The translations under genes and the position numbers were made by a program. Positions 1-64,000 of a stretch of 64,000 bases of DNA are shown in pieces. Below the pieces are notes generated by a model. The model was given only the letters and a program-made list of their open reading frames with translations, was not told the DNA's origin and searched no databases. Position 1 is the stretch's first letter, and each line of letters opens with the position of its first letter. Source of the DNA: Burkholderia catarinensis (GTDB taxonomy: Bacteria > Pseudomonadota > Gammaproteobacteria > Burkholderiales > Burkholderiaceae); NCBI RefSeq assembly GCF_001883705.2, contig NZ_MDEQ02000001.1:558001-622000 (forward strand), in the 5' to 3' direction.

Positions 1-822
1 CCGCCGGTGCGCGAGCGCGAGTTCCGACATGATCGGCTTGCCGGCGATCGGCCGGTACACGACGCCCGGCAGCGACACGCAAGCGGCGAGCGCATCGGGA
101 ATCACGGCGACCCAGCCGTTCACGGACACGCAGGCGAGCACCGCGAGCAAGCCGCCCGGCCGCGCGGCGATCACCGGCGCGAAGCGGCCGCGCCGCGCGA
201 CTTCTAGCGTGCCGCGCTCCTGTTCGGGCACCGCGAAGCGCGCGTCGGCGAGATCGGCCGCGCGCACGGCCGCCATCGACGCATGGCGCGAATCGGCCGG
301 CACGGCCGCGACGAATACGTCGCGCTGCAGCGTGACGATCCGCAGGCCGCCGGGCAGCGGCAGCGGCGGCCGCACGTACGCGAGGTCGAGCCGGCCCGCG
401 TCGAGCTGGTTCGCGACGTCGTCCATCGGCACTTCGCGCAGGTTCAGCTCGATGCGCGGGTGCGCGGCCCGAAACGCGCCGACCGTGCGCTGCAGCGTGC
501 CCGAATAGACGGCGGACGACACGTAGCCGATCTCGATCCGGCCGAGTTCGCCGCGCTCGGCCAGCGCGGCGAGTTCGCGGCCGCGCTGCAGGTGCTCGAA
601 CGCGGCGCTGGCCTCGGCGAGATAGGCCTCGCCGGCCGCGCTCAGCGTGACCGCGCGGCGCGACCGGTGAAAGAGCCGCACGCCGAGCACGCGCTCGGCC
701 TCCTGGATCTGCCGCGTGAGCGCGGGCGGCGCCATGTCGAGCGCTTCGGCCGCGCGGGCGAAATGCAGGTGCTGCGCGACGCTCAGGAACGCGCGCACGT
801 GACGGAATTCGAGCCGGTCCAT
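1..822 (-). CDS. LysR-family transcriptional regulator (3' end cut by window edge)
   Basis: The reading frame starts at an ATG at 822-820 (MDRLEFRHVRAFLSVAQ) and stays open to base 1, giving 274 codons; a full LysR protein has about 300, so only the extreme C-terminus is missing. The N-terminal winged helix-turn-helix is clear (FARAAEALDMAPPALTRQI, then the ERVLGVRLFHR recognition/wing segment), followed by the periplasmic-binding-like effector domain (GELGRIEIGYVSS). It is divergent from the MFS exporter at 923 with a 100-bp gap, the usual arrangement for a LysR that controls its neighbour. Effector unknown. Confidence 0.9.
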   Translation of the reverse strand, partial: MDRLEFRHVRAFLSVAQHLHFARAAEALDMAPPALTRQIQEAERVLGVRLFHRSRRAVTLSAAGEAYLAEASAAFEHLQRGRELAALAERGELGRIEIGYVSSAVYSGTLQRTVGAFRAAHPRIELNLREVPMDDVANQLDAGRLDLAYVRPPLPLPGGLRIVTLQRDVFVAAVPADSRHASMAAVRAADLADARFAVPEQERGTLEVARRGRFAPVIAARPGGLLAVLACVSVNGWVAVIPDALAACVSLPGVVYRPIAGKPIMSELALAHRR

Positions 823-922
823 GATTGCAATTTTCGTCAATAAAACAGCGTCGGAGTATCAATGACAGGCAATACCGGGCAAGCCTAGCATACGGTTCGT
901 TCATCCTGTTCCGGAGTTGCCG

Positions 923-2488
923 ATGTCCCAGCCTTCACCGGCGTCGCGCGCGGGCGCCGCCGCCCCGCGCACGGGCGCCCGAATGCCCGCCGCCGCGACG
1001 CTCGCCGTCGCGTCCGCGACCTGTTCGCTGATCGTGCTCGACACGAACGTGGTCGCCGTGTCGCTGCCGAGCATCGCGCGCAGTTTTCACGCGAGCTTTG
1101 CCGATATCGAATGGGTCGTGAGCGCGTACATGACCGCGTTCGCCGCGTGCCTGCTGCCGGCCGGCGGGCTCGCCGATCGCTTCGGGCGCAAGCGGATGCT
1201 CGGCGCGGGGCTCGCGCTCTTTTTCGTCGCGTCGCTCGGCTGCGGCGTCGCGCCGTCGGCCGGCTGGTTGATCGCCGCGCGGGCGGTGAAGGGTGGCGGC
1301 GCCGCGCTGCTGCTGACGGCCGCGCTCGCCGTGATCGCGAACCGCTTTCCGGACGGGCGCGAACGGGCACGGGCCTGGGCGATCTGGGGCATGTGCATGG
1401 GGATCGCGACGGCCATCGCGCCGCTCGTCGGCGGTGCGATCACGCAATGGATCGGGTGGCGCTGGGTGTTCCTGCTGAACCTGCCCGTCTGCATGCTGCT
1501 GGCGGCCGGCGCGCGCGTCGCGATCGACGAATCGAACGATCCGCATGCGAAACGCGTGGATGCGGCCGGCAGCCTGCTGTTCGGCGCGGCGCTCGCGTGC
1601 GCGATCGCGGCGCTGATCGGCGCGCCGTCACACGGCTGGCTGTCGGCCGCGACGCTCGGCCGGCTCGCGCTCGCCGCCGCGCTGTTTGCGGGGTTCATCG
1701 GCGCGGAGCGCTGGCAGGCGCGGCCGATGATCGATCTCGCGCTGTTCCGCCAGCCGCGCTTCGTCGGCGCCGTGCTCGCGATGTTCGGCTATGCGGCGTG
1801 CGCGCAGGTGATGATGACGTTCCTGCCGCTGTACCTGCAGAACGCATTCGGGATGTCGGCGATCGACGCGGGGCTCGGGATGCTGCCGTTCGCGTTCGCG
1901 ATGATCGCCGGCCCGTCGCTCGGCGCGGCGCTGGCCGCGCGCGTGTCGTCCGGCGGCGTGCTGGCGGGCGGGCTCGCGCTGATCGGCGCGGGCAACCTCG
2001 CGACCGCGGCGCTGACGGCCAGCGGCGATTACCGGCTCGTCGCGATCGGCATGTTCGTGACGGGCTGCGGTGCGGGCATCATGAACGGCGACACGCAGAA
2101 GGCGATCATGGCCTGCGTGCCGCCGAATCGCACGGGCATGGCGTCGGGTATCAGCACGACGACGCGCTTCTCGGCGATCGTGACGGCAGTCGGCGTGCTC
2201 GGCGCGGTGCTGGCGGCGAGCACGCACGCGCGGCTCGATCGCCTGCTGTCCGCCGCGCCCGGCCTGCGCGCGTTCGCCGATGCGCCGTTCATGTCGAGCC
2301 TGCTGGCCGGCGACCTGGCGCAGGCGCTCGACCGCGTGCCGCCGTCGGCCGCCACCGCGCTTGCGCAGGTGGCGCCCGTCGCGTTCGCGAGCGGCTTCGC
2401 CGACGCGCTGACGGTGAGCGGCGTGCTTGCGCTCGGCGCGGCGATCGTTGCATACAAGTTGCTTGCGCAACCGATGCGTGACGCGTGA
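923..2488 (+). CDS. MFS drug exporter, DHA2 (EmrB/QacA) type
   Basis: A 521-residue integral membrane protein. The first helix carries the LDTNVVAVSLPSIARSF segment typical of 14-helix DHA2 exporters, followed by the motif A loop GGLADRFGRKRMLG between helices 2 and 3; length and hydrophobicity fit 14 transmembrane segments. The expected role is proton-coupled efflux of a drug or metabolite across the inner membrane; the substrate cannot be read from the sequence. The ATG at 923 has a GGAG about 6-7 bases upstream; an in-frame TTG at 917 is less likely. It is probably controlled by the divergent LysR gene. Its last 103 codons and downstream DNA recur at 13350-13781. Confidence 0.88.
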   Translation: MSQPSPASRAGAAAPRTGARMPAAATLAVASATCSLIVLDTNVVAVSLPSIARSFHASFADIEWVVSAYMTAFAACLLPAGGLADRFGRKRMLGAGLALFFVASLGCGVAPSAGWLIAARAVKGGGAALLLTAALAVIANRFPDGRERARAWAIWGMCMGIATAIAPLVGGAITQWIGWRWVFLLNLPVCMLLAAGARVAIDESNDPHAKRVDAAGSLLFGAALACAIAALIGAPSHGWLSAATLGRLALAAALFAGFIGAERWQARPMIDLALFRQPRFVGAVLAMFGYAACAQVMMTFLPLYLQNAFGMSAIDAGLGMLPFAFAMIAGPSLGAALAARVSSGGVLAGGLALIGAGNLATAALTASGDYRLVAIGMFVTGCGAGIMNGDTQKAIMACVPPNRTGMASGISTTTRFSAIVTAVGVLGAVLAASTHARLDRLLSAAPGLRAFADAPFMSSLLAGDLAQALDRVPPSAATALAQVAPVAFASGFADALTVSGVLALGAAIVAYKLLAQPMRDA

Positions 2489-2609
2489 TGAGGTGTTCCG
2501 GCGGGTTACGCACGCGCTGCGCATCGGGCGCGATCCGGCGGAACCATCAAGCTCGCGCGTTCCGGTTTCACGCGGCGTATGCAAGATGTCATCGACGAAC
2601 GGTATTCTG
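2178..2609. repeat. 432-bp direct repeat, copy 1 (MFS 3' end plus downstream DNA)
   Basis: Bases 2178-2609 align without gaps to 13350-13781 at a constant offset of 11172. The copies are not identical: I estimate about 93-95 percent identity by eye. Copy 1 contains the intact 3' end of the exporter, its TGA, and the first codons of a second frame (ATG at 2586, MSSTNGIL). Beyond 2609 the copies diverge. A second, weaker similarity of about 29 bases links 2625-2653 with 14505-14533, so copy 1 looks like a shortened version of the 13350-14533 segment. Confidence 0.85.
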
Positions 2610-2670
2610 CCGACCCGGGCACGGCCGGGTAAATCAGGCGGGTCTGACAACCGGAGCGCATCGGGAAGCG

Positions 2671-3621
2671 TCACGGTAACTTGCGCGGGCGCATTTCATC
2701 GAGACCGTCGGTCGACGATCCGGTTGTGTTCGAATCCGCAGGGGACGTATCGACCTGCACGGCATCGCGCGCCGGACCGGAATCGCGCGCGACGTCGCCC
2801 GGACACGCCCCGACGTGCACCGTGCGGGTGTCGGCTTCAGGATTGCCGTCGTCGCCGATCAGCGAGAAGGTGACGCGCGCGGCCGCGCCGGGGGAGGCCT
2901 GCCACGCGCCGAACGCGACGGTCGTACGGGAAAACGGCGCGATCATGTCGGGAACCGCCTGCTTCACGGTATCGTCCAGCGCGACCTGCACCGCGCCGAT
3001 CGTCGCGTAATACGGCGTGGGATTGTCGATCGTCAGCGCGAGCCCGCGGCGCGCGGGCGCGAGCGACAGCACGAGTTTCCGCAGCCGGCCCACGCCCGGA
3101 TCGGCGAGGCCGGCCGGGCGCACGAACAGCTTGATCTGGGTGCGCATCGTGACGGTCACGGTCTGTCCGTCCTGTCCCCAATCCTTCGGCGTGGCGGGGA
3201 TCTCGTACAGGTTGAGCCAGCGCAGCGATTCGCGGTCGGTCGGCAGCGGCTCGCCGGCATTGATCAGCCGCAGGCTCGTCTGGTCGTGCGGCGCCATGCG
3301 GAAGATCGGCGGCAACGCGACGACTGGCGCGTCCGACGATTGCGGCACCGACCGGATGTCGCCATCGTCCACCCAGGCCTGGACGAGCACGGGGTACGTG
3401 TTCAGGTTGTAGAGCTGGACCGACTGTTCGGTCGCGTCGGCGGCGAAGACGATGCGCGAGACTTCCGGCGTCACGCCCGCGAGCGCGGGGGCGATTGCGC
3501 CGACGCACAGCGCGGCGCACGCGATGCGGCGGCCGGCCCGTTGCGCGCGCGATGCCCATCCCCATGCACCGCGCAAACGGGCCGACACGGCGGCCGCGCC
3601 CTGTCGAACGTCATTGCACAC
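2671..3621 (-). CDS. Periplasmic pilus-assembly chaperone (second of the operon)
   Basis: A 316-residue PapD/FimC-type chaperone. A long N-terminal segment (arginine-rich, then IACAALCVGAIAPALAG) acts as the signal peptide. The mature protein begins VTPEVSRIVFAADATEQSV and has the domain-1 LPPIFRMAPHDQTSLRLI strand and a short F1-G1 region (LNLYEIPATPK), as in FGS-type chaperones. It should donate a G1 strand to subunits in the periplasm. It is the last gene of the leftward pilus operon; its start overlaps the adhesin stop by 11 bases. It is oddly long: about 50 C-terminal residues rich in Asp, Ser, Thr and Pro extend beyond the usual immunoglobulin-like domain 2. It may serve the adjacent tip adhesin specifically (inference). 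Confidence 0.87.
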   Translation of the reverse strand: MCNDVRQGAAAVSARLRGAWGWASRAQRAGRRIACAALCVGAIAPALAGVTPEVSRIVFAADATEQSVQLYNLNTYPVLVQAWVDDGDIRSVPQSSDAPVVALPPIFRMAPHDQTSLRLINAGEPLPTDRESLRWLNLYEIPATPKDWGQDGQTVTVTMRTQIKLFVRPAGLADPGVGRLRKLVLSLAPARRGLALTIDNPTPYYATIGAVQVALDDTVKQAVPDMIAPFSRTTVAFGAWQASPGAAARVTFSLIGDDGNPEADTRTVHVGACPGDVARDSGPARDAVQVDTSPADSNTTGSSTDGLDEMRPRKLP

Positions 3622-5035
3622 GGACGATCACCTGCGCGGTGGCGTTGTAGCGGCCCGCCGTCACCGGCGTCGAACCCGGTGCGAACGCCTTGAAGGTCGC
3701 GTTGATGACGCGCGTGTAGCGCGTCTGCCCGTTGACGGTCGATTCGGCCGTCGCGTCGTTCAGCACGGGGTCCCAGCCGTCCGCGGCGCCGCCGGTCGTC
3801 ACGTACTGGTTGCTCAGGAAATTCAGCGCGGCGCCGCCCGGCCGCGACAGCGCGACGCCGACGCCGGTCGCGACGCCCGGGTCGGTGCCATAGCCGTTCG
3901 ACAGCAGGTACGTGACGCCGCTGCCCGAGGTCTTCAGCCCCGCGTTGATCGCCTGCTGGACGTTCGCCGGCGGCGCGAGGAGCCCGAGCGCGGTCTGGTT
4001 GGCCGCCGTTCCGCTGACGAAGGCGCTCATGCCGCTCGGCGTCGCGCTCTGGCATTCGATCCGCACCGTGATCGGCCATTGCCGGGAGCCGCCTTGCGTC
4101 AGCTCGCTGATCGACATCGTCGGAAACAGGATCATCGGCGTCGTATTGGTGACCGCGCAAGTCGCGGCGCGCCGCACGGTGATGTTGCCGTACGGATTGA
4201 TCGCGGCCGGCCAGTCGCCGTACCAGCCCGAATAATTGGTCGCGGAATCGGCGCCGACGAACAGGCCGCTGGAAGGAATCGTGCCGGATGCGCCGCCGCG
4301 AAACGCGTTGTACGCGAACGGCTGCGATTCGGCCCACGCGCCCGTCGACCGGTTGCCGCCGTTCGGGCACGTGCTGCACTTGAACAGCTCGACCTTGTAC
4401 GCGCTGAAGTTCTTGGCCTTGACGAGGAACCAGCCCTGGCTGTCGACGTCGAGGCCGGTCAGCGGCCGGGCCTGCCAGTAGCGTGTCGCGGTCTGCCCGG
4501 TCGTCGCGTTCGTGACGCGGAACACGACGCCGGCATACCGCGACTGGTACGTGCCCGGGATGCCCGAGACGGCGCTGACGTCGTTGCCGCCGGCGCTCGC
4601 GTTGTCGCCGTTGGTCGCGAAGTACTCGAACATCGTGCCGGCGGAATCGGGCGAGCAGCGGTACAGCACCTGCTCGGGGCTGTAGCTGCCGGTGCCGTTC
4701 GCGCCGAGGTTGTAGACCGGCGAGACGAGACTGGCGATCAGCGTGCCTTCCGGGACGAACGACGACGTATCGACGTTGATCGTCATCTTGTATGCGCCGG
4801 CGCCCGCCGTGTCGGGTGCGCCGGCCCAGGGCCGCGCGATCGTGCCCGGGGCGGTGTAGTACGCGGAATTGACGTTGGTGGTCAGCCCGGTGATCCTGAA
4901 GCAGCCGCGGGACGTGGACTGCGCGCGGGCGGGCGAGATGCCGATCGCGAGTGCCGCGATCGCCAGCGCGGCGAGCAGCGCGCCACGATATCGCCGCGTG
5001 ACGGATCGGCCACCTTCGGTCGAACGGTACGGCAT
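3611..5035 (-). CDS. Fimbrial tip adhesin / minor pilin
   Basis: A 474-residue secreted protein. The ATG at 5035 is chosen because an AGGAG lies 8 bases upstream. Signal peptide: arginines, then ALLAALAIAALAIGISPARA before QSTSRGC. The N-terminal two thirds (to about residue 290) resembles no family I can name and would be the receptor-binding part. From about residue 300 (AATCAVTNTTPMILFPTMS) a type-1-fimbrial pilin domain with the usual early Cys pair runs to the C-terminus (STPVTAGRYNATAQVIVRVQ), which provides the donor-strand groove. Position after the usher and before a second chaperone is typical of a tip adhesin. Ligand unknown. Confidence 0.82.
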   Translation of the reverse strand: MPYRSTEGGRSVTRRYRGALLAALAIAALAIGISPARAQSTSRGCFRITGLTTNVNSAYYTAPGTIARPWAGAPDTAGAGAYKMTINVDTSSFVPEGTLIASLVSPVYNLGANGTGSYSPEQVLYRCSPDSAGTMFEYFATNGDNASAGGNDVSAVSGIPGTYQSRYAGVVFRVTNATTGQTATRYWQARPLTGLDVDSQGWFLVKAKNFSAYKVELFKCSTCPNGGNRSTGAWAESQPFAYNAFRGGASGTIPSSGLFVGADSATNYSGWYGDWPAAINPYGNITVRRAATCAVTNTTPMILFPTMSISELTQGGSRQWPITVRIECQSATPSGMSAFVSGTAANQTALGLLAPPANVQQAINAGLKTSGSGVTYLLSNGYGTDPGVATGVGVALSRPGGAALNFLSNQYVTTGGAADGWDPVLNDATAESTVNGQTRYTRVINATFKAFAPGSTPVTAGRYNATAQVIVRVQ

Positions 5036-5130
5036 GAATGACACTCCTCTTGAGGTCGATCGCGACATGCGTCGCGACCGGTTTCGATGAACGCCACGCG
5101 GGGGCGAGCGGCGGTGGTCCGCGCAGCCGG

Positions 5131-7923
5131 TCATTTCAGCGCGAGCGGCAGGCATCGCGCGCGGATGCGCACGATCGGCGCTTTCGCCGCCGCCGGCGCG
5201 GGCAGGTCGTAGCGCATCGCGCACTCGTCCTCGCGCCGCTTGCCCCAGCGGACCCTGACCGTGCCGTGCGCCGACGGCACGCGCGCATACGCGAGCCCGC
5301 CTTGCCCGACCACGCCGATCGACGTGCCCTTGCCGTCCAGCACGTTCGCGCCCAGCGGCAGCCGTTCGCCGTCGGGGCGCGCGCCCTGGATCAGGACCGC
5401 ATGGCCGGTCAGCGTCGCGAACTTGAGCAGCACGGCCGAGCCCGCATACGGCGCGACCCGTACCTGGTTGCCGGTCAGTTCGGTGTCGCGATCGATGCCT
5501 TGCGTGTCGAGCGCGACGTCCGTGTAGCGGTAGGGCGTGAGCGACGGCACGATCGCGTAGCCGAAGCGGTCGACGCGCGCGCCCATCCCGCTGCGCACGG
5601 TCGCGCCGCGCGCACCCTTGGCCTCGACGATGCCGAACGTATCGCCGAGATACGGCCCGAGCGTGACGCCGCCGCGGTGCGCGACGATCGCGCCGCGCGC
5701 GGTGGCGCCTGCCTGCCAGAAATGATCGCCGTTCGAATAGCTCGCGCCCGTCGTGATCATCGACAGGTTCTTCTGCAGGTTGCCGCTGTAAGTGCGCGCG
5801 CCGTTGCGCGTTTCGCCTGACAGGCTGAGGCCGTAGCTGAGCGTCTGCGCTCGGTCGGCAATGCCGCTGAGCGATGCCTGGTACGACGTGCCCTGGTCGT
5901 TGCCGTGCGACACGCTGCCCGACAGCGAGGCGGTGCGCGGCCCCGACCCGAGCGGGATCGAGACGGTCAGCATCAGCACGTTGCTCGTCCGCATGTCCGC
6001 GCCCGCCCGCCCGTAGCCGGGCAGCAGGTTCTGCATCGGCCCGCTGTCCGGCGCGACGACGGTGGCCGTCTTCTGCCGGACGAACGACAGGTTGTAGCTG
6101 ATCGACCGGTAGTGGTTGTTGTAGCTGAGCTGGACCTGCGTGTCGTGCGGCCGCGATTCGTAGTAGCTGCTGGTCGTGGCGGACAGCGACAGCGCGCCGT
6201 ACTTGCCGAAATCCTGGTTCACGTTGAGCGTGAACTGCTCGCGCTGCTGGTAGGTCGACGACGCCCAGGTTTCGCCGCGTCGGTACGCTTCGCGCGCGCT
6301 GAGCGCGTCGATGAACTCGCGATAGCCTTTCGTCGAATAGCGATATCCGGCCAGCGAGAAGGTCGTCTGGGTCGGCGTGAAGGTGTGGCTGTACGTAATG
6401 GAACTCATCCAGCCGTTCAGCCAGCCGCCCTGCGCGTTGCGCGCGTGGGACCAGGTCGTGTTCCAGCCGAACGCGCCGATCCGCGTGCCGAGCACGGCGC
6501 CGGCCAGCACCGACTGGTAGTCGGGCGAGACGCGCACGGCGCCGTTGGCCGTCAGCGAATTGGTCAGGCCGCGCTGATAGGTCAGGTCGGCGAATTTCGC
6601 GTGAGAGCCTTCGATCTGCCGCACCTGGCCGAGCGTGACGCTGTAGTGGGACACGCCGGGGCGCATCGAATTCGGCACCGCGGAGAACGGCACCGTGAAG
6701 CGCGACACCTGGCCGTTCGCCTCGTGCACCTCGACGTCGAGATCGCCCTGGTAGCTGGTCGGGTTCAGGTCCGTGATCCGGAACGGGCCGGGGGCGACCG
6801 TCGTCTGGTAAATCACGTGGCCGTTCTGGTTCACGACGACGCGCGCGTTGGTCTGCGCGACGCCGTTGACGACCGGCGCATAGCCGCGCATCGCGTCGGG
6901 CAGCATGCGATCGTCGGATTCCAGGCGCACGCCCGTATACCCGACCGTGCTGAACAGGCTGCCGCTTGTGAAGCTCTGGCCGACGGTGAGCTGGCTGCGC
7001 AGGCCGATCAGCGGCCGTTCCGCGTAGGTACGGATATTGTTCCAGCGGCTGATGCTGTTGCCGGTGCCGCCGTTGTAGGTGAACGAAGACTGCTGGCGTA
7101 CATGCCACAGGCCGACGTTCACGCCGGCATTGAGCCCCGTGTAGACTGAATTCGCGCGCACGCCGTATGCCGACGAAGTGTAGTAGCTCGCGTCGTAGTT
7201 CACGTACGCGGCGGTTTCACCCGCGTCCAGCGACGCGGGATCGACCGCGCCGCGTGGCGCGACCTTCATCTCGAGCTGCGGGACGCTGAGGTCGAGCCGC
7301 AGGCGCGACAGGTCGAAGGTGGTCTGCGCGCCCGGCACGCGCCGCGTCAGCGGGCCGCAGAATGCCGGCGATGCGTCCGCCGGGGGCGCGTCCGCGTGAT
7401 CCGGTGCCGTCTCGGGTGAGGACGGCGTGCCGTCGGGTGCATCCTGCCCGGGCGCGGCGTGCGGCTGGCGTGCGTGCGCGGTGTCGCGCAGCAGTACGCC
7501 CGCGGACGTCAGCAGCGCATCGCTCAGGCACGGGTACAGCGCGCCGTCATCGGCGTTGCGGAACGTGATGTCGCGCCGCGAAACGAAGCGATCGTTCACG
7601 TACAGGTCGACCTGGTAGCGCCCGGGATCGGCGGCATGCGTGCGGTTGAAGCGCTCGATGTTCGCGACGCCGAGCGGTGTACCCAGCAGCAACCGGCTGT
7701 CGAAGTTGTACGCGAGCGCGGTCGCGCCGTCGGCCTCGCGGCCGACTGGCGCAGCCGTGAGCGCGTGGGCGGGCGTCGCGAAGCCGAGCGCGACGACGAG
7801 CAGCGACAGGTGTGCGTAGCAGAGTGCTTCGCCGGCCGGAGAGGTTGCGCGGACGGACGCGGCGCGAGGTCCGGGGCGGCGGGCGTGTCGGGCGTTTCCG
7901 GCGTCTCGATGGGCCCGCGTCAT
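5131..7923 (-). CDS. Outer-membrane usher, FimD/PapC family
   Basis: A 930-residue usher that would form the outer-membrane pore through which pilin-chaperone complexes are polymerised. Visible parts: signal region, N-terminal domain starting near YNFDSRLLLG with the segment YQVDLYVNDRFVSRRDITF, conserved CGPLTRRVPGAQTTFDLS, the long beta-barrel with the plug region, and the C-terminal domains ending with a Cys pair (RREDECAMRYD and RARCLPLALK). Length is at the family upper range of 800-930. The ATG overlaps the last bases of the upstream chaperone gene (7920-7923), so the two are translationally coupled. A proline/alanine/aspartate-rich insert of about 30 residues lies near residues 160-190. 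Confidence 0.93.
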   Translation of the reverse strand: MTRAHRDAGNARHARRPGPRAASVRATSPAGEALCYAHLSLLVVALGFATPAHALTAAPVGREADGATALAYNFDSRLLLGTPLGVANIERFNRTHAADPGRYQVDLYVNDRFVSRRDITFRNADDGALYPCLSDALLTSAGVLLRDTAHARQPHAAPGQDAPDGTPSSPETAPDHADAPPADASPAFCGPLTRRVPGAQTTFDLSRLRLDLSVPQLEMKVAPRGAVDPASLDAGETAAYVNYDASYYTSSAYGVRANSVYTGLNAGVNVGLWHVRQQSSFTYNGGTGNSISRWNNIRTYAERPLIGLRSQLTVGQSFTSGSLFSTVGYTGVRLESDDRMLPDAMRGYAPVVNGVAQTNARVVVNQNGHVIYQTTVAPGPFRITDLNPTSYQGDLDVEVHEANGQVSRFTVPFSAVPNSMRPGVSHYSVTLGQVRQIEGSHAKFADLTYQRGLTNSLTANGAVRVSPDYQSVLAGAVLGTRIGAFGWNTTWSHARNAQGGWLNGWMSSITYSHTFTPTQTTFSLAGYRYSTKGYREFIDALSAREAYRRGETWASSTYQQREQFTLNVNQDFGKYGALSLSATTSSYYESRPHDTQVQLSYNNHYRSISYNLSFVRQKTATVVAPDSGPMQNLLPGYGRAGADMRTSNVLMLTVSIPLGSGPRTASLSGSVSHGNDQGTSYQASLSGIADRAQTLSYGLSLSGETRNGARTYSGNLQKNLSMITTGASYSNGDHFWQAGATARGAIVAHRGGVTLGPYLGDTFGIVEAKGARGATVRSGMGARVDRFGYAIVPSLTPYRYTDVALDTQGIDRDTELTGNQVRVAPYAGSAVLLKFATLTGHAVLIQGARPDGERLPLGANVLDGKGTSIGVVGQGGLAYARVPSAHGTVRVRWGKRREDECAMRYDLPAPAAAKAPIVRIRARCLPLALK

Positions 7924-8678
7924 TTATCGGGGCCGCCGGTCGAGCGGTATTCGTGCGTGTCGATCGCGCCGTAGTCGTTGACGTAGCGAATCGTGATCTT
8001 CGCCGCGTCGGGGCCGGGCAGGCAGGCGCCGTTCAGCATCCAGCGCGCGCTCGAGCGCGGCGCGACCATGTCCGCGGTGAACGTGGCGACCTGCGTGCCG
8101 CACGTGGCGCTGCCGCCGAGGACCGACACGAAATAGCCGGTGGGGTTGTCCAGCACGACGCGCGTCTTGTCGTCGTGCCGGTCGAGACGCAGCACGAGCT
8201 TGTCCGGCGCCGTTTCCGGCGAGCCTTCGATCGTCGCGGGACGATAGAACACCTTGATCCGGTTGCGCAGCATCACCAGCATCCGGTTCTGGTTCGCGTA
8301 GGCCGCGTCCAGCGACGGAATCTGCAGGCTGTTGAGATAGAAGATCGATTCGCGATCCTGAGGAAGATCGCGGCCGACGAAGATCAGCCGGGCCGTCTGC
8401 CCGGTCTTCGGTTCGATCCGGAAGATCGGCGGGTTGACCAGGAACGGCGCGTCGGCGGTATCGGGCGTCGATTCCGCGTCGCCGGCGTCGACCCAGACCT
8501 GCATGACGCTCGGGGAATCGTCCGGGTTCGTGAACTGGAGGTTCTGTTCTTTCGCGTTGCCTGCGAAGATCACGCGCGTATTGGTCATCACGACGCTGGC
8601 GGCGGCAAGGCTTGCGTGGCAAGCGCAAATCGCCAGCAGCGCCGAGCCGAGCACATTCAGAGTGTGCGGTCGGTTCAT
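7920..8678 (-). CDS. Periplasmic pilus-assembly chaperone (first of the operon)
   Basis: A 252-residue PapD-like protein. Signal peptide MNRPHTLNVLGSALLAICAC with cleavage near SLAAA. The mature part has the signature domain-1 strands (VVMTNTRVIFAGNAKEQNL, LVNPPIFRIEPKTGQTARL) and the family motif DRESIFYLNSLQIPS, followed by two Cys that can form a domain-2 disulfide. It would fold and cap the major pilin and deliver it to the usher. It lies 107 bases downstream of the pilin and overlaps the usher start by 4 bases (ATGA). Confidence 0.93.
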   Translation of the reverse strand: MNRPHTLNVLGSALLAICACHASLAAASVVMTNTRVIFAGNAKEQNLQFTNPDDSPSVMQVWVDAGDAESTPDTADAPFLVNPPIFRIEPKTGQTARLIFVGRDLPQDRESIFYLNSLQIPSLDAAYANQNRMLVMLRNRIKVFYRPATIEGSPETAPDKLVLRLDRHDDKTRVVLDNPTGYFVSVLGGSATCGTQVATFTADMVAPRSSARWMLNGACLPGPDAAKITIRYVNDYGAIDTHEYRSTGGPDK

Positions 8679-8727
8679 CGGCTTCCCCGGGTGGTGGTCT
8701 GGTTTTGGTCTGTTCTGGAGGGTGAGG

Positions 8728-8779
8728 GACGCGGCGGCTTCGCACGAGGTTCCGAGGCAGGAGGGCGAAGTGCCGCGTC
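8728..8779 (-). promoter_or_regulatory. Stem-loop between pilin and chaperone genes
   Basis: An imperfect inverted repeat pairs 8728-8735 (GACGCGGC) with 8772-8779 and 8738-8743 (CTTCGC) with 8765-8770, separated by a small internal loop, with a 21-base apical loop. It starts just downstream of the pilin stop codon on the transcribed strand. No U-tract follows, so it is more likely an attenuator or mRNA-stabilising hairpin that makes pilin more abundant than the chaperone and usher, as is usual in pilus operons (inference). Confidence 0.5.
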
Positions 8780-8785
8780 GGGTGA

Positions 8786-9325
8786 TTACTGGTAGTTGAT
8801 CGCGTACTGCACGCTACCGAGCACCGAGCCGGCCGTCGCGCTGCCGTTTTCGGTGATGTAGCGCACCGCGAAGTCGTGTGACGCCGACGTGTCGCCGACC
8901 GCGAGGCTCAGGCCCGGCGCCGCATAGCCGGATGCGCCGCTCAGGTTGAATGGCGTCGTGGCATTGTCCGGATCGAGCAGTTGCAGCGCGACGTGGGTGG
9001 CCGTGCCCGTATTGCCGAGGTTGCCGTTGGTCGTCACCTGGTTGCCGACGAACACCGTATTGATCGCGCGCGCGGCCGTGGTCGGCGCCGTGCAGCCGCT
9101 CAGGCCGATCGTGAAGCGGGTTTCGCCGGCCGTGCCGCCGGCGGTGGCCAGGTCGGCCGTCGACACGGTCGGCAGGAGCACGGTCGGGCTGGACGCATTG
9201 CCGTTGACCGCGACCGTGCAGGTCTGGTCCGTCACTTCGCCTTGGAACTGGATGGTGTTGCTGCTTTGCGCGAACGCGAGAGCCGGTGCCGCTGCGAGCA
9301 TCAGGGCGAGAAGAGTCTTTTTCAT
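8786..9325 (-). CDS. Major fimbrial subunit (type 1 pilin family)
   Basis: A 179-residue pilin. The ATG at 9325 gives a textbook signal peptide (MKKTLLALMLAAAPALAFA before QSSN). The mature protein starts with an alternating hydrophobic donor strand (TIQFQGEVTDQTCTV), has the two conserved Cys (DQTC and LSGC) that form the pilin disulfide, and ends with the penultimate-Tyr motif VQYAINYQ, recognised by chaperones. It heads the leftward pilus operon. No strong Shine-Dalgarno is visible upstream of the ATG, which is unusual for an abundant protein. Confidence 0.93.
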   Translation of the reverse strand: MKKTLLALMLAAAPALAFAQSSNTIQFQGEVTDQTCTVAVNGNASSPTVLLPTVSTADLATAGGTAGETRFTIGLSGCTAPTTAARAINTVFVGNQVTTNGNLGNTGTATHVALQLLDPDNATTPFNLSGASGYAAPGLSLAVGDTSASHDFAVRYITENGSATAGSVLGSVQYAINYQ

Positions 9326-9652
9326 GAGCGTGTCTGTTTTCGCTGGATTGATATGGGTGGCGCGGTCCGGGCGGTCGCCGGGGCGACGACGCATGGCGTG
9401 GCCGGCCTAGAGGAAGGTCAATGTCTCGTGTGGTATCGCGATATCCCTTGTATATGGCACTCCTTATCGATGAAAGATGAGCGGCATGGCGTCGTCCGGG
9501 TACCGCTCCGGTTTCGAGCGACTCGCGAGCCGGATTCATCAGGCCATCGATGTTATTTCTCGCGGGCGAGGCGGGAAATGGGAGTGCTCCGAATATTTGT
9601 TAAATCGACTTGTCGATTTGACGGCGTGCGAGTGCCGGCGGGGGCGCAGCGT
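9326..9652. other. Pilus operon leader / promoter region
   Basis: These 327 bases separate the pilin start from the end of the sensor-kinase gene and contain no convincing gene. The part from about 9400 to 9620 is clearly less GC-rich than the surroundings (for example GATATCCCTTGTATATGG near 9440-9460 and a TTAAATCGACTTGTCGATTT stretch near 9600), as expected of a regulated promoter and of binding sites for the neighbouring response regulator. I could not assign -10/-35 boxes with confidence. Confidence 0.4.
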
Positions 9653-12100
9653 TCAGTGCGTCGCGTCTTGCGTCTCGCCGTCGCTTGCCGGGCACCGCGC
9701 ACGCAGTGACGCGAACGCGCGCCGGCATTCGTCGTCGTGAGCGCTGCCGCTTGCGAGGCGCGTATGCAGGTGCGTGCACGCGCTTGCCGTGAACGTGTCG
9801 CCCATGATCAGCGCGGCGCCCCTGATCCGGTGCAGGATGGCCAACGCGGCCGTGCGATCGGCGCGTTGCCGTGCCGCGTCCAGCGTGTCCAGGTCGGCCT
9901 GCAGCAGCGCCGCATAGGTGGCGGCGAGATTCGTTGCGTCATCGGCCGGCGCCGGAGCGGGCGGCGACTGGCGCAGGTCGAGGTCGCACCACAGCGAGAC
10001 GACCGTGCGGAGCGCGTCCGCGCGGATCGGTTTGTCCAGCAGGCCGTCCATGCCGCTTGCGAGCGCGCGTTCGTGATGGTCGGGTTCCGACGAGGCCGAG
10101 ATCGACACGATCGGCGTATGCGCACCGGTGCCGGTCTCGAGGTCGCGGAAGCGCCGGGTCAGCGTGAAACCGTCGATATCGCCGAGATCGAGATCCATCA
10201 GCACGAGATCGAAGCGACCCGTCGAGAACGATTCGAGCGCCTGCCTGCCGGTTTCCGCGAGCACGGTCACGCATCCCGTCGCACGGATCTGGCGATCGAG
10301 CACGGCGAGATTGGTGCGGTGATCGTCGATCACCAGGATCACGGGCTGGCGGCGTTCGCGCGGTGGCTCGACCGCGCCGTCGTCCGATGCGTGCGGCGGT
10401 GCGGGCGCGTCGCCGGGCAACGGTGCGTTCGAGACGGCGGCGACACCGCGGGCGGGCAGCGTGACGGTAAACACCGAGCCGGTGCCGGGCGTGCTCCGTA
10501 TCGCGATCGAGCCGCCCATCCGTTCCGCGAGCATCCGGCAGATCGTGAGCCCGAGCCCCGTTCCGCCTTGCCGCCTGTCCGGGCCCGATTCGGCCTGCCG
10601 GAACGCGTCGAAGATCGCGGCCTGATCGGCCGGTGCGATGCCGATGCCGGTATCCGACACGGCGATCGTCAGCGTACCGGGCTGCGATCGTGCATCGGGT
10701 GGCGTGAACGACAGCGCGATGTCGATCGTGCCGGCTTCGGTGAAGCGGATCGCATTCGAGATCAGGTTGTACAGAATCTGCCGGACCCGCGCGGCATCGA
10801 TCAGCAGCGCGGCCGGCAAGGCGGCGTCGCGCGTGATGGTCAGCGCGAGGCCCTTTTCCCGCGCGCGGATCCGCATCACGTCGGCCGTCTGCCGCGCGAG
10901 TTCGGCGAGGTTGGTCGCGGTGCGGCACAGGCGGATCTCGTTGGCCTCCATCCGCGACAGCGCGAGGATGTCGTTGAGCAATGCCGACAGCGCGTCGGAC
11001 GCGGTGCCCGCGATGTGCAGCAGGTCGGTCTGTTCGCGCGACGGCGTCGTCTGGCGCAACAGCTCGACCGAGCCGATGAGCGCATTGAGCGGCGTGCGGA
11101 TCTCATGGCTCAGGACGGCGAAGAAGCGCGACCGGTTGTGTTCGCTGCGCCGCGCGCGCTGGCGCTGCACGTGCGCGTGGAAGGTCGCCGCGACGAGCGC
11201 GAGCACGAACAGCACCGACAGCGCGACCTCTTTCGCGCGATACCGGACGATCGCGCCGAGCGTCGGCGAACCGTAGTCGGTCTGCTCGACCCAGCGGCGC
11301 TCGATCGCGTTGGCCTGGCCGACCGAGATCGAGTCGAGCGATTTGTCGAGGATCGATCTCAGTATTGCGTCGTCGCTGCGCACGCCCATCGACAGGATCA
11401 CGGGCAGGTCGGCGATCGGCCCGCTCGCGTGCAGATCGCCGACGTACCGGCGGCGCAGGAACGGTTGCGCCGAGCACGCGCACAGCAATGCGAAATCGGC
11501 CCGGCCGGATTTCACGTCGCGCAGCGTGTCCTCGGTCGTGTCGCGCAGGAGCGTCCGGATGTGCGGGAAGCGCGCGTGCAGCATTCGTTCGTTCGCGCCA
11601 CCGCGCTTGATCGACACGGTCTGGCCGTCGAGATCCTGCAGATGCAAGACGCGTACTTCTGACGTGCGTCCGACGAGCACGGTCGAGCTGATGAAATATG
11701 CGCGCGTGCGCAGCACGCGGCCTTCGAGTGACGGCGGGAGCATCTGCGCCGACAGGCTCGGCATCAGGTCGGCCCCGCCGTCGACGAGCGCGCGGTGGCC
11801 GTTGGTCCACGTGCGCGTCGGCGCGAGTTCGAAGCGCAGGCCGGTCATGTCGGCGACGGCCGCGAGGTAGCCGGCCGCGACACCCTGCATCCGGCCGTTG
11901 CGGACATATTCGATGGGCCGCCAGTCGCGATCGAACGATACGCGCACGACCGGATGGCGCGCGATCCACTCGCGTTCCTCCAGCGTGAAGACGGGCGCGG
12001 CGCCGTGGGCGGGAAGGTACGGACCGACGAGCGGCAGGCACGCCAGCACGATCGAGATCGCACGGCGCAGGCCCGGTAAGCGGGACAGGAGGGAGGCCAT
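9653..12100 (-). CDS. Hybrid sensor histidine kinase, BvgS/EvgS type with Hpt domain
   Basis: An 815-residue membrane sensor. Order: signal/anchor (residues 1-33), one periplasmic SBP_bac_3 Venus-flytrap domain (about 38-275), a single transmembrane helix (about 292-310), dimerisation/phosphoacceptor domain with His332 in FFAVLSHEIRTP, HATPase with N box (LISNAIRF), G1 box (DTGIGIAP) and G2 box (GGTGLGL), a receiver domain with Asp636 (LVLMDLDLGD), and a C-terminal Hpt domain with His757 (LHRIRGAALIMG). This is the complete four-step relay of unorthodox kinases. BvgS has two flytrap domains and a PAS domain; here there is one flytrap and no PAS. It lies 6 bases downstream of its response regulator and next to the pilus operon, which it probably controls. 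Confidence 0.92.
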   Translation of the reverse strand: MASLLSRLPGLRRAISIVLACLPLVGPYLPAHGAAPVFTLEEREWIARHPVVRVSFDRDWRPIEYVRNGRMQGVAAGYLAAVADMTGLRFELAPTRTWTNGHRALVDGGADLMPSLSAQMLPPSLEGRVLRTRAYFISSTVLVGRTSEVRVLHLQDLDGQTVSIKRGGANERMLHARFPHIRTLLRDTTEDTLRDVKSGRADFALLCACSAQPFLRRRYVGDLHASGPIADLPVILSMGVRSDDAILRSILDKSLDSISVGQANAIERRWVEQTDYGSPTLGAIVRYRAKEVALSVLFVLALVAATFHAHVQRQRARRSEHNRSRFFAVLSHEIRTPLNALIGSVELLRQTTPSREQTDLLHIAGTASDALSALLNDILALSRMEANEIRLCRTATNLAELARQTADVMRIRAREKGLALTITRDAALPAALLIDAARVRQILYNLISNAIRFTEAGTIDIALSFTPPDARSQPGTLTIAVSDTGIGIAPADQAAIFDAFRQAESGPDRRQGGTGLGLTICRMLAERMGGSIAIRSTPGTGSVFTVTLPARGVAAVSNAPLPGDAPAPPHASDDGAVEPPRERRQPVILVIDDHRTNLAVLDRQIRATGCVTVLAETGRQALESFSTGRFDLVLMDLDLGDIDGFTLTRRFRDLETGTGAHTPIVSISASSEPDHHERALASGMDGLLDKPIRADALRTVVSLWCDLDLRQSPPAPAPADDATNLAATYAALLQADLDTLDAARQRADRTAALAILHRIRGAALIMGDTFTASACTHLHTRLASGSAHDDECRRAFASLRARCPASDGETQDATH

Positions 12101-12106
12101 CGGCGG

Positions 12107-12787
12107 TCAGTCGAGCTTGTCGACGATCGCGTAGAGTTCGAAATCGGTCCGGATGCCCAGTTTCCGGTAGGCCGACTGCTTTTGCGTGCTGATGGTCTTC
12201 AGGCTGCGGCGGAACTTGGCCGCGATGTCGGACACGGACATGCCGGTCGCGATACAGCGCAGCACCTCGCGCTCGCGCAGCGTAAGGGTTTCCGGCGCCT
12301 GGCATGCGCAGGGCGTCCCGTTTTTCGCCGTGGCCGCAGGCGCGGCGCGATACACGGCCGCTTCGTCGTCGAGCAGGGTGTTGACGCGATGCGCGCCGCG
12401 CGCGACTTCGCGCACGACCGTCACGAGCCGCTCGAGCGGCTCCTCCTTGCCGACGAAGCCGCGTGCGCCCGCGTTCATCGCGAGTATGACCGTCGACAGC
12501 GTGTGGAAGGCCGACGACACGACGATCTTCACGGCGGGCATCTTGTTCTTCAGCAGCCGGATCAGGCTGATGCCGTCGATGTCGCCAGGGCGGAGCTGAT
12601 AGTCGGTGACGAGCACGTCGATGCGCATGGCGCGCGCGTTGAAGGCCGCGATCAGGTCGCTCGCCGACGCGTAGCGGCCGACGATCGCGATGTCGGGTTC
12701 GTCCTGCAGGCGCAGCGCGAGCCCGAACGTGACGATCGGGTGATCGTCGAGTAGCGCGACGGCAATCTTTGTGTGTGTTGTATTCAT
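12107..12787 (-). CDS. NarL/LuxR-type response regulator (BvgA/EvgA-like)
   Basis: A 226-residue two-domain regulator. The ATG at 12787 is preceded by AGGA. The receiver domain has the acidic pair (LLDDHP, residues 13-16), phosphoacceptor Asp62 (VLVTDYQL) and Lys near residue 112 (VGKEEP). The C-terminal LuxR helix-turn-helix occupies about residues 160-225 (LTLREREVLRCIATGMSVSDIA, then SLKTISTQKQSAYRKLGI). Between the domains is an unusual Ala/Cys-containing linker. It is cotranscribed with the hybrid kinase and is the obvious output of its phosphorelay; the adjacent pilus promoter is the best candidate target (inference). Confidence 0.92.
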   Translation of the reverse strand: MNTTHTKIAVALLDDHPIVTFGLALRLQDEPDIAIVGRYASASDLIAAFNARAMRIDVLVTDYQLRPGDIDGISLIRLLKNKMPAVKIVVSSAFHTLSTVILAMNAGARGFVGKEEPLERLVTVVREVARGAHRVNTLLDDEAAVYRAAPAATAKNGTPCACQAPETLTLREREVLRCIATGMSVSDIAAKFRRSLKTISTQKQSAYRKLGIRTDFELYAIVDKLD

Positions 12788-13007
12788 CGTTTTCCTGTTC
12801 CGTGTGTAATCCGGCCGGCCCGTTCCCGCGCGGGACGTGCAGCGGATGCTCGACGCAGGGGCGGCGTGGCGACCCGCCGGCGCATGCATCGCAAGGCACC
12901 GGGAACGATCGCGTGGAAGCTGGCGCGCGGACGGAATCGGAACGACGATGCCGATCGCAGCGGAAAACCTGGCTCACTCGTGGTCCGGGCCTGGAAAACC
13001 GGATGAC

Positions 13008-13049
13008 GGCGGCGCCCCTTATATCAAAAAAAGAAAATAAGGCGCCGCC
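13008..13049. terminator. Stem-loop, possible factor-independent terminator
   Basis: An inverted repeat pairs GGCGGCGCC and TTAT (13008-13022, with a 2-base bulge) with ATAAGGCGCCGCC (13037-13049), around a loop of 14 bases rich in A. It is a stable structure, but lacks a clear downstream T-run on either strand, so the terminator call is tentative. Confidence 0.4.
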
Positions 13050-13253
13050 GATGAGCATCCCATCTGGATTGCTCTTAAAAAGTGTCAAGAAATCTTTAAG
13101 TGCCGGAGTGGCATGTCATTCGGTTCGCCGGCGCAGGTGAGTCGAGACAGGGCCTACTGGCTTGAATCCGGGCCGTATGACGGGGTGCTCGAAGTGAAAC
13201 GCGACCCTCTGAAAAGAGAATTGGCGCGAAGCGGATTTTTTCAACCGAATGAC

Positions 13254-13271
13254 GTTTGATATTCGTCAAAC
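13254..13271. promoter_or_regulatory. Short inverted repeat (possible operator)
   Basis: GTTTGA and TCAAAC are separated by 6 bases (13254-13259 and 13266-13271) in the AT-rich region upstream of the response-regulator gene. The symmetry and location are compatible with a regulator binding site; no known consensus is matched. Confidence 0.3.
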
Positions 13272-13349
13272 GATGTATCGCTTTTCTCAAAAATGGAGTT
13301 GATATTTTTTATTTATTCGTATGAAGAATGCGCGGAATATCCGGTGTAT

Positions 13350-13660
13350 TCGTGACGGCCGTCGGCGTGCTCGGCGCGGTGCTGGCGGCGAGCACGCACG
13401 TGCGGCTCGACCGCTTGCTGTCCGCCGCGCCCGGCCTGCACGGGTTCGTCGATGCGCATTTCATGTCGAGCCTGCTGGCCGGCGACCTGGCGCAGGCGCT
13501 CGACCGCGTGCCGCCGTCGGCAGCCGCCGCGCTTGCGCAGGCGGCGCCCGTCGCGTTCGCGAGCGGCTTCGCCAACGCGCTGACGGTGAGCGGCGTGCTT
13601 GCGCTCGGCGCGGCGATCGTTGCATACAAGTTGCTTGCGCAACCGGTGCGCGACGCGTGA
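13350..13660 (+). pseudogene. Duplicated 3' fragment of the MFS exporter (repeat copy 2)
   Basis: About 103 codons identical in frame and almost identical in sequence to the C-terminus of the exporter ending at 2488 (shared VTAVGVLGAVLAAS, SLLAGDLAQALDRVPPSA and VASGFA-like segments, ending YKLLAQPVRDA). The rest of the gene is absent; the preceding bases are unrelated AT-rich DNA. Amino-acid differences are few and conservative (for example PFMSS versus HFMSS), so the copies have diverged only slightly or one came from a closely related strain. No start codon or ribosome-binding site suggests it is expressed. Confidence 0.85.
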
Positions 13661-13781
13661 TGCGGTGTTCCGGCGGATTTCGCATGCGCTGCGCATCGGG
13701 TGCGATCCGGCGAAACCATCAAGCTCGCGCGTTCCGGTTTCACGCGGCGTATGCAAGATGTCATCGACGATCGGGATTCTG
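13350..13781. repeat. 432-bp direct repeat, copy 2
   Basis: Gap-free counterpart of 2178-2609 at an offset of 11172 bases. It includes the exporter 3' fragment, its stop codon, about 100 bases of downstream DNA and the first codons of a downstream frame (ATG at 13758). Unlike copy 1, copy 2 continues into more of the downstream gene. Together the copies bracket the pilus and two-component genes. Confidence 0.85.
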
Positions 13782-13950
13782 TTGCCCGTGCTCGCGCGGA
13801 TCGCCGTCGTGCTTGCCGCGCTGCGGATCGGCACGGGGCCGTAGATGCTGGCGGAATTCTATGGACGCGAAGCGCATGTGACGTCGCGCACGCTCCTGCT
13901 GTCGACGCTCGGGTCGAGCGTGTCGCTGTCGGTGCCACGGTCGGTGCCGC
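13758..13950 (+). pseudogene. Remnant of an AEC-family (auxin efflux carrier-like) transporter
   Basis: From the ATG at 13758 the frame reads MSSTIGILLPVLARIAVVLA, like the first helix of AEC transporters, then meets a TAG at 13842-13844. The same frame continues as LAEFYGREAHVTSRTLLLST, resembling the C-terminal helix of these proteins (an ARRY...STILLST pattern), and loses similarity soon after. The pattern suggests an internally deleted, dead gene. Repeat copy 1 preserves only the first eight or so codons (MSSTNGIL). Family assignment is from memory of typical AEC ends and is tentative. Confidence 0.38.
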
Positions 13951-13981
13951 TCGCGCGGCATACCCGACGCGGCACGCCGTG

Positions 13982-14413
13982 TCAGCCGTTCAGCGCATCG
14001 CGAGTGGCCTGCGCATCGTGCAGGTCGCGCGTTGCGTCGCGCAGCTTGTGCTGCTTGTCGGCGAGCTTGCGCTGCGCCTTGTTCACCTTCTTCGCGTCGC
14101 CGAGCGATTCGGCTTCATGGACGTGCGCCTGTGCGTCGCGCACCTCGTCCTGCGCATTTTGCAGATCGCGCTGCTTGTCGGCGACCTTGCTTTCGGCACG
14201 CGCGCGCTGGTCGGCGTCCGTGCAGTTGTCCCTGATCCGTTCGAGCGCGATCTGCTGACGCATCTCCTGACGCGTGTTGCCGAACCGCTTCGCATCGTCG
14301 ATCTGCGTCTGGAGCGCGCGGATGCGCGTCGCGCAATCCTGCGTGTCGGCGAATGCGCCGGTGCTCGCGAGCAGCGCGACCGGGACGGCCAGTGCAACGA
14401 GTGCCTTTTTCAT
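13982..14413 (-). CDS. DUF1090 (YqjC-like) periplasmic protein
   Basis: A 143-residue exported protein: signal peptide MKKALVALAVPVALLASTGAFA, then a mature part starting DTQDCATRIRALQTQIDDAKRFGN and continuing as an almost entirely helical, charged, coiled-coil-like chain with two Cys (QDC and DNC), as in the DUF1090/YqjC family. Function of the family is not established. A GAGG lies 8 bases upstream of the ATG. It is monocistronic and leftward, downstream of the AEC remnant. Confidence 0.82.
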   Translation of the reverse strand: MKKALVALAVPVALLASTGAFADTQDCATRIRALQTQIDDAKRFGNTRQEMRQQIALERIRDNCTDADQRARAESKVADKQRDLQNAQDEVRDAQAHVHEAESLGDAKKVNKAQRKLADKQHKLRDATRDLHDAQATRDALNG

Positions 14414-14504
14414 GTGTTTTTCCTCGATAAGGCAGCCACGGGCGGCGGCGATGCGGCGCTCGTCGGCAAGAGTTCAAGGCGTCATTCTGACGATTCGGTG
14501 CGGA

Positions 14505-14533
14505 GCGGGTAAATAGGACCGGTCTGACAATCG
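14505..14533. repeat. Short sequence shared with the left island junction
   Basis: About 29 bases upstream of the DUF1090 gene, containing GGGTAAAT, an 8-bp palindrome GACCGGTC and GGTCTGACAA, match 2625-2653 with about five differences by eye. Because 2625 lies just 16 bases beyond the end of repeat copy 1, this is best read as the far flank of the same ancestral segment, with the DNA between (AEC and DUF1090 genes) missing from the left copy. Confidence 0.5.
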
Positions 14534-14620
14534 GCGGTCGAGAAGGTCATTCCGGCGATCCGGTGTGAGGTTGGCCGGCGGAAGATCGTCGGGATGCGTG
14601 GAGACCGACGCGTGCGCGGG

Positions 14621-15829
14621 TCAGTGCGACTTCGTCGCGAGGCGATGGATGCGTGCCGCATGGGCGACGCGCGGCGGGTGCGACGCACGGCAATGCGTCG
14701 CCTGCCTGCGGCGCGTACGTCGTGTCGGCTCGGGCGTTTCCAGTGCTTCGGGTGCTTCGGGCTTTTCGGGCGCTTCGGCTGCGGCCGGCGTGCTCGTCCG
14801 GGCGTCTGCATCCGCACCGGCGGCAACCGCGGCAACCGCCGGCTGCAAGGCATCGGCCTCAAGCCAGGCGCGCGTCGCTTCCGCGATCAGCCCGCGCAGC
14901 CAGCGCACGCCTTCGGCACACGATCCCGATTCGTTCCACGTCATCCGGTACACGATGTCCGGCGGCTCGACCGGCAGCGCGACGGCGGCGAGCGGCAGCA
15001 GCTTCGCATAGTGCCGCGCGAGCCGGTACGTGGTGGTCAGGATCATGTCGGAGCGCACGAGCGCATGCGCGGCGAGTTCGACGTGCGGCAGCGTGACGGC
15101 GATCCGCCGCTGCAGGCCCACGCGTTCGAGCTGCCGGTCGATCGCGCCGGACGCTTCGAGCCACGACGGCGTCGGGCACAACTGCGGCGCTGCCGCGAAA
15201 TCGGCGGCCGTCATCGCGCCGCGCCGCGTGAGCGGATGCGTCGCGCGCATCAGGCACACGATACGATCGTCGAACAGGTCGTCCTGCCGGAATCGCGACG
15301 AACGGGCCGGGCGATTGTCGATCACGACGTCGAGCTCGCCGTCGGCGAGCGCGCGCTCGTCGTCGAAGCCGTCGCCGAGCGGATGGAACACGAGCTGCGC
15401 GTCCGGCGCGCGCTCGCGGAACAGCGCGACGAGCTTCGGCACGAACAGCACGTTCAGGTAGTCGGGGCAGCCGATCCGGTAGGTGCGCACCGACGTGCGC
15501 GCGTCGAACGTCGGCTGCTGGATGCGGATGAAGTCGATCACGCGCAGCGCGTTGCGCAGCGGTTCGACCAGCCGCGCGCCGAACTCGGTCGGCACCATCC
15601 CGTAGCGGCTGCGCACCAGCAGCGGATCGCCGAGCAGCGTGCGCAGGCGCTTGAGCGCGGCGCTCGTCGCCGGCTGCGACATGTTCAGGCGCACGGCCGC
15701 ACGCGACACGGTGCGCTCGGTCAGCAGCACGAGCAGGATGCGCATCAGCCGCGCATCGAGCACGTCGAGCGCGCCCGCGGCGTCGGATGCGTCGCGGGGC
15801 AGGGCGTCCGGGTCTAGTGGGTCCCGCAT
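14621..15829 (-). CDS. LysR-family regulator with a low-complexity C-terminal tail
   Basis: A 402-residue LysR protein, about 100 longer than usual. After a short N-terminal extension, the helix-turn-helix is clear (LTERTVSRAAVRLNMSQPAT, then LKRLRTLLGDPLLVRSRYGM). The effector domain resembles the NodD/NahR-like branch (RTYRIGCPDYLNVLFVPKL). From about residue 330 the sequence becomes a tail of Ala, Glu and Pro (repeated EAPE/KPE units) followed by Arg/His-rich residues, unlike any standard LysR. It is the last gene of a leftward cluster with the NCS1 permease and racemase-family gene, which it probably regulates. Confidence 0.85.
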   Translation of the reverse strand: MRDPLDPDALPRDASDAAGALDVLDARLMRILLVLLTERTVSRAAVRLNMSQPATSAALKRLRTLLGDPLLVRSRYGMVPTEFGARLVEPLRNALRVIDFIRIQQPTFDARTSVRTYRIGCPDYLNVLFVPKLVALFRERAPDAQLVFHPLGDGFDDERALADGELDVVIDNRPARSSRFRQDDLFDDRIVCLMRATHPLTRRGAMTAADFAAAPQLCPTPSWLEASGAIDRQLERVGLQRRIAVTLPHVELAAHALVRSDMILTTTYRLARHYAKLLPLAAVALPVEPPDIVYRMTWNESGSCAEGVRWLRGLIAEATRAWLEADALQPAVAAVAAGADADARTSTPAAAEAPEKPEAPEALETPEPTRRTRRRQATHCRASHPPRVAHAARIHRLATKSH

Positions 15830-15890
15830 GCCGATAGGCCTCCCGGCGATACGGGGCGCGAGCGCGGCGCGACAGCCGGCCGGCGGCGCA

Positions 15891-16619
15891 TCATCGTGCG
15901 AAGCTTCCCGGCCAGCCGACGATCCGCTTCGGGCGCGGCGGCGCGTACGTGCGGACCTTCGACGTCTTCAGCTTCAGGCGCACCAGCGACTCGGCGAGCG
16001 CGACCGCGGCCGACACGCCGTCGACGACCGGCACGCCCGTGCATTCCTCGATCTGCCGGTCGAGGCCGGCCATCCCGCCGCAGCCGAGGCAGATCACTTC
16101 CGCGTGATCGTCCTTCACCGCGCGTTGCGCCTCGCCGACGATCGACTCGATCGCGCGGGCCGGGTTCTCTTCGAGCTCGAGCACCGCGAGGCCGCTTGCG
16201 CGCACCGACGCGCAGCGCGCGTCGAGCCCGGCGAGCTTCAGGCGATCCTCGATCAGCGGCACCGTGCGGTCGAGCGTCGTGACGACGGAGTAGCGATGGC
16301 CGAGCAGCATCGCGATGCTCGCGGCCGCTTCGGTGATGTCGACGACGGGCACCGTCAGCAGTTCCTGCAGGCCTTCGCGGCCGTGCTCGCCGTAGCCGGC
16401 CTGGATCACCGCGTCGTACGGCTCGTCGTAGCTCAACACGCGATCCATCACGGCGATCGCCGCGAGGTAGCTCTCGAAGTTGCCTTCGACCGACTCCGCG
16501 CCGAAGCGCGGCGTCAGTCCGACGATCTCCGTGCCCGGCGATGCGGCGGCCTGCGCCTGCCCGGCGATCGCGTCGGTGATCGACTCGGTCGTGTTGACGT
16601 TGACTACCAGGATCCTCAT
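15891..16619 (-). CDS. Asp/Glu/hydantoin racemase-family protein
   Basis: A 242-residue member of the aspartate/glutamate/hydantoin racemase superfamily (MRILVVNVNTTESITDAI). Racemases of this fold use two cysteines. The second is present (Cys180 in VICLGCGGMAGL), but the first position, normally in an ACFGDPG-like motif, is Gly75 (AVIQAGYGEHG). Gly plus Cys is the arrangement of arylmalonate decarboxylase rather than of a racemase. It is coupled to an NCS1 permease 21 bases upstream, suggesting a hydantoin, allantoin or related ring compound as substrate. I am confident of the fold, not of the reaction. Confidence 0.85.
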   Translation of the reverse strand: MRILVVNVNTTESITDAIAGQAQAAASPGTEIVGLTPRFGAESVEGNFESYLAAIAVMDRVLSYDEPYDAVIQAGYGEHGREGLQELLTVPVVDITEAAASIAMLLGHRYSVVTTLDRTVPLIEDRLKLAGLDARCASVRASGLAVLELEENPARAIESIVGEAQRAVKDDHAEVICLGCGGMAGLDRQIEECTGVPVVDGVSAAVALAESLVRLKLKTSKVRTYAPPRPKRIVGWPGSFAR

Positions 16620-16640
16620 CGTGACTCCGTATGCGTATGT

Positions 16641-18173
16641 TCAGTGTCGGGCGCAGGCGACCGCGATGTGTTCGCCCGAGCGCTCCTCGTATTGCCGTTT
16701 GCGATCGGCCAGCAGCCAGTACACGCTGCCCGCGATGGCCGCGCCGAGCAGCCACGAGAACGGCGTCATCGCGCTGAAGGCCGGCACGACGGCGAGCGTG
16801 ATCGAGATCAGCGCGGACGGCACGAGCGCCGCGAGCGCCTTGCGGTTCACGCCGCGCGTGTAGTAATAGGCGCCCGTCGGCGCTTCGGTATAGAGATCGG
16901 GCACGTGCACGCGCTGCTTGCGCACGAGCCAGTAGTCGACCGTGATGATCCCGTACAGCGGGCCGAGCAGCGCGCCGAGGCCGGACAGGAAGTAGACGAT
17001 CACGATCGGGCTGTTGTACAGGTTCCACGGCAGGATCAGCACGGCGATCGTCGCGCTGATCAGGCCCGCGCGGCGGAACGACAGGCGGTGCGGCGCGAGG
17101 CTCGTCAGCACGAAGGCCGGCGCGACGAAATTCGCCATGATGTTCACCGCGACCGTCACGATCAGGAACGCGAGGCAGCCGAGCACGAGGAACAGCTTGT
17201 TCGGCACCGTCGCGATGATTTCCGTCGGGCTGTGGATGATGTGGCCGTTCAGCTTGAACTGTGCGCCCGCGAGCACGAAGCTGATCGTCGCGAACACGAT
17301 GATGTTCACCGGCAGGCCCCAGAAATTGCCGACGCGCACCGTCTTCGCGCTCGGCGACGAACGTGCGAAATCGCAGAAGTTGAGCACCAGCGTGCCGTAG
17401 ATCGCGAGCCACAGCGAGCCGCCCGCGAAGATCTCCGTCCACATCTTCAGGCCGGTCATCGGCTTGCCGATCGACATCGCGAGATGGCCGCCCGTGCGGC
17501 TGAACATCCACGCGGCGAGCGACAGCGTCGTGACGAGGATCACCGGGCCGGCCAGTCCTTCGTACTTGCGGACCATTTCCATCCCGTACGTGAGGATGCC
17601 GATCTGCACGAGCCAGATCGCGACGAACGTGATCCAGCCGAGCGTCGACAGCCCGAAGATCGCGTTCTGGTCGAACGCGGCGAGGCCCGGCCAGATCGCG
17701 GTGAGCAGCACGCGCAGCACGACGGACGCGAGATAGGTCTGGATACCGAACCATGCGATCGCGATCACCGCGCGGATCATCGCGGGCAGCAGCGCACCGT
17801 AGATGCCGAAGCTCATCCGGCTGATCACCGGGAACGGCACGCCGGTCTTCTGGCCCATGTAGCCGGTGAGGTTCATGAACCAGTACACGAGCACCGCGCC
17901 GATCGCGAGCGACGCGAGCATCTGCCAGCCCGACAGGCCGAGCGCGAACAACCCGATCGCGAACGAGTAGTTCGCGATGTTGTGCACGTCGTTGGTCCAC
18001 AGCGCAAAGATGCTGTAGCGGCCCCATGTCCGGCCCTCGGCTTTGGTCGGCGCGAGGTCGGGGTTGTGCAGCCGCGGGCTCAGCGCGGGGTCGCGCGTGG
18101 CCGTATCGGTTCGATGCGATGCGTCGTCCGCGCCGAGCACGATGCCCGGGCGGTGGGTGGCTTCCAGTTGCAC
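16641..18173 (-). CDS. NCS1-family nucleobase/hydantoin:cation symporter
   Basis: A 510-residue inner-membrane transporter of the Mhp1/PucI family. It begins with a soluble segment, then the family signature YSIFALWTNDVHNIANYSF, and has about 12 predicted helices (GLSGWQMLASLAIGAVLVYW, GVPFPVISRMSFGIYGALLP, WLVRKQRVHVPDLY near the end). The GTG at 18173 is chosen because AAGGAG lies 8 bases upstream; an ATG six codons earlier (18191) has no such site. Expected substrates are hydantoins, allantoin, uracil or purines with Na+ or H+. It heads the leftward operon with the racemase-family protein. Confidence 0.9.
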   Translation of the reverse strand: MQLEATHRPGIVLGADDASHRTDTATRDPALSPRLHNPDLAPTKAEGRTWGRYSIFALWTNDVHNIANYSFAIGLFALGLSGWQMLASLAIGAVLVYWFMNLTGYMGQKTGVPFPVISRMSFGIYGALLPAMIRAVIAIAWFGIQTYLASVVLRVLLTAIWPGLAAFDQNAIFGLSTLGWITFVAIWLVQIGILTYGMEMVRKYEGLAGPVILVTTLSLAAWMFSRTGGHLAMSIGKPMTGLKMWTEIFAGGSLWLAIYGTLVLNFCDFARSSPSAKTVRVGNFWGLPVNIIVFATISFVLAGAQFKLNGHIIHSPTEIIATVPNKLFLVLGCLAFLIVTVAVNIMANFVAPAFVLTSLAPHRLSFRRAGLISATIAVLILPWNLYNSPIVIVYFLSGLGALLGPLYGIITVDYWLVRKQRVHVPDLYTEAPTGAYYYTRGVNRKALAALVPSALISITLAVVPAFSAMTPFSWLLGAAIAGSVYWLLADRKRQYEERSGEHIAVACARH

Positions 18174-18420
18174 GCCGTTGTCTCCTTCCATGTGCGGGGC
18201 GCGACACCGGCAGCGTGTGCACGCAGCGCCGGTCCGGCCGCCGTGGACGTTATGTCTCGGATTTGTTCGCGAGTATGGTTGGCCGGTGTGGCGATGGGAA
18301 ATTAAATATTCGGCTGGGGGGCATTTGGAAAATGAATGAAATGCGTCCGGCAGCGGCGGCCGGGCGCGGTACGCGAATTGCTTCCCCGCGGGTTCCATTC
18401 ACATCGACATCGGAGGTTTC

Positions 18421-18687
18421 ATGCAGCGATATTCCTTTCGTCACGTATCGCGAGCCGTCTTCGCCGGCATCCTGATTGCGGGCCTGGCGGCAGGCGCAGG
18501 TTGCCAGAAGAAGAGCGACGGCGGCGGCGGGGCCAGTTCCGAATCGAGCGCAGCAGGCGGCATGTCGGCCGCGCCGCCCACCGCGCCGTCGGGCATGGCG
18601 AGCAGCGGAGCGGCCGCCAGCAGCGGCGACAGCGGCGCGAGCATGCCGGGCGCGGCCTCCGCGCCGGGCGGCGCGAGCGGCGGCTGA
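18421..18687 (+). CDS. Small Gly/Ser/Ala-rich lipoprotein
   Basis: An 88-residue protein with a GGAGG 6-7 bases before the ATG. The N-terminus is a lipoprotein-type signal (arginines, then AVFAGILIAGLAAGAGC with Cys28 as likely lipidation site). The remainder is low-complexity sequence of Gly, Ser, Ala, Met and Pro without recognisable fold, probably flexible and membrane-tethered. Family unknown. Confidence 0.65.
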   Translation: MQRYSFRHVSRAVFAGILIAGLAAGAGCQKKSDGGGGASSESSAAGGMSAAPPTAPSGMASSGAAASSGDSGASMPGAASAPGGASGG

Positions 18688-18892
18688 CGGGCGGCTGGCC
18701 GGTCGGGCGGACGACGCGCCGGCCGCGCGCGTGCTGTCGATTGTTCGGGTGCCGTGCCGGCCTGGCACGTGCGCCGGGTGGCGCGCGTGCGTGCGGCCGT
18801 GCGCATGAAAGATTTGCAAGGACCGTTGTAGCGATTCCCGGACCGGCGGCGACAGCGTGAGCCGGCGCGCGCCGGCCGGACAAGGAGGCACG

Positions 18893-19441
18893 ATGCAGAA
18901 CGCGGAATCGAACCCAACCCCGCAACAGCAGCGGGAAGCGGTGGCGAAGAGCCCCGTGCAAACGCCGGCGGCCGGCGACATGCCTGATGCGGCGACCCAG
19001 GCTGCGCAGGCGGTGCGGCGTCCGCTGACGCCGGAGGCGGTTGCAGGGAAGATGCCGACCGGCCTGCCGCCGATCGACGTCGACGCGCATGCGGTCGACA
19101 GCGGCGATCCCGTGCGCCGGGCCGCCGGCCGGATCGTCACGCTCGACAACGCGAACATGGCGATGACCGACAACACGGTCGACGTCGACGGCAAGGGCAT
19201 GGAGGCGCGCACCGGCGCGTCGAAGTGGCACGACAACGTGATCTATTCGAACGCGTCGCTGGACGACGCGGTCGATACGCCCGACGAAGGGCTCGGCGGG
19301 TTCGAGAGCCGGCCGTCCGGCAACCTGCCGCAGATCGCGACGCGGCCGGGCTGGCGCGTGCGCCATGTCGGCGATGTCGATATCGGGCACGGCGACGGCA
19401 CGCGCGTCGAGCATGTGATCTGCTTCGAGCGGGCCGACTGA
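18893..19441 (+). CDS. Conserved hypothetical protein (possibly DUF3005)
   Basis: A 182-residue soluble protein with AAGGAGG four to five bases before the ATG at 18893; an upstream in-frame start at 18857 has no such support. The N-terminal third is polar and rich in Gln, Pro and Ala and likely disordered. The C-terminal half is conserved-looking (TLDNANMAMTDNTVDVDGKG, WHDNVIYSNASLDDAV, GWRVRHVGDVDIGHGDG). It reminds me of DUF3005 proteins found in Burkholderia, but I cannot confirm this. No signal peptide or membrane segment. Confidence 0.65.
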   Translation: MQNAESNPTPQQQREAVAKSPVQTPAAGDMPDAATQAAQAVRRPLTPEAVAGKMPTGLPPIDVDAHAVDSGDPVRRAAGRIVTLDNANMAMTDNTVDVDGKGMEARTGASKWHDNVIYSNASLDDAVDTPDEGLGGFESRPSGNLPQIATRPGWRVRHVGDVDIGHGDGTRVEHVICFERAD

Positions 19442-19463
19442 CCGACCGCGAGGGTCGAGGTCC

Positions 19464-19491
19464 GGCGGCCGGCGCAACCGGGCCGGCCGCC
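19464..19491. terminator. Bidirectional terminator hairpin
   Basis: A perfect 10-bp inverted repeat (GGCGGCCGGC at 19464-19473 with its complement at 19482-19491, loop of 8) sits between the convergent genes ending at 19441 and 19509. No strong T-run follows. Confidence 0.5.
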
Positions 19492-19508
19492 ACGACCGTT
19501 GGCGGTCC

Positions 19509-20273
19509 TTACTGTGGGCCCAGTTCCAGCGCGGACGTATCCGCGTCGTTGCCCTGCGCAACCAGCACGTGGATGTCGTTCGGCGTCACGTCGCTGACCC
19601 CGCCCGACGGAATCGTCAGGAGCAGCCAGTCGGCGTTGTTGGCGATGGTGACCGGCGGAGTCTTGAGGATCGGCGTTTTGCTGCCGGCCGTCGTGACGAT
19701 CACCTGGTAGCTGCCGCCGTTCAGGTAGATCGAATCCTGCGTCGTGGCAGGCACCGCGTTCTGGTAGGCGGCGCCCGCCAGCGTCGGGCTTTGCGTCGTG
19801 ATGTCGGTGCCCGGAGGGACGACGTACATGTCGACGTTCTGCGCGTTCGGCGATGCGTTGAAGCTGCGCACGCGCGCCTTGTCCGACAGCAGGCCCTTGT
19901 CGAAGGGGTCATCGATCATGGAGATCAGCGACGTCGTGCTCGGCAGCGCGATCGTCGTGTAGTGGTGGCCGTTTGCCGCGCTGAACGACTGTGCGGCGAT
20001 GGTCGAGGTCGTGCCCGAGATGTCGTAGCTCGCGGTCTGCGTACCCGAGTCGATGTCGTGATAGCGCGTCACGCCCTTGTACGCGATACCCGCCTGGTCG
20101 ATCTTCGCATTCAGGTAGTAGTCGAGGTTCGGCCCGGCCGGCACTGCGTTGATGAAGCGTGCCTGCGGCTTCGAGATGCCGAGTATGGTGCCGACGTCGT
20201 TGCCGTCGCCGCCGCACGCCGCGAGCACGGAAATGACCGAGCACACGGCTGCGATCGTTCGTATTGATTTCAT
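19509..20273 (-). CDS. DUF4397-domain lipoprotein
   Basis: A 254-residue surface or periplasmic lipoprotein: signal MKSIRTIAAVCSVISVLAAC with lipobox LAAC at residue 20, followed by a Gly/Asp linker. The mature protein has two repeats of the DUF4397 beta-sandwich pattern (ARFINAVPAGPNLDYYLNAK and VRSFNASPNAQNVDMYVVPP). Members are often annotated as cell-surface or adhesin-like proteins, but no function is established. Monocistronic, leftward, convergent with the hypothetical gene at 18893. Confidence 0.85.
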   Translation of the reverse strand: MKSIRTIAAVCSVISVLAACGGDGNDVGTILGISKPQARFINAVPAGPNLDYYLNAKIDQAGIAYKGVTRYHDIDSGTQTASYDISGTTSTIAAQSFSAANGHHYTTIALPSTTSLISMIDDPFDKGLLSDKARVRSFNASPNAQNVDMYVVPPGTDITTQSPTLAGAAYQNAVPATTQDSIYLNGGSYQVIVTTAGSKTPILKTPPVTIANNADWLLLTIPSGGVSDVTPNDIHVLVAQGNDADTSALELGPQ

Positions 20274-20883
20274 GTCGTCCTCTCGTTCAGAAAACCTGCT
20301 TGCGATGCGGGATCGCCGCGCGAAGCATTGCGCGGTGCGCAGCGCCGGTTGAAGGAAGGGTGTTGTCCGCCGGGGCGGCGGGCGCGTGGATGGTGCAAGC
20401 GATGTGCCTGCGCGGCGGCGGGCGGCGGAAAGCGCGCACGCGCCGGGGTGGCGGCGTGCGCGGGGCGAAGCAGGGGGCGTTGGGGCGGCCCGCGCGCCGG
20501 GCGCGGTTGTAAAAAGCGGACAGCGTCCCGCAGGCGACGCGATGGGTCAGCGGCTCGCGAGCGTGACCGCATACATCCGCGCGCGCTATGCGCCGGGCAA
20601 CCGGCGTGGCGAAACCTGGCGGAAGCATCGGCGAGGATCAGGCAGGAGCGCGCGCATTGACCGCCGCGCGAGCGTGAGCGTCCGAAACGATGTACCCGTC
20701 GGGCAAAACTACCCATCGCGTAAAAGCGGGCGCGGCGACGGCTGTAAATCTTGCCTGCTTCGGCTATCGTTTAACTATTCGAAACAATGTGTTCACCGAA
20801 AGGGGCATGATCTCCGGCGATCGAGCAGGCATACTGTCGCCTATGTTGCTCAATACACGCCGAACGGCGTGCGCTTTCCCTCC
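20274..20883. other. Intergenic region, no supported gene
   Basis: These 610 bases between two divergent lipoprotein genes hold the promoters of both. The left and middle part is extremely G-rich (for example around 20400-20510) and its open frames look non-coding. From about 20690 the GC content falls and AT-rich segments (TTTAACTATTCGAAACAAT near 20769-20787) appear, a plausible promoter for the rightward gene. I see no RNA gene. Confidence 0.35.
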
Positions 20884-21216
20884 ATGTCCATTCCAGTCTC
20901 TTTTCGCACCTTGCGATGGTTGACCGTCGCGGCTGCCGCATGCTTGCTCGCCGCGTGTTCGACCGCTTCCGACGTGACCGCGACGTCGAACCCGAACGTG
21001 TTCACCGTGACGACGCGCACGGTCGGCATGTCGACGACGTGGGCCGACGCCCATGAGAAGGCCGTCAACGAAGCCACCAACTACTGCACGCAGCGCGGGA
21101 TGCGCGCGAGCATGAAGCAGGAATCGCTGACCGGCGGCAGCCGCGTCGACGCGCGCTCCGAACTCGCGTTCGAGTGCCATCCGACCTTCGAGACGGCGTC
21201 GAACCCGCGCGGTTGA
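20884..21216 (+). CDS. Small lipoprotein
   Basis: A 110-residue lipoprotein. The signal peptide (FRTLRWLTVAAAACLLAAC) ends in a good lipobox LAAC with Cys23. The mature part (SDVTATSNPNVFTVTTRTVG, WADAHEKAVNEATNYCTQRG, ELAFECHPTF) has an alpha/beta pattern with two further Cys and resembles short YgdI/YgdR-like or SHOCT-free lipoproteins that bind in the periplasm; no family is named with confidence. No clear Shine-Dalgarno is visible before the ATG at 20884. Confidence 0.7.
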   Translation: MSIPVSFRTLRWLTVAAAACLLAACSTASDVTATSNPNVFTVTTRTVGMSTTWADAHEKAVNEATNYCTQRGMRASMKQESLTGGSRVDARSELAFECHPTFETASNPRG

Positions 21217-21276
21217 ACGACCGGCGGCGCGGTTGCAGCGCCGCTGCTCGCGTTTTCCTTCCCCCGCATGCAAACC

Positions 21277-21309
21277 GACCCGCGATGCCGTTGACGCACA
21301 TCGCGGGTC
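21277..21309. terminator. Terminator hairpin between convergent genes
   Basis: A perfect 11-bp inverted repeat (GACCCGCGATG at 21277-21287, complement at 21299-21309, 11-base loop) lies between the lipoprotein gene and mmsB, which converge. It probably terminates both transcripts. Confidence 0.55.
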
Positions 21310-21337
21310 GGCGCACGTCCGGCTTCCGCCGGGCCGC

Positions 21338-22228
21338 TCAAGCAGGCTGCGCCTCGTACAGCTTCACGCACGCGGAGAAGTCGAGCGCGCCGAGCCCCTG
21401 CTGGCTCATCGACTGATAGAGCTGCTGCGCGAGCGCGCCCATCCACACCGGCTGATGTGCGCTTCGCGCCGCTTCGGTCGCGAGCCCGAGATCCTTCAGC
21501 ATCAGGTTCGCCGCGAAGCCGCCCGCATAGCCGCGCGCGGCCGGCGCCGTGTCGCTCACGCCCGGATACGGGTTGTATGCGTCCGAGCTCCAGCAGCGGC
21601 CGGTCGACGTGTTGATGATGCCGGCCAGCACGCCCGGATCGATGCCGAGCGCGGCGCCGAGCGCCATCGCTTCCGACACGCCCATCATCGAGATCCCGAG
21701 CAGCAGGTTGTTGCAGATCTTCGCGATCTGGCCGGTGCCCGTGCCGCCGCAATGCACGACGTTCTTGCCCATGTCGAGCAGCACGGGGCGGATGCGCTCG
21801 AACAGCGCACCTTCCGCGCCGACCATGAAGGTCAGCGTGCCGGCCTGCGCGCCGCCGGTGCCGCCCGACACGGGCGCGTCGGCGAGCGGGAAGTCGCGTT
21901 GCGCAGCCGCTTCGGCCACCGCGCGCACGGTGCCGGGATCGATCGTGCTGCAGTCGATCAGCGTCGCGCCGGCGCGTGCGCCGGCCAGTATGCCGTCGTC
22001 GCCGAGGTAGACGGCGCGCACGTGCTGCGCGGCCGGCAGCATCGTGATCACGACCGCGCCACGGGCGGCCGCGTCGCGCGGCGAGCCGGCGGCCGTCGCG
22101 CCCGCGCGCACCGCGGCGTCGACCGCGTGCGCGTCGAGGTCGAACACCGTCAGCGCGTGGCCGGCCTTGAGCAGGTTGGCGGCCATCGGGCCGCCCATGT
22201 TGCCGAGTCCGATGAATGCAATTTCCAT
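21338..22228 (-). CDS. mmsB: 3-hydroxyisobutyrate dehydrogenase
   Basis: A 296-residue NAD-dependent dehydrogenase that oxidises 3-hydroxyisobutyrate to methylmalonate semialdehyde in valine breakdown. The N-terminal Rossmann motif is MEIAFIGLGNMGGPMAANLL; the substrate motif DAPVSGGTGGAQAGTLTFMV and the catalytic-lysine region GQIAKICNNLLLGISM are typical of the family. It follows mmsA by 14 bases, so the product of this enzyme is the substrate of its operon partner. Length matches the family (about 295). Confidence 0.95.
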   Translation of the reverse strand: MEIAFIGLGNMGGPMAANLLKAGHALTVFDLDAHAVDAAVRAGATAAGSPRDAAARGAVVITMLPAAQHVRAVYLGDDGILAGARAGATLIDCSTIDPGTVRAVAEAAAQRDFPLADAPVSGGTGGAQAGTLTFMVGAEGALFERIRPVLLDMGKNVVHCGGTGTGQIAKICNNLLLGISMMGVSEAMALGAALGIDPGVLAGIINTSTGRCWSSDAYNPYPGVSDTAPAARGYAGGFAANLMLKDLGLATEAARSAHQPVWMGALAQQLYQSMSQQGLGALDFSACVKLYEAQPA

Positions 22229-22242
22229 GTGGGGGCTCCGGC

Positions 22243-23769
22243 TCAGCGCAGCGCGATCGTCGTGTTCACGCCGCCGGCCGTCGCGTCGTCGTCGAACCAG
22301 CGCGCGGTGACCGTCTTCGTCTGCGTGTAGAACTGCACGACCTGCTTGCCGTACGGGCCGAGATCGCCGAGCTTCGAGCCGCGCGAGCCCGTGAAGCTGA
22401 AGTAGGGCACCGGCACCGGAATCGGGATGTTGATGCCGACCTGGCCGATGTCGATCTCGCTCTGGAACTTGCGCGCGGCCGCGCCGCTCTGCGTGAACAG
22501 GCCCACGCCGTTGCCCATCGGGTTGCGGTTGACGAGCGCGATCGCTTCGTCGAGCGTGTCGGCTTCCATCACGACCACCACCGGCCCGAAGATTTCTTCC
22601 GTATAGATCGACATGTCGGTCGTCACGCCCGAGAAGATCGTCGGGCCGACGAAGTTGCCCTGCTCGTAGCCGGGCACCTTCACGTCGCGGCCGTCGAGCA
22701 ACAGCGTCGCACCTTCTTTCACGCCTGCATCGATCAGCGACAGGATGCGTTCCTTCGCCGCCTTCGACACGACCGGCCCGACGTCGGTGCCGGCTTCGGC
22801 GCCTGCGTTGACCTTCAGCGCCTTCGCCTTCTCGACGAGCTCGGGCAGCCAGTCGCGCGCGTTGCCGACCAGCACGACGACCGACGTCGCCATGCAGCGC
22901 TGGCCGGCCGCGCCGAAGCCCGCGCCGACGAGCGCGTTGATCGACTGCTCGCGGTGCGCATCGGGCAGCACGACCGCGTGGTTCTTCGCGCCCATCATCG
23001 ACTGCACGCGCTTGCCGTGCTGGCTGCCGAGGTTGTACACGTGCGTGCCGACGCGCGTCGAGCCGACGAACGAGATCGCCTTGATGTCCGGATGCGTGCA
23101 GAGGCGGTCGACCACGGTCTTGCCGCCGTGCACGACGTTCAGCACGCCTTGCGGCACGCCGGCCTCGATCGCGAGCTCGACGAGCTGCATCGTCGACAGC
23201 GGATCCTGCTCCGACGGCTTCAGCACGAACGTGTTGCCGCACACGATCGCCATCGGGAACATCCACAGCGGGATCATCCCGGGGAAGTTGAACGGCGTGA
23301 TGCCCGCGCACACGCCGATCGGCTGGCGCAGCGTGTAGGTATCGACGCCGCCCGCGACGTTCTCCGCGAATTCGCCTTGCTGCAGCGTGCCGATCGAGCA
23401 CGCGTGCTCGACCACTTCGAGGCCGCGGAAGATGTCGCCCTGCGCGTCGGGCAGCGTCTTGCCTTGCTCGGCCGTCAGCGTGTGCGCGATCCGTTCGAGA
23501 TTGCGGCGCACGAGATCCTGGAACTTCAGCATGATGCGCAGCCGCGCGCCGATCGGCGTCGTCTTCCACGTCTGGAACGCGCGCTGCGCGGACGCGATCG
23601 CGGCGTCGACCTCGTCGAGCGTCGCATACGGCACGCGGCCGATCGTTTCCTGCGTCGCGGGGTTGACGATGTCGCCCCATTCGGCGCTTTGCGATTCGAC
23701 GAACGTGCCGTCGATCAGCAGCTTGGCGGTGGGCAGGGCGAGGGTGGTCTGGGGAACTGCGGCGTTCAT
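22243..23769 (-). CDS. mmsA: Methylmalonate-semialdehyde dehydrogenase (CoA-acylating)
   Basis: A 508-residue aldehyde dehydrogenase that converts methylmalonate semialdehyde and CoA to propionyl-CoA with NAD+. Landmarks: [20 protein letters not shown] at the N-terminus, the nucleotide-binding [16 protein letters not shown], and the catalytic-Cys loop [17 protein letters not shown]. The CoA-acylating ALDH branch lacks the usual general-base Glu, and no canonical ELGGK motif is present (MGAKNHAVV instead), which supports the assignment. The ATG at 23769 is preferred over upstream starts. It is transcribed with mmsB and lies downstream of an MHS transporter gene. Confidence 0.95.
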
Positions 23770-23884
23770 GGATGTCTCCGGGAAACGGTGGTGCGAAGAA
23801 AAATGGTGGTCTGCGTCCGTCGCGCGTGCGGCCACGGCGGACGGCAGGTCGACCTGAAAATCGGGGCGATGCGGGCCGGGGTGC

Positions 23885-25204
23885 TTACGTACGCGCTGGA
23901 CGCATCAGTGCGGTACACACGAGCGCGAACACGCCGAAGCCGACGAGGTACGCGATCACGTAGTGCGGCTGGCCGCCGCCGGCCTTGAGCAGCGACGTCG
24001 CGATCATCGGCGCGAAGCCGCCGCCGATCACGCCGGCGAGCTGCACCGACAGCGAGATGCCGCTGTAGCGGATTTCCGCCGGGAACTGCTGCGCGAACAG
24101 CAGCGATTCGGGCGCATAGAGGATCGGGAACACGACGCCGAGGCCGAGCACGATCGCCCACCATGCGTACGACGTCTGCTGCGTGCCGAGCATCATGAAG
24201 AACGGCGCGGCGAACGCGCACATCAGCACGAGGCCGATCGCGAACATCCGGCGCTGGCCGATGCGGTCGCTGAAATGCCCGCACAGCGGCATCGTGACGA
24301 GCGACAGCGCGGCGCCGGCCGTGATCGCGTGCAGCATCTCGGCCTTCGGCAGATGCAGCTGCTGCGTCGCGTACGCGAGCGCGAACGTGACGACCATGTA
24401 GAACCAGGTGTTCTCGGCGGCGCGCGCGCCGACGATCGTCAGCACCTCGCGCGGATGGCGGCGCAGCGCGGCCGTCACCGGCGACTTCTCGGCCTTGCCC
24501 TGGCGCTGCATCTTCTCGAAATCGGGCGACTCGGGCACCTTCGCGCGGATGAACCAGCCGAGGCCGACGAGCGCGATGCTCGCGAGGAACGGCACGCGCC
24601 AGCCCCACGACAGCATGTCGGCTTCCGGCAGCGCGGCCACCGCGGCCATCGCGACCGACGACAGGATCAGGCCGAGCCCGACGCCCGTCTGCGGCAGGCT
24701 GCCGAACAGCCCCTTGCGGCCCTTCGGCGCGTGCTCGACGGCCATCAGCACCGCGCCGCCCCATTCGCCGCCGACCGCCATCCCCTGCAGGAAGCGCATC
24801 GCGATCAAGAGCGCGGCGGCCCAGTAGCCGATGCTGTCGTACGACGGGATCAGCCCGATGATCATGCTCGGCACGCCCATCAGCAGCAGCGTGATCATCA
24901 GCATCGCCTTGCGGCCGATCCGGTCGCCGAAGTGGCCGAACACGATGCCGCCCATCGGCCGCCCGATGAAGCCGACCGCGAACGTGCCGAATGCGGCGAG
25001 CGTGCCGGCGACGGGGTCCAGCGACGGGAAGAAGATGCGGTTGAACACGAGCGCGGCGGCGGTGCCGTAGAGGAAGAAGTCGTACCACTCGATCGTCGTG
25101 CCGGCCATGCTGGCCCAGCCGGCCAGCAGGTAGTGCTTCGCGGTGCGGGCGGGGGCCGGCGTCGCGACGGCTGCGTGCTCATCGAGGGTGGATCGCGTCT
25201 GCAT
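23885..25204 (-). CDS. MFS transporter, metabolite:H+ symporter (MHS) family
   Basis: A 439-residue, 12-helix transporter. It has the MHS hallmark of a first helix with [20 protein letters not shown], the loop [14 protein letters not shown] and the ERRP-equivalent [20 protein letters not shown]. Relatives carry citrate, alpha-ketoglutarate, shikimate, proline/betaine or other small carboxylates with protons. It is upstream of and codirectional with mmsAB (115 bases between), so a branched-chain or hydroxy acid that feeds the mms pathway is a reasonable substrate (inference). Confidence 0.9.
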
Positions 25205-25363
25205 GGTGTCTCCGTATTTATTGCCCGCGGCTCATGGTCCACAGGTCACGGTCGAGTATAGTTATGCGCGAATCCATGATGTACCGACAAAGAAACCGGT
25301 TGGATATGCATTTATGCATATCGACGGCCGGCCCGGAGACCCCAGCCCCTTTTTTCCTCGCCG

Positions 25364-26323
25364 ATGCGACATGCCACCGAGCCGATTTCCGGCAACCTGA
25401 ACTGGGACGACCTGCGTTTCTTCCTCGAAGTCGCGCGCACGCAGCGCGCGAGCGGCGCCGCGAAGCGGCTCGGCGTCGACTACACGACCGTCGCGCGGCG
25501 CATCCGCGCGCTCGAGGCTGCGATGGGCACGCTGTTGTTCGACAAGTCGCGCTCCGGCGGCTTCACGCTGACGGCCGAAGGGCAGCGGCTCGTCGCGTAT
25601 GCGGACGCGATGGAGACGACCGTGCAGTCCGCGTGCGACCAGGTCGCGAACACGGGCGAGGCGCTGTCGGGCCACGTGCGGATCGGGTCGACGGAAGGGT
25701 TCGGCTGCTTTTTCCTGGCGCCGCAGCTCGCGCGGTTTCGCGCCGAGCATCCGCATGTGACGGTCGACCTGCTGCCGGTGCCGCATTTCGTCAACCTGCC
25801 GAAGCGCGAGGCCGACCTGGCGATCACGCTCGAGCGGCCCGAGCGCGGGCCTTATGTGGTCACCAAGCTGTGCGACTACCAGTTGCGGCTCTATGCGACG
25901 CGCGACTATCTCGCGAACCACGCGCCGATCACGTGCACGGACGATCTCGCGCGGCACGCGTTCATCAGCTATGTCGACGATCTCGCGTTCAGCAACGAAC
26001 TGCTGTACCTGGAGCGCGCGGTGCCGGGCGCGACGGCCGGGCTGCGCACGACGAGCGTGATCGCGCAGGTTTTCGCGGCGCTGCAGGGCGGCGGGCTTGC
26101 GATCCTGCCGTGCTTCATGGCGGCCACGCAGCCGGCGCTGGTGCCCGTGCTGCCGGACGACGTGGTCGTCACGCGGTGCTTCTGGCTGACATGCCGCGAG
26201 GATCTGCGCAAGCTGCGGCGCGTGACCGCGCTGTGGGATTACCTGCGCGCGGCGGCGGACGCGAATCGCGCGCTGCTGTCCGGCGAATCGGGGAAGCTGA
26301 GATTCGTCGGCGAAACCGAATAG
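25364..26323 (+). CDS. LysR-family regulator, probable controller of the mms cluster
   Basis: A 319-residue LysR protein with helix-turn-helix RASGAAKRLGVDYTTVARRI and the effector domain beginning SGHVRIGSTEGFGCFFLAPQ. The sequence VARTQRASGAAKRLGVDYTT places it in the LysR subgroup often next to mmsAB and similar dehydrogenases. It is divergent from the MHS transporter with a 159-bp gap that must contain both promoters, so it most likely regulates the transporter and mmsAB (inference). Confidence 0.9.
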   Translation: MRHATEPISGNLNWDDLRFFLEVARTQRASGAAKRLGVDYTTVARRIRALEAAMGTLLFDKSRSGGFTLTAEGQRLVAYADAMETTVQSACDQVANTGEALSGHVRIGSTEGFGCFFLAPQLARFRAEHPHVTVDLLPVPHFVNLPKREADLAITLERPERGPYVVTKLCDYQLRLYATRDYLANHAPITCTDDLARHAFISYVDDLAFSNELLYLERAVPGATAGLRTTSVIAQVFAALQGGGLAILPCFMAATQPALVPVLPDDVVVTRCFWLTCREDLRKLRRVTALWDYLRAAADANRALLSGESGKLRFVGETE

Positions 26324-26444
26324 CGGGAGGCGGCCGCCGCGGCGATTCTCCCGGCGAGCGCGGCAGCGGTGCTTGCGCGGCACAAGGCGGCCGCGACAGC
26401 TATCATCCCTTCATGGTTGCACCGGCAGCCGCCAGGAGCGTGAC

Positions 26445-26951
26445 GTGGAAATTCATTCGCAGTGGACGTTCGATTGCCGGCCCGAGCATGTGTGGCCGCA
26501 TTTCCTCCATGCGCGGATGGACGACACGCGGCCGTTGCTGTTTCGCCTCGGCGTACCGAAGCCGGTCAGTTGCCGCGTGCTCGAAGGCATGCCGGCCGTC
26601 GGCAACACGCGGCAGTGCACGACCGATCGCGGCACGATCGACCAGCGGATTCTCGTGCTCGACGAGAATCGCCGGCTGCGTTACCGGATGGTGTCGTCGA
26701 CGGTATGGTGCCGCGACTGGGTCGGCCTGCTCGAGGACGAATTCACGCTGACGCCCGTCGAAGGCGGCAGGACGCGCGTCGAACGGCGCACCGTGTTCAG
26801 CGCGCGTGGCCTTTTTTTCAGGCCGGTGCGGCAGGTCGGGCTATGGATCGCACTGCAGCAGGCCCACCGGTATGCGGCGCGCAACTGGCTGCGTCTCGCG
26901 ATCGCGGCGAAGGGGCAGGCCGCCGCAACGGTGCTGGTGCCGGGCGGCTAG
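26445..26951 (+). CDS. SRPBCC (START-like) family protein
   Basis: A 168-residue protein with the helix-grip pattern of polyketide-cyclase/SRPBCC proteins: EIHSQWTFDCRPEHVWPHF at the start, a central strand set, GLLEDEFTLTPVEGGRTRVE, and a long C-terminal helix (LQQAHRYAARNWLRLAIA). These folds bind hydrophobic ligands; the ligand is unknown. The start is placed at the GTG at 26445 because CAGGAG lies 6 bases upstream. It converges with the membrane-protein gene ending at 26955. Confidence 0.75.
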   Translation: MEIHSQWTFDCRPEHVWPHFLHARMDDTRPLLFRLGVPKPVSCRVLEGMPAVGNTRQCTTDRGTIDQRILVLDENRRLRYRMVSSTVWCRDWVGLLEDEFTLTPVEGGRTRVERRTVFSARGLFFRPVRQVGLWIALQQAHRYAARNWLRLAIAAKGQAAATVLVPGG

Positions 26952-26954
26952 GGC

Positions 26955-27863
26955 CTACGCGTAATAGATTTGTCCGATATCCGTGTCGCGCGCCTGACCG
27001 CTGCGCTCGGCCTCGATGCGTGCATCGGCGAAATCGCGCGTGCACAGATCCGGGCGGCCCAGCGCCTTCAGGATGCCGGACGTGCGCCACGCCGGCAGCC
27101 AGTCGGACCATGAAAGCCGCACGCCGAAGATCAGCGCCAGTAGGACACCCATCATGAGCGGCGCGCCCAGCAGCATGAACAGGTCGACCTCGAGGTTGGA
27201 AAACCCGCCGTCGCCGGTCCAGAGCACCAGCAGCATCATCGGGATCAACAGGCAGTTCACACCGATGAACGACCATTTCCAGGCCAGCCACAGCGTGTGC
27301 GCCAGGCCGGCCAACCCTGTATCGCCGCACGCGTAGTCCATGGCCAGATAGCGCCGATCGGGAGACGACAGCGCGAACAGGCGGCCTTGCCGATTGATGA
27401 CGGCCACGACTTCGTCGCCGGCCTCGAAGCATTGCCCGCCCAGAAAGCCACGGTACGTTTGACCGCCGATTTCGATCTCGACCGGGAGTTTGGCCACGAC
27501 GATCCTGCCGTTCTTGCCGACGGTCACCGACGCGTTTTGCGACACGTAGGTTTTGCTGTCGCGGATATTCGCGTACGACCACGTTGCCGGGTGCGCGATC
27601 TTGTCGGCTTCGGCATTCAGGCGGGCGAGGATGCTGTCCTCTTCGGCTTGCTGAAACACCAGCGCGTTGGCCGCGGCGCCGTTGCCGGTCAATGCCGCCA
27701 TGATCGGCACCACGTTGTGCGTGAACCAGTAGCCCAATGATTGCTTCCGGGCTTCCGGGTCCACCGGCGGGACCCGATGGCTGTCGGAGCTGTCCTGATC
27801 CGGGCGTTCGAGAAAGCGCAGTGCGGTCAGTTTGCCTTCGACAAGACGCAGGGATGACGACAT
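26955..27863 (-). CDS. Membrane protein resembling a 'putative type VI secretion effector' family
   Basis: A 302-residue protein with a soluble N-terminal two thirds and two C-terminal hydrophobic segments (GVNCLLIPMMLLVLW and LFMLLGAPLMMGVLLALIF). The segment VVPIMAALTGNGAAANALVF followed by a small beta domain (YRGFLGGQCFEAGDEVVAVI, then SSPDRRYLAMDYACG and HTLWLAWKW) is the pattern of proteins that databases label as putative T6SS effectors. No T6SS structural, PAAR, VgrG or immunity gene is nearby, so the label is weak. The ATG at 27863 lacks an evident Shine-Dalgarno; an upstream start cannot be excluded. Confidence 0.6.
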   Translation of the reverse strand: MSSSLRLVEGKLTALRFLERPDQDSSDSHRVPPVDPEARKQSLGYWFTHNVVPIMAALTGNGAAANALVFQQAEEDSILARLNAEADKIAHPATWSYANIRDSKTYVSQNASVTVGKNGRIVVAKLPVEIEIGGQTYRGFLGGQCFEAGDEVVAVINRQGRLFALSSPDRRYLAMDYACGDTGLAGLAHTLWLAWKWSFIGVNCLLIPMMLLVLWTGDGGFSNLEVDLFMLLGAPLMMGVLLALIFGVRLSWSDWLPAWRTSGILKALGRPDLCTRDFADARIEAERSGQARDTDIGQIYYA

Positions 27864-27993
27864 AGGGGAACGCGGCCGCAGTGGGTCATGGTTTGCGGAG
27901 TCTACCAGTCGTCTGCCGATGCGCGCGGCGCGCCGTTGCGTCGGTCCTGCATCGCGGCCGGCAGCGCTGCGAACGCTCACTGGAATCCGCCGC

Positions 27994-28713
27994 TCAACCC
28001 GGGCAGCCGAGCCGATCCGCGAGTTCGTTCAGATCCCTGACGTCGAAGTCCCACGCATCGTCGGCTTGCAGGTCGGTCGTCTGGCCGGGGCCGTGCTCGG
28101 TCGGCCGCAGCACGAACGCGGTCGACAGCCCCTGCCGGCGCGCGGCCGCGAGATCGCCGTTGTGCGCCGCGACCAGGCACAGCTCGGCCGGCGCGATGCC
28201 GAGAATCTCGACCGTGTCGCTATATACCTGCGGCGATGGCTTGTACGCTCGAACGACTTCGGCGCCGAGAATCGCATCCCACGGCAGCCCCGCGCGTTTC
28301 GCGACGTCGACCATCAGCCGGATGTTGCCGTTCGACAGCGGCGCGATGATGAAGCGCCGCTTCAGCCGGTGCAGCGCGGCGACGGCGTCGGGCCACGGGT
28401 CGAGGCGGTGCCATGCCAGGTTCAGCGCATCGACCTCCTCATCGGGCACGCCGTCGATCCCGAAGCGATCGAGGGTGCGGACCAGGTTCTCGCGGTGCAG
28501 CACGTCGAGCCGCACGTAGCGGCGGCGCCCGCTGCGGATTTCTTCCATCGACGGCGTATATTCGGCTCGCCAAGCATCGGCGAACTCGAACGGATCGACC
28601 GCGGGCGCGTGGCGGTCCAGAAACGCGGCGGCGTCGCGCGCAACACCGCTTCTCCAGTCGACGATCGTTCCGAAGACATCGAACACGAGCGCCTTGATTT
28701 CGGTCGGGGCCAT
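27994..28713 (-). CDS. Haloacid dehalogenase, type II (HAD superfamily)
   Basis: A 239-residue HAD hydrolase with the L-2-haloacid dehalogenase motifs: nucleophile Asp in ALVFDVFGTIVDWRSG, the Arg after it, Ser/Asn motif IAPLSNGNIRLM, Lys in RAYKPSPQVY and the acidic motif near LCLVAAHNGDL (LVAAHNGDLAAAR is characteristic of this type). The reaction is hydrolytic dehalogenation of 2-haloalkanoates to 2-hydroxyacids. The ATG at 28713 has AAGGA upstream. No dehalogenase operon partner is seen; it is monocistronic. Confidence 0.9.
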   Translation of the reverse strand: MAPTEIKALVFDVFGTIVDWRSGVARDAAAFLDRHAPAVDPFEFADAWRAEYTPSMEEIRSGRRRYVRLDVLHRENLVRTLDRFGIDGVPDEEVDALNLAWHRLDPWPDAVAALHRLKRRFIIAPLSNGNIRLMVDVAKRAGLPWDAILGAEVVRAYKPSPQVYSDTVEILGIAPAELCLVAAHNGDLAAARRQGLSTAFVLRPTEHGPGQTTDLQADDAWDFDVRDLNELADRLGCPG

Positions 28714-29556
28714 CTGGGATCCTTGACGGGGCGGGTGATCGGGGCATGCGCCGCGGTGCCGCCGACACGGACGGGCACGGCCTTTCGCCGACATTAGACC
28801 ATGTAAGCGGGTGGCATCGGGCGCCCGTTCCGGCCAACCGGAATCATCCGGGACGCTTCATCCGCGTGTCCGCCTCCGCGTTCAAATTCCGGTTGCCGAT
28901 ATTCGACGCCACGCGCCGCTTTCTCGCAGGGATTTTGATCGGACGAAATTGCCTATTCCACATATGAAAATTTCGCAACGTGCATTGTTGTCCGCGACCC
29001 CTTCAGCGATTTCCAAGAAAATGTAAAAGGACGCGGTTCGTCGATCGGTGCCCCAATCGAAATAGCGACATGACGCCGCACTTCTGATGGCACCAACCAC
29101 GCCCGGGTCGAACCCTTCGTCGCGCCCATTTCTCGCCCGTAACCTTCTTTGCATTTAGTAACAAGTCGGGTTGATTCGTTGCGGCCGCATGCGTAAATTT
29201 TGCACGTCGCCCGGCGGCATCCGGCAGTTGGGCGATGTTTCATTTCTGCATATCACGCATGCCGGATACCTGGATGGCCAGCCATCCGACCCTGCAAGTA
29301 CGCATGCCGTATGGGCTTGATCCAGCGGTCGAACTTGCAATCAGTATCGATTCGATCACATGCAGCCCGACAGGATCCGGCGCGCCGTAATGGGCCCCGC
29401 CGAGTTTTCCCGTCGCGCCGGACTGGAGCCGGCGTGACAGCGGAATGAATGGTCGAATTTTGATATTTGAATCGCACTCCTAATTCATTGAGGAGACTCA
29501 GCCGGATTTTCAACGGTATGAATCAACTTTGCGCAACGCGCGAAAGAGGACAGAAA
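28714..29556. other. Intergenic region, no supported gene
   Basis: These 843 bases are of lower GC than the surroundings and contain only short frames. One of them (ATG at 28965, MKISQRALLSATPSAISKKM then stop) looks like the N-terminus of an aminotransferase-type protein and could be a remnant, but 20 residues are too few to assign. The right end contains a GAGGAGACTC-like element and the promoter for the gene at 29557. Confidence 0.3.
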
Positions 29557-30159
29557 ATGGAATTCGTACGAATGGGTATCGTCTTTGTTCATCTAATCGC
29601 CTGCTGTGTCGCAATCGGTCTCGTGCTGACCAGTGACATTGCGATGGTCAGGCGGCTTTTGGATTCCGACGCGCCCGCCAATCTTGCCCAGGTTCACCTG
29701 CCCAGCCTGCAGCGCACCATCACGTTGGCGCTGACGATGCTTTGGATCACCGGCATCGCGATCATTGCGTTCGATATGCGGACCCAGGGTCTCGCGTATC
29801 TCCACAATCCCAAGCTGCAGGCCAAGATCGGCATCGTCGTGTTGCTTACCTTCAACGGTATCGCATTGCACTCCATGGTCCTCCCGGCATTGCAGAAAGT
29901 GGGATCCCTGCTGGAGCTTTCCTTTGAACGGCGCATGTTTGCCATTTTCGCGGGTGTGGTTTCCGCGGTCTCGTGGTTCTATGCGGCGATGCTGGGCGTC
30001 GGGCGCCCGCTGAGCTGGAAGTATTCGCTGTTCCAGATCCTGGCCGCTTACCCGGCACTGATTGCCGGCGGAATCGCCACCATGTTGTTCATCACGGCAC
30101 TGGCGAAATCCAGGAAGCCCCTTGAACAGCGGAATACCGAAAAGGTCGCGGCCTATTGA
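29557..30159 (+). CDS. Integral membrane protein of unknown function
   Basis: A 200-residue protein with about six hydrophobic segments (IVFVHLIACCVAIGLVLTSD, ITLALTMLWITGIAIIAFDM, IGIVVLLTFNGIALHSMVL, MFAIFAGVVSAVSWFYAAML, ILAAYPALIAGGIATMLFIT). The His residues in helices 1 and 4 recall small b-type-cytochrome or DUF2214/CopD-like membrane proteins, but I cannot assign a family. GAGGA sits 6 bases before the ATG at 29557. A strong hairpin follows the stop. Confidence 0.75.
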   Translation: MEFVRMGIVFVHLIACCVAIGLVLTSDIAMVRRLLDSDAPANLAQVHLPSLQRTITLALTMLWITGIAIIAFDMRTQGLAYLHNPKLQAKIGIVVLLTFNGIALHSMVLPALQKVGSLLELSFERRMFAIFAGVVSAVSWFYAAMLGVGRPLSWKYSLFQILAAYPALIAGGIATMLFITALAKSRKPLEQRNTEKVAAY

Positions 30160-30742
30160 TCGCCGGCACCCGACGGATGCGTACTGCCCGCGGCAGTGCG
30201 CATCCCGTTGTCGGTCGCGCAAGCCGCGCTTCGGCTGGCGCGGGATCGCGAATCCTGAGGCCCGGGCGAGTGTCAAAGCGTCCTGACCAGCCGGTAGAAC
30301 ACCGATGCGAGCGCGTTTGCCCGGCGCCGGGTTGCGGGCGGAGGCCCGGATCGTGCTACGCCGGTCATCGCACACGTTGATTTCCGGTGCACAGAAGGAT
30401 CCACGGCCTGCCTCGGCAAATCAGCGCCGGCCTCGCTCGCAATCAGTCATTCAACGATCCGTTCATCGCGAACGGCCACTCGCCGTTCTTGTTTCGATTA
30501 ACCGAAACAATCTATCAAATTGTTTTCAAATTGCGCGCAGGCGGGCCGGCCGAGCGCGCCGCGGCCCGCCGCACGGCCCGCGCACCTTTCGGCAAGCTGA
30601 CCGATGGCCGCATGTCGCGACCGCGCGTAACCCCTGATGCGAACGAATACGCCGGACGTCACGGATTAGTGTTAAATGTATCTCCGCGCGCCCTGGCTCG
30701 GCGCGCGAATGGGGCGCTTCGGGGTATCGGCGTCAACCCGGG
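30160..30742. other. Intergenic region with hairpins, no supported gene
   Basis: These 583 bases carry the terminator hairpin at 30175-30205, a short inverted repeat at 30491-30508 (GTTTCG, 6-base spacer, CGAAAC) and a nearby directly repeated CAAATTG (about 30516-30534) in an AT-rich pocket, which may be a regulatory site for the c-di-GMP gene that follows. Frames across it do not look coding. Confidence 0.35.
30175..30205. terminator. Terminator-like hairpin
   Basis: A 14-bp stem (30175-30188 with 30192-30205, one G-T wobble, 3-base loop) begins 15 bases after the stop of the membrane-protein gene. It lacks a T-run but is very stable. Confidence 0.5.
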
Positions 30743-33064
30743 GTGAAAACGGCACGAAGGATCGATAACGAACCGGGCGCATCAGACCCGGTCGGACAGA
30801 CGGCAGGATTCATCTTGAATACCGAACCGCAACGTTCTCGTTACAGCCTCGGCCTCGCCGCGGAAGTACTCGCGTCCGAGCAAAGCGTGCTGAGGCTGAT
30901 CACGCGCAACACACCGCTGCCGGAACTGTTGATCGAAGTCTGCCGGCGCGCCGAGACTTTGCTCGGCGGCGGCGCATCGTGCACGATCCTGCTGCTCGAT
31001 GCGGACGGCATGCACGTGCATGTCGGCGCGGCGCCATCGCTGCCCGCGCAGTACAGCGCCGCGATCGAAGGTGCGTCGATCGGGCCCGCGGCGGGCTCAT
31101 GCGGCACGGCGATGTACGAGCGCCGGATGGTCGCCGTCGAGGACATCGAAACCGATCCGCTGTGGGCCGACTACCGGTCGATCGCGCTGCCGCTGGGCCT
31201 GCGCGCCTGCTGGTCGGTGCCGTTCCAGGACGAGTCCGGCATCGTGCTCGGCGCGTTCGCCGTCTATCATCGCAAGCCGCGCCGGCCGAGCGACGAGGAA
31301 ACCGCGCTACTGCGCGACATCAGCAACAGCGTCGGCCTCGCGGTGCACCAGGATCGCATCGCGAAGCAGCTCGTGCGCAGCGAGGAACATCACCGCCTGG
31401 TCGTCAACAGCCTGAACGAAGGGATTCTCGTCGTGTCGCGCGACGGCGTCGTGGTTGCCAGCAACCCGAGCGCGAACCGGATGATGCGCGTGAAGGGTGA
31501 CCTCGTCGGCCGCCGGCTGTCGACGGTGATCTTGCGCAAGCTGCACGAGGACGGCACGCCGATCGCGCCCGACGCATGGCCGAGCCGGCTCGCGCTCGAG
31601 ACGGCCACGCCGATGCTCGGCTACACGGTCGGCTTCGGCCTCGCGGACGGCGACATCATCTGGGTGCGCGGCAACGCGGTGCCGATCGTGAAGCCGGGCG
31701 AGACGCAGGCCGACTCGGTGCTCGTTTCGTTCAACGACATCGGCCCGGTGCGCGAAGCGCAGCAGCAGTTGCGCTACCTGGCGACGCGCGATGCGCTGAC
31801 GGGCCTCTACAACCGCCGCTGGCTCGGCGAGCGCATGCGCGAGCTGTTCAGCGGGCACGATGCGTCGGCCGGCCCCGCGCGCGTCGCGATCCTGTTCATC
31901 GATCTCGTCGGCTTCAAGAAGGTCAACGACACGGCCGGCCACGATGCGGGCGACGCGCTGCTGCGCAGCGTCGCGACGCGGCTCGCGGCCTGCGCGGGTA
32001 GCCGGTACGCGCTCACGCGCGTCGGCGGCGACGAGTTCGTGATCCTCGTCGAAGATTGCGACGATCCCGATCGTCTCGCGGTGCTCGCGCGCGAGGTGAT
32101 CGACGCGATCGCGAAGCCGTTCGCGATCGCGAACAACGAGTACTGGCTTGGCGTATCGATCGGGATCAGCGTCGCGCCGCGCGACGGCGACGATGCCGTC
32201 ACGCTGATGCGCAACGCCGATTCGGCGATGTACGACGCAAAGCAGCGCGGCCGCAATCACTTCACGTTCTTCACCGCGCAGCTCAACCTGCGGCTGCAGC
32301 GCCGCTTCGCGATCGAGCAGTCGCTGCGGCGCGCGCTCGCGTCGAACATGCTGCGGCTCGCGTACCAGCCCGTCGTCGATGCGCGCAGCGGCCGCACGGT
32401 CGGCGCCGAGGCGCTGCTACGCTGGACCAGCCCCGAGCTCGGGCCGATGTCGCCGGCGGAATTCATTCCGGTCGCGGAAGATACGGGGCTGATCGTCGCG
32501 ATCGGCCAGTGGGTGCTCGAAACGGCGTGCCGGCAGGCAGCCGAATGGCGCCGCACGATCGCGCCCGACCTGATGCTGGCCGTCAACCTGTCGCCGCGGC
32601 AGTTCCACGAAGGGCTCGTCGAATCGGTCGGTCGCTGTCTCGCGCAAACGCGGCTCGATCCGTCCGCGCTCGAACTCGAGATCACCGAAGGAGTGCTGAT
32701 GAACGACACGGACACCGTGCTGCCGATGCTCGAAGCGCTGACGGACATGAACGTGCGGATCTCGGTCGACGATTTCGGCACCGGCTATTCGTCGCTCGCG
32801 TACCTGAAGCGCTTTCCGCTGCACAACCTGAAGGTCGACCGCTCGTTCGTGTCGGGCGTGCCCGATCATCACGACTCGGTCGCGATCACGCAGGCCGTGG
32901 TCGCGATGGCGCATTCGCTCGGGATGAAGGTCACGGCCGAAGGCGTCGAGACGCAGGCGCAATCGCGGTTCCTGCAGCAGATCGGCTGCGACATGCAGCA
33001 GGGCTACCTGTTCAGCCGCCCGCTGGACCCGAACGACTACGCACGCCGGTTCGGCGCAGTGTGA
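30743..33064 (+). CDS. GAF-PAS-GGDEF-EAL c-di-GMP signalling protein
   Basis: A 773-residue cytosolic protein. Order: GAF domain (about 45-195; SLPAQYSAAIEGASIGPAAG, SCGTAMY), PAS domain (about 210-335; LVVNSLNEGILVVSRDG), GGDEF domain (about 345-505) with intact catalytic VGGDEFVIL, and EAL domain (about 515-770) with GAEALLRW, EITEGVLM, DDFGTGYSS and EGVETQAQ all present. Both synthesis and hydrolysis of c-di-GMP are possible; the RxxD inhibitory site before GGDEF is absent. The start is a GTG at 30743; a TTG near 30814 with AGGA upstream is an alternative. It converges with the WspR-like gene. Confidence 0.92.
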   Translation: MKTARRIDNEPGASDPVGQTAGFILNTEPQRSRYSLGLAAEVLASEQSVLRLITRNTPLPELLIEVCRRAETLLGGGASCTILLLDADGMHVHVGAAPSLPAQYSAAIEGASIGPAAGSCGTAMYERRMVAVEDIETDPLWADYRSIALPLGLRACWSVPFQDESGIVLGAFAVYHRKPRRPSDEETALLRDISNSVGLAVHQDRIAKQLVRSEEHHRLVVNSLNEGILVVSRDGVVVASNPSANRMMRVKGDLVGRRLSTVILRKLHEDGTPIAPDAWPSRLALETATPMLGYTVGFGLADGDIIWVRGNAVPIVKPGETQADSVLVSFNDIGPVREAQQQLRYLATRDALTGLYNRRWLGERMRELFSGHDASAGPARVAILFIDLVGFKKVNDTAGHDAGDALLRSVATRLAACAGSRYALTRVGGDEFVILVEDCDDPDRLAVLAREVIDAIAKPFAIANNEYWLGVSIGISVAPRDGDDAVTLMRNADSAMYDAKQRGRNHFTFFTAQLNLRLQRRFAIEQSLRRALASNMLRLAYQPVVDARSGRTVGAEALLRWTSPELGPMSPAEFIPVAEDTGLIVAIGQWVLETACRQAAEWRRTIAPDLMLAVNLSPRQFHEGLVESVGRCLAQTRLDPSALELEITEGVLMNDTDTVLPMLEALTDMNVRISVDDFGTGYSSLAYLKRFPLHNLKVDRSFVSGVPDHHDSVAITQAVVAMAHSLGMKVTAEGVETQAQSRFLQQIGCDMQQGYLFSRPLDPNDYARRFGAV

Positions 33065-33077
33065 ACGCGGCGTGCGC

Positions 33078-34142
33078 CTAGTCGTCGTGCGGCGCGCCGA
33101 AACCGCCGGTGCCCGGCGGTGGCGCCGCATCGATCTCGACGCGGTTCTTGCCTTCGTGCTTCGCGCGGTACAGCGCGCGGTCGGCCGCCTCGATCAGCAG
33201 GGTGGTCGGCAGGCCGGGCGCCGGCACGATGCTCGCGCCGCCGATGCTGATCGTCACGGTGTTGCCCGTCGACGAATGCGCGTGCCGCAGCCGCAGCGCC
33301 TCGATGGCAAGACGGATCTTCTCGCCGAGCAGCCGCGCGGCGCCCGGCGACGTGGCCGGCATCACGACCGCGAATTCCTCGCCGCCGAAGCGCGCGGCGA
33401 GATCGCCGGACTGCCCGAGGCAGCGCTCGATGGTCGACGCGATCTGCTTGAGCACGCTGTCGCCGGACACGTGTCCGTACGTGTCGTTGTACAGCTTGAA
33501 ATTGTCGACGTCGATCATCAGCAGCGACAGCTCGCTGCGCTCGCGCGTGCCGCGCCGCCACTCGGCGGCGAGATATTCGTCGAGATAGCGCCGGTTCGAC
33601 AGCCCGGTCAGGCCGTCCGAATGCGTGAGGCGCCGCAGCTCGAGATTGGCTTCGAGCAACTGCTGCTGCGATTGCCGCAGCGCGCGATAGGCCTCGTCGC
33701 GCTGCAGCAGGTTCATGTACGAGCGCGAGTGGTAGCGGATGCGCGCGACGAGCTCGATGCGGTCGGGCAGCTTCACGAGATAGTCGTTCGCGCCGGCCGC
33801 GAACGCGGCGCTCTTGATCACGGGCTCTTCCTGCGTCGACAGCACGATGATCGGCACGTCGCGCGTCGCCGGATTCTGTCGGTACGCCTTCACGAGGCTC
33901 AACCCGTCGGTGCCGGGCATCACGAGGTCCTGCAGGATCACGGTGGGCCGGGTTTCAATCGCGGTGGCCAGCGCATCGTCCGAGCGCGGGCAGTAGTGGA
34001 AGTCGATGCTTTCCTCGTCGACGAGCGCGCGCCGTACGGCTTCCGCGACGATCGTCTGGTCGTCGACCAGCAGCACCATCGCCGGCACGTCGGCGGACGA
34101 CATGGTCGGGCCGCCCGGCGGGCGAGTCAGGTCGCTAGTCAT
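33078..34142 (-). CDS. WspR-like response regulator diguanylate cyclase (REC-GGDEF)
   Basis: A 354-residue protein: receiver domain (about 18-135) with VLLVDDQTIV, phosphoacceptor Asp in VILQDLVMPGTDG and Lys in NDYLVKLPD; a coiled linker; and a C-terminal GGDEF domain with intact RFGGEEFAVV. The architecture and linker match WspR, which makes c-di-GMP after phosphorylation by the Wsp chemosensory complex. The inhibitory site, RxxD in WspR and PleD, reads QSGD here, so product inhibition may be weakened. The CheB/WspF-like gene is immediately upstream on the same strand; the start at 34142 is 55 bases inside the space after... that gene's stop at 34198. Confidence 0.9.
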   Translation of the reverse strand: MTSDLTRPPGGPTMSSADVPAMVLLVDDQTIVAEAVRRALVDEESIDFHYCPRSDDALATAIETRPTVILQDLVMPGTDGLSLVKAYRQNPATRDVPIIVLSTQEEPVIKSAAFAAGANDYLVKLPDRIELVARIRYHSRSYMNLLQRDEAYRALRQSQQQLLEANLELRRLTHSDGLTGLSNRRYLDEYLAAEWRRGTRERSELSLLMIDVDNFKLYNDTYGHVSGDSVLKQIASTIERCLGQSGDLAARFGGEEFAVVMPATSPGAARLLGEKIRLAIEALRLRHAHSSTGNTVTISIGGASIVPAPGLPTTLLIEAADRALYRAKHEGKNRVEIDAAPPPGTGGFGAPHDD

Positions 34143-34197
34143 GATCGATGCGGGTTGTCGCGAGGGCAGGCATGGGTGTCGCGCGTGTTCATCGGTC

Positions 34198-35202
34198 TCA
34201 GATCCGCGCGAGCGCCGCCAGCTCGCCCGCAATGCGCCCGAGCGGCAGGATCGTGCGCGCCGCGCCGAGCGTCGCGGCCGCCTTCGGCATGCCGTACACG
34301 GCGCTCGTCGCCTCGTCCTGCGCGATCGTATGGTAGCCCTTCATCCGCAGCGCCTTCAGGCCGATCGCGCCGTCGCGGCCCATCCCCGTGAGCAGCACAC
34401 CGATCACGCGGCCGGGCCAGTGCTCGGTCAGGCTGTTGAAGAACACGTCGACCGACGGCCGATACGGCGTGGCGGCCGGCTCGCGCGTGTATTCGAGCGT
34501 GCCGGCGCGCGTGATGCGCAGGTGGTCGTCGGTCGCGGCGAGCAGCGCGACGCCCGGCTGCGGGCGGTCGCCTTCACGCGCGACGCGTACGGCCAGCGGC
34601 GTCTGGCCGTCGAGCCATTGCGCCATGCCTTCGGCGAATGCGCGGTCGACGTGCTGCACGATCACGATCGGCGCGTTGAAATCGGCCGGCAGGCCACCGA
34701 GGACCGACGCGAGCGCGCCGGGGCCGCCGGCCGATGCGCCGATCGCGATCAGCGGGCCGCCGCCGGCGCGCGTGGCCGCGCCGGCGACGCGCGTGCCGCC
34801 CGGTGCGTCGAGCAGGCGGCCGATCTGGTCGATCTTCGCGAGCAGCAGCTTGGTCGTGTCGCCGGCCGCGCCTTCGCCGAGGCGGGGCGTATCGACCGCG
34901 TCGAGCGCGCCGGCGCCCATCGCCTCGAACACGCGCCACCCGTTCGCGCCGATGCAGCTCGTCACGATCAGGATCGCGCACGGTCGTTCGGATCGCATGA
35001 TCCGCCGCGTCGCTTCGATCCCGTCGAATTTCGGCATGACCAGGTCCATCAGCACGATGTCGGGCGGCTGCGCGGCGCACTGTTCGACGGCTTGCGCGCC
35101 GTCGGTCGCGACCCACAGCACTCGGTGCTCGGGCCGTCGCGCGATCGCGCGGCGCATCGCCTCGACGGCAAGCGGGAGGTCGTTGACGATGCCGATGTTC
35201 AC
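34198..35202 (-). CDS. Chemotaxis methylesterase/glutaminase, CheB/WspF type
   Basis: A 334-residue response-regulator methylesterase. The receiver domain (about 1-125) has IGIVNDLPLAVEAM, phosphoacceptor Asp in IVLMDLVMPKFDG; the C-terminal methylesterase (about 150-334) has the catalytic Ser in IGASAGGPGAL, His in VIVQHVD and Asp in TGMGRDGAIGLKA. It would demethylate a chemoreceptor and so reset its signal; the pairing with a REC-GGDEF gene is typical of the Wsp system. The GTG start at 35202 has GGAG ten bases upstream. No receptor, CheA, CheW or CheR gene is present on the upstream side. Confidence 0.9.
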   Translation of the reverse strand: MNIGIVNDLPLAVEAMRRAIARRPEHRVLWVATDGAQAVEQCAAQPPDIVLMDLVMPKFDGIEATRRIMRSERPCAILIVTSCIGANGWRVFEAMGAGALDAVDTPRLGEGAAGDTTKLLLAKIDQIGRLLDAPGGTRVAGAATRAGGGPLIAIGASAGGPGALASVLGGLPADFNAPIVIVQHVDRAFAEGMAQWLDGQTPLAVRVAREGDRPQPGVALLAATDDHLRITRAGTLEYTREPAATPYRPSVDVFFNSLTEHWPGRVIGVLLTGMGRDGAIGLKALRMKGYHTIAQDEATSAVYGMPKAAATLGAARTILPLGRIAGELAALARI

Positions 35203-35546
35203 AAGCGGAATTCTCCGGTCGGTTCGAAGTGTTGGAGGTGGGCCGGGTTCATGGAAGGGGCTGCCTGTTCGGCGCCGCAGGGCGGTATCGGCGTCCGGAC
35301 GGCACGGCATTCTTTTGGGTTGACGACGCCCCGCATGCTGTCATGCGACGCGTGCGGCGGCAATCGAAAAATTTGCGCATTGCGCCGATTCAGTGCGTTT
35401 CCTCTATGGCGATGCGGGATTTCCGGCCGGCCGGGGAACCGGGCCGGCGCATGCGTGCATGCCGCGGCCACGCGATCTCGCCACGGCAGGCCGCTGAAGC
35501 CGGCATGTTACCGTGCCGGCTTCGACAAAAAAACGAGGAGAACCGG
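35203..35546. other. Divergent promoter region
   Basis: These 344 bases separate the leftward CheB/WspF-like gene from the rightward hypothetical gene. No gene is supported. An AT-richer stretch near 35365-35385 (GAAAAATTTGCGC) is the most promoter-like part. Confidence 0.3.
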
Positions 35547-35975
35547 ATGGCCGCACCCGACACCACGCTCGTCAGCCGCGACCCGCACGCGCCGGTCGTG
35601 ATCGAGCGCGACGGCCGGTTGCTGTACCGGATCGACATCGAGAGCGGGCATGCATCGTTCTACCGCGAGTTTCCGGTCGAGCCCGACGCGGTGCGCGTGC
35701 TGCGCGACGACGCCGAGCGTTACTACTTCCTGTTCGCGGCGCTTCATCACCCGTACCAACTGCGCGCGACGAACCTGTCCGACGCCGAGCGCGAACGCTA
35801 CTTCAGCACGATCCTGTTTGCCGGCCGCGACGAGGTCGACGCGTTCCTGACGCAACTCGACCGCGCCAGCAACGGTGCGGTGGCGAACCTGCTGGGGATC
35901 TTCACGCAGGCCGACTACGGGCAACTGCGCGCGGGCCGGTGGTTCGGCACGGGCGCCGGCACGCCGGCCGCATAG
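35547..35975 (+). CDS. Conserved hypothetical protein
   Basis: A 142-residue soluble protein with GAGGAG 6 bases before the ATG. No signal or membrane segment. It begins with a beta-rich part (APVVIERDGRLLYRIDIESG), followed by charged helices (VRVLRDDAERYYFLFAALHH, DAERERYFSTILFAGRDEVD). I do not recognise the family. Confidence 0.6.
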   Translation: MAAPDTTLVSRDPHAPVVIERDGRLLYRIDIESGHASFYREFPVEPDAVRVLRDDAERYYFLFAALHHPYQLRATNLSDAERERYFSTILFAGRDEVDAFLTQLDRASNGAVANLLGIFTQADYGQLRAGRWFGTGAGTPAA

Positions 35976-36024
35976 CGGGCCGCGACCAGGTATCCGGCCG
36001 CGCACCGGACGCGCGGCCGCACCG

Positions 36025-36249
36025 TCAATGGCTGCGCGCGTACCCCTGGATCAGCGCGCGCATCATCCCTTCGACCGTCGCGTCGCGCAGGTCGCCTTCC
36101 TGCTCGACGTCCTCGACGAGCGCGGCATAGGCGGTGGCGAGCGTCACGCGGTCGACTTCGTGGCGCTGTTCCATCAGCGTCACCATGCCGTCCTTCGCCA
36201 GATGCGCGGAAAACGCGCGGCTGCCGATGGTTTCGAATACGTCGATCAT
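36025..36249 (-). CDS. Small hypothetical protein
   Basis: A 74-residue protein from the ATG at 36249 (GGGAG 7 bases upstream). Sequence MIDVFETIGSRAFSAHLAKD and HEVDRVTLATAYAALVEDVE suggests a helical, acidic cytosolic protein. It converges with the gene at 35547 with a 49-base gap. Family unknown. Confidence 0.5.
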   Translation of the reverse strand: MIDVFETIGSRAFSAHLAKDGMVTLMEQRHEVDRVTLATAYAALVEDVEQEGDLRDATVEGMMRALIQGYARSH

Positions 36250-36575
36250 GACGGCTCTCCCGAACGTTGCCGATGCTTTCCAGTTTAGTCGGCGCACCGG
36301 GGCTCCGCCACGCGCGGCCCCGATGCGGGACATCGCATGCCGCGATCCGGCGCGCCCCGCGCCGGCCAGACACCGATTCATCAGATGAAACACCGCCGGC
36401 ACACGGCCCGGGCGAGCACGGTATCCGCGCGCTTCAACGTTTACCCGAGGCGGTAAATCGTCGACTTTTTATCGATAAAGTCTCGTGCTAGATTTCGCCG
36501 TCGGAGCCCGGTCCAAACCGGGCAGGCGTCGCGCTGCCGGCGCGTCGCGCGTCCAATACAACGCAAGGAGGAGCA
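36250..36575. other. Promoter region of the DUF969-DUF979 operon
   Basis: The 326-base gap contains two close inverted repeats in a lower-GC pocket: TTTACC/GGTAAA (36440-36445 and 36452-36457) and GACTTT/AAAGTC around TTATCGAT (36463-36482). Their position about 95-135 bases before the first gene suits operators or a promoter; neither matches a consensus I know. Confidence 0.45.
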
Positions 36576-37265
36576 ATGCTGGTGCTGATTGGGGTGCCGA
36601 TCGTCGTGATCGGCTTCGCGCTGCGCTTCAATGCGCTGCTGGTGGTCACGATCGCGGGGCTCGCGACGGGGCTGGCGGGCGGGCTGAATCTCGTCGACAT
36701 CGTCAGCGCGTTCGGCAAGGCGTTCACCGAAAACCGCTACATGGGGCTGATCTGGCTGACGCTGCCGGTGATCGCGCTGCTCGAGCGCAACGGGCTCAAG
36801 GAGCAGGCGAAGCGGATGATCGCGCGCGTGCAGGCGGCCACCACGGGCCGCGTGCTGATGCTGTACTTCGTGCTGCGCCAGGCGACCGCCGCGCTCGGCC
36901 TGACGTCGCTCGGCGGCCACGCGCAGATGGTGCGGCCGCTGATCGCGCCGATGGCCGAGGCCGCCGCCGTCGGCCGGTACGGCGAGCTGCCGGAGTCGGT
37001 GCGCCAGCAGATCCGCGCGCATGCGTCGGGCGCCGACAACGTCGCCGTGTTCTTCGGCGAGGACATCTTCATCGCGATCCAGTCGATCCTGCTGATCAAG
37101 GGCTTTCTCGAACAGAACGGGATCGCCATCGAGCCGCTGCACCTGTCGGTGTGGGCGATCCCGACCGCGGTCGCCGCGCTGCTGATCCACTGCACGCGCC
37201 TCGCGCTGCTCGACCGCCGGCTGGCGCGCGGCTTCGGCCTGCTGGAGCGGGAGGGCGCGCGATGA
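36576..37265 (+). CDS. DUF969 membrane protein (permease subunit 1)
   Basis: A 229-residue integral membrane protein that starts MLVLIGVPIVVIGFALRFNA and has about six helices, with the conserved RYMGLIWLTLPVIALLERNG and TSLGGHAQMVRPLIAPMAE of DUF969. The family is always paired with DUF979, and the two together look like a split transporter of the ArsB/DctM type. The stop overlaps the next start (ATGA), so the two are translationally coupled. AGGAG lies upstream of the ATG. Confidence 0.88.
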   Translation: MLVLIGVPIVVIGFALRFNALLVVTIAGLATGLAGGLNLVDIVSAFGKAFTENRYMGLIWLTLPVIALLERNGLKEQAKRMIARVQAATTGRVLMLYFVLRQATAALGLTSLGGHAQMVRPLIAPMAEAAAVGRYGELPESVRQQIRAHASGADNVAVFFGEDIFIAIQSILLIKGFLEQNGIAIEPLHLSVWAIPTAVAALLIHCTRLALLDRRLARGFGLLEREGAR

Positions 37266-38212
37266 TCCGTCTCGAATCGCTGTACACGCTCGCGGGGCTG
37301 ATGTTCGCCGCGTTCGCGTGCTTCAACCTGACGGACCGCACGAACCCGCGCCGCGTCGTCAATTTCGCGTTCTGGGCGATCTACGCGGCCACGTTCCTGT
37401 TCGGCGCGTTGCTGCCGCATTTCGTGACGGGCTGCCTCGCGATCGCGCTCGCGTTGATCGCAGGCTCGGGCAAGCTCGGGCGCGGCAAGTCCGACGAAGC
37501 CGGCGACGCGGCGGCCGTGCGGCGCGAGACCCTCGCGCAGCGTTTCGGCAACCGGTTGTTCCTGCCCGCACTGCTGATTCCGGTCGTCACGCTGATCGGC
37601 ACGTTCGCGCTGAAGCACGTGCCGTTCGTCGACCCGAAGAGCGTGACGCTGATCTCGCTTGTGCTCGGCACGATCGTCGCGTTCGTCGTCGCGCTCGCGA
37701 TGCTGCGCGATTCGCCCGTGCATGCGCTGAAGGAGGCGCGCCACACGATGGACGCGGTCGGCTGGGCCGCGATCCTGCCGCAGATGCTCGCGGCGCTCGG
37801 CGCGCTGTTCGCGATCGCGGGCGTCGGCGGCGTGGTGTCGGGGCTCGTGAAGGACTGGGTGCCGATCGATTCGCCGTTCGCGGTCGTCGCGGCCTACACG
37901 GTCGGCATGGCGCTGTTCACGATGATCATGGGCAACGGCTTCGCCGCGTTCCCCGTGATGACGGCCGGCATCGGCCTGCCGCTGATCGTCCACCAGTTCC
38001 ACGGCAACCCGGCGATCGTCGGCGCGATCGGGATGCTGAGCGGCTTCTGCGGTACGCTGATGACGCCGATGGCCGCGAACTTCAACATCGTGCCGGCGGC
38101 GCTGCTCGAACTGAAGGACAAGAACGGCGTGATCAAGGCGCAGTGGCCGACCGCCGTGCTGCTGCTGGCCGTGAACACGCTGCTGATGTACGCGTTCGCA
38201 TTCCGCTTCTGA
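37262..38212 (+). CDS. DUF979 membrane protein (permease subunit 2)
   Basis: A 316-residue integral membrane protein with 8-10 helices and a cytoplasmic loop rich in charged residues (SGKLGRGKSDEAGDA). Conserved segments include FTMIMGNGFAAFPVMTAGIG and LSGFCGTLMTPMAANFNIVP, which resemble the re-entrant loops of anion or carboxylate transporters. It overlaps the DUF969 gene by 4 bases and is followed by a DUF2891 gene 19 bases later. Probable role: the second half of a transporter for a peptide-derived or amide compound (inference). Confidence 0.88.
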   Translation: MIRLESLYTLAGLMFAAFACFNLTDRTNPRRVVNFAFWAIYAATFLFGALLPHFVTGCLAIALALIAGSGKLGRGKSDEAGDAAAVRRETLAQRFGNRLFLPALLIPVVTLIGTFALKHVPFVDPKSVTLISLVLGTIVAFVVALAMLRDSPVHALKEARHTMDAVGWAAILPQMLAALGALFAIAGVGGVVSGLVKDWVPIDSPFAVVAAYTVGMALFTMIMGNGFAAFPVMTAGIGLPLIVHQFHGNPAIVGAIGMLSGFCGTLMTPMAANFNIVPAALLELKDKNGVIKAQWPTAVLLLAVNTLLMYAFAFRF

Positions 38213-38231
38213 TCCGCTCGAAGAGATGCCC

Positions 38232-39254
38232 ATGACCGACCGACTCACGCCCGAACTCGCCTCGAAATTCGCGTCGCTCGCGCTCGCGCACCTGACCCGC
38301 GAATATCCGAACAAGCTCACGCATTCGCTCGAAGGCCCGCACGACGTGCAGGGGCCGCGCGCGCTGCACCCGATCTTCTACGGCAGCTACGACTGGCACT
38401 CGTGCGTGCACGGCTACTGGCTCGTGCTGCGCGTGCTCGAACGCTACCCGGCGCTGCCCGAGGCCGAACGCATCGTCGCGGTCGTCGACGCGCACTTCAC
38501 CGACGCGAATGTCGCCGGCGAGCGCGCGTATCTCGCGCTGCCGCACAACAGCGGCTTCGAGCGGCCGTACGGCTGGGCGTGGCTGCTCGCGCTCGCCGCG
38601 CAGCTCGAGCAGCTCGCGCTGAAGGGCGTCATGCCGCAGGCCGCGCGCTGGGCGAAGACGATGGCGCCGCTCACCGACCTGTTCGTGTCGCGCTTCGAGA
38701 CCTTTCTGCCGAAGGCGACCTATCCGCTGCGCGTCGGCACGCACTTCAACACCGCGTTCGCGCTGGCGCTCGCGCTCGATTTCGCGCGCGACACGCAGCG
38801 CGACGGGCTCGCGGCGCTGATCGTCGATACCGCGAAGCGCTGGCACCTGAACGACGTCGCATGCCAGGCGTGGGAGCCATCGGGCGACGAATTCCTGTCG
38901 CCCGCGCTGATGGAGGCCGAGCTGATGCGGCGCGTGCTGCCGGCGGCCGAATTCGACGGCTGGTTCGCGCGCTTCCTGCCCGATCTTGCGCGAGGCGAGC
39001 CGGCGACGCTGTTCGAGCCCGCGACGGTCAGCGACCGCAGCGACGGCAAGATCGCGCATCTCGACGGGTTGAACCTGAGCCGCGCGTGGTGCCAGCGCTC
39101 GCTGGCCGGCGCGCTGCCGGAAGGCGATGCGCGGCGCGCGAAGCTGCTCGATGCGGCCGACCGGCATCTCGCGAGCGCGCTCGCGCACGTGGCCGGCGAC
39201 TACATGGGCGAACACTGGCTCGCGACGTTCGCGTTGCTCGCGCTGGACGCGTAG
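38232..39254 (+). CDS. DUF2891 protein
   Basis: A 340-residue soluble protein. DUF2891 members have an alpha-helical toroid-like composition with many conserved His, Trp and Tyr (here LHPIFYGSYDWHSCVHGYW, HNSGFERPYGWAWLLALAAQ, WHLNDVACQAWEPSGDEFLS). This suggests a glycoside-hydrolase-like or epimerase-like (alpha/alpha)6 fold, but the activity is not established. It starts at the ATG at 38232, preceded by GAAGAG; an ATG two codons earlier is possible. It is the third gene of the DUF969-DUF979 operon. Confidence 0.82.
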   Translation: MTDRLTPELASKFASLALAHLTREYPNKLTHSLEGPHDVQGPRALHPIFYGSYDWHSCVHGYWLVLRVLERYPALPEAERIVAVVDAHFTDANVAGERAYLALPHNSGFERPYGWAWLLALAAQLEQLALKGVMPQAARWAKTMAPLTDLFVSRFETFLPKATYPLRVGTHFNTAFALALALDFARDTQRDGLAALIVDTAKRWHLNDVACQAWEPSGDEFLSPALMEAELMRRVLPAAEFDGWFARFLPDLARGEPATLFEPATVSDRSDGKIAHLDGLNLSRAWCQRSLAGALPEGDARRAKLLDAADRHLASALAHVAGDYMGEHWLATFALLALDA

Positions 39255-39369
39255 CGCGCGAAACCCCGCCGGCGGCAAGGTCATCGGCGCGCGGCTATAC
39301 TCGCCGCTCGGGCCGCCTCGCGCAGCATGTGTTGCGCAAAGCGGCCATCCGCCAGTTCGCCGCCTCGCC

Positions 39370-39693
39370 ATGGACAAGCTCATTTCCTACGTCGCCGCGA
39401 TCCACGGGCTTGCCGGCCCCGTGTCGATCGTGTCGCACGCGACGTCGCACGACCGCTGGACCGACGACGACGTCGAGGTCACGCGCGACGAAACCGAATA
39501 CCGCTTCGACAACGGCGCGATCGTGCGCCGCTCGGTCGAGCAGGACCGCGCGCCGTCCGACCTGCTGTGCGCCGAATGCTGGATCGATTACGACGTGCTC
39601 CGCCATCCCGATGCGCAGCCGGTCAGCCCGTCGCGGCTGACGTTCGACAACGCATGCCGCGAAACCTTCTGGCTGCGCTACCACCTCGCGTGA
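39370..39693 (+). CDS. Hypothetical protein
   Basis: A 107-residue soluble protein (MDKLISYVAAIHGLAGPVSI, TEYRFDNGAIVRRSVEQDRA, LLCAECWIDYDVLRHPDAQP). It starts 115 bases after the DUF2891 gene, so it may be separately transcribed. The CAEC motif could bind a metal, but only two Cys are present. Family unknown. Confidence 0.55.
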   Translation: MDKLISYVAAIHGLAGPVSIVSHATSHDRWTDDDVEVTRDETEYRFDNGAIVRRSVEQDRAPSDLLCAECWIDYDVLRHPDAQPVSPSRLTFDNACRETFWLRYHLA

Positions 39694-39732
39694 ACGAGTA
39701 AACGCGTGAACGCTTGAGCGCGCGCGTTCGCA

Positions 39733-40071
39733 TCAGCCCGGCGGTACGCCGTCGGCCGCATGCAGCAGCGGCGCGAGCCGCGCGGCCGCGTCGCGCATCT
39801 TCAGCACGTGCTCCAGCAGGTCGTTGAGCGTCGCGCGCGCGGTCGGCGCATGCACGGCGGGCGTCGCGAGCACGCGGCCGCTCGCGGCTTCCTTCACCGG
39901 CACCGCGGCGGCCACCATCCCGCGTACGAATTCCTCGTTGTCGATCCCGACGCCGCGCGCGGCGAGCCGGTCGAGTTCGGCCGCGAGCAACTGCGCGTCG
40001 GTCAGCGTCCGGTAGGTCATCTTCTTCAGCGTGAGCCGCGTGAGCAGTGCGTTGCGCTCCAGTGCGTTCAT
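39733..40071 (-). pseudogene. IclR-family regulator, C-terminal fragment
   Basis: 112 codons corresponding to the C-terminal half of an IclR effector-binding domain (LKKMTYRTLTDAQLLAAELD, RGVGIDNEEFVRGMVAAAVP, then a helical tail). The DNA-binding N-terminal half is missing: the frame is cut at about 40071 by an IS3-family fragment on the complementary strand. No start or promoter is available, so it should be considered dead. Confidence 0.75.
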
Positions 40072-40188
40072 TACTACAACCACGAACGTATCAGATTGAA
40101 ACTAAAAGGGCTGAGTCCGGTGCAATACAGAACTCAGCCCTTGTTGGCCTGGCATCTTTGAACCGTCCAACTTCCGGGGTTCAGTTCA
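40064..40188 (+). mobile_element. 3' end of an IS3-family (IS150-like) insertion sequence
   Basis: The frame ending in TGA at 40159-40161 reads VHYYNHERIRLKLKGLSPVQ and YRTQPLLAWHL, the standard C-terminus of an IS3-family OrfB transposase. Downstream, CCGTCCAACTTCCGGGGTTC and AGTTCA (ending at 40188) is the typical terminal inverted repeat of this family. The rest of the element is absent, so this is a truncated remnant that interrupts the IclR gene to its left. Base composition is distinctly less GC-rich than the surroundings. Confidence 0.8.
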
Positions 40189-40379
40189 CGCGCGCCGGGC
40201 CTTCGCGCATGCGGGTCTGGCGGCGATCCGATGGATTGCCGGGCCAACTATCAGGCCGACCGATAGGAGCGATCAGGGGATGCGACTTTATGCCGGCCGC
40301 CAGCCGGCATAGCATGGATGAACCGATTCACGGGTGCGCCCCGGCGGGGCGCGCCATCATCCGCGAACGAGGACAGACG

Positions 40380-43316
40380 ATGGAACATCGGGCACGCGAG
40401 CGTGACGAGCAGGCCGAGATCAAGACGACGACGTGCTACATGTGCGCGTGCCGCTGCGGCATCCGCGTACACCTGCGCGACGGCGAAGTGCGCTATATCG
40501 ACGGCAATCCGGAGCATCCGCTGAACCAGGGCGTCATCTGCGCGAAAGGTTCGTCGGGAATCATGAAGCAGTACTCGCCCGCGCGGCTCACGCAGCCGCT
40601 GATGCGCAAGCCGGGCGCCGAGCGCGGCGACGCGCAGTTCGAGCCGGTGTCGTGGGCGGTTGCGTTCGACGTGCTCGAAAAGCGCCTCGCGCACCTGCGC
40701 GCGACCGACCCGAAGCGTTTCGCGCTGTTCACCGGCCGCGACCAGATGCAGGCGCTCACCGGCCTGTTCGCGAAACAGTTTGGTACGCCGAATTATGCGG
40801 CGCATGGCGGGTTCTGCTCGGCGAACATGGCGGCCGGGATGATCTACACGATCGGCGGCTCGTTCTGGGAATTCGGCGGGCCCGATCTCGACAACGCGAA
40901 GCTGTTCTTCATGATCGGCACCGCGGAGGACCACCATTCGAACCCGCTGAAGATCGCGCTCGGCAAGTTCAAGCGCGCGGGCGGCCGCTTCATCGCGATC
41001 AATCCGGTGCGCACCGGCTACGCGGCGATTGCCGACGAATGGATTCCGATCCGCCCCGGCACCGACGGCGCGCTGTTCATGGCGCTGATGCACGAGCTGA
41101 TCGCGCGCGACGCGTTCGACCTCGAATTCGTGTCGCGCTTCACGAACGCGGCCGAGCTGGTCGACCAGCGCGACGGCGCCGATACGTTCGGGCTGTTCGT
41201 GCGCGACGCCGGCGCGCCGGAGGTCAACGCGCTGTATCCGCAGAACCGGATGTGGTGGGACGCGAAGACGAACCGCGCGGTGCTGCACCATGCGGAAGGC
41301 GCCGAGCCGGCGCTCGACGGCCGCTACACGCTCGACGACGGCACGCCCGTCGCGCCGTCGTTCACGCTGCTGCGCGAACAGGTGGCCGGCTGCACGCCCG
41401 AATGGGCGGCCGACATCACCGGCATCGCGGCCGACACGATTCGCCGCCTCGCCCGCGAGATGGAGACGGTCGCGCGCGATCACGCGATCGAATTGCCGGT
41501 GCGCTGGACCGATTCGTGGGGTAAGGAACACGCGACGGTGAAGGGCGTGCCGATCGCGTTCCACGCGATGCGCGGGCTGGCCGCGCATTCGAACGGCTTC
41601 CAGACGATCCGCGCGCTGGCCGTGCTGATGTCGCTGCTCGGCACGATCGACCGGCCGGGCGGCTTCCGCCACAAGACGCCGTATCCGCGTGCGGTGCCGC
41701 CTTCGGCGAAACCGCCGAACGACCCGGCCCAGGTGCAGCCGAACACGCCGCTCGCGACCGGCCCGCTCGGCTGGCCGGCGGGCCCCGAGGACCTGTTCGT
41801 CCATCCGGACGGCACGCCCGCGCGGCTCGACAAGGCGTTCTCGTGGGAATACCCGCTCGCGGTGCACGGGCTCATGCATTCGGTGATCACCAATGCGTGG
41901 CGCGGCGATCCCTATCCGATCGACACGCTGCTGATCTTCATGGCCAACATGGCGTGGAATTCGTCGATGAACACGACGGAAGTGCGCAAGATGCTGGTCG
42001 ACAAGCGCGATGACGGCGAATACCGGATCCCGTTCCTCGTCGTATGCGACGCGTTCGCGTCGGAGATGACGGCGTTCGCCGACCTGATCCTGCCCGACAC
42101 GACCTACCTCGAGCGGCACGACGTGATGTCGGTGCTCGACCGGCCGATCTCCGAATTCGACGGGCCGGTCGACTCGGTGCGCGTGCCCGTCGTGCCGCCG
42201 ACCGGCGAATGCAAGCCGTTCCAGGAAGTGCTGATCGAGCTCGCGAGCCGGCTGAAGTTTCCGGCCTTCACGACGGCGGACGGGCAGCGCAAGTACCGCG
42301 ACTATCCGGATTTCGTCGTCAACTTCCAGACCGCGCCCGAGTCGGGCACCGGCTTCCTGATCGGCTGGCGCGGCAAGGACGGCGACAAGGCCGTCGTCGG
42401 CGAGCCGAACCCCGACCAGTGGAAGCGCTACGCGGAGAACAACTGCGTGTATCACCACCGGCTGCCGGAGCCGCTGCAGTACATGCGCAACTGCAACGGT
42501 CCGTACATGCAGTGGGCGGTCGAGAACGGGATGCGCAAGTTCGGCGTACCGATCGTGATCCAGCTCTACTCGGACGTGCTGCAGAAATTCCGGCTCGCCG
42601 CGCAGGGCCGCACGTCCGGCCGCCAGCCGCCCGACCATCTGCGCGAGCGCATCGCGCGCTATTTCGATCCGCTGCCGTTCTGGCATCCGTCGCTCGAAAG
42701 CGGGCTGACCGATGCGAACCGCTATCCGTTCGCGGCGATCACGCAGCGGCCGATGGCGATGTACCACTCGTGGGATTCGCAGAACGCGTGGCTGCGGCAG
42801 ATCCACGGCGAGAACCACCTGTTCGTGAACCCCGTGACGGCCGCCGCGCAGCAGATCGACGACGGCGCGTGGATCTACGTCGAATCGCCGTGGGGCAAGG
42901 TGCGTTGCCGCGCGCGCTACAGCGAGGCCGTCGAACCCGGCACCGTGTGGACGTGGAACGCGATCGGCAAGGCGGCCGGCGCGTGGAACCTCGGCCCGCA
43001 AGCGGGCGAGTCGCAGCGCGGCTTCCTGCTCAATCACGTGATCACCGACGAGTTGCCGGATGCGGCGCGCGCCGGCGCGCGGGTGTCGAACTCCGATCCG
43101 ATCACGGGGCAGGCCGGCTGGTACGACGTGCAGGTGCGGATCTATCCGGCCGAAGCCGATGCCGCGACGACGCTGCCGCAGTTCGCGCCGATGCCGGCGC
43201 TGCCCGGCACGCCGCGCGTGCTGCAGCGCGTGCAGGCGTATTTCGCGGGAACCGGCGCATTCGCCGCGCGGCTGCGGCGCGCGGCGTCGGCGGGCCCGCA
43301 GTCTGACGATCGCTAA
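40380..43316 (+). CDS. Molybdopterin oxidoreductase, catalytic subunit (SoeA-like)
   Basis: A 978-residue molybdenum-bis-MGD enzyme subunit. The [4Fe-4S] motif is Cys19-x2-Cys22-x3-Cys26 and Cys54 (TTTCYMCACRCGI, GVICAKGSSG). Then come the molybdopterin-binding regions (FSANMAAGM-like region GFCSANMAAGMIYTIGGSFW, HNSNPLK-like EDHHSNPLKIALG) and the C-terminal MoaD-like segment (YVESPWGKVRCRAR). No twin-arginine signal precedes the Cys motif, so it is cytoplasmic, which favours sulfite dehydrogenase (SoeA) over periplasmic DMSO or polysulfide reductases. GAGGA is 6 bases upstream of the ATG at 40380. The operon continues with electron-transfer and membrane subunits. Confidence 0.85.
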   Translation: MEHRARERDEQAEIKTTTCYMCACRCGIRVHLRDGEVRYIDGNPEHPLNQGVICAKGSSGIMKQYSPARLTQPLMRKPGAERGDAQFEPVSWAVAFDVLEKRLAHLRATDPKRFALFTGRDQMQALTGLFAKQFGTPNYAAHGGFCSANMAAGMIYTIGGSFWEFGGPDLDNAKLFFMIGTAEDHHSNPLKIALGKFKRAGGRFIAINPVRTGYAAIADEWIPIRPGTDGALFMALMHELIARDAFDLEFVSRFTNAAELVDQRDGADTFGLFVRDAGAPEVNALYPQNRMWWDAKTNRAVLHHAEGAEPALDGRYTLDDGTPVAPSFTLLREQVAGCTPEWAADITGIAADTIRRLAREMETVARDHAIELPVRWTDSWGKEHATVKGVPIAFHAMRGLAAHSNGFQTIRALAVLMSLLGTIDRPGGFRHKTPYPRAVPPSAKPPNDPAQVQPNTPLATGPLGWPAGPEDLFVHPDGTPARLDKAFSWEYPLAVHGLMHSVITNAWRGDPYPIDTLLIFMANMAWNSSMNTTEVRKMLVDKRDDGEYRIPFLVVCDAFASEMTAFADLILPDTTYLERHDVMSVLDRPISEFDGPVDSVRVPVVPPTGECKPFQEVLIELASRLKFPAFTTADGQRKYRDYPDFVVNFQTAPESGTGFLIGWRGKDGDKAVVGEPNPDQWKRYAENNCVYHHRLPEPLQYMRNCNGPYMQWAVENGMRKFGVPIVIQLYSDVLQKFRLAAQGRTSGRQPPDHLRERIARYFDPLPFWHPSLESGLTDANRYPFAAITQRPMAMYHSWDSQNAWLRQIHGENHLFVNPVTAAAQQIDDGAWIYVESPWGKVRCRARYSEAVEPGTVWTWNAIGKAAGAWNLGPQAGESQRGFLLNHVITDELPDAARAGARVSNSDPITGQAGWYDVQVRIYPAEADAATTLPQFAPMPALPGTPRVLQRVQAYFAGTGAFAARLRRAASAGPQSDDR

Positions 43317-43332
43317 TCGAAGGAGCGCAACC

Positions 43333-44079
43333 ATGACCCAGATGGCCCTCGTCATCGACCTGAACGTGTGCGTCGGCTGCCATGCCTGCGTGACGAGCTG
43401 CAAGGAATGGAACACGTCGGGCGAGGCCGGCAGCCTCGCCGACCTGCGCCCGTACGACGACGATCCGTCCGGCACGTTTTTCAACCGCGTGCAGACGTAC
43501 GAAGCCGGCGTGTTCCCGATGACCGACACGATCCACTTCCCGAAGTCGTGCCTGCACTGCGAGGATCCGCCGTGCGTGCCGGTCTGCCCGACCGGCGCGA
43601 GCTACAAGCGCAAGTCGGACGGGATCGTGCTGGTCGATTACGACAAGTGCATCGGCTGCAAGTACTGCGCGTGGGCGTGCCCGTACGGCGCGCGCGAGCT
43701 CGACGAAGGCCGCAAAGAGATGACGAAGTGCACGCTGTGCGCGGACCGCATCGACAACGAGGCGCTGCCCGAACGCGACCGCAAGCCGGCCTGCGTGCTC
43801 GCGTGCCCGACGTCGGCGCGGCTGTTCGGCGACGTGCACGACCCGGAATCGGACGTGTCGCGCGCGATCCGCGAACGCGGCGGCTATGCGCTGATGCCGG
43901 AATGGGGCACGCGGCCGTCGAACCATTACCTGCCGCGCGTGAAGACCGAAGCGTCGTGCGGTTGCGGGAGCGGCGGCGGATGCGGCGGCACGTCGAACGG
44001 GCGTAATGAGGACGAGTCGTTCGAAGCACGCGCGGCGCACGGCGACATCGATCTCGTGTCGCTCGCGACGCGGCGCTGA
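43333..44079 (+). CDS. 4Fe-4S dicluster electron-transfer subunit (SoeB-like)
   Basis: A 248-residue ferredoxin subunit with four Cys groups: CVGCHACVTSCKEW, CLHCEDPPCVPVCPTG, CIGCKYCAWACPYG and CTLCADRIDN with CVLACPTSAR, enough for four [4Fe-4S] clusters as in DmsB/NrfC. It would pass electrons between the catalytic and membrane subunits. The C-terminus has an unusual Cys/Gly tail (SCGCGSGGGCGG). AAGGAGCG precedes the ATG; the gap from the catalytic gene is 16 bases. Confidence 0.88.
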   Translation: MTQMALVIDLNVCVGCHACVTSCKEWNTSGEAGSLADLRPYDDDPSGTFFNRVQTYEAGVFPMTDTIHFPKSCLHCEDPPCVPVCPTGASYKRKSDGIVLVDYDKCIGCKYCAWACPYGARELDEGRKEMTKCTLCADRIDNEALPERDRKPACVLACPTSARLFGDVHDPESDVSRAIRERGGYALMPEWGTRPSNHYLPRVKTEASCGCGSGGGCGGTSNGRNEDESFEARAAHGDIDLVSLATRR

Positions 44080-44116
44080 ACACCGCGCATTTCATTCAGA
44101 CATAGACGGAGTTTTC

Positions 44117-45064
44117 ATGCGCCCAGCCTTTTCGGTCGTTTTTCTCACCACGCTGTGCGGCGCCGCACAGGGCTTGCTGCTGACGCTCGTGATCGTCGAG
44201 GCGCTTACGCGGCTGGCCGGCGTCGACGTGGCCGCCGCGTTCTACGTGACGGGCGCCGCGCTGTCGGTCGCGCTCGGCGTGCTCGGCCTGTTCGCGTCGT
44301 TCTTCCATCTCGGCCACCCCGAACGCGCATGGCGCGCGATCGCGATGTGGCGCACGTCATGGCTGTCGCGCGAATGCATCGCGCTGCCGGTGTTTCTCGC
44401 GTGCGCATTCGCGTATGGCGCGGCGCACCTGTTCGGCTGGCGCGGCACGCTGCTGATCGGCGCGGCCGGCGCGCTCGCGAGCGTTGCGCTGTTTGTCTGC
44501 ACCGCGATGATCTACGCGTGCCTGCGCTTCCTGCAGGAGTGGGCGAGCCCGCTGACGCTCGTGAACTTCGTGCTGCTCGGCTGCGCGTCGGGCTGCACGC
44601 TCGCGACGGCCTGCGCCGCGTGGCTCGCGCCGGCGCTGGTCGGCCGGCTCGCGGCGGCCGCGTGCGTGCTGACGCTCGCGGGCTGCGTGGCCCGGCTCGC
44701 ATCGCTTGCGCGCAACGCGCGGCTGCGGCCGAAGTCGACCGTGCAGAGCGCGACGGGGATCCGCAATGCGAAGGTCGAGCAGAAGTCGCGCGGCTTCACG
44801 GCCAGCGCGTTCAATACGAAGGAGTTCTTTCACGGGCAGGGCAACGGCACGCTGCGCGCGGTGAAGGCCGGCTTCCTGACCGGCGCGTTTGCGGTGCCGT
44901 TCGTGCTCACCGGGGCGGGTGCGCTCGCGCCGACGTCGGCCGCGGCGGCCGTCGCGCTCGGCGCGGCGTTCGTGATCCAGTATGCGGGGCTGGTCGCGGA
45001 GCGCTGGTTCTTCTTCGCGGATGCGCGGCATCCGCAGAATCTCTACTACCAGCGCGCGTCATGA
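44117..45064 (+). CDS. DmsC/SoeC-type membrane anchor subunit
   Basis: A 315-residue, about eight-helix membrane protein that begins MRPAFSVVFLTTLCGAAQGL and has the DmsC-family features FFHLGHPERAWRAIAMWRTS and WLSRECIALP, followed by RFLQEWASPLTLVNF. It would anchor the other two subunits and exchange electrons with quinones. It lacks a haem-binding pattern. It follows the electron-transfer subunit by 37 bases. Its end runs into the right-hand IclR fragment. Confidence 0.87.
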   Translation: MRPAFSVVFLTTLCGAAQGLLLTLVIVEALTRLAGVDVAAAFYVTGAALSVALGVLGLFASFFHLGHPERAWRAIAMWRTSWLSRECIALPVFLACAFAYGAAHLFGWRGTLLIGAAGALASVALFVCTAMIYACLRFLQEWASPLTLVNFVLLGCASGCTLATACAAWLAPALVGRLAAAACVLTLAGCVARLASLARNARLRPKSTVQSATGIRNAKVEQKSRGFTASAFNTKEFFHGQGNGTLRAVKAGFLTGAFAVPFVLTGAGALAPTSAAAAVALGAAFVIQYAGLVAERWFFFADARHPQNLYYQRAS

Positions 45065-45260
45065 CGATGCGTTCTGGCGACTGCGGCGATGCACGCGCCG
45101 TTGTCGCCGGCGATCGGCGCCGCGATACATACGATGCCCGCGACGAATTCCTCGTTGTCGATCAAGACGCCCTTGTGCGCGGTGCGGTCGAGTTCGGCCT
45201 CGAGCAGTTCGGGATCCGAGATCGTGTTCTGCGTGTAGCGCGCCAGTCGTTGGTCGGAAA
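45046..45260 (-). pseudogene. IclR-family regulator, internal C-terminal-domain fragment
   Basis: About 70 codons with the IclR effector-domain pattern (LARYTQNTISDPELLEAELD, HKGVLIDNEEFVAGIVCIAA, PIAGDNGACIAAVA), then a stop inside the end of the upstream convergent membrane-subunit gene. Neither the DNA-binding domain nor the rest of the effector domain is present. It resembles the fragment at 39733 (shared DNEEFV...G core), but is from a different gene copy. Confidence 0.7.
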
Positions 45261-45355
45261 CAGCGACTGGTCGAACTGCCCGTAGATGAACGGAAATTCG
45301 TAGTGCTGCCAGTTCGCGAGCTTCACGAATACGAAGACGTATTCGCTGCCTTGGT
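45256..45355 (-). pseudogene. Unidentified gene fragment
   Basis: On the minus strand, about 30 codons read EYVFVFVKLANWQHYEFPFI and YGQFDQSLFP with no stop, a strikingly non-random, aromatic-rich peptide in a frame different from the adjoining IclR fragment. It has no start codon and joins directly onto the IclR remnant at about 45256, so it looks like a scrap of another gene left by rearrangement. I do not recognise the family. Confidence 0.4.
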
Positions 45356-45402
45356 GAGCGCGGCGGGGAAGGGTGGATCACGCCCTCCCGCCGCAATCGG
45401 CG

Positions 45403-47643
45403 TTACTGGTAGAAGTTGAGCGTGACCATTGCCGAACGGCCCGGCGCCCACGTCGCGTAGATCGGATACGCGCTCGCGTAGTACTTCTTGTCGAACAGGT
45501 TCTGCACGTTCAACTGCACGTCCATCGTCTTGTTCACCCGCCACGTTGCGGCCGCGTCGAAACGCGCATAGCCGGGCGTCCACTTCTTCGTCGTCGCGGA
45601 TACCGACGCATAGGTCTGGCTCATCACCGTCGCGCCCGCGCCGAGCGTGAGCTTCGGCATCACGTCGTAGCTCGTCCACAGCGTGAAGTTGTGCTTCGGC
45701 ACCATCACCATCGGCAGGCCCGATGCGCCCGGGCTGCCGGGGCCCGCGTCGGTCGTGATCGCGTTCAGGTACGAGTAGCCGCCGAACACGTGCCATTTCG
45801 GCGTCAGGTTGCCCGCGAAGCCGAATTCCGCGCCGCGCACGCGCTGCTTGCCCGCGTTGACCGTGTGACCGAGACCGTCGCTGACGCGTGCATTGGTCTT
45901 TTCGGTCTGGAACAGCGCCGACGTCAGCGACAGCTGATCCTGCAGCACGTCCCACTTCGCGCCGATCTCGATGTTGCGCGAGCGCTCGGGCGCGAGATCC
46001 TGGTTGGTCGCGGTGATCTGGTCGGTGCCGCCGCCGAGGCCCCCGTTCGAACCCGGCGGGTTCGACGACGTGCCGTACGACGCGTACAGGCGCACGTTGC
46101 TCACCGGCTTGAACACGAGGCCGAACTGGTAGCTGAACAGGTTCGACGTGTTCGACAGGTCGGCGACGCCGGCCTGCTTGCCGGTCGTGTCGTAGCGGTC
46201 GAAGCGCAGCCCCGTGTTGAACTGCCAGCGCTCGGACAGCTTGACGGTGTCGAAGATGTACGCGGATACCGTGTCGGTGCGCGTGTTCGTCGTCGGGCCG
46301 GGGAAGGCCTTGTCGCCGTTCAGCACGATGTTGCCGGTCCACGGCATGTTCGGGTTCCAGCCGCCCGCGAGCGGCGTGCAGTTGCCGGCCACCGAGCACG
46401 GGCCGCCGGAGCGGATGTTGTTGCCGGCCGAATCCGACACGAGATAGCCCTCGTAGCGCGCCTGTTCGTGGCTGAACTCGACGCCGGCCGTCATCGTGTG
46501 CTTCATGCCGAACAGGCTCGCGCTGCCGGTGACTTCGGTCTGGTTCGAGAAGCCGTTGAGCGCGTACTTGCCGCTCTTCGCCTGCAGCCCCAGCATGTTC
46601 GGATTCGACGCGAGGATCTGCGGATTCGTCGCCACGTAATCGAGCGTCGAACGGCCGAACATCGTCGTGTTCCTCAGCTTCCAGTCGTCGTTGATGCGAT
46701 GCTCGACGCGCACCTCGCCGGTGTCGGTCTGCCCGTAGCGGTAGTCGCGCGTGTTCAGCCCGAAGAACCGGCCGCGATCGGTCGGCACCGGCGTGCCGCC
46801 CGACGCGCGGAACGGCACGCTGAAGTCCGGCATGTCGTACGAGTTCATGTGGTAGTAGCTGACCGTGACCGTGGTCGGCGTGTTCAGCCCGAACACGATC
46901 GACGGCGCGACGCCCCAGCGCTTGTTGTACACGTCGTTGCGGCCGGCCTGGTTCGCGTCGTGGCCCATCACGTTCAGGCGCACGGCCGTCGTGTCGTTGA
47001 TCTTGCGGTTCGCGTCGACCGTCGCGCGCTTGTAGCCGTCGGTGCCGAAGCCGATGCTGCTGTTGATGAAGTTATCGTTCTTCGGCGTCTTCGTGACGAT
47101 GTCGATGCTGCCGCCCACCGAGCCGCGGCCCGCATACACCGAATCGGGGCCCTTGATCACGCTGATCTGCTCGACCGCGAACGTCTCGCGGTTCTGCAGC
47201 CCCGAGTCGCGCATTCCGTCGACGAAGATCGAGTTGCGCGATTCGAAGCCGCGGATCACCGGACGGTCGGCCGACGGGTTCGCGGCCGCGTCGCCGCCGA
47301 GGAACGTGATGCCCGGCACCGAGCGCAGCGCGTCGGCGAACGACGTGACGTTCTTTTCCTTGATCAGTTGCTCGGGAATCACCGTGACCGAGCGCGGCGT
47401 GTCGAGCAGCGGCGCGGTGAACTTGTACGACGGCGAGCGCTTCACCTGCAGGTCCGACAGCGCGGACGACTGCACCGCGATCGTCGGCAGCGTTGCCGGC
47501 AGGTCGGCGGACGGGCCCGGTTGATCGGCGGCAGGTGCGGGGGCGGGAGCGGTTTCGGCGGAGGCGAGCAGCGGCGTCAGGAAAACGGAGCAGGTCAGCG
47601 CCGACACGAGGGCGCGAGGCCTCGTCTTGAACTGGGCAGGCAT
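45403..47643 (-). CDS. TonB-dependent siderophore receptor (Fiu/PiuA-like)
   Basis: A 746-residue outer-membrane receptor. The ATG at 47643 gives a signal peptide (RALVSALTCSVFLTPLLASA). The plug domain (about 70-200) has PRSVTVIPEQLIKEKNVTSF, the PGITFLGGDAAAN region and RGFESRNSIFVDGMRD, then a 22-strand barrel ending in a C-terminal aromatic (SAMVTLNFYQ). The sequence is closest to catecholate or monomeric-catechol receptors such as Fiu, as far as can be judged by eye. A Fur-box-like dyad lies upstream at 47731-47751. Expected role: iron-siderophore uptake into the periplasm with TonB-ExbBD energy. Confidence 0.92.
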   Translation of the reverse strand: MPAQFKTRPRALVSALTCSVFLTPLLASAETAPAPAPAADQPGPSADLPATLPTIAVQSSALSDLQVKRSPSYKFTAPLLDTPRSVTVIPEQLIKEKNVTSFADALRSVPGITFLGGDAAANPSADRPVIRGFESRNSIFVDGMRDSGLQNRETFAVEQISVIKGPDSVYAGRGSVGGSIDIVTKTPKNDNFINSSIGFGTDGYKRATVDANRKINDTTAVRLNVMGHDANQAGRNDVYNKRWGVAPSIVFGLNTPTTVTVSYYHMNSYDMPDFSVPFRASGGTPVPTDRGRFFGLNTRDYRYGQTDTGEVRVEHRINDDWKLRNTTMFGRSTLDYVATNPQILASNPNMLGLQAKSGKYALNGFSNQTEVTGSASLFGMKHTMTAGVEFSHEQARYEGYLVSDSAGNNIRSGGPCSVAGNCTPLAGGWNPNMPWTGNIVLNGDKAFPGPTTNTRTDTVSAYIFDTVKLSERWQFNTGLRFDRYDTTGKQAGVADLSNTSNLFSYQFGLVFKPVSNVRLYASYGTSSNPPGSNGGLGGGTDQITATNQDLAPERSRNIEIGAKWDVLQDQLSLTSALFQTEKTNARVSDGLGHTVNAGKQRVRGAEFGFAGNLTPKWHVFGGYSYLNAITTDAGPGSPGASGLPMVMVPKHNFTLWTSYDVMPKLTLGAGATVMSQTYASVSATTKKWTPGYARFDAAATWRVNKTMDVQLNVQNLFDKKYYASAYPIYATWAPGRSAMVTLNFYQ

Positions 47644-47730
47644 ATCGGGAAGCAACGGAAGGTTCGGTGATCGGGTGCGTTTCTTCGATGCCGGCCGGAC
47701 AGGCGCAGGCCATCGGAAAACGTCAATGTA

Positions 47731-47751
47731 AATGCGTATGATTCGCGTTTG
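47731..47751. promoter_or_regulatory. Fur-box-like dyad upstream of the siderophore receptor
   Basis: AAATGCG and CGCGTTT flank TATGATT, an imperfect dyad (one mismatch) of the 7-7-7 form seen in Fur operators of beta-proteobacteria. It lies 88 bases upstream of the receptor start in the AT-richest part of the divergent gap to the asparaginase gene, so it would repress the receptor under iron sufficiency (inference). Confidence 0.5.
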
Positions 47752-47966
47752 CGATCGCAATTGTACGAATTAGTATCAAATATGTAAACACTTGAATGGT
47801 TTTTGTACTAAATCAGTCAGGCTTTCGTGGGTGGAGCGGCTGCCTTTGCATCGCGTGCAACACCACTTTCCATTGCACGGCCGGCGCGCGGCGGCGGCGA
47901 CTCGCTACACTCCCGTACCGGTTGGACGGGCCCCGGCATCAGGCCCGAGCAAGGAGACAGAACACG

Positions 47967-49031
47967 ATGGACACCCAACGCGAAGCGGTCGTCACGTACC
48001 GCGGCAATGCGATCGAGAACACGCACGTCGCCCATGTGGCGGTGGTCGATGCACGCGGCCGGTTGCTGGCCCGGTTCGGCGATCCGTTCCGGATGACGCT
48101 TGCACGGTCGGCGGCCAAGCCGGCGCAGGCGCTGTCGGTGATCGAGACGGGCGCGCCGGAGCGCTTCGGCTTCGACGACGCGGACATCGCGCTGATGTGC
48201 GCGTCGCACAGCAGCGAGGACCGTCACATCGAGCGCACGCGCGCGATGCTCGCGAAGGTTGCCGCGCATGAATCGGACTTGCGTTGCGGCGGCCATCCGC
48301 CGTTGTCCGAGGCGGTGTACCGGTCGTGGATCAAGCGCGACTACACGCCGACCGGCGTGTGCAGCAACTGCTCGGGCAAGCATGTCGGGATGCTGGCCGG
48401 CGCGCAGGCGATCGGCGCCGCGATGGCCGATTACCATCTGCCCGACCATCCGATGCAGGTGCGCGTGAAGCATGTGGTGGCCGATGCGTGCGGCTTGCGC
48501 GACGACGAGGTCGACTGGGCGATCGACGGCTGCAACCTGCCGACGCCGGCCTTTTCGCTGGATCGCCTGGCGCGTCTTTACGCATCGCTGGCCGACGGCG
48601 CGGACAGGGTGGAAGCGGGCGGCGACGGGCTCACCGATCGCGTTCGCGCACTGGCGCGCATTCATCGTGCGATGACCGCCCATCCGGAACTGGTCGCCGG
48701 CGAGGGGCGCTACTGCACGGTGCTGATGAACGCGTTCGACGGGCAGGTGGTCGGCAAGCTCGGCGCCGATGCGTGCTACGGAATCGGCGTGCGCGCATCG
48801 GAGCGCACGCGGCAGCTCGGTGCCGACGGCGCGCTCGGCATCTCGGTGAAGATCGAGGACGGCAATCTCGACGTGCTCTACATGGTCGTCAGCGAAATCC
48901 TCGAGCGGCTGCAGATCGGCACGGCCGCGCAGCGCGCGCAACTGGCCGGCTTCCACCGGCCGCCGATGCTGAACACGCAGGGTGTCGAGTTCGGGCACGC
49001 GACGTTCCCGTTCGAATTGCAGCCGGCCTGA
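47967..49031 (+). CDS. L-asparaginase II family protein
   Basis: A 354-residue protein of the Asparaginase_II family (a Rhizobium etli-type enzyme, unrelated to E. coli AnsB). Signatures: LARSAAKPAQALSVIETGAP, MCASHSSEDRHIERTRAMLA, TGVCSNCSGKHVGMLAGAQA and CNLPTPAFSLDRLARLYASL. It hydrolyses L-asparagine to L-aspartate and ammonia in the cytoplasm. AAGGAG lies ten bases before the ATG at 47967. It stands next to aspA and a permease gene, which would complete asparagine use. Confidence 0.9.
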   Translation: MDTQREAVVTYRGNAIENTHVAHVAVVDARGRLLARFGDPFRMTLARSAAKPAQALSVIETGAPERFGFDDADIALMCASHSSEDRHIERTRAMLAKVAAHESDLRCGGHPPLSEAVYRSWIKRDYTPTGVCSNCSGKHVGMLAGAQAIGAAMADYHLPDHPMQVRVKHVVADACGLRDDEVDWAIDGCNLPTPAFSLDRLARLYASLADGADRVEAGGDGLTDRVRALARIHRAMTAHPELVAGEGRYCTVLMNAFDGQVVGKLGADACYGIGVRASERTRQLGADGALGISVKIEDGNLDVLYMVVSEILERLQIGTAAQRAQLAGFHRPPMLNTQGVEFGHATFPFELQPA

Positions 49032-49132
49032 ACGCCGTCGCCGCGCCGAGGCCGCCGGCCCGCGATCCGGGCCGCCCGCATCGGCGCGCGCCCGCTCGCT
49101 GAACGGCCGGAACGCGGGTACGAACGTGCGCG

Positions 49133-50107
49133 CTATGCGCGTGCGCCGCGAATCTTCGTCAGTTCCAGTTCCGACAGCTCGCCGATATGCGCGAGGTGCT
49201 CCGCGAGAAAGTCCTTCAGCACGCGCAGCTTCGCCGAGCTGCGCCGGTTCGCCAGATACGCGATGTAGATGAACTCGCCGGTCAGCCGGTTCTGCAGCCG
49301 GTAGCGCGGCAGCACGGCTTCGAGCCGGCCGCTCGCGAGCAGGTCGCGCACCAGCCAGATCTCGAACTCCGCGATGCCGAGCCCCGCGCAGGTCGCTTCG
49401 AGCAGCAGCTCCGAATGGTCGGTGACGAGATTGCCGGCCGGCAGCACGCTGTGCTGCGCGTCGCCGCTCACGAGATCCCAGCGCGGATCGCCTTCCGGGT
49501 GCACGTAGCGCAGGCAGTTGTGGTGCTTCAGGTCGTCCGGCGTCGACGGGCGCCCGCTGCGGTCGAGATAGCCGGGCGTCGCGCACAGGATGCTGTCGTT
49601 GCGCGACAGGCGGTGGACGACCAGGTTGTCCAGGTAGTTCTCGCCCTCGTGAATGTCGAGATCGAAGCCGCCGGCCACGAGGTCGTTGTGGTTGTCGGTG
49701 AGCCGCACGTCGAGCTGGATCGTCGGGTAGCGCGCGAGAAACGGCGCGACCAGCGGCGCGAGATGACGGCGGCCGAACGCGACCGGCGCGGTGAGCTTCA
49801 GCGGACCGCTCGGCTGCGCGTTCAGTTCGGCGACGACGCGCAGCGTGTCGTCGAGTTCGGCGATCAGCGTGATCGCGCGCTCCAGGTAGATATGGCCGGC
49901 CTCGGTCAGCGTCACGCTGTGCGTCGACCGGTGCAGCAGCGCGACGCCGAGCGCGTCCTCGATGGCCGTCACCTTGCGCGCGACGGTCGACGTCGACACG
50001 TGCATCTCCTTCGCGACCGCCGAAAAACTCCCTGTTTCGATCACTCTCACGAACGCGCGCATCGCGCCCAGGTGATCGATGCCGGTTTCTTTCGTGCCTC
50101 TTTTCAT
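49133..50107 (-). CDS. LysR-family regulator of the aspartate/asparagine cluster
   Basis: A 324-residue LysR regulator of the CrgA/DsdC-like subgroup (HLGAMRAFVRVIETGSFSAV, STSTVARKVTAIEDALGVAL, then SGPLKLTAPVAFGRRHLAPL). The ATG at 50107 (MKRGTKETGIDHL) is preferred; a GTG eight codons earlier is possible. It is divergent from aspA (141 bases between) and convergent with the asparaginase gene, so aspA and the permease are the likely targets (inference). Confidence 0.88.
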   Translation of the reverse strand: MKRGTKETGIDHLGAMRAFVRVIETGSFSAVAKEMHVSTSTVARKVTAIEDALGVALLHRSTHSVTLTEAGHIYLERAITLIAELDDTLRVVAELNAQPSGPLKLTAPVAFGRRHLAPLVAPFLARYPTIQLDVRLTDNHNDLVAGGFDLDIHEGENYLDNLVVHRLSRNDSILCATPGYLDRSGRPSTPDDLKHHNCLRYVHPEGDPRWDLVSGDAQHSVLPAGNLVTDHSELLLEATCAGLGIAEFEIWLVRDLLASGRLEAVLPRYRLQNRLTGEFIYIAYLANRRSSAKLRVLKDFLAEHLAHIGELSELELTKIRGARA

Positions 50108-50248
50108 CCAATTCTCGCTGTTGCGTCCCACGCAAAACCGCTTTCGATAATACAGAAGCGAGCTTGTTTTTGCAAAGGCATAGAATGCGAACCCGTCGCG
50201 TCGGGAAGTGGCGAACGACGAGCGGCACGAGACACTCAGGAGGGCACG

Positions 50249-51655
50249 ATGACAGAAAACGGCTTCCGCGTCGAAGCGGATCTTTTAGGTAAACGAAGCA
50301 TTCCGGACGACGTCTACTACGGCGTCCATACGCTGCGCGCGAAAGAGAATTTCGACATTTCCGGCCGCACCATCGCGTCGCTCCCGTACCTCGTGATGGC
50401 GCTCGCGGCCGTGAAGGAAGCCGCGGCCGACGCCAATTGCGAGCTCGGCCTGCTGCCGCGGCCATACCGCGACGCGATCGCCGCCGCGTGCGTCGAGATC
50501 CGCGAGGGGCGCCTGCACGACCAGTTCGTCGTCGACGTCATCCAGGGCGGGGCCGGCACGTCGACCAACATGAACGCGAACGAGGTGATCTGCAACCGCG
50601 CGCTCGAAATCATGGGGCACGCGCGCGGGCAGTACGAATACCTGCACCCGAACGAGCACGTCAATCTCGCGCAGAGCACCAACGACGTCTATCCGACCGC
50701 GATCCGCGTCGCGACGTGCTTCGCGGTCGAACACCTGCTCGAAGCGATGGCGCGCCTGCGCGATGCGTTCGCGGAGAAGGCCGACGCGTTCGCGGGCCTG
50801 CTGAAGCTCGGCCGCACGCAGTTGCAGGACGCGGTGCCGATGACGCTCGGCCAGGAATTCTCGACCTACGCGGTGATGCTGACGGAAGACATCGCGCGCC
50901 TGCAGGAAGCCGGCTGGCTGATTCGCGAGATCAATCTCGGCGCGACCGCGATCGGCACCGGGATCACCGCGCATCCGCAATACGCGGAGAAAGCGCTGGC
51001 GGCGCTGCGGCGCATTACCGGGCTCGACCTGAGCACCGCGCCGAACCTGATCGAGGCGACGCAGGATTGCGGCGCGTTCGTGCAGGTCTCGGGCGTGCTC
51101 AAGCGGATCGCCGTCAAGCTGTCGAAGATCTGTAACGACCTGCGGCTGCTGTCGAGCGGCCCGCGCGCGGGGTTCGGCGAGATCAACCTGCCGCCCGTGC
51201 AGGCCGGCTCGTCGATCATGCCCGGCAAGGTGAATCCGGTGATCCCGGAAGTCGTCAACCAGGTCGCGTTCGAGGTATTCGGCAACGACCTGACCGTGAC
51301 CTTCGCCGCCGAGGCCGGGCAGCTTCAGCTCAACGCGTTCGAACCGGTGATCGCCAGCGCGCTGTTCCGCAGCTTCAGCCACCTGACGGCCGCGTGCACG
51401 ACGCTCGCGCAGCGGTGCGTGAGCGGGATCACGGCGAACCCGGAGCGGTTGCGCGAAACGATGGAGCGCTCGGTTGCGCTCGCGACCGCGCTGAACCCGT
51501 ACATCGGCTACAAGCGCGCGACCGCGGTGGCCGCCGAAGCGCACGCGACCGGCAAATCGATCCGCGAGGTCGTGCTGGAGCGCGAGTGGATGACCAGCGA
51601 GCAGCTCGAAGAAGCGCTGCAGCCCGAAGCGCTGATCCGGCCGCGCGTGCTTTGA
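50249..51655 (+). CDS. aspA: Aspartate ammonia-lyase
   Basis: A 468-residue member of the fumarase/aspartase superfamily, catalysing L-aspartate to fumarate and ammonia. N-terminal [20 protein letters not shown], substrate region [35 protein letters not shown], and the signature loop [20 protein letters not shown] with the catalytic Ser are all present; length equals E. coli AspA. CAGGAGGG lies 5-6 bases before the ATG. It is followed by an amino-acid permease gene and preceded by the divergent LysR. Confidence 0.96.
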
Positions 51656-51731
51656 CGCCGGCCGCGCGCGGCCGCACCTGAAGCGCCCCTGCGCGGGGCG
51701 CGATACATCAAGAAAACAACGGAGACTCACG

Positions 51732-53237
51732 ATGAAACACACCAGCGAGCGCCCGGCCGATACGGCCGGTGGCGCGGATTCCGGTCATCCCGACCCCGAC
51801 GCGATGTTTGCGTCGCACGAAGCCGGCTATGCGAAGCAGTTGAAGCCGCGGCACGTGCAGATGATCGCGATGGGCGGTGCGATCGGCACCGGCCTCTTTC
51901 TCGGCGCGGGCGGCCGCCTGCAGCACGCGGGGCCCGCGCTGGCGCTCGTGTATCTGGTCTGCGGCGTGTTCGCGTTCCTGATCATGCGCGCACTCGGCGA
52001 ACTCGTGATGCACCGGCCGACCAGCGGCAGCTTCGTGTCGTACGCACGGGAGTTCATGGGCGAGCGCGCGTCGTTCGTCGCGGGCTGGATGTACTACCTG
52101 AACTGGGCGACGACCGGCATCGTCGACATCACCGCGGTCGCGATCTACATGAAGTACTGGGCCGTGTTCACCGACGTGCCTCAATGGGTGTTCGCGCTCG
52201 GCGCGCTCGGGATCGTGTCGGTGATGAACATGATCGGCGTGAAGGTGTTCGGCGAGATGGAGTTCTGGTTCTCGATCGTCAAGGTGGGGACGCTCGCGGT
52301 GTTCCTCGCGGTCGGCGCGCTGTTCCTCGCGAGCGGCCATCCGGTCGCCGGCCAGATGCCGGGGCTCCACCTGGTCGCGGATCACGGCGGGATCTTTCCG
52401 CACGGCATCCTGCCGGCCGTGCTGATCGTGCAGGGCGTCGTGTTCGCGTACGCGAGCATCGAGCTCGTCGGCGTCGCGGCGGGCGAGACCGCCGACGCGC
52501 GCAAGGTGCTGCCGAAGGCCATCAACAGCGTGATGTGGCGCATCGCGCTGTTCTACGTCGGCTCGGTCGTGCTGTTGACGATGCTGCTGCCGTGGACCGC
52601 GTACAGCGCGCACGAAAGCCCGTTCGTCACGTTCTTCAGCAAGCTCGGCGTGCCGTATGTCGGCACGGTGATGAACGTCGTGGTGCTGACCGCCGCGCTG
52701 TCGAGCCTGAACTCGGGCCTCTATTCGACCGGGCGCGTGCTGCGCTCGCTCGCGATGGGCGGATCGGCGCCGCGCTTCGTGTCGCGGATGAACGCGCGCG
52801 GCGTGCCGTACGGCGGGATCCTGATCACGGTCGCGATCAACGCGATCGGCGTGCCGCTGAACTACATCGTGCCGGCCCAGGCGTTCGAGATCGTGTTGAA
52901 CATGGCGTCGCTCGGGATCATCACGACGTGGGGCTTCATCGTGATGTGCCAGATCCTGTTCCGCCGCGCGGTCAATCGCGGCGAACTGAAGGACGTGTCG
53001 TTCCGGATGCCCGGCGCGCCGTTCACGTCGTGGCTCACGCTCGTCTTCCTCGCCGGCGTGCTGGTGCTGATGGCGTTCGACTATCCGGGCGGTACGTGGA
53101 CCGTCGCGACGATTCCGCTCGTCGTGCTCGCGCTGGTGGTCGGCTGGAAGCTGGCGAAGCGCGGGGCCGAGCGTGAGCGGGCGGTTGCTGCACCCGCATC
53201 CACGCGCGTCGTTGCCGATCCGGCGCAGAACGCGTGA
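51732..53237 (+). CDS. Amino acid permease, APC/AAT family (AnsP-like)
   Basis: A 501-residue permease with 12 helices: [20 protein letters not shown], the AAT-family [20 protein letters not shown] region ([19 protein letters not shown]) and [19 protein letters not shown]. The sequence is closest in pattern to L-asparagine permease AnsP and related GABA/aromatic permeases. It is downstream of aspA by 76 bases, so uptake of asparagine or aspartate is likely (inference). Confidence 0.9.
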
Positions 53238-53243
53238 CGGTAC

Positions 53244-53286
53244 GCGCCGGGGGCGCCGGCCCGTTCGCGGCCGGCGCCCCCGGCGC
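53244..53286. terminator. Strong bidirectional terminator hairpin
   Basis: A perfect inverted repeat of 18 bp (53244-53261 with 53269-53286, loop of 7) lies between the permease stop and the convergent carboxylesterase stop. It is GC-rich without T-run; stability alone makes it a good terminator or mRNA 3' end. Confidence 0.7.
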
Positions 53287-53288
53287 GG

Positions 53289-53969
53289 TCAGTTCAACCC
53301 GGTGCGTTCGCCGACCCATCGGCCGAAATCGCCGGCCATCTCCGCGGTCAGTTCGTGGCCGGCCGCATACAGCCGAGTATCGTGCGCGACGCCGAGCGCC
53401 GTGAGCTTCGCATCGGCGGTGTCGGCCCACGCGACGGGCAGCTTGTCGTCGAAGCGGCCGTGCACGATCAATGCATGGAGCGCGCGTAGCGCCTCGCGCG
53501 GCGCAATCAGCGGATCGATTTCGGGCAGGATGCGCCCGCACAGCACGGCGAATGCGGTCACGTCGCCAGGCGATGTGAGGCCGACACTCGCGCTCATGAT
53601 GCCGCCCTGGCTGAAGCCGGCGATCACGGTCGGCAACGCGGGGGCCGCGCCGTCCTGTGCGCGGAATACGCGGAGCAACGTGATCAGTTGCACGCGGCTC
53701 GCGTCCGCACGCGCCGCATCGATTTCGGGGCCGTTCGGGCCGAAACGCACCGGAAACCACGCATGCTGATCGGGCCCGAAGGTGAGCGGGCCGCGCAGGA
53801 ACGCGATCTCGATGCGCGGATCGATCGCATCGGCAACGTTCAGCAGATTGGTTTCGTTGCCGCCGACGCCGTGCAGCAGCAACAGGCGCGCGGCGGGGCG
53901 GCCGGCGGCCGGGCGCAATCGGTACTGGAGGCCCGAATCGGGGTCGGTGGTCAGCGGCAGGTCGGTCAT
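53289..53969 (-). CDS. Phospholipase/carboxylesterase, alpha/beta hydrolase
   Basis: A 226-residue small serine hydrolase of the carboxylesterase/thioesterase family (LLLLHGVGGNETNLLNVADA, catalytic Ser in VIAGFSQGGIMSASVGL, Asp in FDDKLPVAWAD and His in AAGHELTAEM). It is of the YpfH/EstB size class without a signal peptide, so intracellular. The natural ester is unknown. It converges with the permease. Confidence 0.88.
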   Translation of the reverse strand: MTDLPLTTDPDSGLQYRLRPAAGRPAARLLLLHGVGGNETNLLNVADAIDPRIEIAFLRGPLTFGPDQHAWFPVRFGPNGPEIDAARADASRVQLITLLRVFRAQDGAAPALPTVIAGFSQGGIMSASVGLTSPGDVTAFAVLCGRILPEIDPLIAPREALRALHALIVHGRFDDKLPVAWADTADAKLTALGVAHDTRLYAAGHELTAEMAGDFGRWVGERTGLN

Positions 53970-54129
53970 CGCGCGGGTCCGGAAGGGGAACGATGCGACA
54001 GTCTAGAGCGTGCGGGCGGGGAGGTGAATCGCCGGGTTGCGATTGATTGTTTCCTGGGAGGAATGAATTGTCGGGTTGTAAGATTTTCGTCAGAATTGAA
54101 CTGCATTCCAGAAACAGGAGGGATGCCGA

Positions 54130-54312
54130 ATGGTTCTTGCCGAAGAACTTGAGTCCGACAGTGCTGAAGCCGTTCAATTCCCGGACGACGCGACCGAGTC
54201 AGCCCCGCATGAATGGGCATGGCTGTGGCCTTTAATCGGCCCGGTCGATCCGGATTTTGAACGTGCAGCCGTCACTCGACCGGATGATTGGATCAGGTGC
54301 GCGCGCACCTGA
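54130..54312 (+). CDS. Small hypothetical protein, faintly VapB-like
   Basis: A 60-residue frame with GGAGG 8 bases before the ATG. The sequence LESDSAEAVQFPDD and EWAWLWPLIGPVDPDFERAA is like the middle and C-terminal part of some VapB-type antitoxins (QAVRFP and WxWL...DFxxA), but the N-terminal DNA-binding part is short and no toxin gene follows. It could be a degenerate antitoxin remnant or a chance frame. Confidence 0.35.
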   Translation: MVLAEELESDSAEAVQFPDDATESAPHEWAWLWPLIGPVDPDFERAAVTRPDDWIRCART

Positions 54313-54367
54313 TCGTTGCGTCAGCGGAGCGTAACCAGGATGCAACCTCGCCCCAACTGCCCGGATT

Positions 54368-55855
54368 TCACCGCAGCCGAATGATCGTCGACTTCAGCTC
54401 CGTGTATTTCTCGAGCGCATGCAGCGAGTTGTCCCGCCCGTTGCCCGATTCCTTGAAGCCGCCGAACGGGAAGTTCATATCGTCGGTTTCCTCGTAGCCG
54501 TTCACCCACACCGTGCCCGCGCGCAGCCGGCGCGCGGTTTCGTGCGCGGTCGTCAGGTTGGCTGTCCACACCGACGCCGCGAGCCCGTAGCGCGTGTCGT
54601 TCGCAAGCGCGACGGCCGTGTCGAGGGTGTCGAATGCCGTGACCGCGAGCACGGGCCCGAAGATTTCCTCGCGCACGATCCGCGCATCGGCGCGCGGACA
54701 GTCGAACACCGTCGGCTCGACATACTGGCCGCCGCTCGCGGTGCGCGCGCGCTTGCCGCCCGTGAGCAGCGTCGCCTCGTCGCGCCCCGCGTCGACGTAG
54801 CCGAGCACGCGCTCGACCTGCGCGGCGTCGATCAGGCTGCCCATCCGCGTATCGGGCGACAGCGGGTCGCCGGGCGCGTACTCGGGCGCGATCGCCAGCA
54901 TGCGCGCGACGAACGCGTCGCGGATCTCGCGATGCACGAGCAGCCGCGAGCCGGCCGTGCACATCTGCCCGGTGTTGTAGAACACCGCGTGCGCGACGGT
55001 GCGCGCCGCACGGTCGAGGTCGGGGCAGTCGGGCAGCACGATCTGCGGCGACTTGCCGCCGAGTTCGAGCCATACACGCTTCAGGTTCGAATCGGCCGCG
55101 CAGCGCGCGACCCGATGGCCGACCGCGGTCGAGCCCGTGAACGCGATGCAGTCCACATCAGGATGTCGCGCGAGCGCTTCGCCCGCGTCGCCGAAGCCCG
55201 GCAACACGTTGAGCACGCCGGCCGGCAGCCCGGCCTGCGCCGCGAGTGCGGCGAGCCGCAGAGCGCTCAGCGGCGATTTCTCCGACGGCTTCAGCACGAC
55301 GCTGTTGCCGGCCGCGAGCGCGGGCGCGCATTTCCACATCGCGATCATCGCGGGGAAATTCCACGGCACGACCGCGGCGACCACGCCGATCGGCTCGCGC
55401 GTGACGAGCCCGACGAGATGCGCATCGGCCGGCACGACTTCGCCGCCCGTCTTGTCGATCGCTTCCGCGAACCATTCGAGACAGTACGCGGTGGACGGAA
55501 TGTCGACCGTGGTCGTGTCGCCGATCGGCTTGCCGGTGTCGAGTGTTTCGAGCAGCGCGAGATCGTCCGCGTGCTCGCGGATCAGTGCCGCCCAGCGCAG
55601 CAGCACGTGCTTGCGCTCGCGCGGCGTCGCGCTGCGCCATGCGCCGTGCTCGAACGCACGCCGCGCGGCCCCGACCGCGAGGTCGGCGTCGGCTTGTCGG
55701 CAATGCGCGACCTGCACGAGTACCCGGCCGTCGATCGGACTCGTGCACGTGAAGGTCGTGCCGTCGTGCGCGTCGCGGAACGCGCCGTCCACGAAGGCGC
55801 GGGATTCGATCTCGAGTTGGCCGGCGCGCGCGCGCCAGACGTCGGGGTTCTGCAT
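54368..55855 (-). CDS. NAD-dependent aldehyde dehydrogenase
   Basis: A 495-residue aldehyde dehydrogenase with catalytic Cys in YNTGQMCTAGSRLLV, the general-base Glu in VWLELGGKSP and the NAD fold motif FTGSTAVGHRVA. It resembles gamma-glutamyl-gamma-aminobutyraldehyde or betaine-aldehyde dehydrogenases (PuuC type). The upstream thioesterase gene is 41 bases away and codirectional. Natural substrate not determinable; polyamine- or carnitine-derived aldehydes are the best guesses given the PotA-like transporter and thioesterase nearby. Confidence 0.92.
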   Translation of the reverse strand: MQNPDVWRARAGQLEIESRAFVDGAFRDAHDGTTFTCTSPIDGRVLVQVAHCRQADADLAVGAARRAFEHGAWRSATPRERKHVLLRWAALIREHADDLALLETLDTGKPIGDTTTVDIPSTAYCLEWFAEAIDKTGGEVVPADAHLVGLVTREPIGVVAAVVPWNFPAMIAMWKCAPALAAGNSVVLKPSEKSPLSALRLAALAAQAGLPAGVLNVLPGFGDAGEALARHPDVDCIAFTGSTAVGHRVARCAADSNLKRVWLELGGKSPQIVLPDCPDLDRAARTVAHAVFYNTGQMCTAGSRLLVHREIRDAFVARMLAIAPEYAPGDPLSPDTRMGSLIDAAQVERVLGYVDAGRDEATLLTGGKRARTASGGQYVEPTVFDCPRADARIVREEIFGPVLAVTAFDTLDTAVALANDTRYGLAASVWTANLTTAHETARRLRAGTVWVNGYEETDDMNFPFGGFKESGNGRDNSLHALEKYTELKSTIIRLR

Positions 55856-55896
55856 GGGAGGCTCCGTCGGGTTCAGCGAGAGGTTCGGCAAAAGGT

Positions 55897-56475
55897 TCAG
55901 CGAGAAGCGGGGGCGGGGCGGCGGATCGCGATCGAGCGGCCCGCATGCAGCTCGCGGGGCGCGCGCACATGTTCGGCGTGAATTGCGTCGAGATGGCGGC
56001 GCATCGCATCGGGAAACGGCGCCGAACGCTTCGCGTGCATGTCGACGTGGGTCAGCAGTTGCTCGCCGGTGGCGAGTTGCGCGCCGGTCGTCGCGTGATG
56101 CATCGAATGGAACACGTGCAGGCGCCGGTCGTCCACATCGAGCAGTCGCAGCGTGAGCGTGAGCGGGTCGCCGAGCATCGCTTCGCCGAGGTGGCGGATA
56201 TGCGTTTCCGCCGAAAAGATCGAGCAGCCGGCTTCGCGATAGTCGTCGTCGATGCCGAAGTAGCGGAAGAACGCGTCGCTGCTGTCGCCGAACACGAGCA
56301 GGTAGCACGATTCGCTCATGTGGCCGTTGTAGTCGACCCATTCGGGCTGCACGGTGCAGCGGTGCAGTTCGAGCGGCGTCGCGATCGGCGCGCCGGGATC
56401 GTACGGGCGCGACTTCTGTCCTTCGTAGGCCGAGCGCAGGCGCGGCTCGGCGGCGGGGTTGAGGTGGGTCGTCAT
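55897..56475 (-). CDS. Acyl-CoA thioesterase, hotdog fold (betainyl-CoA thioesterase-like)
   Basis: A 192-residue hotdog-fold protein with the 4HBT pattern: VQPEWVDYNGHMSESCYLLV, then FGDSSDAFFRYFGIDDDYR and SIFSAETHIRHLGEAMLGD, and HHATTGAQLATGEQLLTHVD. The segment QPEWVDYNGHM with DDDYR is like the thioesterase of the carnitine dehydrogenase pathway (betainyl-CoA thioesterase). It would hydrolyse an acyl-CoA in the cytoplasm. It is divergent from the porin gene; two operator-like sites lie between. Confidence 0.82.
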   Translation of the reverse strand: MTTHLNPAAEPRLRSAYEGQKSRPYDPGAPIATPLELHRCTVQPEWVDYNGHMSESCYLLVFGDSSDAFFRYFGIDDDYREAGCSIFSAETHIRHLGEAMLGDPLTLTLRLLDVDDRRLHVFHSMHHATTGAQLATGEQLLTHVDMHAKRSAPFPDAMRRHLDAIHAEHVRAPRELHAGRSIAIRRPAPASR

Positions 56476-56545
56476 CCAGTGCCCTCCGAGGTTCGGAACG
56501 GACCCGCGCGTCGTTCGCGCGGCTGCCGGTCGATGTTATGACGGG

Positions 56546-56561
56546 TTGAACGTTTTTTCAA
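56546..56561. promoter_or_regulatory. 16-bp palindromic operator-like site 1
   Basis: TTGAACGTTTTTTCAA, with TTGAA/TTCAA ends, sits 71 bases upstream of the thioesterase start and 175 before the porin start. It belongs to a set of three near-identical sites (others at 56615-56630 and 62177-62192). Confidence 0.55.
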
Positions 56562-56614
56562 TAAAGAGATCGCCGATGCGTGTAAACACCGGTGCGGACC
56601 GGGTCCTCAATCGA

Positions 56615-56630
56615 TTGAACATTCATTCAA
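56615..56630. promoter_or_regulatory. 16-bp palindromic operator-like site 2
   Basis: TTGAACATTCATTCAA, the best dyad of the set (outer 5 bp perfectly symmetric), 106 bases before the porin ATG. The size and symmetry suit a TetR- or GntR-family dimer. Confidence 0.6.
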
Positions 56631-56735
56631 CGAAACCTATACTCGGCAGCGCCGCGATGCCGAAGCGAAGCAGGCGGGCGGCCTTTCTCGAACCACGAAA
56701 ATCGATCCGCCTCGCGGAAACTGGAGACACCGGAA

Positions 56736-57866
56736 ATGAAGAAACGCTTCCTGCTGGCCGGCATGATGTCGGTGATGGTTCAGGGCCACGTGCATGCACA
56801 GAGCAGCGTCTCGCTGTACGGGATCATCGACGGCGGCATCACCTATGTGAACAATGCGGGCGGCGCGCATGCGACCCTGTTCGACGACGGCGTGTCGTAC
56901 GGCAACCGCGTCGGCCTGATGGGCACCGAGGATCTCGGCGGCGGCAACAAGGCCGTGTTCAAGCTCGAGAACGGCTTTCGCCTCGGCACGGGCAAGCTGA
57001 ACCAGGGCGGCGCGATGTTCGGCCGCCAGGCGTACGTGGGCCTCGGCAACGACTGGGGCACGCTGACCTTCGGCAACCAGTACGACTTCGCGTACGAATT
57101 CACGGCCGCGTTCAACGTCAGCGCGTTCGGCAGCGGCTACGGCGTGCACCTCGGCGATTTCGACCGCCAGAGCGGCGACCGGCTGCAGAACGCGGTGAAG
57201 TTCGTCAGCAACAGCTTCCACGGGCTCGTGGTCGGCGGCATGTATTCGTTCAGCAACGATGCGGGCAGTTTCCACGACGGCAGCGCGTGGAGCGTCGGCG
57301 CGACCTGGACGCACGGCGATTTCTCGACGGGCGGCAACTACACGCGGCTCAACTCGCCGCGCGGGCTCGCGGCGCTCGATCCATACGCACAGATGGGCGT
57401 GAAGACGATGCTCGGCCAGACGGTCGCGAGCGTCGATCCGGCGACGGGCGCCGTCACCGACCTGCACGACTCGACGCCGTTCGCGATCGACTCGCAGTCG
57501 ATCTTCGGGATCGGTGCGTCGTACGTGTTCGGCAAGCTCACGCTCAGCGCGGACTTCAGCAACACGACGTTCAAGGGCTACGGGCAGTCGTCGACGATGC
57601 GCGTGTACGAGGCGGGCGGCCTGTACCAGGCGACGGCGCCGCTGTCGCTTGTCGCGGGCTACCAGTACACGACGTTCGAAGGCCATCACTGGCACGAGGT
57701 CGCGCTCGGCACGCACTACGCGCTGTCCAAGCGTACCGACGTGTATGCGGCCGTCGACTGGATGCGCGCGTCGCAGGGCGTCGACGCGGTGATCGGCTAC
57801 AGCTTCACGCCGTCGACGAGCCGCACGCAGGCCGCCGCGCGCATCGGCATGAAGCACAGCTTCTGA
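56736..57866 (+). CDS. General porin, Gram-negative porin family (OpcP-like)
   Basis: A 376-residue outer-membrane porin. Signal peptide MKKRFLLAGMMSVMVQGHVHA before QSSVSLYGIID; 16-stranded trimeric porin features such as GLMGTEDLGGGNKAVFKLEN and GMFGRQAYVGLGND-like MFGRQAYVGLGND, with C-terminal Phe (AARIGMKHSF). Expected role: passive entry of small solutes. Operator-like sites 1 and 2 lie in its upstream region, suggesting it serves uptake of the substrate degraded by the neighbours. Confidence 0.94.
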   Translation: MKKRFLLAGMMSVMVQGHVHAQSSVSLYGIIDGGITYVNNAGGAHATLFDDGVSYGNRVGLMGTEDLGGGNKAVFKLENGFRLGTGKLNQGGAMFGRQAYVGLGNDWGTLTFGNQYDFAYEFTAAFNVSAFGSGYGVHLGDFDRQSGDRLQNAVKFVSNSFHGLVVGGMYSFSNDAGSFHDGSAWSVGATWTHGDFSTGGNYTRLNSPRGLAALDPYAQMGVKTMLGQTVASVDPATGAVTDLHDSTPFAIDSQSIFGIGASYVFGKLTLSADFSNTTFKGYGQSSTMRVYEAGGLYQATAPLSLVAGYQYTTFEGHHWHEVALGTHYALSKRTDVYAAVDWMRASQGVDAVIGYSFTPSTSRTQAAARIGMKHSF

Positions 57867-57872
57867 TGCGTT

Positions 57873-57905
57873 ATCCCGGCAAGGTCATCTGAACCGAGCC
57901 GGGAT
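57873..57905 (+). terminator. Terminator-like hairpin after porin gene
   Basis: ATCCCGGC at 57873-57880 pairs with GCCGGGAT at 57898-57905, 6 bases after the porin stop. Confidence 0.4.
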
Positions 57906-57910
57906 GAACG

Positions 57911-57940
57911 AAGGTCCGTGCGGCATGCCGCACGAACCTT
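57911..57940. terminator. Near-perfect palindrome, bidirectional terminator
   Basis: The 30 bases 57911-57940 form a 15-bp dyad with one mismatch (AAGGTCCGTGCGGC and its complement, centre CATG). It lies between the convergent porin and acyl-CoA synthetase genes. Confidence 0.55.
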
Positions 57941-57946
57941 GCCACG

Positions 57947-60076
57947 TCACGCGTCGAGCCTGACCAGCGCGTCGACGGCAACCGCACCGTGCTCCATCAC
58001 CAGCAACGGGTTGACGTCGAGTTCGACGAGCGTATCCGCATGCGCCTGCGCAAACCGCGCGATCGCCATTACGTTCGCGACCACGGCGTCGAGATCGGCC
58101 TTCGGCCGCCCGCGATAGCCGGTCAGCAGCGGCCCGAGCTTCAGCCCGAGCAGCGCGTCGCGCACGTCGCTTTCGCGCACGGGCAGCAGCAGCGTCGCGG
58201 TGTCGCGGATCAGTTCGACCAGCACGCCGCCGGTACCGAGCACGAGCGCCAGGCCGAAGTTCGGCTCGCGCTTCACGCCGACGATCAGTTCGAGCAACGG
58301 CGCGTCGGCCATTTTCTCGACGAGGATGCGCTCGATGCGCACGTCGGGCGCGTAACGCGCCACCTGCGCGGTCATCCGCTCGACCGCGTCGGCGACGGCT
58401 TCGGGCGACGGGAGCTTCAGCGCGACCGCACCGGCCTCGGTCTTGTGCGGCAGGCGGTCGCTGACCACTTTCACGCACACGGGGAAGCCGAGCCGTTGTG
58501 CGGCGGCCGGCGCGTCGGCGGGCGCGACGCATTCGGCCGGCGGCACCGCAAGCCCGTACGCGACCAGCATCCGCTTGCTGGCCCACTCGTCGTGCAGCGT
58601 CGCCGTGCCGTCGCCGCCCTGGCCGGCGCGCAACACGGGCAGCGCGCTCAGCGCATCGGCGTCGAGCACGCGGCGGCGCGTGTCGCCGTAGGCCATCGCC
58701 GCGCCGAGCGCGTCGATGCCGTCGGCGAGCCCCTGCAGCGGTGCGATGCCGGCCGCGGCCATGCGCGCCGCGTGATCAGGCGGCGTCAGGTCCGGAAACA
58801 CCGAGATCACCGCGCCGACCACGCCGTGCTGGCGCGCGGACGCGGCGAACGCGCTCGCCGCGATGTCGCACAGCGGCCGCTCGCCGGTCGCTTCCTGAGG
58901 GTAGTCGAGGATCATCGCGGCCGCGCCCGGGCGATCGGCGAGCAGCGCGTCGCAGCAGGTGCGCATTTTGTCGGGGTCGCCCCATGGCGTGGTCGTGAAG
59001 TCGAGCGGGTTCGCGATCGTCGCGTACGCGGGCAGCACCTTGCCGAGCGTATCGCGGCCCGCGTCGCCGACCGGCGGGAACGCGATGCCGCGCGCCTCGC
59101 CGAGGTCGGCGACGAGCCCCGCATCGCCGCCGGACGTCGCAAGCGCGGCGAGCGTGCGGCGCTCGGGCACGCCGGCGATCGCGAGCAGCTTCAGCGTCTC
59201 GACGAGGCCGACCGGGTCCTTCGCGCGGATCACGCCGAGCCGCCGGAACAGCGCGTCGTACAGCGCGTCCGAGCCCGCGAGCGAACTCGTGTGGCTCATC
59301 GCGAGCTGCGCGCCGAGCGTCGACGTGCCGCTCTTCAACGCGACGATCGGCACGCCGCGCGCGAGCGCGCGGGCGGCGGCCTCGCTGAACGCGCGCACGT
59401 CCTTCAACCCTTCGAGATGCACGCCGATCGCGCGGATGCGCGGATCGTCGACGAACGCGTCGACGAGGCGCGCGATGTCGACCGATGCCTGGTTGCCGAC
59501 GCTCGCGAGGTACGCGAACGGCACCGAGCGTGTGCTCATCGACAGGTTGTACGCAAGGTTGCCGCTCTGCGTGATCACGGCGACGCCCGATTCGACGCGC
59601 GGCGCGCCGTGCGCGACGGGCCACAGCGCGCTGCCGTTCAGGCCGTTGATGAGCCCGTAGCAGTTCGGTCCGAGCACGGCCATGTCGCCGGCCGCGTCGA
59701 CGAGCGCTTGCTGCAGCGCGGTGCCGCCGGCGCCGGTCTCGGAGAAGCCGGACGCATACACGATCGCGCCGCCCGCGCCGCGTTCGGCGAGCGCGCGCAC
59801 GACGTCGATCGCCTGTCGTGCCGGCACCGCGACGAACACGGCGTCGGGCGCGGCGGGCAGGTCGGCGACGCTCGCATGGCAGCGCACGCCGTCGATCTCG
59901 GCATGGTTCGGGTTGACGAGCCGGATGTCGCCGGCATAGCCGTAGTCGCGACAGCGCTGCACGGCGCCGGCGATGCCGCGTCCGCCGACGAACGCAATGC
60001 TGGCCGGTTCGAGCAGCCGGCGCAGGTTGGCCGCGGCGGCGGCACGGCGATCCCTGACTGCGGGAGAAGAAGTCAT
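57947..60076 (-). CDS. Acyl-CoA synthetase, ADP-forming (acetate-CoA ligase family)
   Basis: A 709-residue fused synthetase: CoA-binding domain (about 20-125; LLEPASIAFVGG, VRALAERGAGGAIVYASGF), succinyl-CoA-ligase-like domain with the phosphohistidine region (QLAMSHTSSLAGSDALYD) and a C-terminal ATP-grasp domain (about 490-700; KRMLVAYGLAVPPAECVA, CVKVVSDRLPHKTEAGAVAL, ELDVNPLLVM). It activates a carboxylic acid as its CoA thioester with ATP to ADP. It is the last gene of a leftward set with an acyl-CoA dehydrogenase and enoyl-CoA hydratase-like gene, so it presumably primes the acid they degrade. Confidence 0.9.
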   Translation of the reverse strand: MTSSPAVRDRRAAAAANLRRLLEPASIAFVGGRGIAGAVQRCRDYGYAGDIRLVNPNHAEIDGVRCHASVADLPAAPDAVFVAVPARQAIDVVRALAERGAGGAIVYASGFSETGAGGTALQQALVDAAGDMAVLGPNCYGLINGLNGSALWPVAHGAPRVESGVAVITQSGNLAYNLSMSTRSVPFAYLASVGNQASVDIARLVDAFVDDPRIRAIGVHLEGLKDVRAFSEAAARALARGVPIVALKSGTSTLGAQLAMSHTSSLAGSDALYDALFRRLGVIRAKDPVGLVETLKLLAIAGVPERRTLAALATSGGDAGLVADLGEARGIAFPPVGDAGRDTLGKVLPAYATIANPLDFTTTPWGDPDKMRTCCDALLADRPGAAAMILDYPQEATGERPLCDIAASAFAASARQHGVVGAVISVFPDLTPPDHAARMAAAGIAPLQGLADGIDALGAAMAYGDTRRRVLDADALSALPVLRAGQGGDGTATLHDEWASKRMLVAYGLAVPPAECVAPADAPAAAQRLGFPVCVKVVSDRLPHKTEAGAVALKLPSPEAVADAVERMTAQVARYAPDVRIERILVEKMADAPLLELIVGVKREPNFGLALVLGTGGVLVELIRDTATLLLPVRESDVRDALLGLKLGPLLTGYRGRPKADLDAVVANVMAIARFAQAHADTLVELDVNPLLVMEHGAVAVDALVRLDA

Positions 60077-60127
60077 GACAGGTCCTTTCGGAAGTCGCGC
60101 ACGGCCGTGCCGGCGCGACGGTTCGCG

Positions 60128-61285
60128 TCAGCTGTAGCGTCGAAGGATTTCCTTGGACAGGATGTGCCGCTGGATCTCGGACGTGCCTTCCCAGATGCGC
60201 TCGATGCGCGCATCGCGCCAGAAGCGCTCGATCGGCAGTTCGTCCATCAGCCCCATGCCGCCGTAGATCTGCACCGCATGATCGGTCACGTGGCCGAGCG
60301 TTTCGGTCGCGAGCAGCTTCGCGAGCGCGGCATCGCCGTCGGTCATCGTGCCCAGGTCGAGCTTCTGCGCGGTGTAGAGCGTGACGAGTTCCGCCGCGCG
60401 AATCTCGGTCTGCATGTCGGCGAGCTTGAACGACGTGCCCTGGAATTCGCCGATGCGCTTGCCGAACTGCTGGCGCGTTGCCGCCCATTCGGCGGCCATC
60501 TCGAACGCGCGCTGCGCGCGGCCGATGTTGTTCGCCGCGACCATCACGCGGCCGGCCGTCAGCCAGTCGTTCGCGAGCTCGAAGCCGCGATGTTCTTCGC
60601 CGAGGATCTGCGCGGCGCTGACGCGGCAGTCGGTCAGGAAGATCTCCGACTGGTGGTAGCCGCGCAGGCTCGTGCAGTGCGGGCCCGGGCGCACGGTCAT
60701 TCCCGGCGTGTCCTTGTCGATCAGGAAGCAGGTCACGCGCTTGCGCTTCTGGCCGCGCACCTCCTCCTCGCCGGTGACGGCGAACAGGATCACGAAATCG
60801 GCCGTATCCGCGTGACTGATGAAGTGCTTGCTGCCGTTGATCACGTAGTCGTCGCCGTCGCGTACCGCGCGCGTGCGGATGCCCATCGCGTCGGAGCCGG
60901 CGCCCGGCTCGGTCAGCGCGAAGCAGTCGACGCGCTCGCCGCGCACGGCCGGCCTCAGGTAGCGCTCGACCTGGTCGCCCTTGCATGCCATCAGGATCTT
61001 GCTCGGCCGCGCGACGAACACGTGCAGCGCCCAGCTCGTGCGGCCGAGCTCGCGCTCGACGAGCGCCTGTGTCACGTAGTCGAGGCCCGGGCCGCCGGCG
61101 CTCTCGGGCATGTTGAACGCGTAGAAGCCGAGCTCGATCGACTTGCGGCGGATCGAATCGGCGAGCTCGGGCGGCACGTCGTCCGCGCGGTCGACCGCGA
61201 ATTCATGAGGCTGCAGTTCCTTCTCGACGAACTGACGCAGCGACGTCACCAGCATTTCCTGCTCTTGGGTCAGCGAAAAATCCAT
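60128..61285 (-). CDS. Acyl-CoA dehydrogenase
   Basis: A 385-residue FAD enzyme. Motifs: CFALTEPGAGSDAMGIRTRA (substrate/FAD loop), GRVMVAANNIGRAQRAFEMA, and VQIYGGMGLMDELPIERFWR with the catalytic Glu in WEGTSEIQRHI. It introduces the alpha-beta double bond into an acyl-CoA. It lies between the enoyl-CoA hydratase-like gene (3 bases) and the acyl-CoA synthetase gene (51 bases). Confidence 0.94.
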   Translation of the reverse strand: MDFSLTQEQEMLVTSLRQFVEKELQPHEFAVDRADDVPPELADSIRRKSIELGFYAFNMPESAGGPGLDYVTQALVERELGRTSWALHVFVARPSKILMACKGDQVERYLRPAVRGERVDCFALTEPGAGSDAMGIRTRAVRDGDDYVINGSKHFISHADTADFVILFAVTGEEEVRGQKRKRVTCFLIDKDTPGMTVRPGPHCTSLRGYHQSEIFLTDCRVSAAQILGEEHRGFELANDWLTAGRVMVAANNIGRAQRAFEMAAEWAATRQQFGKRIGEFQGTSFKLADMQTEIRAAELVTLYTAQKLDLGTMTDGDAALAKLLATETLGHVTDHAVQIYGGMGLMDELPIERFWRDARIERIWEGTSEIQRHILSKEILRRYS

Positions 61286-61288
61286 CAG

Positions 61289-62077
61289 TCATCTCCCGAC
61301 AAAATGAGGTGCGCGACCTTCGACCGACGCGCGAAGCGCTTCCTGGCCGTCCTCGCTGTGGCCGCAAGCGACGCCGGCTGCCAGCTCGCCGCGCAACTGC
61401 TCGGCGAGGGTGTGCGTGAGCGACTGCGCGAGCAGCGCCTTGGTATGGCCGAACGCGACGCTCGGCCCCTGCGCGAGACGCGCGGCAAACGCGGCGACGT
61501 GCTCCGCGAACGCATCGGCATCGACAACTTCGGACACGAGCCCGGCCGCGAGCGCGTCCTGCGCATTCCAGCGTTCGTTCAGGAAGATGAAGCGGCGTGC
61601 GACGTCGGGCCGCGCGATGCGCGGCAGGAACCAGCTTCCGCCCATGTCGGGGCTGTAGCCCATGCCCGTATACCCGCAGCGCAGCGTCGCGGCCGTGCTC
61701 GCGATACGGAAGTCGCATGCAAAGCCGATGTCGGTGCCCGCGCCGACCGTCGAGCCGTTCAGCGCGGCGACGGTGGGGCGCGGAAACGCGGCGAGCGCCT
61801 GCACGAAGCGGTGCGCGCGCTCGGTCCACCCGTAGGTGTCGAGTTCGCCGTTGCGTTCGGCCTCGGCCCATTCGTCGACGTCCGCGCCCGCGCAGAACGC
61901 GCTGCCCGTGCCGGTCAGCACGAGGCAGCGCACGGCCGGGTCGTTCGCGAGCGCGTCGAGCGTGTCGCGAAGAAAGTCGAGATGCGGCCGCGCGAGCGAA
62001 TTGCGCTTCGCCGGGCGGTTCAGGTGAAGCGTCACGACGCCGTCGTGACGTTCGATTCGGATGTCCTCGATGCTCAT
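61289..62077 (-). CDS. Enoyl-CoA hydratase/isomerase family protein
   Basis: A 262-residue crotonase. Oxyanion-hole segments are SAFCAGADVDEW and NGSTVGAGTDIGFACDFRIA. The two Glu of true enoyl-CoA hydratases (motifs GGGCELA and PEILLG) are replaced: GAGTDIG and the loop YTGMGYSPDMGGSWFLPR. The PDMGG motif is like PaaG-type isomerases and dehalogenases, so isomerisation, not hydration, may be the chemistry. The ATG at 62077 is chosen; a GTG three codons earlier has a poorly spaced AAGGAG. It heads the leftward operon. Confidence 0.88.
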   Translation of the reverse strand: MSIEDIRIERHDGVVTLHLNRPAKRNSLARPHLDFLRDTLDALANDPAVRCLVLTGTGSAFCAGADVDEWAEAERNGELDTYGWTERAHRFVQALAAFPRPTVAALNGSTVGAGTDIGFACDFRIASTAATLRCGYTGMGYSPDMGGSWFLPRIARPDVARRFIFLNERWNAQDALAAGLVSEVVDADAFAEHVAAFAARLAQGPSVAFGHTKALLAQSLTHTLAEQLRGELAAGVACGHSEDGQEALRASVEGRAPHFVGR

Positions 62078-62176
62078 GCTGATCACTGTCTCCTTGGTGT
62101 TGGGTTTCGTGTTGTGTCAGAGCCGGCAAGGGTCGCCGCTACTTGCGGACCGCATTTCGGCATAGTATAAGTTCTG

Positions 62177-62192
62177 TTAAATGAACGTTCAA
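62177..62192. promoter_or_regulatory. 16-bp palindromic operator-like site 3
   Basis: On the minus strand TTGAACGTTCATTTAA, 14 of 16 identical with site 2. It lies in the divergent gap between the enoyl-CoA hydratase-like gene and the ABC transporter gene, 31 bases before the ATPase start, so one regulator could control both directions. Confidence 0.6.
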
Positions 62193-62222
62193 CCCAATTG
62201 TGAGTCGACCAGGAGACACACG

Positions 62223-63389
62223 ATGAGTGCGGTGATGGAGACGTCGGCAGGTGTGGAGGAGGGCAGGCCCGGTGCGCACGCGGCGCGCGCGGAGCCGGCG
62301 GGGCGCATCGCGAGCGGTGCCGGCCTGCAGATCGATCGCGTGTCGAAGTGCTACGGCAGCGTGCACGCGTTGCGGGAAACGACGATCGACATTCCGCGCG
62401 GCGAGTTCCTGACGATCCTCGGGCCGTCGGGCTCCGGCAAGACGACGCTGCTGACGATCGTCGCGGGCTTCGAGCATCCGACCACCGGCGACCTGCGCGT
62501 CGGCGGCCGCAGCATCGTCGCGTTGCCGCCCGAGAAGCGCAACTTCGGGATGGTGTTCCAGGGCTATGCGCTGTTTCCGCACATGACGGTCGAGCAGAAC
62601 GTCGCGTACCCGCTGATGGTGCGCAAGCAGAAGGGGCCCGACGCGGTGAAGCGCGTGAAGGCCGCACTCGATCTCGTGCGGCTCGGCCCTCTCGCCGATC
62701 GCTTGCCGCGCCAGTTGTCGGGCGGCCAGCAGCAGCGCGTCGCGATCGCGCGCGCGCTGGTGTTCGATCCCGATCTCGTGCTGCTCGACGAACCGCTCGG
62801 CGCGCTCGACCGCAAGCTGCGCGGTGAGGTTCAGGTCGAACTGAAGGCGCTGCACGAACGGCTCGGCGCGACTTTCCTGTTCGTCACGCACGATCAGGAG
62901 GAGGCATTGTCGATGTCGGACCGGATCGCGATCATGCGCGACGGCCGGCTCGAACAGATCGGCACGCCCGACGGGCTGTACGAACAGCCGGCGAACCGCT
63001 TCGTTGCGGATTTCCTCGGCAAGAGCAATTTCATCGAAGGCGTCGCGCTCGGCGGCGATACCGCGGCGACGCACTACCGCGTCGGCGCTGCGCGCTTCGT
63101 CGCACCCGCGTGCGGCGCGCGGCCGGACGACCCGCTGCTGTTCGCGCTGCGGCCGGAAAAGGTCGCCGTCTCGGCGGCATCGTGTGGCGGCGCGCACAAC
63201 GAAGTGGCCGGCCGGATTCGCCACTGGAGCTATTTCGGTTCGTCGTACCGCTTCGAGATCGAGACCGCTGCGCTCGGCTGCGTGACCGCCGACGTGCCCG
63301 CATGGCGCGGACTCGCGTCGCCGCGCACCGGCATGGACGTGTTCGTGCAGTGGGAGCGCGACGCGACGTGCCGGATCACGCCGGACTGA
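62223..63389 (+). CDS. ABC transporter ATPase, PotA (spermidine/putrescine) type
   Basis: A 388-residue ATPase. Walker A GPSGSGKTTLL, Q loop MVFQGYALFPHM, signature LSGGQQQRVAIARAL, Walker B VLLDEPLGALD, H loop VTHDQEEALSMSD, and a C-terminal regulatory TOBE domain. It would power import of a polyamine-like or other cationic solute. An N-terminal extension of about 45 Ala/Gly/Arg residues precedes the ATPase fold, unusual for PotA. AGGAG precedes the ATG. A 289-bp nested palindrome separates it from the substrate-binding-protein gene. Confidence 0.92.
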   Translation: MSAVMETSAGVEEGRPGAHAARAEPAGRIASGAGLQIDRVSKCYGSVHALRETTIDIPRGEFLTILGPSGSGKTTLLTIVAGFEHPTTGDLRVGGRSIVALPPEKRNFGMVFQGYALFPHMTVEQNVAYPLMVRKQKGPDAVKRVKAALDLVRLGPLADRLPRQLSGGQQQRVAIARALVFDPDLVLLDEPLGALDRKLRGEVQVELKALHERLGATFLFVTHDQEEALSMSDRIAIMRDGRLEQIGTPDGLYEQPANRFVADFLGKSNFIEGVALGGDTAATHYRVGAARFVAPACGARPDDPLLFALRPEKVAVSAASCGGAHNEVAGRIRHWSYFGSSYRFEIETAALGCVTADVPAWRGLASPRTGMDVFVQWERDATCRITPD

Positions 63390-63486
63390 CGCGCAGACCG
63401 ATCCATCCCGCGCGAGGCGGCGAGTGCCGTCGTCGCCGGACGATTCACCGGCCCCGGAAACGACGAGACGCGTGCGGGAGCCGCCG

Positions 63487-63775
63487 AGGGCCTGTTCACG
63501 CTAATAACGGGCTTGCGCTGGCCCCCAGAAGGGCCGAGCGCAAGGAATGCGACGAAGCGAATACTCGACGTATTCGCGAGGAGTATGACGCGGCGATCGG
63601 CCCTTCTGGGGGCCAGCCCCACGAATGATTTTTTCCAAACAGGGGAACGTGCCTTGCCGGCCGCATTGCGGCGTCGCGCGTCGCTTGTTTGGCTCGGCCA
63701 AACGGCGCTCCGTGCTCCTTGCACTACGACCGGCAAGGCACGTTCGCAAGCCCGTTATTAGCGTGAACAGGCCCT
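63487..63775. repeat. 289-bp nested palindromic element
   Basis: Outer arms of 31 bp (63487-63517 and 63745-63775) are perfect inverted repeats. Directly inside the left arm is a perfect 20-bp inverted repeat (63518-63537 with 63597-63616) containing a third hairpin (GCGAATAC at 63557-63564 with 63570-63577). Then CCCC (63617-63620) can pair with GGGG (63642-63645). Directly inside the right arm is a perfect 15-bp inverted repeat (63646-63660 with 63730-63744) containing GTTTGGC/GCCAAAC (63688-63694 with 63698-63704). Stems adjoin with no gap, giving a multi-armed junction in RNA or extruded DNA. It lies between the ABC ATPase gene and the substrate-binding gene. No gene is supported within. 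Confidence 0.9.
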
Positions 63776-63792
63776 AGCCTGGAGGAGACACC

Positions 63793-64000
63793 ATGACGAA
63801 CCGCTATCTGCAGGACCTGCTCGATCAAGCACGCGACCTTCAACCTGCGACGTCGCAGCGCCGCCGGGATTTCCTCCGGCTGTGCGCGGCCGCAGGCATC
63901 GCGCCGACGCTGCTGTCGCTGGGCGCGAAGGATGTGCTGGCCGCGAACCCGAAGGAAATCGTGCTGAGCGCGTGGGGCGGCGAGGCACGTTCGGCGTTCC
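63793..64000 (+). CDS. ABC transporter substrate-binding protein (5' part)
   Basis: An open frame beginning at the ATG at 63793 with GGAGGAG 5-6 bases upstream, running off the right edge (69 codons visible). The N-terminus has a Tat-like twin-arginine signal (SQRRRDFLRLCAAAGIAPTL then LLSLGAKDVLA), followed by NPKEIVLSAWGGEARSAF, the start of a PotD-type periplasmic binding protein. Its position after the PotA-like ATPase supports this. Confidence 0.85.
   Translation, partial: MTNRYLQDLLDQARDLQPATSQRRRDFLRLCAAAGIAPTLLSLGAKDVLAANPKEIVLSAWGGEARSAF

What the first reader, a model, noticed from the sequence alone, without database searches (positions are those of the whole stretch)
63487..63775. 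Nested 289-bp palindrome with perfectly matched arms splitting an ABC operon
Read directly: a perfect 31-bp outer inverted repeat encloses two perfect inner inverted repeats (20 and 15 bp) that abut it with no spacer, each with a further internal hairpin, plus a CCCC/GGGG pair between. That arm arrangement predicts a four-way-like junction in single-stranded DNA or RNA. Perfect matching over 66 bp of stems means it is recent or under selection. It sits between the ABC ATPase gene and the binding-protein gene, where a non-autonomous transposon (MITE), a phage or plasmid-derived origin, a structured RNA, or a transcription/termination switch are all possible. No transposase is present, and no obvious target duplication was seen.
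Basis: seen in the sequence. Interest (0 to 1): 0.85.

Follow-up and report, generated by a model that had tools for sequence, protein, structure and literature searches.

The report
Burkholderia jumping palindrome with self-matching arms
This 287-base palindrome is one copy of a small mobile DNA element spread through Burkholderia and related bacteria, and its paired arms keep matching each other even as their letters change, most simply because the cell's DNA copying or repair corrects one arm from the other.

Summary
The palindrome is real (RNA fold z -15.9). It is a non-autonomous mobile element (MITE), not a one-off. The host genome has 20 places, 16 near full length; 56 of 61 genus genomes and 9 of 25 family genera hold it. 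All 17 relatives with the same ABC locus have an empty site. The ends, TA|GGGYCTGTTYAC...GTRAACAGRCCC|TA in Y-TA-R targets, are shared with a complete 824-bp IS5-family insertion sequence in a relative; the interior is not.

The unusual part is arm upkeep. Across five diverged subfamilies the stems are 94.5% paired, with both-side changes at 65 of 104 pairs. At shared insertion sites stems vary less than unpaired positions, and some changes are compensated. G-U does not exceed A-C among mismatches (nearly equal), so upkeep looks DNA-level rather than RNA selection. Template-switch correction fits best but is inferred; exchange between copies and selection on mobile copies are not excluded. At two of 18 strict shared sites the interior is inverted between species. 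Arm-tip sequences are conserved and unexplained.

The parts
63488..63774 (+). the mobile element (287 bp, subfamily A), oriented arm 1 then arm 2
   Evidence: end definition from 208 copies; empty at 17 of 17 orthologous loci
63486..63487 (.). left target copy, expected TA, here GA
   Evidence: TA/TA in 125 of 208 copies
63775..63776 (.). right target copy, TA
63488..63516 (+). left outer stem / terminal inverted repeat (29 bp); about the first 13 bp are shared with the IS5-family IS
   Evidence: (helix 1)
63746..63774 (-). right outer stem / terminal inverted repeat
   Evidence: helix 1
63517..63617 (+). arm 1: basal stem of about 20 bp with inner hairpin GCGAATAC..GTATTCGC at 63557-63577
   Evidence: helices 2-4
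63618..63644 (.). linker CCCC..GGG with a T run; variable between subfamilies, shorter in subfamily C
63645..63745 (+). arm 2: basal stem of about 16 bp with inner hairpin GTTTGGC..GCCAAAC at 63687-63703
   Evidence: helices 5-8
62223..63389 (+). upstream gene: ABC transporter ATPase (start codon chosen by me; the mechanical ORF begins at 62181)
63793..64000 (+). downstream gene (start): solute-binding protein; a GGAGGAG motif lies between the element and its ATG
   Evidence: protein read from L001, which runs past the window

Best explanation
The palindrome is a copy of a MITE family of Burkholderiaceae. Shown: it is dispersed; it carries IS5-family ends; it sits at Y-TA-R targets with TA on both sides; it is absent from the same site in relatives. 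Inferred: an IS5-family transposase moves it in trans by recognising the GGGYCTGTTYAC ends. Shown: the outer stem and both basal arm stems change letters in pairs, in subfamilies that differ widely in sequence, and stems at shared insertion sites vary less than unpaired positions. Inferred: this happens at the DNA level, mainly because the long palindrome folds when single-stranded in replication and the polymerase copies one arm from the other (quasipalindrome template switching), so that a mutation in one arm is either erased or copied into the other. Exchange between copies in one genome also takes part. In this operon the element inserted between the ATPase gene and the binding-protein gene and left the latter's ribosome-binding motif intact; any effect on expression is unknown.
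For: MITE: copies in the own genome, genus and family; 17 of 17 empty orthologous sites; TA/TA in 125 of 208 copies and Y-TA-R flanks; in 8 of 15 loci with the related transposase the same left end was found, and in 2 (L108, L117) both ends, 826 and 824 bp apart; that transposase hits NF033580 IS5 family at 287.5 bits against a cut-off of 110, plus DUF4096 and DDE_Tnp_1; 14 of 160 sites lie inside coding-looking ORFs against 103 of 160 at control points 300 bp away. Arms: covariation score 0.355 against 0.117 in shuffles and at most 0.061 when partners are slid. Over 23 same-site groups 227 of 2437 pairs vary (49 compensated) while 193 of 1545 unpaired columns vary; in 18 strict groups 136 of 1928 pairs (19 compensated) against 109 of 1205. 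One-sided mismatches: G-U 101, A-C 121; in the larger set of 186 copies 181 and 255; in the sense of the gene running into the element 122 and 110. Compensated in-situ changes are 25 transitions to 23 transversions, against 111 to 72 at unpaired columns, so no sign of a G-U intermediate.
Against: 26 of 46 copies at strict shared sites have their nearest relative at another site, so some compensated changes may come from other copies rather than the opposite arm. In the 8 groups that I judged cleanest, only 3 of 25 variable pairs are compensated. Compensated states are a larger share of shared changes than of changes private to one copy (subfamily A 30 of 68 against 18 of 123, B 11 of 19 against 15 of 58, C 8 of 16 against 12 of 27): new mutations are mostly one-sided, so correction is slow, or selection on mobile copies contributes. 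Arm interiors are almost never inverted (189 of 192 scored copies normal), although template switching also predicts loop inversion. Conserved arm tips are not explained by arm correction. No intact IS with exactly these ends was seen in the host genome, only a decayed one.
Confidence: 0.7

Rival explanations
1. The stems are kept by selection on an RNA made from the element (mRNA stabiliser, RNase III site, terminator or small RNA).
For: Very stable fold; strong covariation; at 41 of 160 sites the target lies in the stop codon of a coding-looking ORF, i.e. where transcripts may run on.
Against: G-U is not preferred over A-C on the element strand (101 against 121; 181 against 255), in situ (58 against 53) or clearly in transcribed sense (122 against 110); no Rfam family reached its gathering score; the only terminator-like match is inside arm 2 and close to chance (1 found, shuffles 0.4).
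Confidence: 0.1
2. The folded single-stranded or cruciform DNA is itself needed for moving, so selection acts on the copies that transpose and paired stems are inherited from such masters.
For: Architecture and arm-tip sequences are conserved in five subfamilies; the outer stem, which holds the ends, covaries most (25 of 29 pairs); compensated changes are a larger share of shared than of private changes.
Against: Stems at shared sites still vary less than unpaired positions after insertion, when transposition no longer selects; IS5-family transposases are DDE enzymes acting on double-stranded ends (recalled, no call).
Confidence: 0.18
3. Concerted evolution between copies in one genome (gene conversion) alone produces the paired changes.
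For: Same-site copies are often closer to other copies of their own genome, e.g. L165/L231 in G039 and L170/L233 in G020 (genomes).
Against: Conversion spreads an existing pair but does not make the second change; the G-C state at pair 167/247 in the L028 group occurs in no other copy of that subfamily alignment.
Confidence: 0.15
4. It is a structured RNA gene or switch of this ABC operon alone.
For: Position just before the ribosome-binding motif of the binding-protein gene.
Against: 17 of 17 relatives lack it at this locus while 56 of 61 genus genomes hold matches.
Confidence: 0.02

Closest known systems
Correia repeat enclosed elements (Neisseria)
   Same: Short dispersed MITE with terminal inverted repeats, near genes; inversion in place has been reported (passages of the review PMC10969869). 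A TA target for Correia elements is recalled, not from a call.
   Different: Letters and hosts differ; here two long hairpin arms sit inside the outer stem and the stems covary across subfamilies. Promoters and IHF sites reported for Correia: 0 sigma-70-like promoters found in 63300-63900; IHF not tested.
IS5 family insertion sequences (IS427 group by recall)
   Same: Same ends GGGYCTGTTYAC and TA outside; a complete copy in L117.
   Different: The MITE shares only about 13-15 terminal bases; no significant interior match (best 17 bases, E 0.57); no transposase.
Quasipalindrome template-switch correction (PMC8794818, passages read; PMC8604942, search listing only)
   Same: Predicts arm homogenisation, one-step compensated changes, and loop or spacer inversion.
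   Different: Described there for RNA genes and for yeast coding DNA; here proposed for a bacterial mobile element at many loci.
REP / REPIN / BIME palindromes
   Same: Small extragenic palindromes in many copies (search listings).
   Different: Much longer; IS5-type ends and a TA target. REP-associated (RAYT) transposases were not tested for here.

Membership tests
MITE | short, multi-copy, dispersed, without a transposase | tested here: met
MITE | terminal inverted repeats | tested here: met
   208 of 214 loci passed the both-ends and length test
MITE | target site duplication and empty sites | tested here: met
   TA/TA in at least one copy at 105 of 160 sites; 17 of 17 empty at the window locus. 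In the window copy itself the left TA reads GA.
MITE | ends shared with an autonomous element | tested here: met
MITE | shown to transpose with that transposase | not testable with these tools
   needs an experiment
MITE derived by internal deletion of this IS | interior homologous to the IS interior | tested here: not met
   best interior match 17 bases, E 0.57 (one IS copy against 208 elements)
Structured RNA family (Rfam) | match at the gathering score | tested here: not met
   window 60000-64000
RNA under structural selection | G-U tolerated above A-C | tested here: not met
   122 against 110 in transcribed sense
Template-switch corrected palindrome | compensated changes in place and reduced stem divergence | tested here: met
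   donors elsewhere in the genome not excluded
Template-switch corrected palindrome | inverted loops or spacers | tested here: inconclusive
   whole interior inverted at 2 of 18 strict sites; arm interiors not (189 of 192 normal)

The most novel reading that the evidence does not exclude
The element is an evolving DNA structure: stems are free to change letters because replication keeps copying one arm onto the other, while conserved sequences at the arm tips are displayed on a cruciform or single strand to a protein (a transposase or a replication or nucleoid factor), so that the fold itself is the functional unit of a mobile element, and the interior flips in place as a by-product.
Probability: 0.2. 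Interest if true: 0.75.

Novelty: new variant of a known kind. Interest (0 to 1): 0.5.

Why it matters
Paired changes in a stem are usually read as strong evidence of a functional RNA. Here a mobile DNA repeat shows strong pairing and covariation with no sign of RNA-strand preference, so covariation alone would mislead an RNA search in these genomes. The same-site copies in related species also make arm homogenisation and interior flipping countable in nature.

Tried and rejected
Phage origin: no match in phage records. Known RNA family: none at gathering score. Known report: searches for Burkholderia + MITE, Burkholderia + intergenic repeat/palindromic, IS427, the end sequences as letters (the one hit is a Drosophila paper), B. 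cenocepacia non-coding RNA, MITE + compensatory, Correia + compensatory and MITE + template switching gave no listing that I recognised as this element. Listings were capped (10 to 20 rows) and only held open-access papers were searched. Beyond listings I saw passages of PMC2267715, PMC8794818 and PMC10969869, and a find in PMC3733652 with no hit for Burkholderia, Ralstonia or Cupriavidus.

Annotated plasmid records gave little: four of the five list no genes in the stretch; in L104 the element lies between a RuBisCO-like and an SMP-30 gene. Four same-site inversions found by flanks fell to two under exact insertion-point rules: L032/L223 differ by several bases in insertion point, and L246/L273 did not pass. 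The first in-situ count uses looser groups, hence the strict recount. The tool-made covariation count used 64 copies of the 208; one listed copy (L154, shortened) was left out.

Full report
Observation. The sequence at 63487-63775 is as described: a perfect 31-bp outer inverted repeat, two inner hairpin arms abutting it, and a CCCC...GGGG linker. The predicted RNA fold is -202.6 kcal/mol, z -15.9 against 200 shuffles. No Rfam family reached its gathering score in 60000-64000. The element lies between an ABC ATPase gene and a solute-binding-protein gene; 18 bases separate it from the latter's ATG, with a GGAGGAG motif among them.

It is a dispersed element. In the host genome the probe finds 20 separate places that became loci (L001-L020). 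16 of the 20 are near full length with both ends; the other four are deleted copies or remnants. Of 61 genus genomes 56 match with this copy and 57 with a second subfamily; of 200 family genomes 55 match, in 9 of 25 genera. Named records include Burkholderia, Caballeronia, Paraburkholderia and Cupriavidus and Trinickia. Phage records gave none.

Empty sites. A search with the flanking ATPase DNA gave 18 clear orthologous loci in 61 genomes (other matches were weak, as expected for ABC ATPases). The own genome is filled; 17 of 17 relatives are empty.

Ends, target and parent. I took 214 loci; 208 passed the test for both ends and length, six were dropped (L016, L017, L018, L020, L141, L147). 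The ends are TA|GGGYCTGTTYAC and its reverse. TA stands on both sides in 125 of 208 copies, mostly with C or T before it and G or A after it. By site, 105 of 160 have TA/TA in at least one copy. The window copy reads GA on the left. A pattern search for the end in the own genome led to a decayed IS5-like gene at G000:C1:639677, about 17.7 kb beyond the window. Its relatives occur in 11 of 61 genomes, the own genome included. Of 15 loci examined, 8 have the same left end and 2, both in G006, have both ends, 826 and 824 bp apart, with TA outside. The 251-aa product matches DUF4096, DDE_Tnp_1 and NCBIfam NF033580, IS5 family. IS and MITE share the terminal bases only; the best interior match is 17 bases, E 0.57. 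The own genome has 19 matches to the IS5 model; in a motif scan of those loci only the decayed gene shows these ends exactly, and one other place (L291/L296) shows the near variant GGGACTGTTTAC. Trans-mobilisation by such an IS is therefore inferred, and may now depend on an IS that this strain lacks.

Where it inserts. A reading-frame test on 160 sites, with flanks joined, puts 14 inside coding-looking ORFs against 103 at control points 300 bp away. At 41 sites the TA plus the element's first G is the stop codon of such an ORF. Insertion into a stop codon re-creates a stop and may be tolerated for that reason. The ORF test is crude (GC3-based).

Structure across subfamilies. I aligned 64 copies, one per site, from five subfamilies. 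94.5% of 6613 cells pair, against 80.8% in shuffles and at most 40.1% when partners are slid. 65 of 104 pairs have changes on both sides; in the outer stem 25 of 29. The structure was taken from L001, which favours pairing. The inner hairpin tips differ: their letters are largely conserved (helices 4 and 8; conserved columns).

Is it RNA? Against subfamily consensus, in 105 copies of four subfamilies, 286 pair cells changed on both sides into another Watson-Crick pair and 34 on both sides without pairing; one-sided changes were 101 G-U, 121 A-C and 137 other. In the larger A and B sets (186 copies) one-sided G-U and A-C were 181 and 255. A fold kept as RNA should tolerate G-U over A-C. Read in the sense of the gene that runs into the element (103 of 186 copies with a single direction called) the counts are 122 and 110. 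No RNA preference is seen; a weak effect cannot be excluded.

After insertion. Flank comparison gave 24 groups of copies at a shared site (68 copies). In the 23 that could be scored, 193 of 1545 unpaired columns vary (0.125). Of 2437 pairs 227 vary (0.093), where 0.234 would be expected if stem positions varied like unpaired ones; 49 are fully compensated, the 178 others include G-U 58 and A-C 53 states. Exact insertion-point rules leave 18 sites: 109 of 1205 unpaired columns, 136 of 1928 pairs, 19 compensated, G-U 39 and A-C 41. In 8 groups that I chose because their members are mostly each other's nearest relatives (three with a member left out), the figures are 28 of 526, 25 of 879, 3 compensated, G-U 3 and A-C 11. 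In one of these, the G-C state at pair 167/247 is seen in no other copy of that alignment. Compensated in-situ changes are 25 transitions and 23 transversions, unpaired ones 111 and 72, which is not what passage through G-U would give. In the passages of PMC8794818 that I saw, template switching is proposed as a source of one-step pair changes.

Cautions. 26 of the 46 copies at strict sites, in 14 of the 18 groups, are closest to a copy at another site: exchange between copies, or repeated insertion, contributes. Also, compensated states make up a larger share of changes found in several copies than of changes found in one (A 30 of 68 against 18 of 123; B 11 of 19 against 15 of 58; C 8 of 16 against 12 of 27). 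So correction is slow, or selection on copies that move contributes. On checking I had left this out; adding it, I lowered the best explanation from 0.72 to 0.70 and raised the moving-copy rival from 0.15 to 0.18. I cannot give the share of true arm-to-arm copying.

Flipping. At two strict sites the interior lies in opposite orientation in different species: L189/L191, whose interiors are 99% alike, and L028/L036/L212 against L217, which share the uncommon end GGGGCTG (9 of 208 copies; 5 of them at this site by the looser grouping). Flanks are 93-97% identical over about 600 bp on each side. Recombination between the 29-31-bp outer repeats or template switching could do this. Arm interiors are in the normal direction in 189 of 192 copies scored, which rather favours recombination for the flip. 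Inversion of Correia elements is reported in the review PMC10969869 (passages), so the flip alone is not new in kind.

Conclusion. The element is a MITE family with IS5-type ends, which I did not find described in the searches listed. It differs from usual MITEs in its two-armed nested palindrome and in the maintained pairing of stems that change letters. Mobility and family are well supported; DNA-level arm upkeep is supported; template switching as its cause is inferred; the role of the conserved arm tips and any effect on the ABC operon remain open.

Noticed in passing
L003, L006, L019, L138, L154 (arms); eight places in G000: A second small hairpin (CCCCGAAGGAAGTCCCCTTGGGG or close) is inserted at different points in the arms of different copies, and occurs with up to 2 mismatches at 8 places in the own genome, 3 of them inside elements. 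L149 and L151 share a site and differ only by a 27-base gap.
   Followed up: partly
160 insertion sites: At 41 of 160 sites the target TA plus the element's first G forms the stop codon of a coding-looking ORF.
   Followed up: partly
target bases beside the element, 196 copies with A| and |T intact: The outer target base often departs from TA symmetrically: of 30 copies changed on both sides, 22 are complementary; one per site, 13 of 18. The pairing upkeep may reach into the host target, or some ends are a base longer than I assumed.
   Followed up: partly
L005, L006, L160, L223: Some copies carry a different arm-2 tip hairpin (CAATAGC..GCTATTG) in place of GTTTGGC..GCCAAAC, as if tips were exchanged as modules.
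   Followed up: no
L020, L018, L154: Remnants: a 38-base left end, a 161-bp deleted copy, and a 244-bp copy whose shortened arm 1 looks reversed.
   Followed up: no
L291/L296 (G000:C47 near 12463-12854): An interrupted IS5-type gene near a variant end GGGACTGTTTAC; possibly another relative of the parent IS.
   Followed up: no
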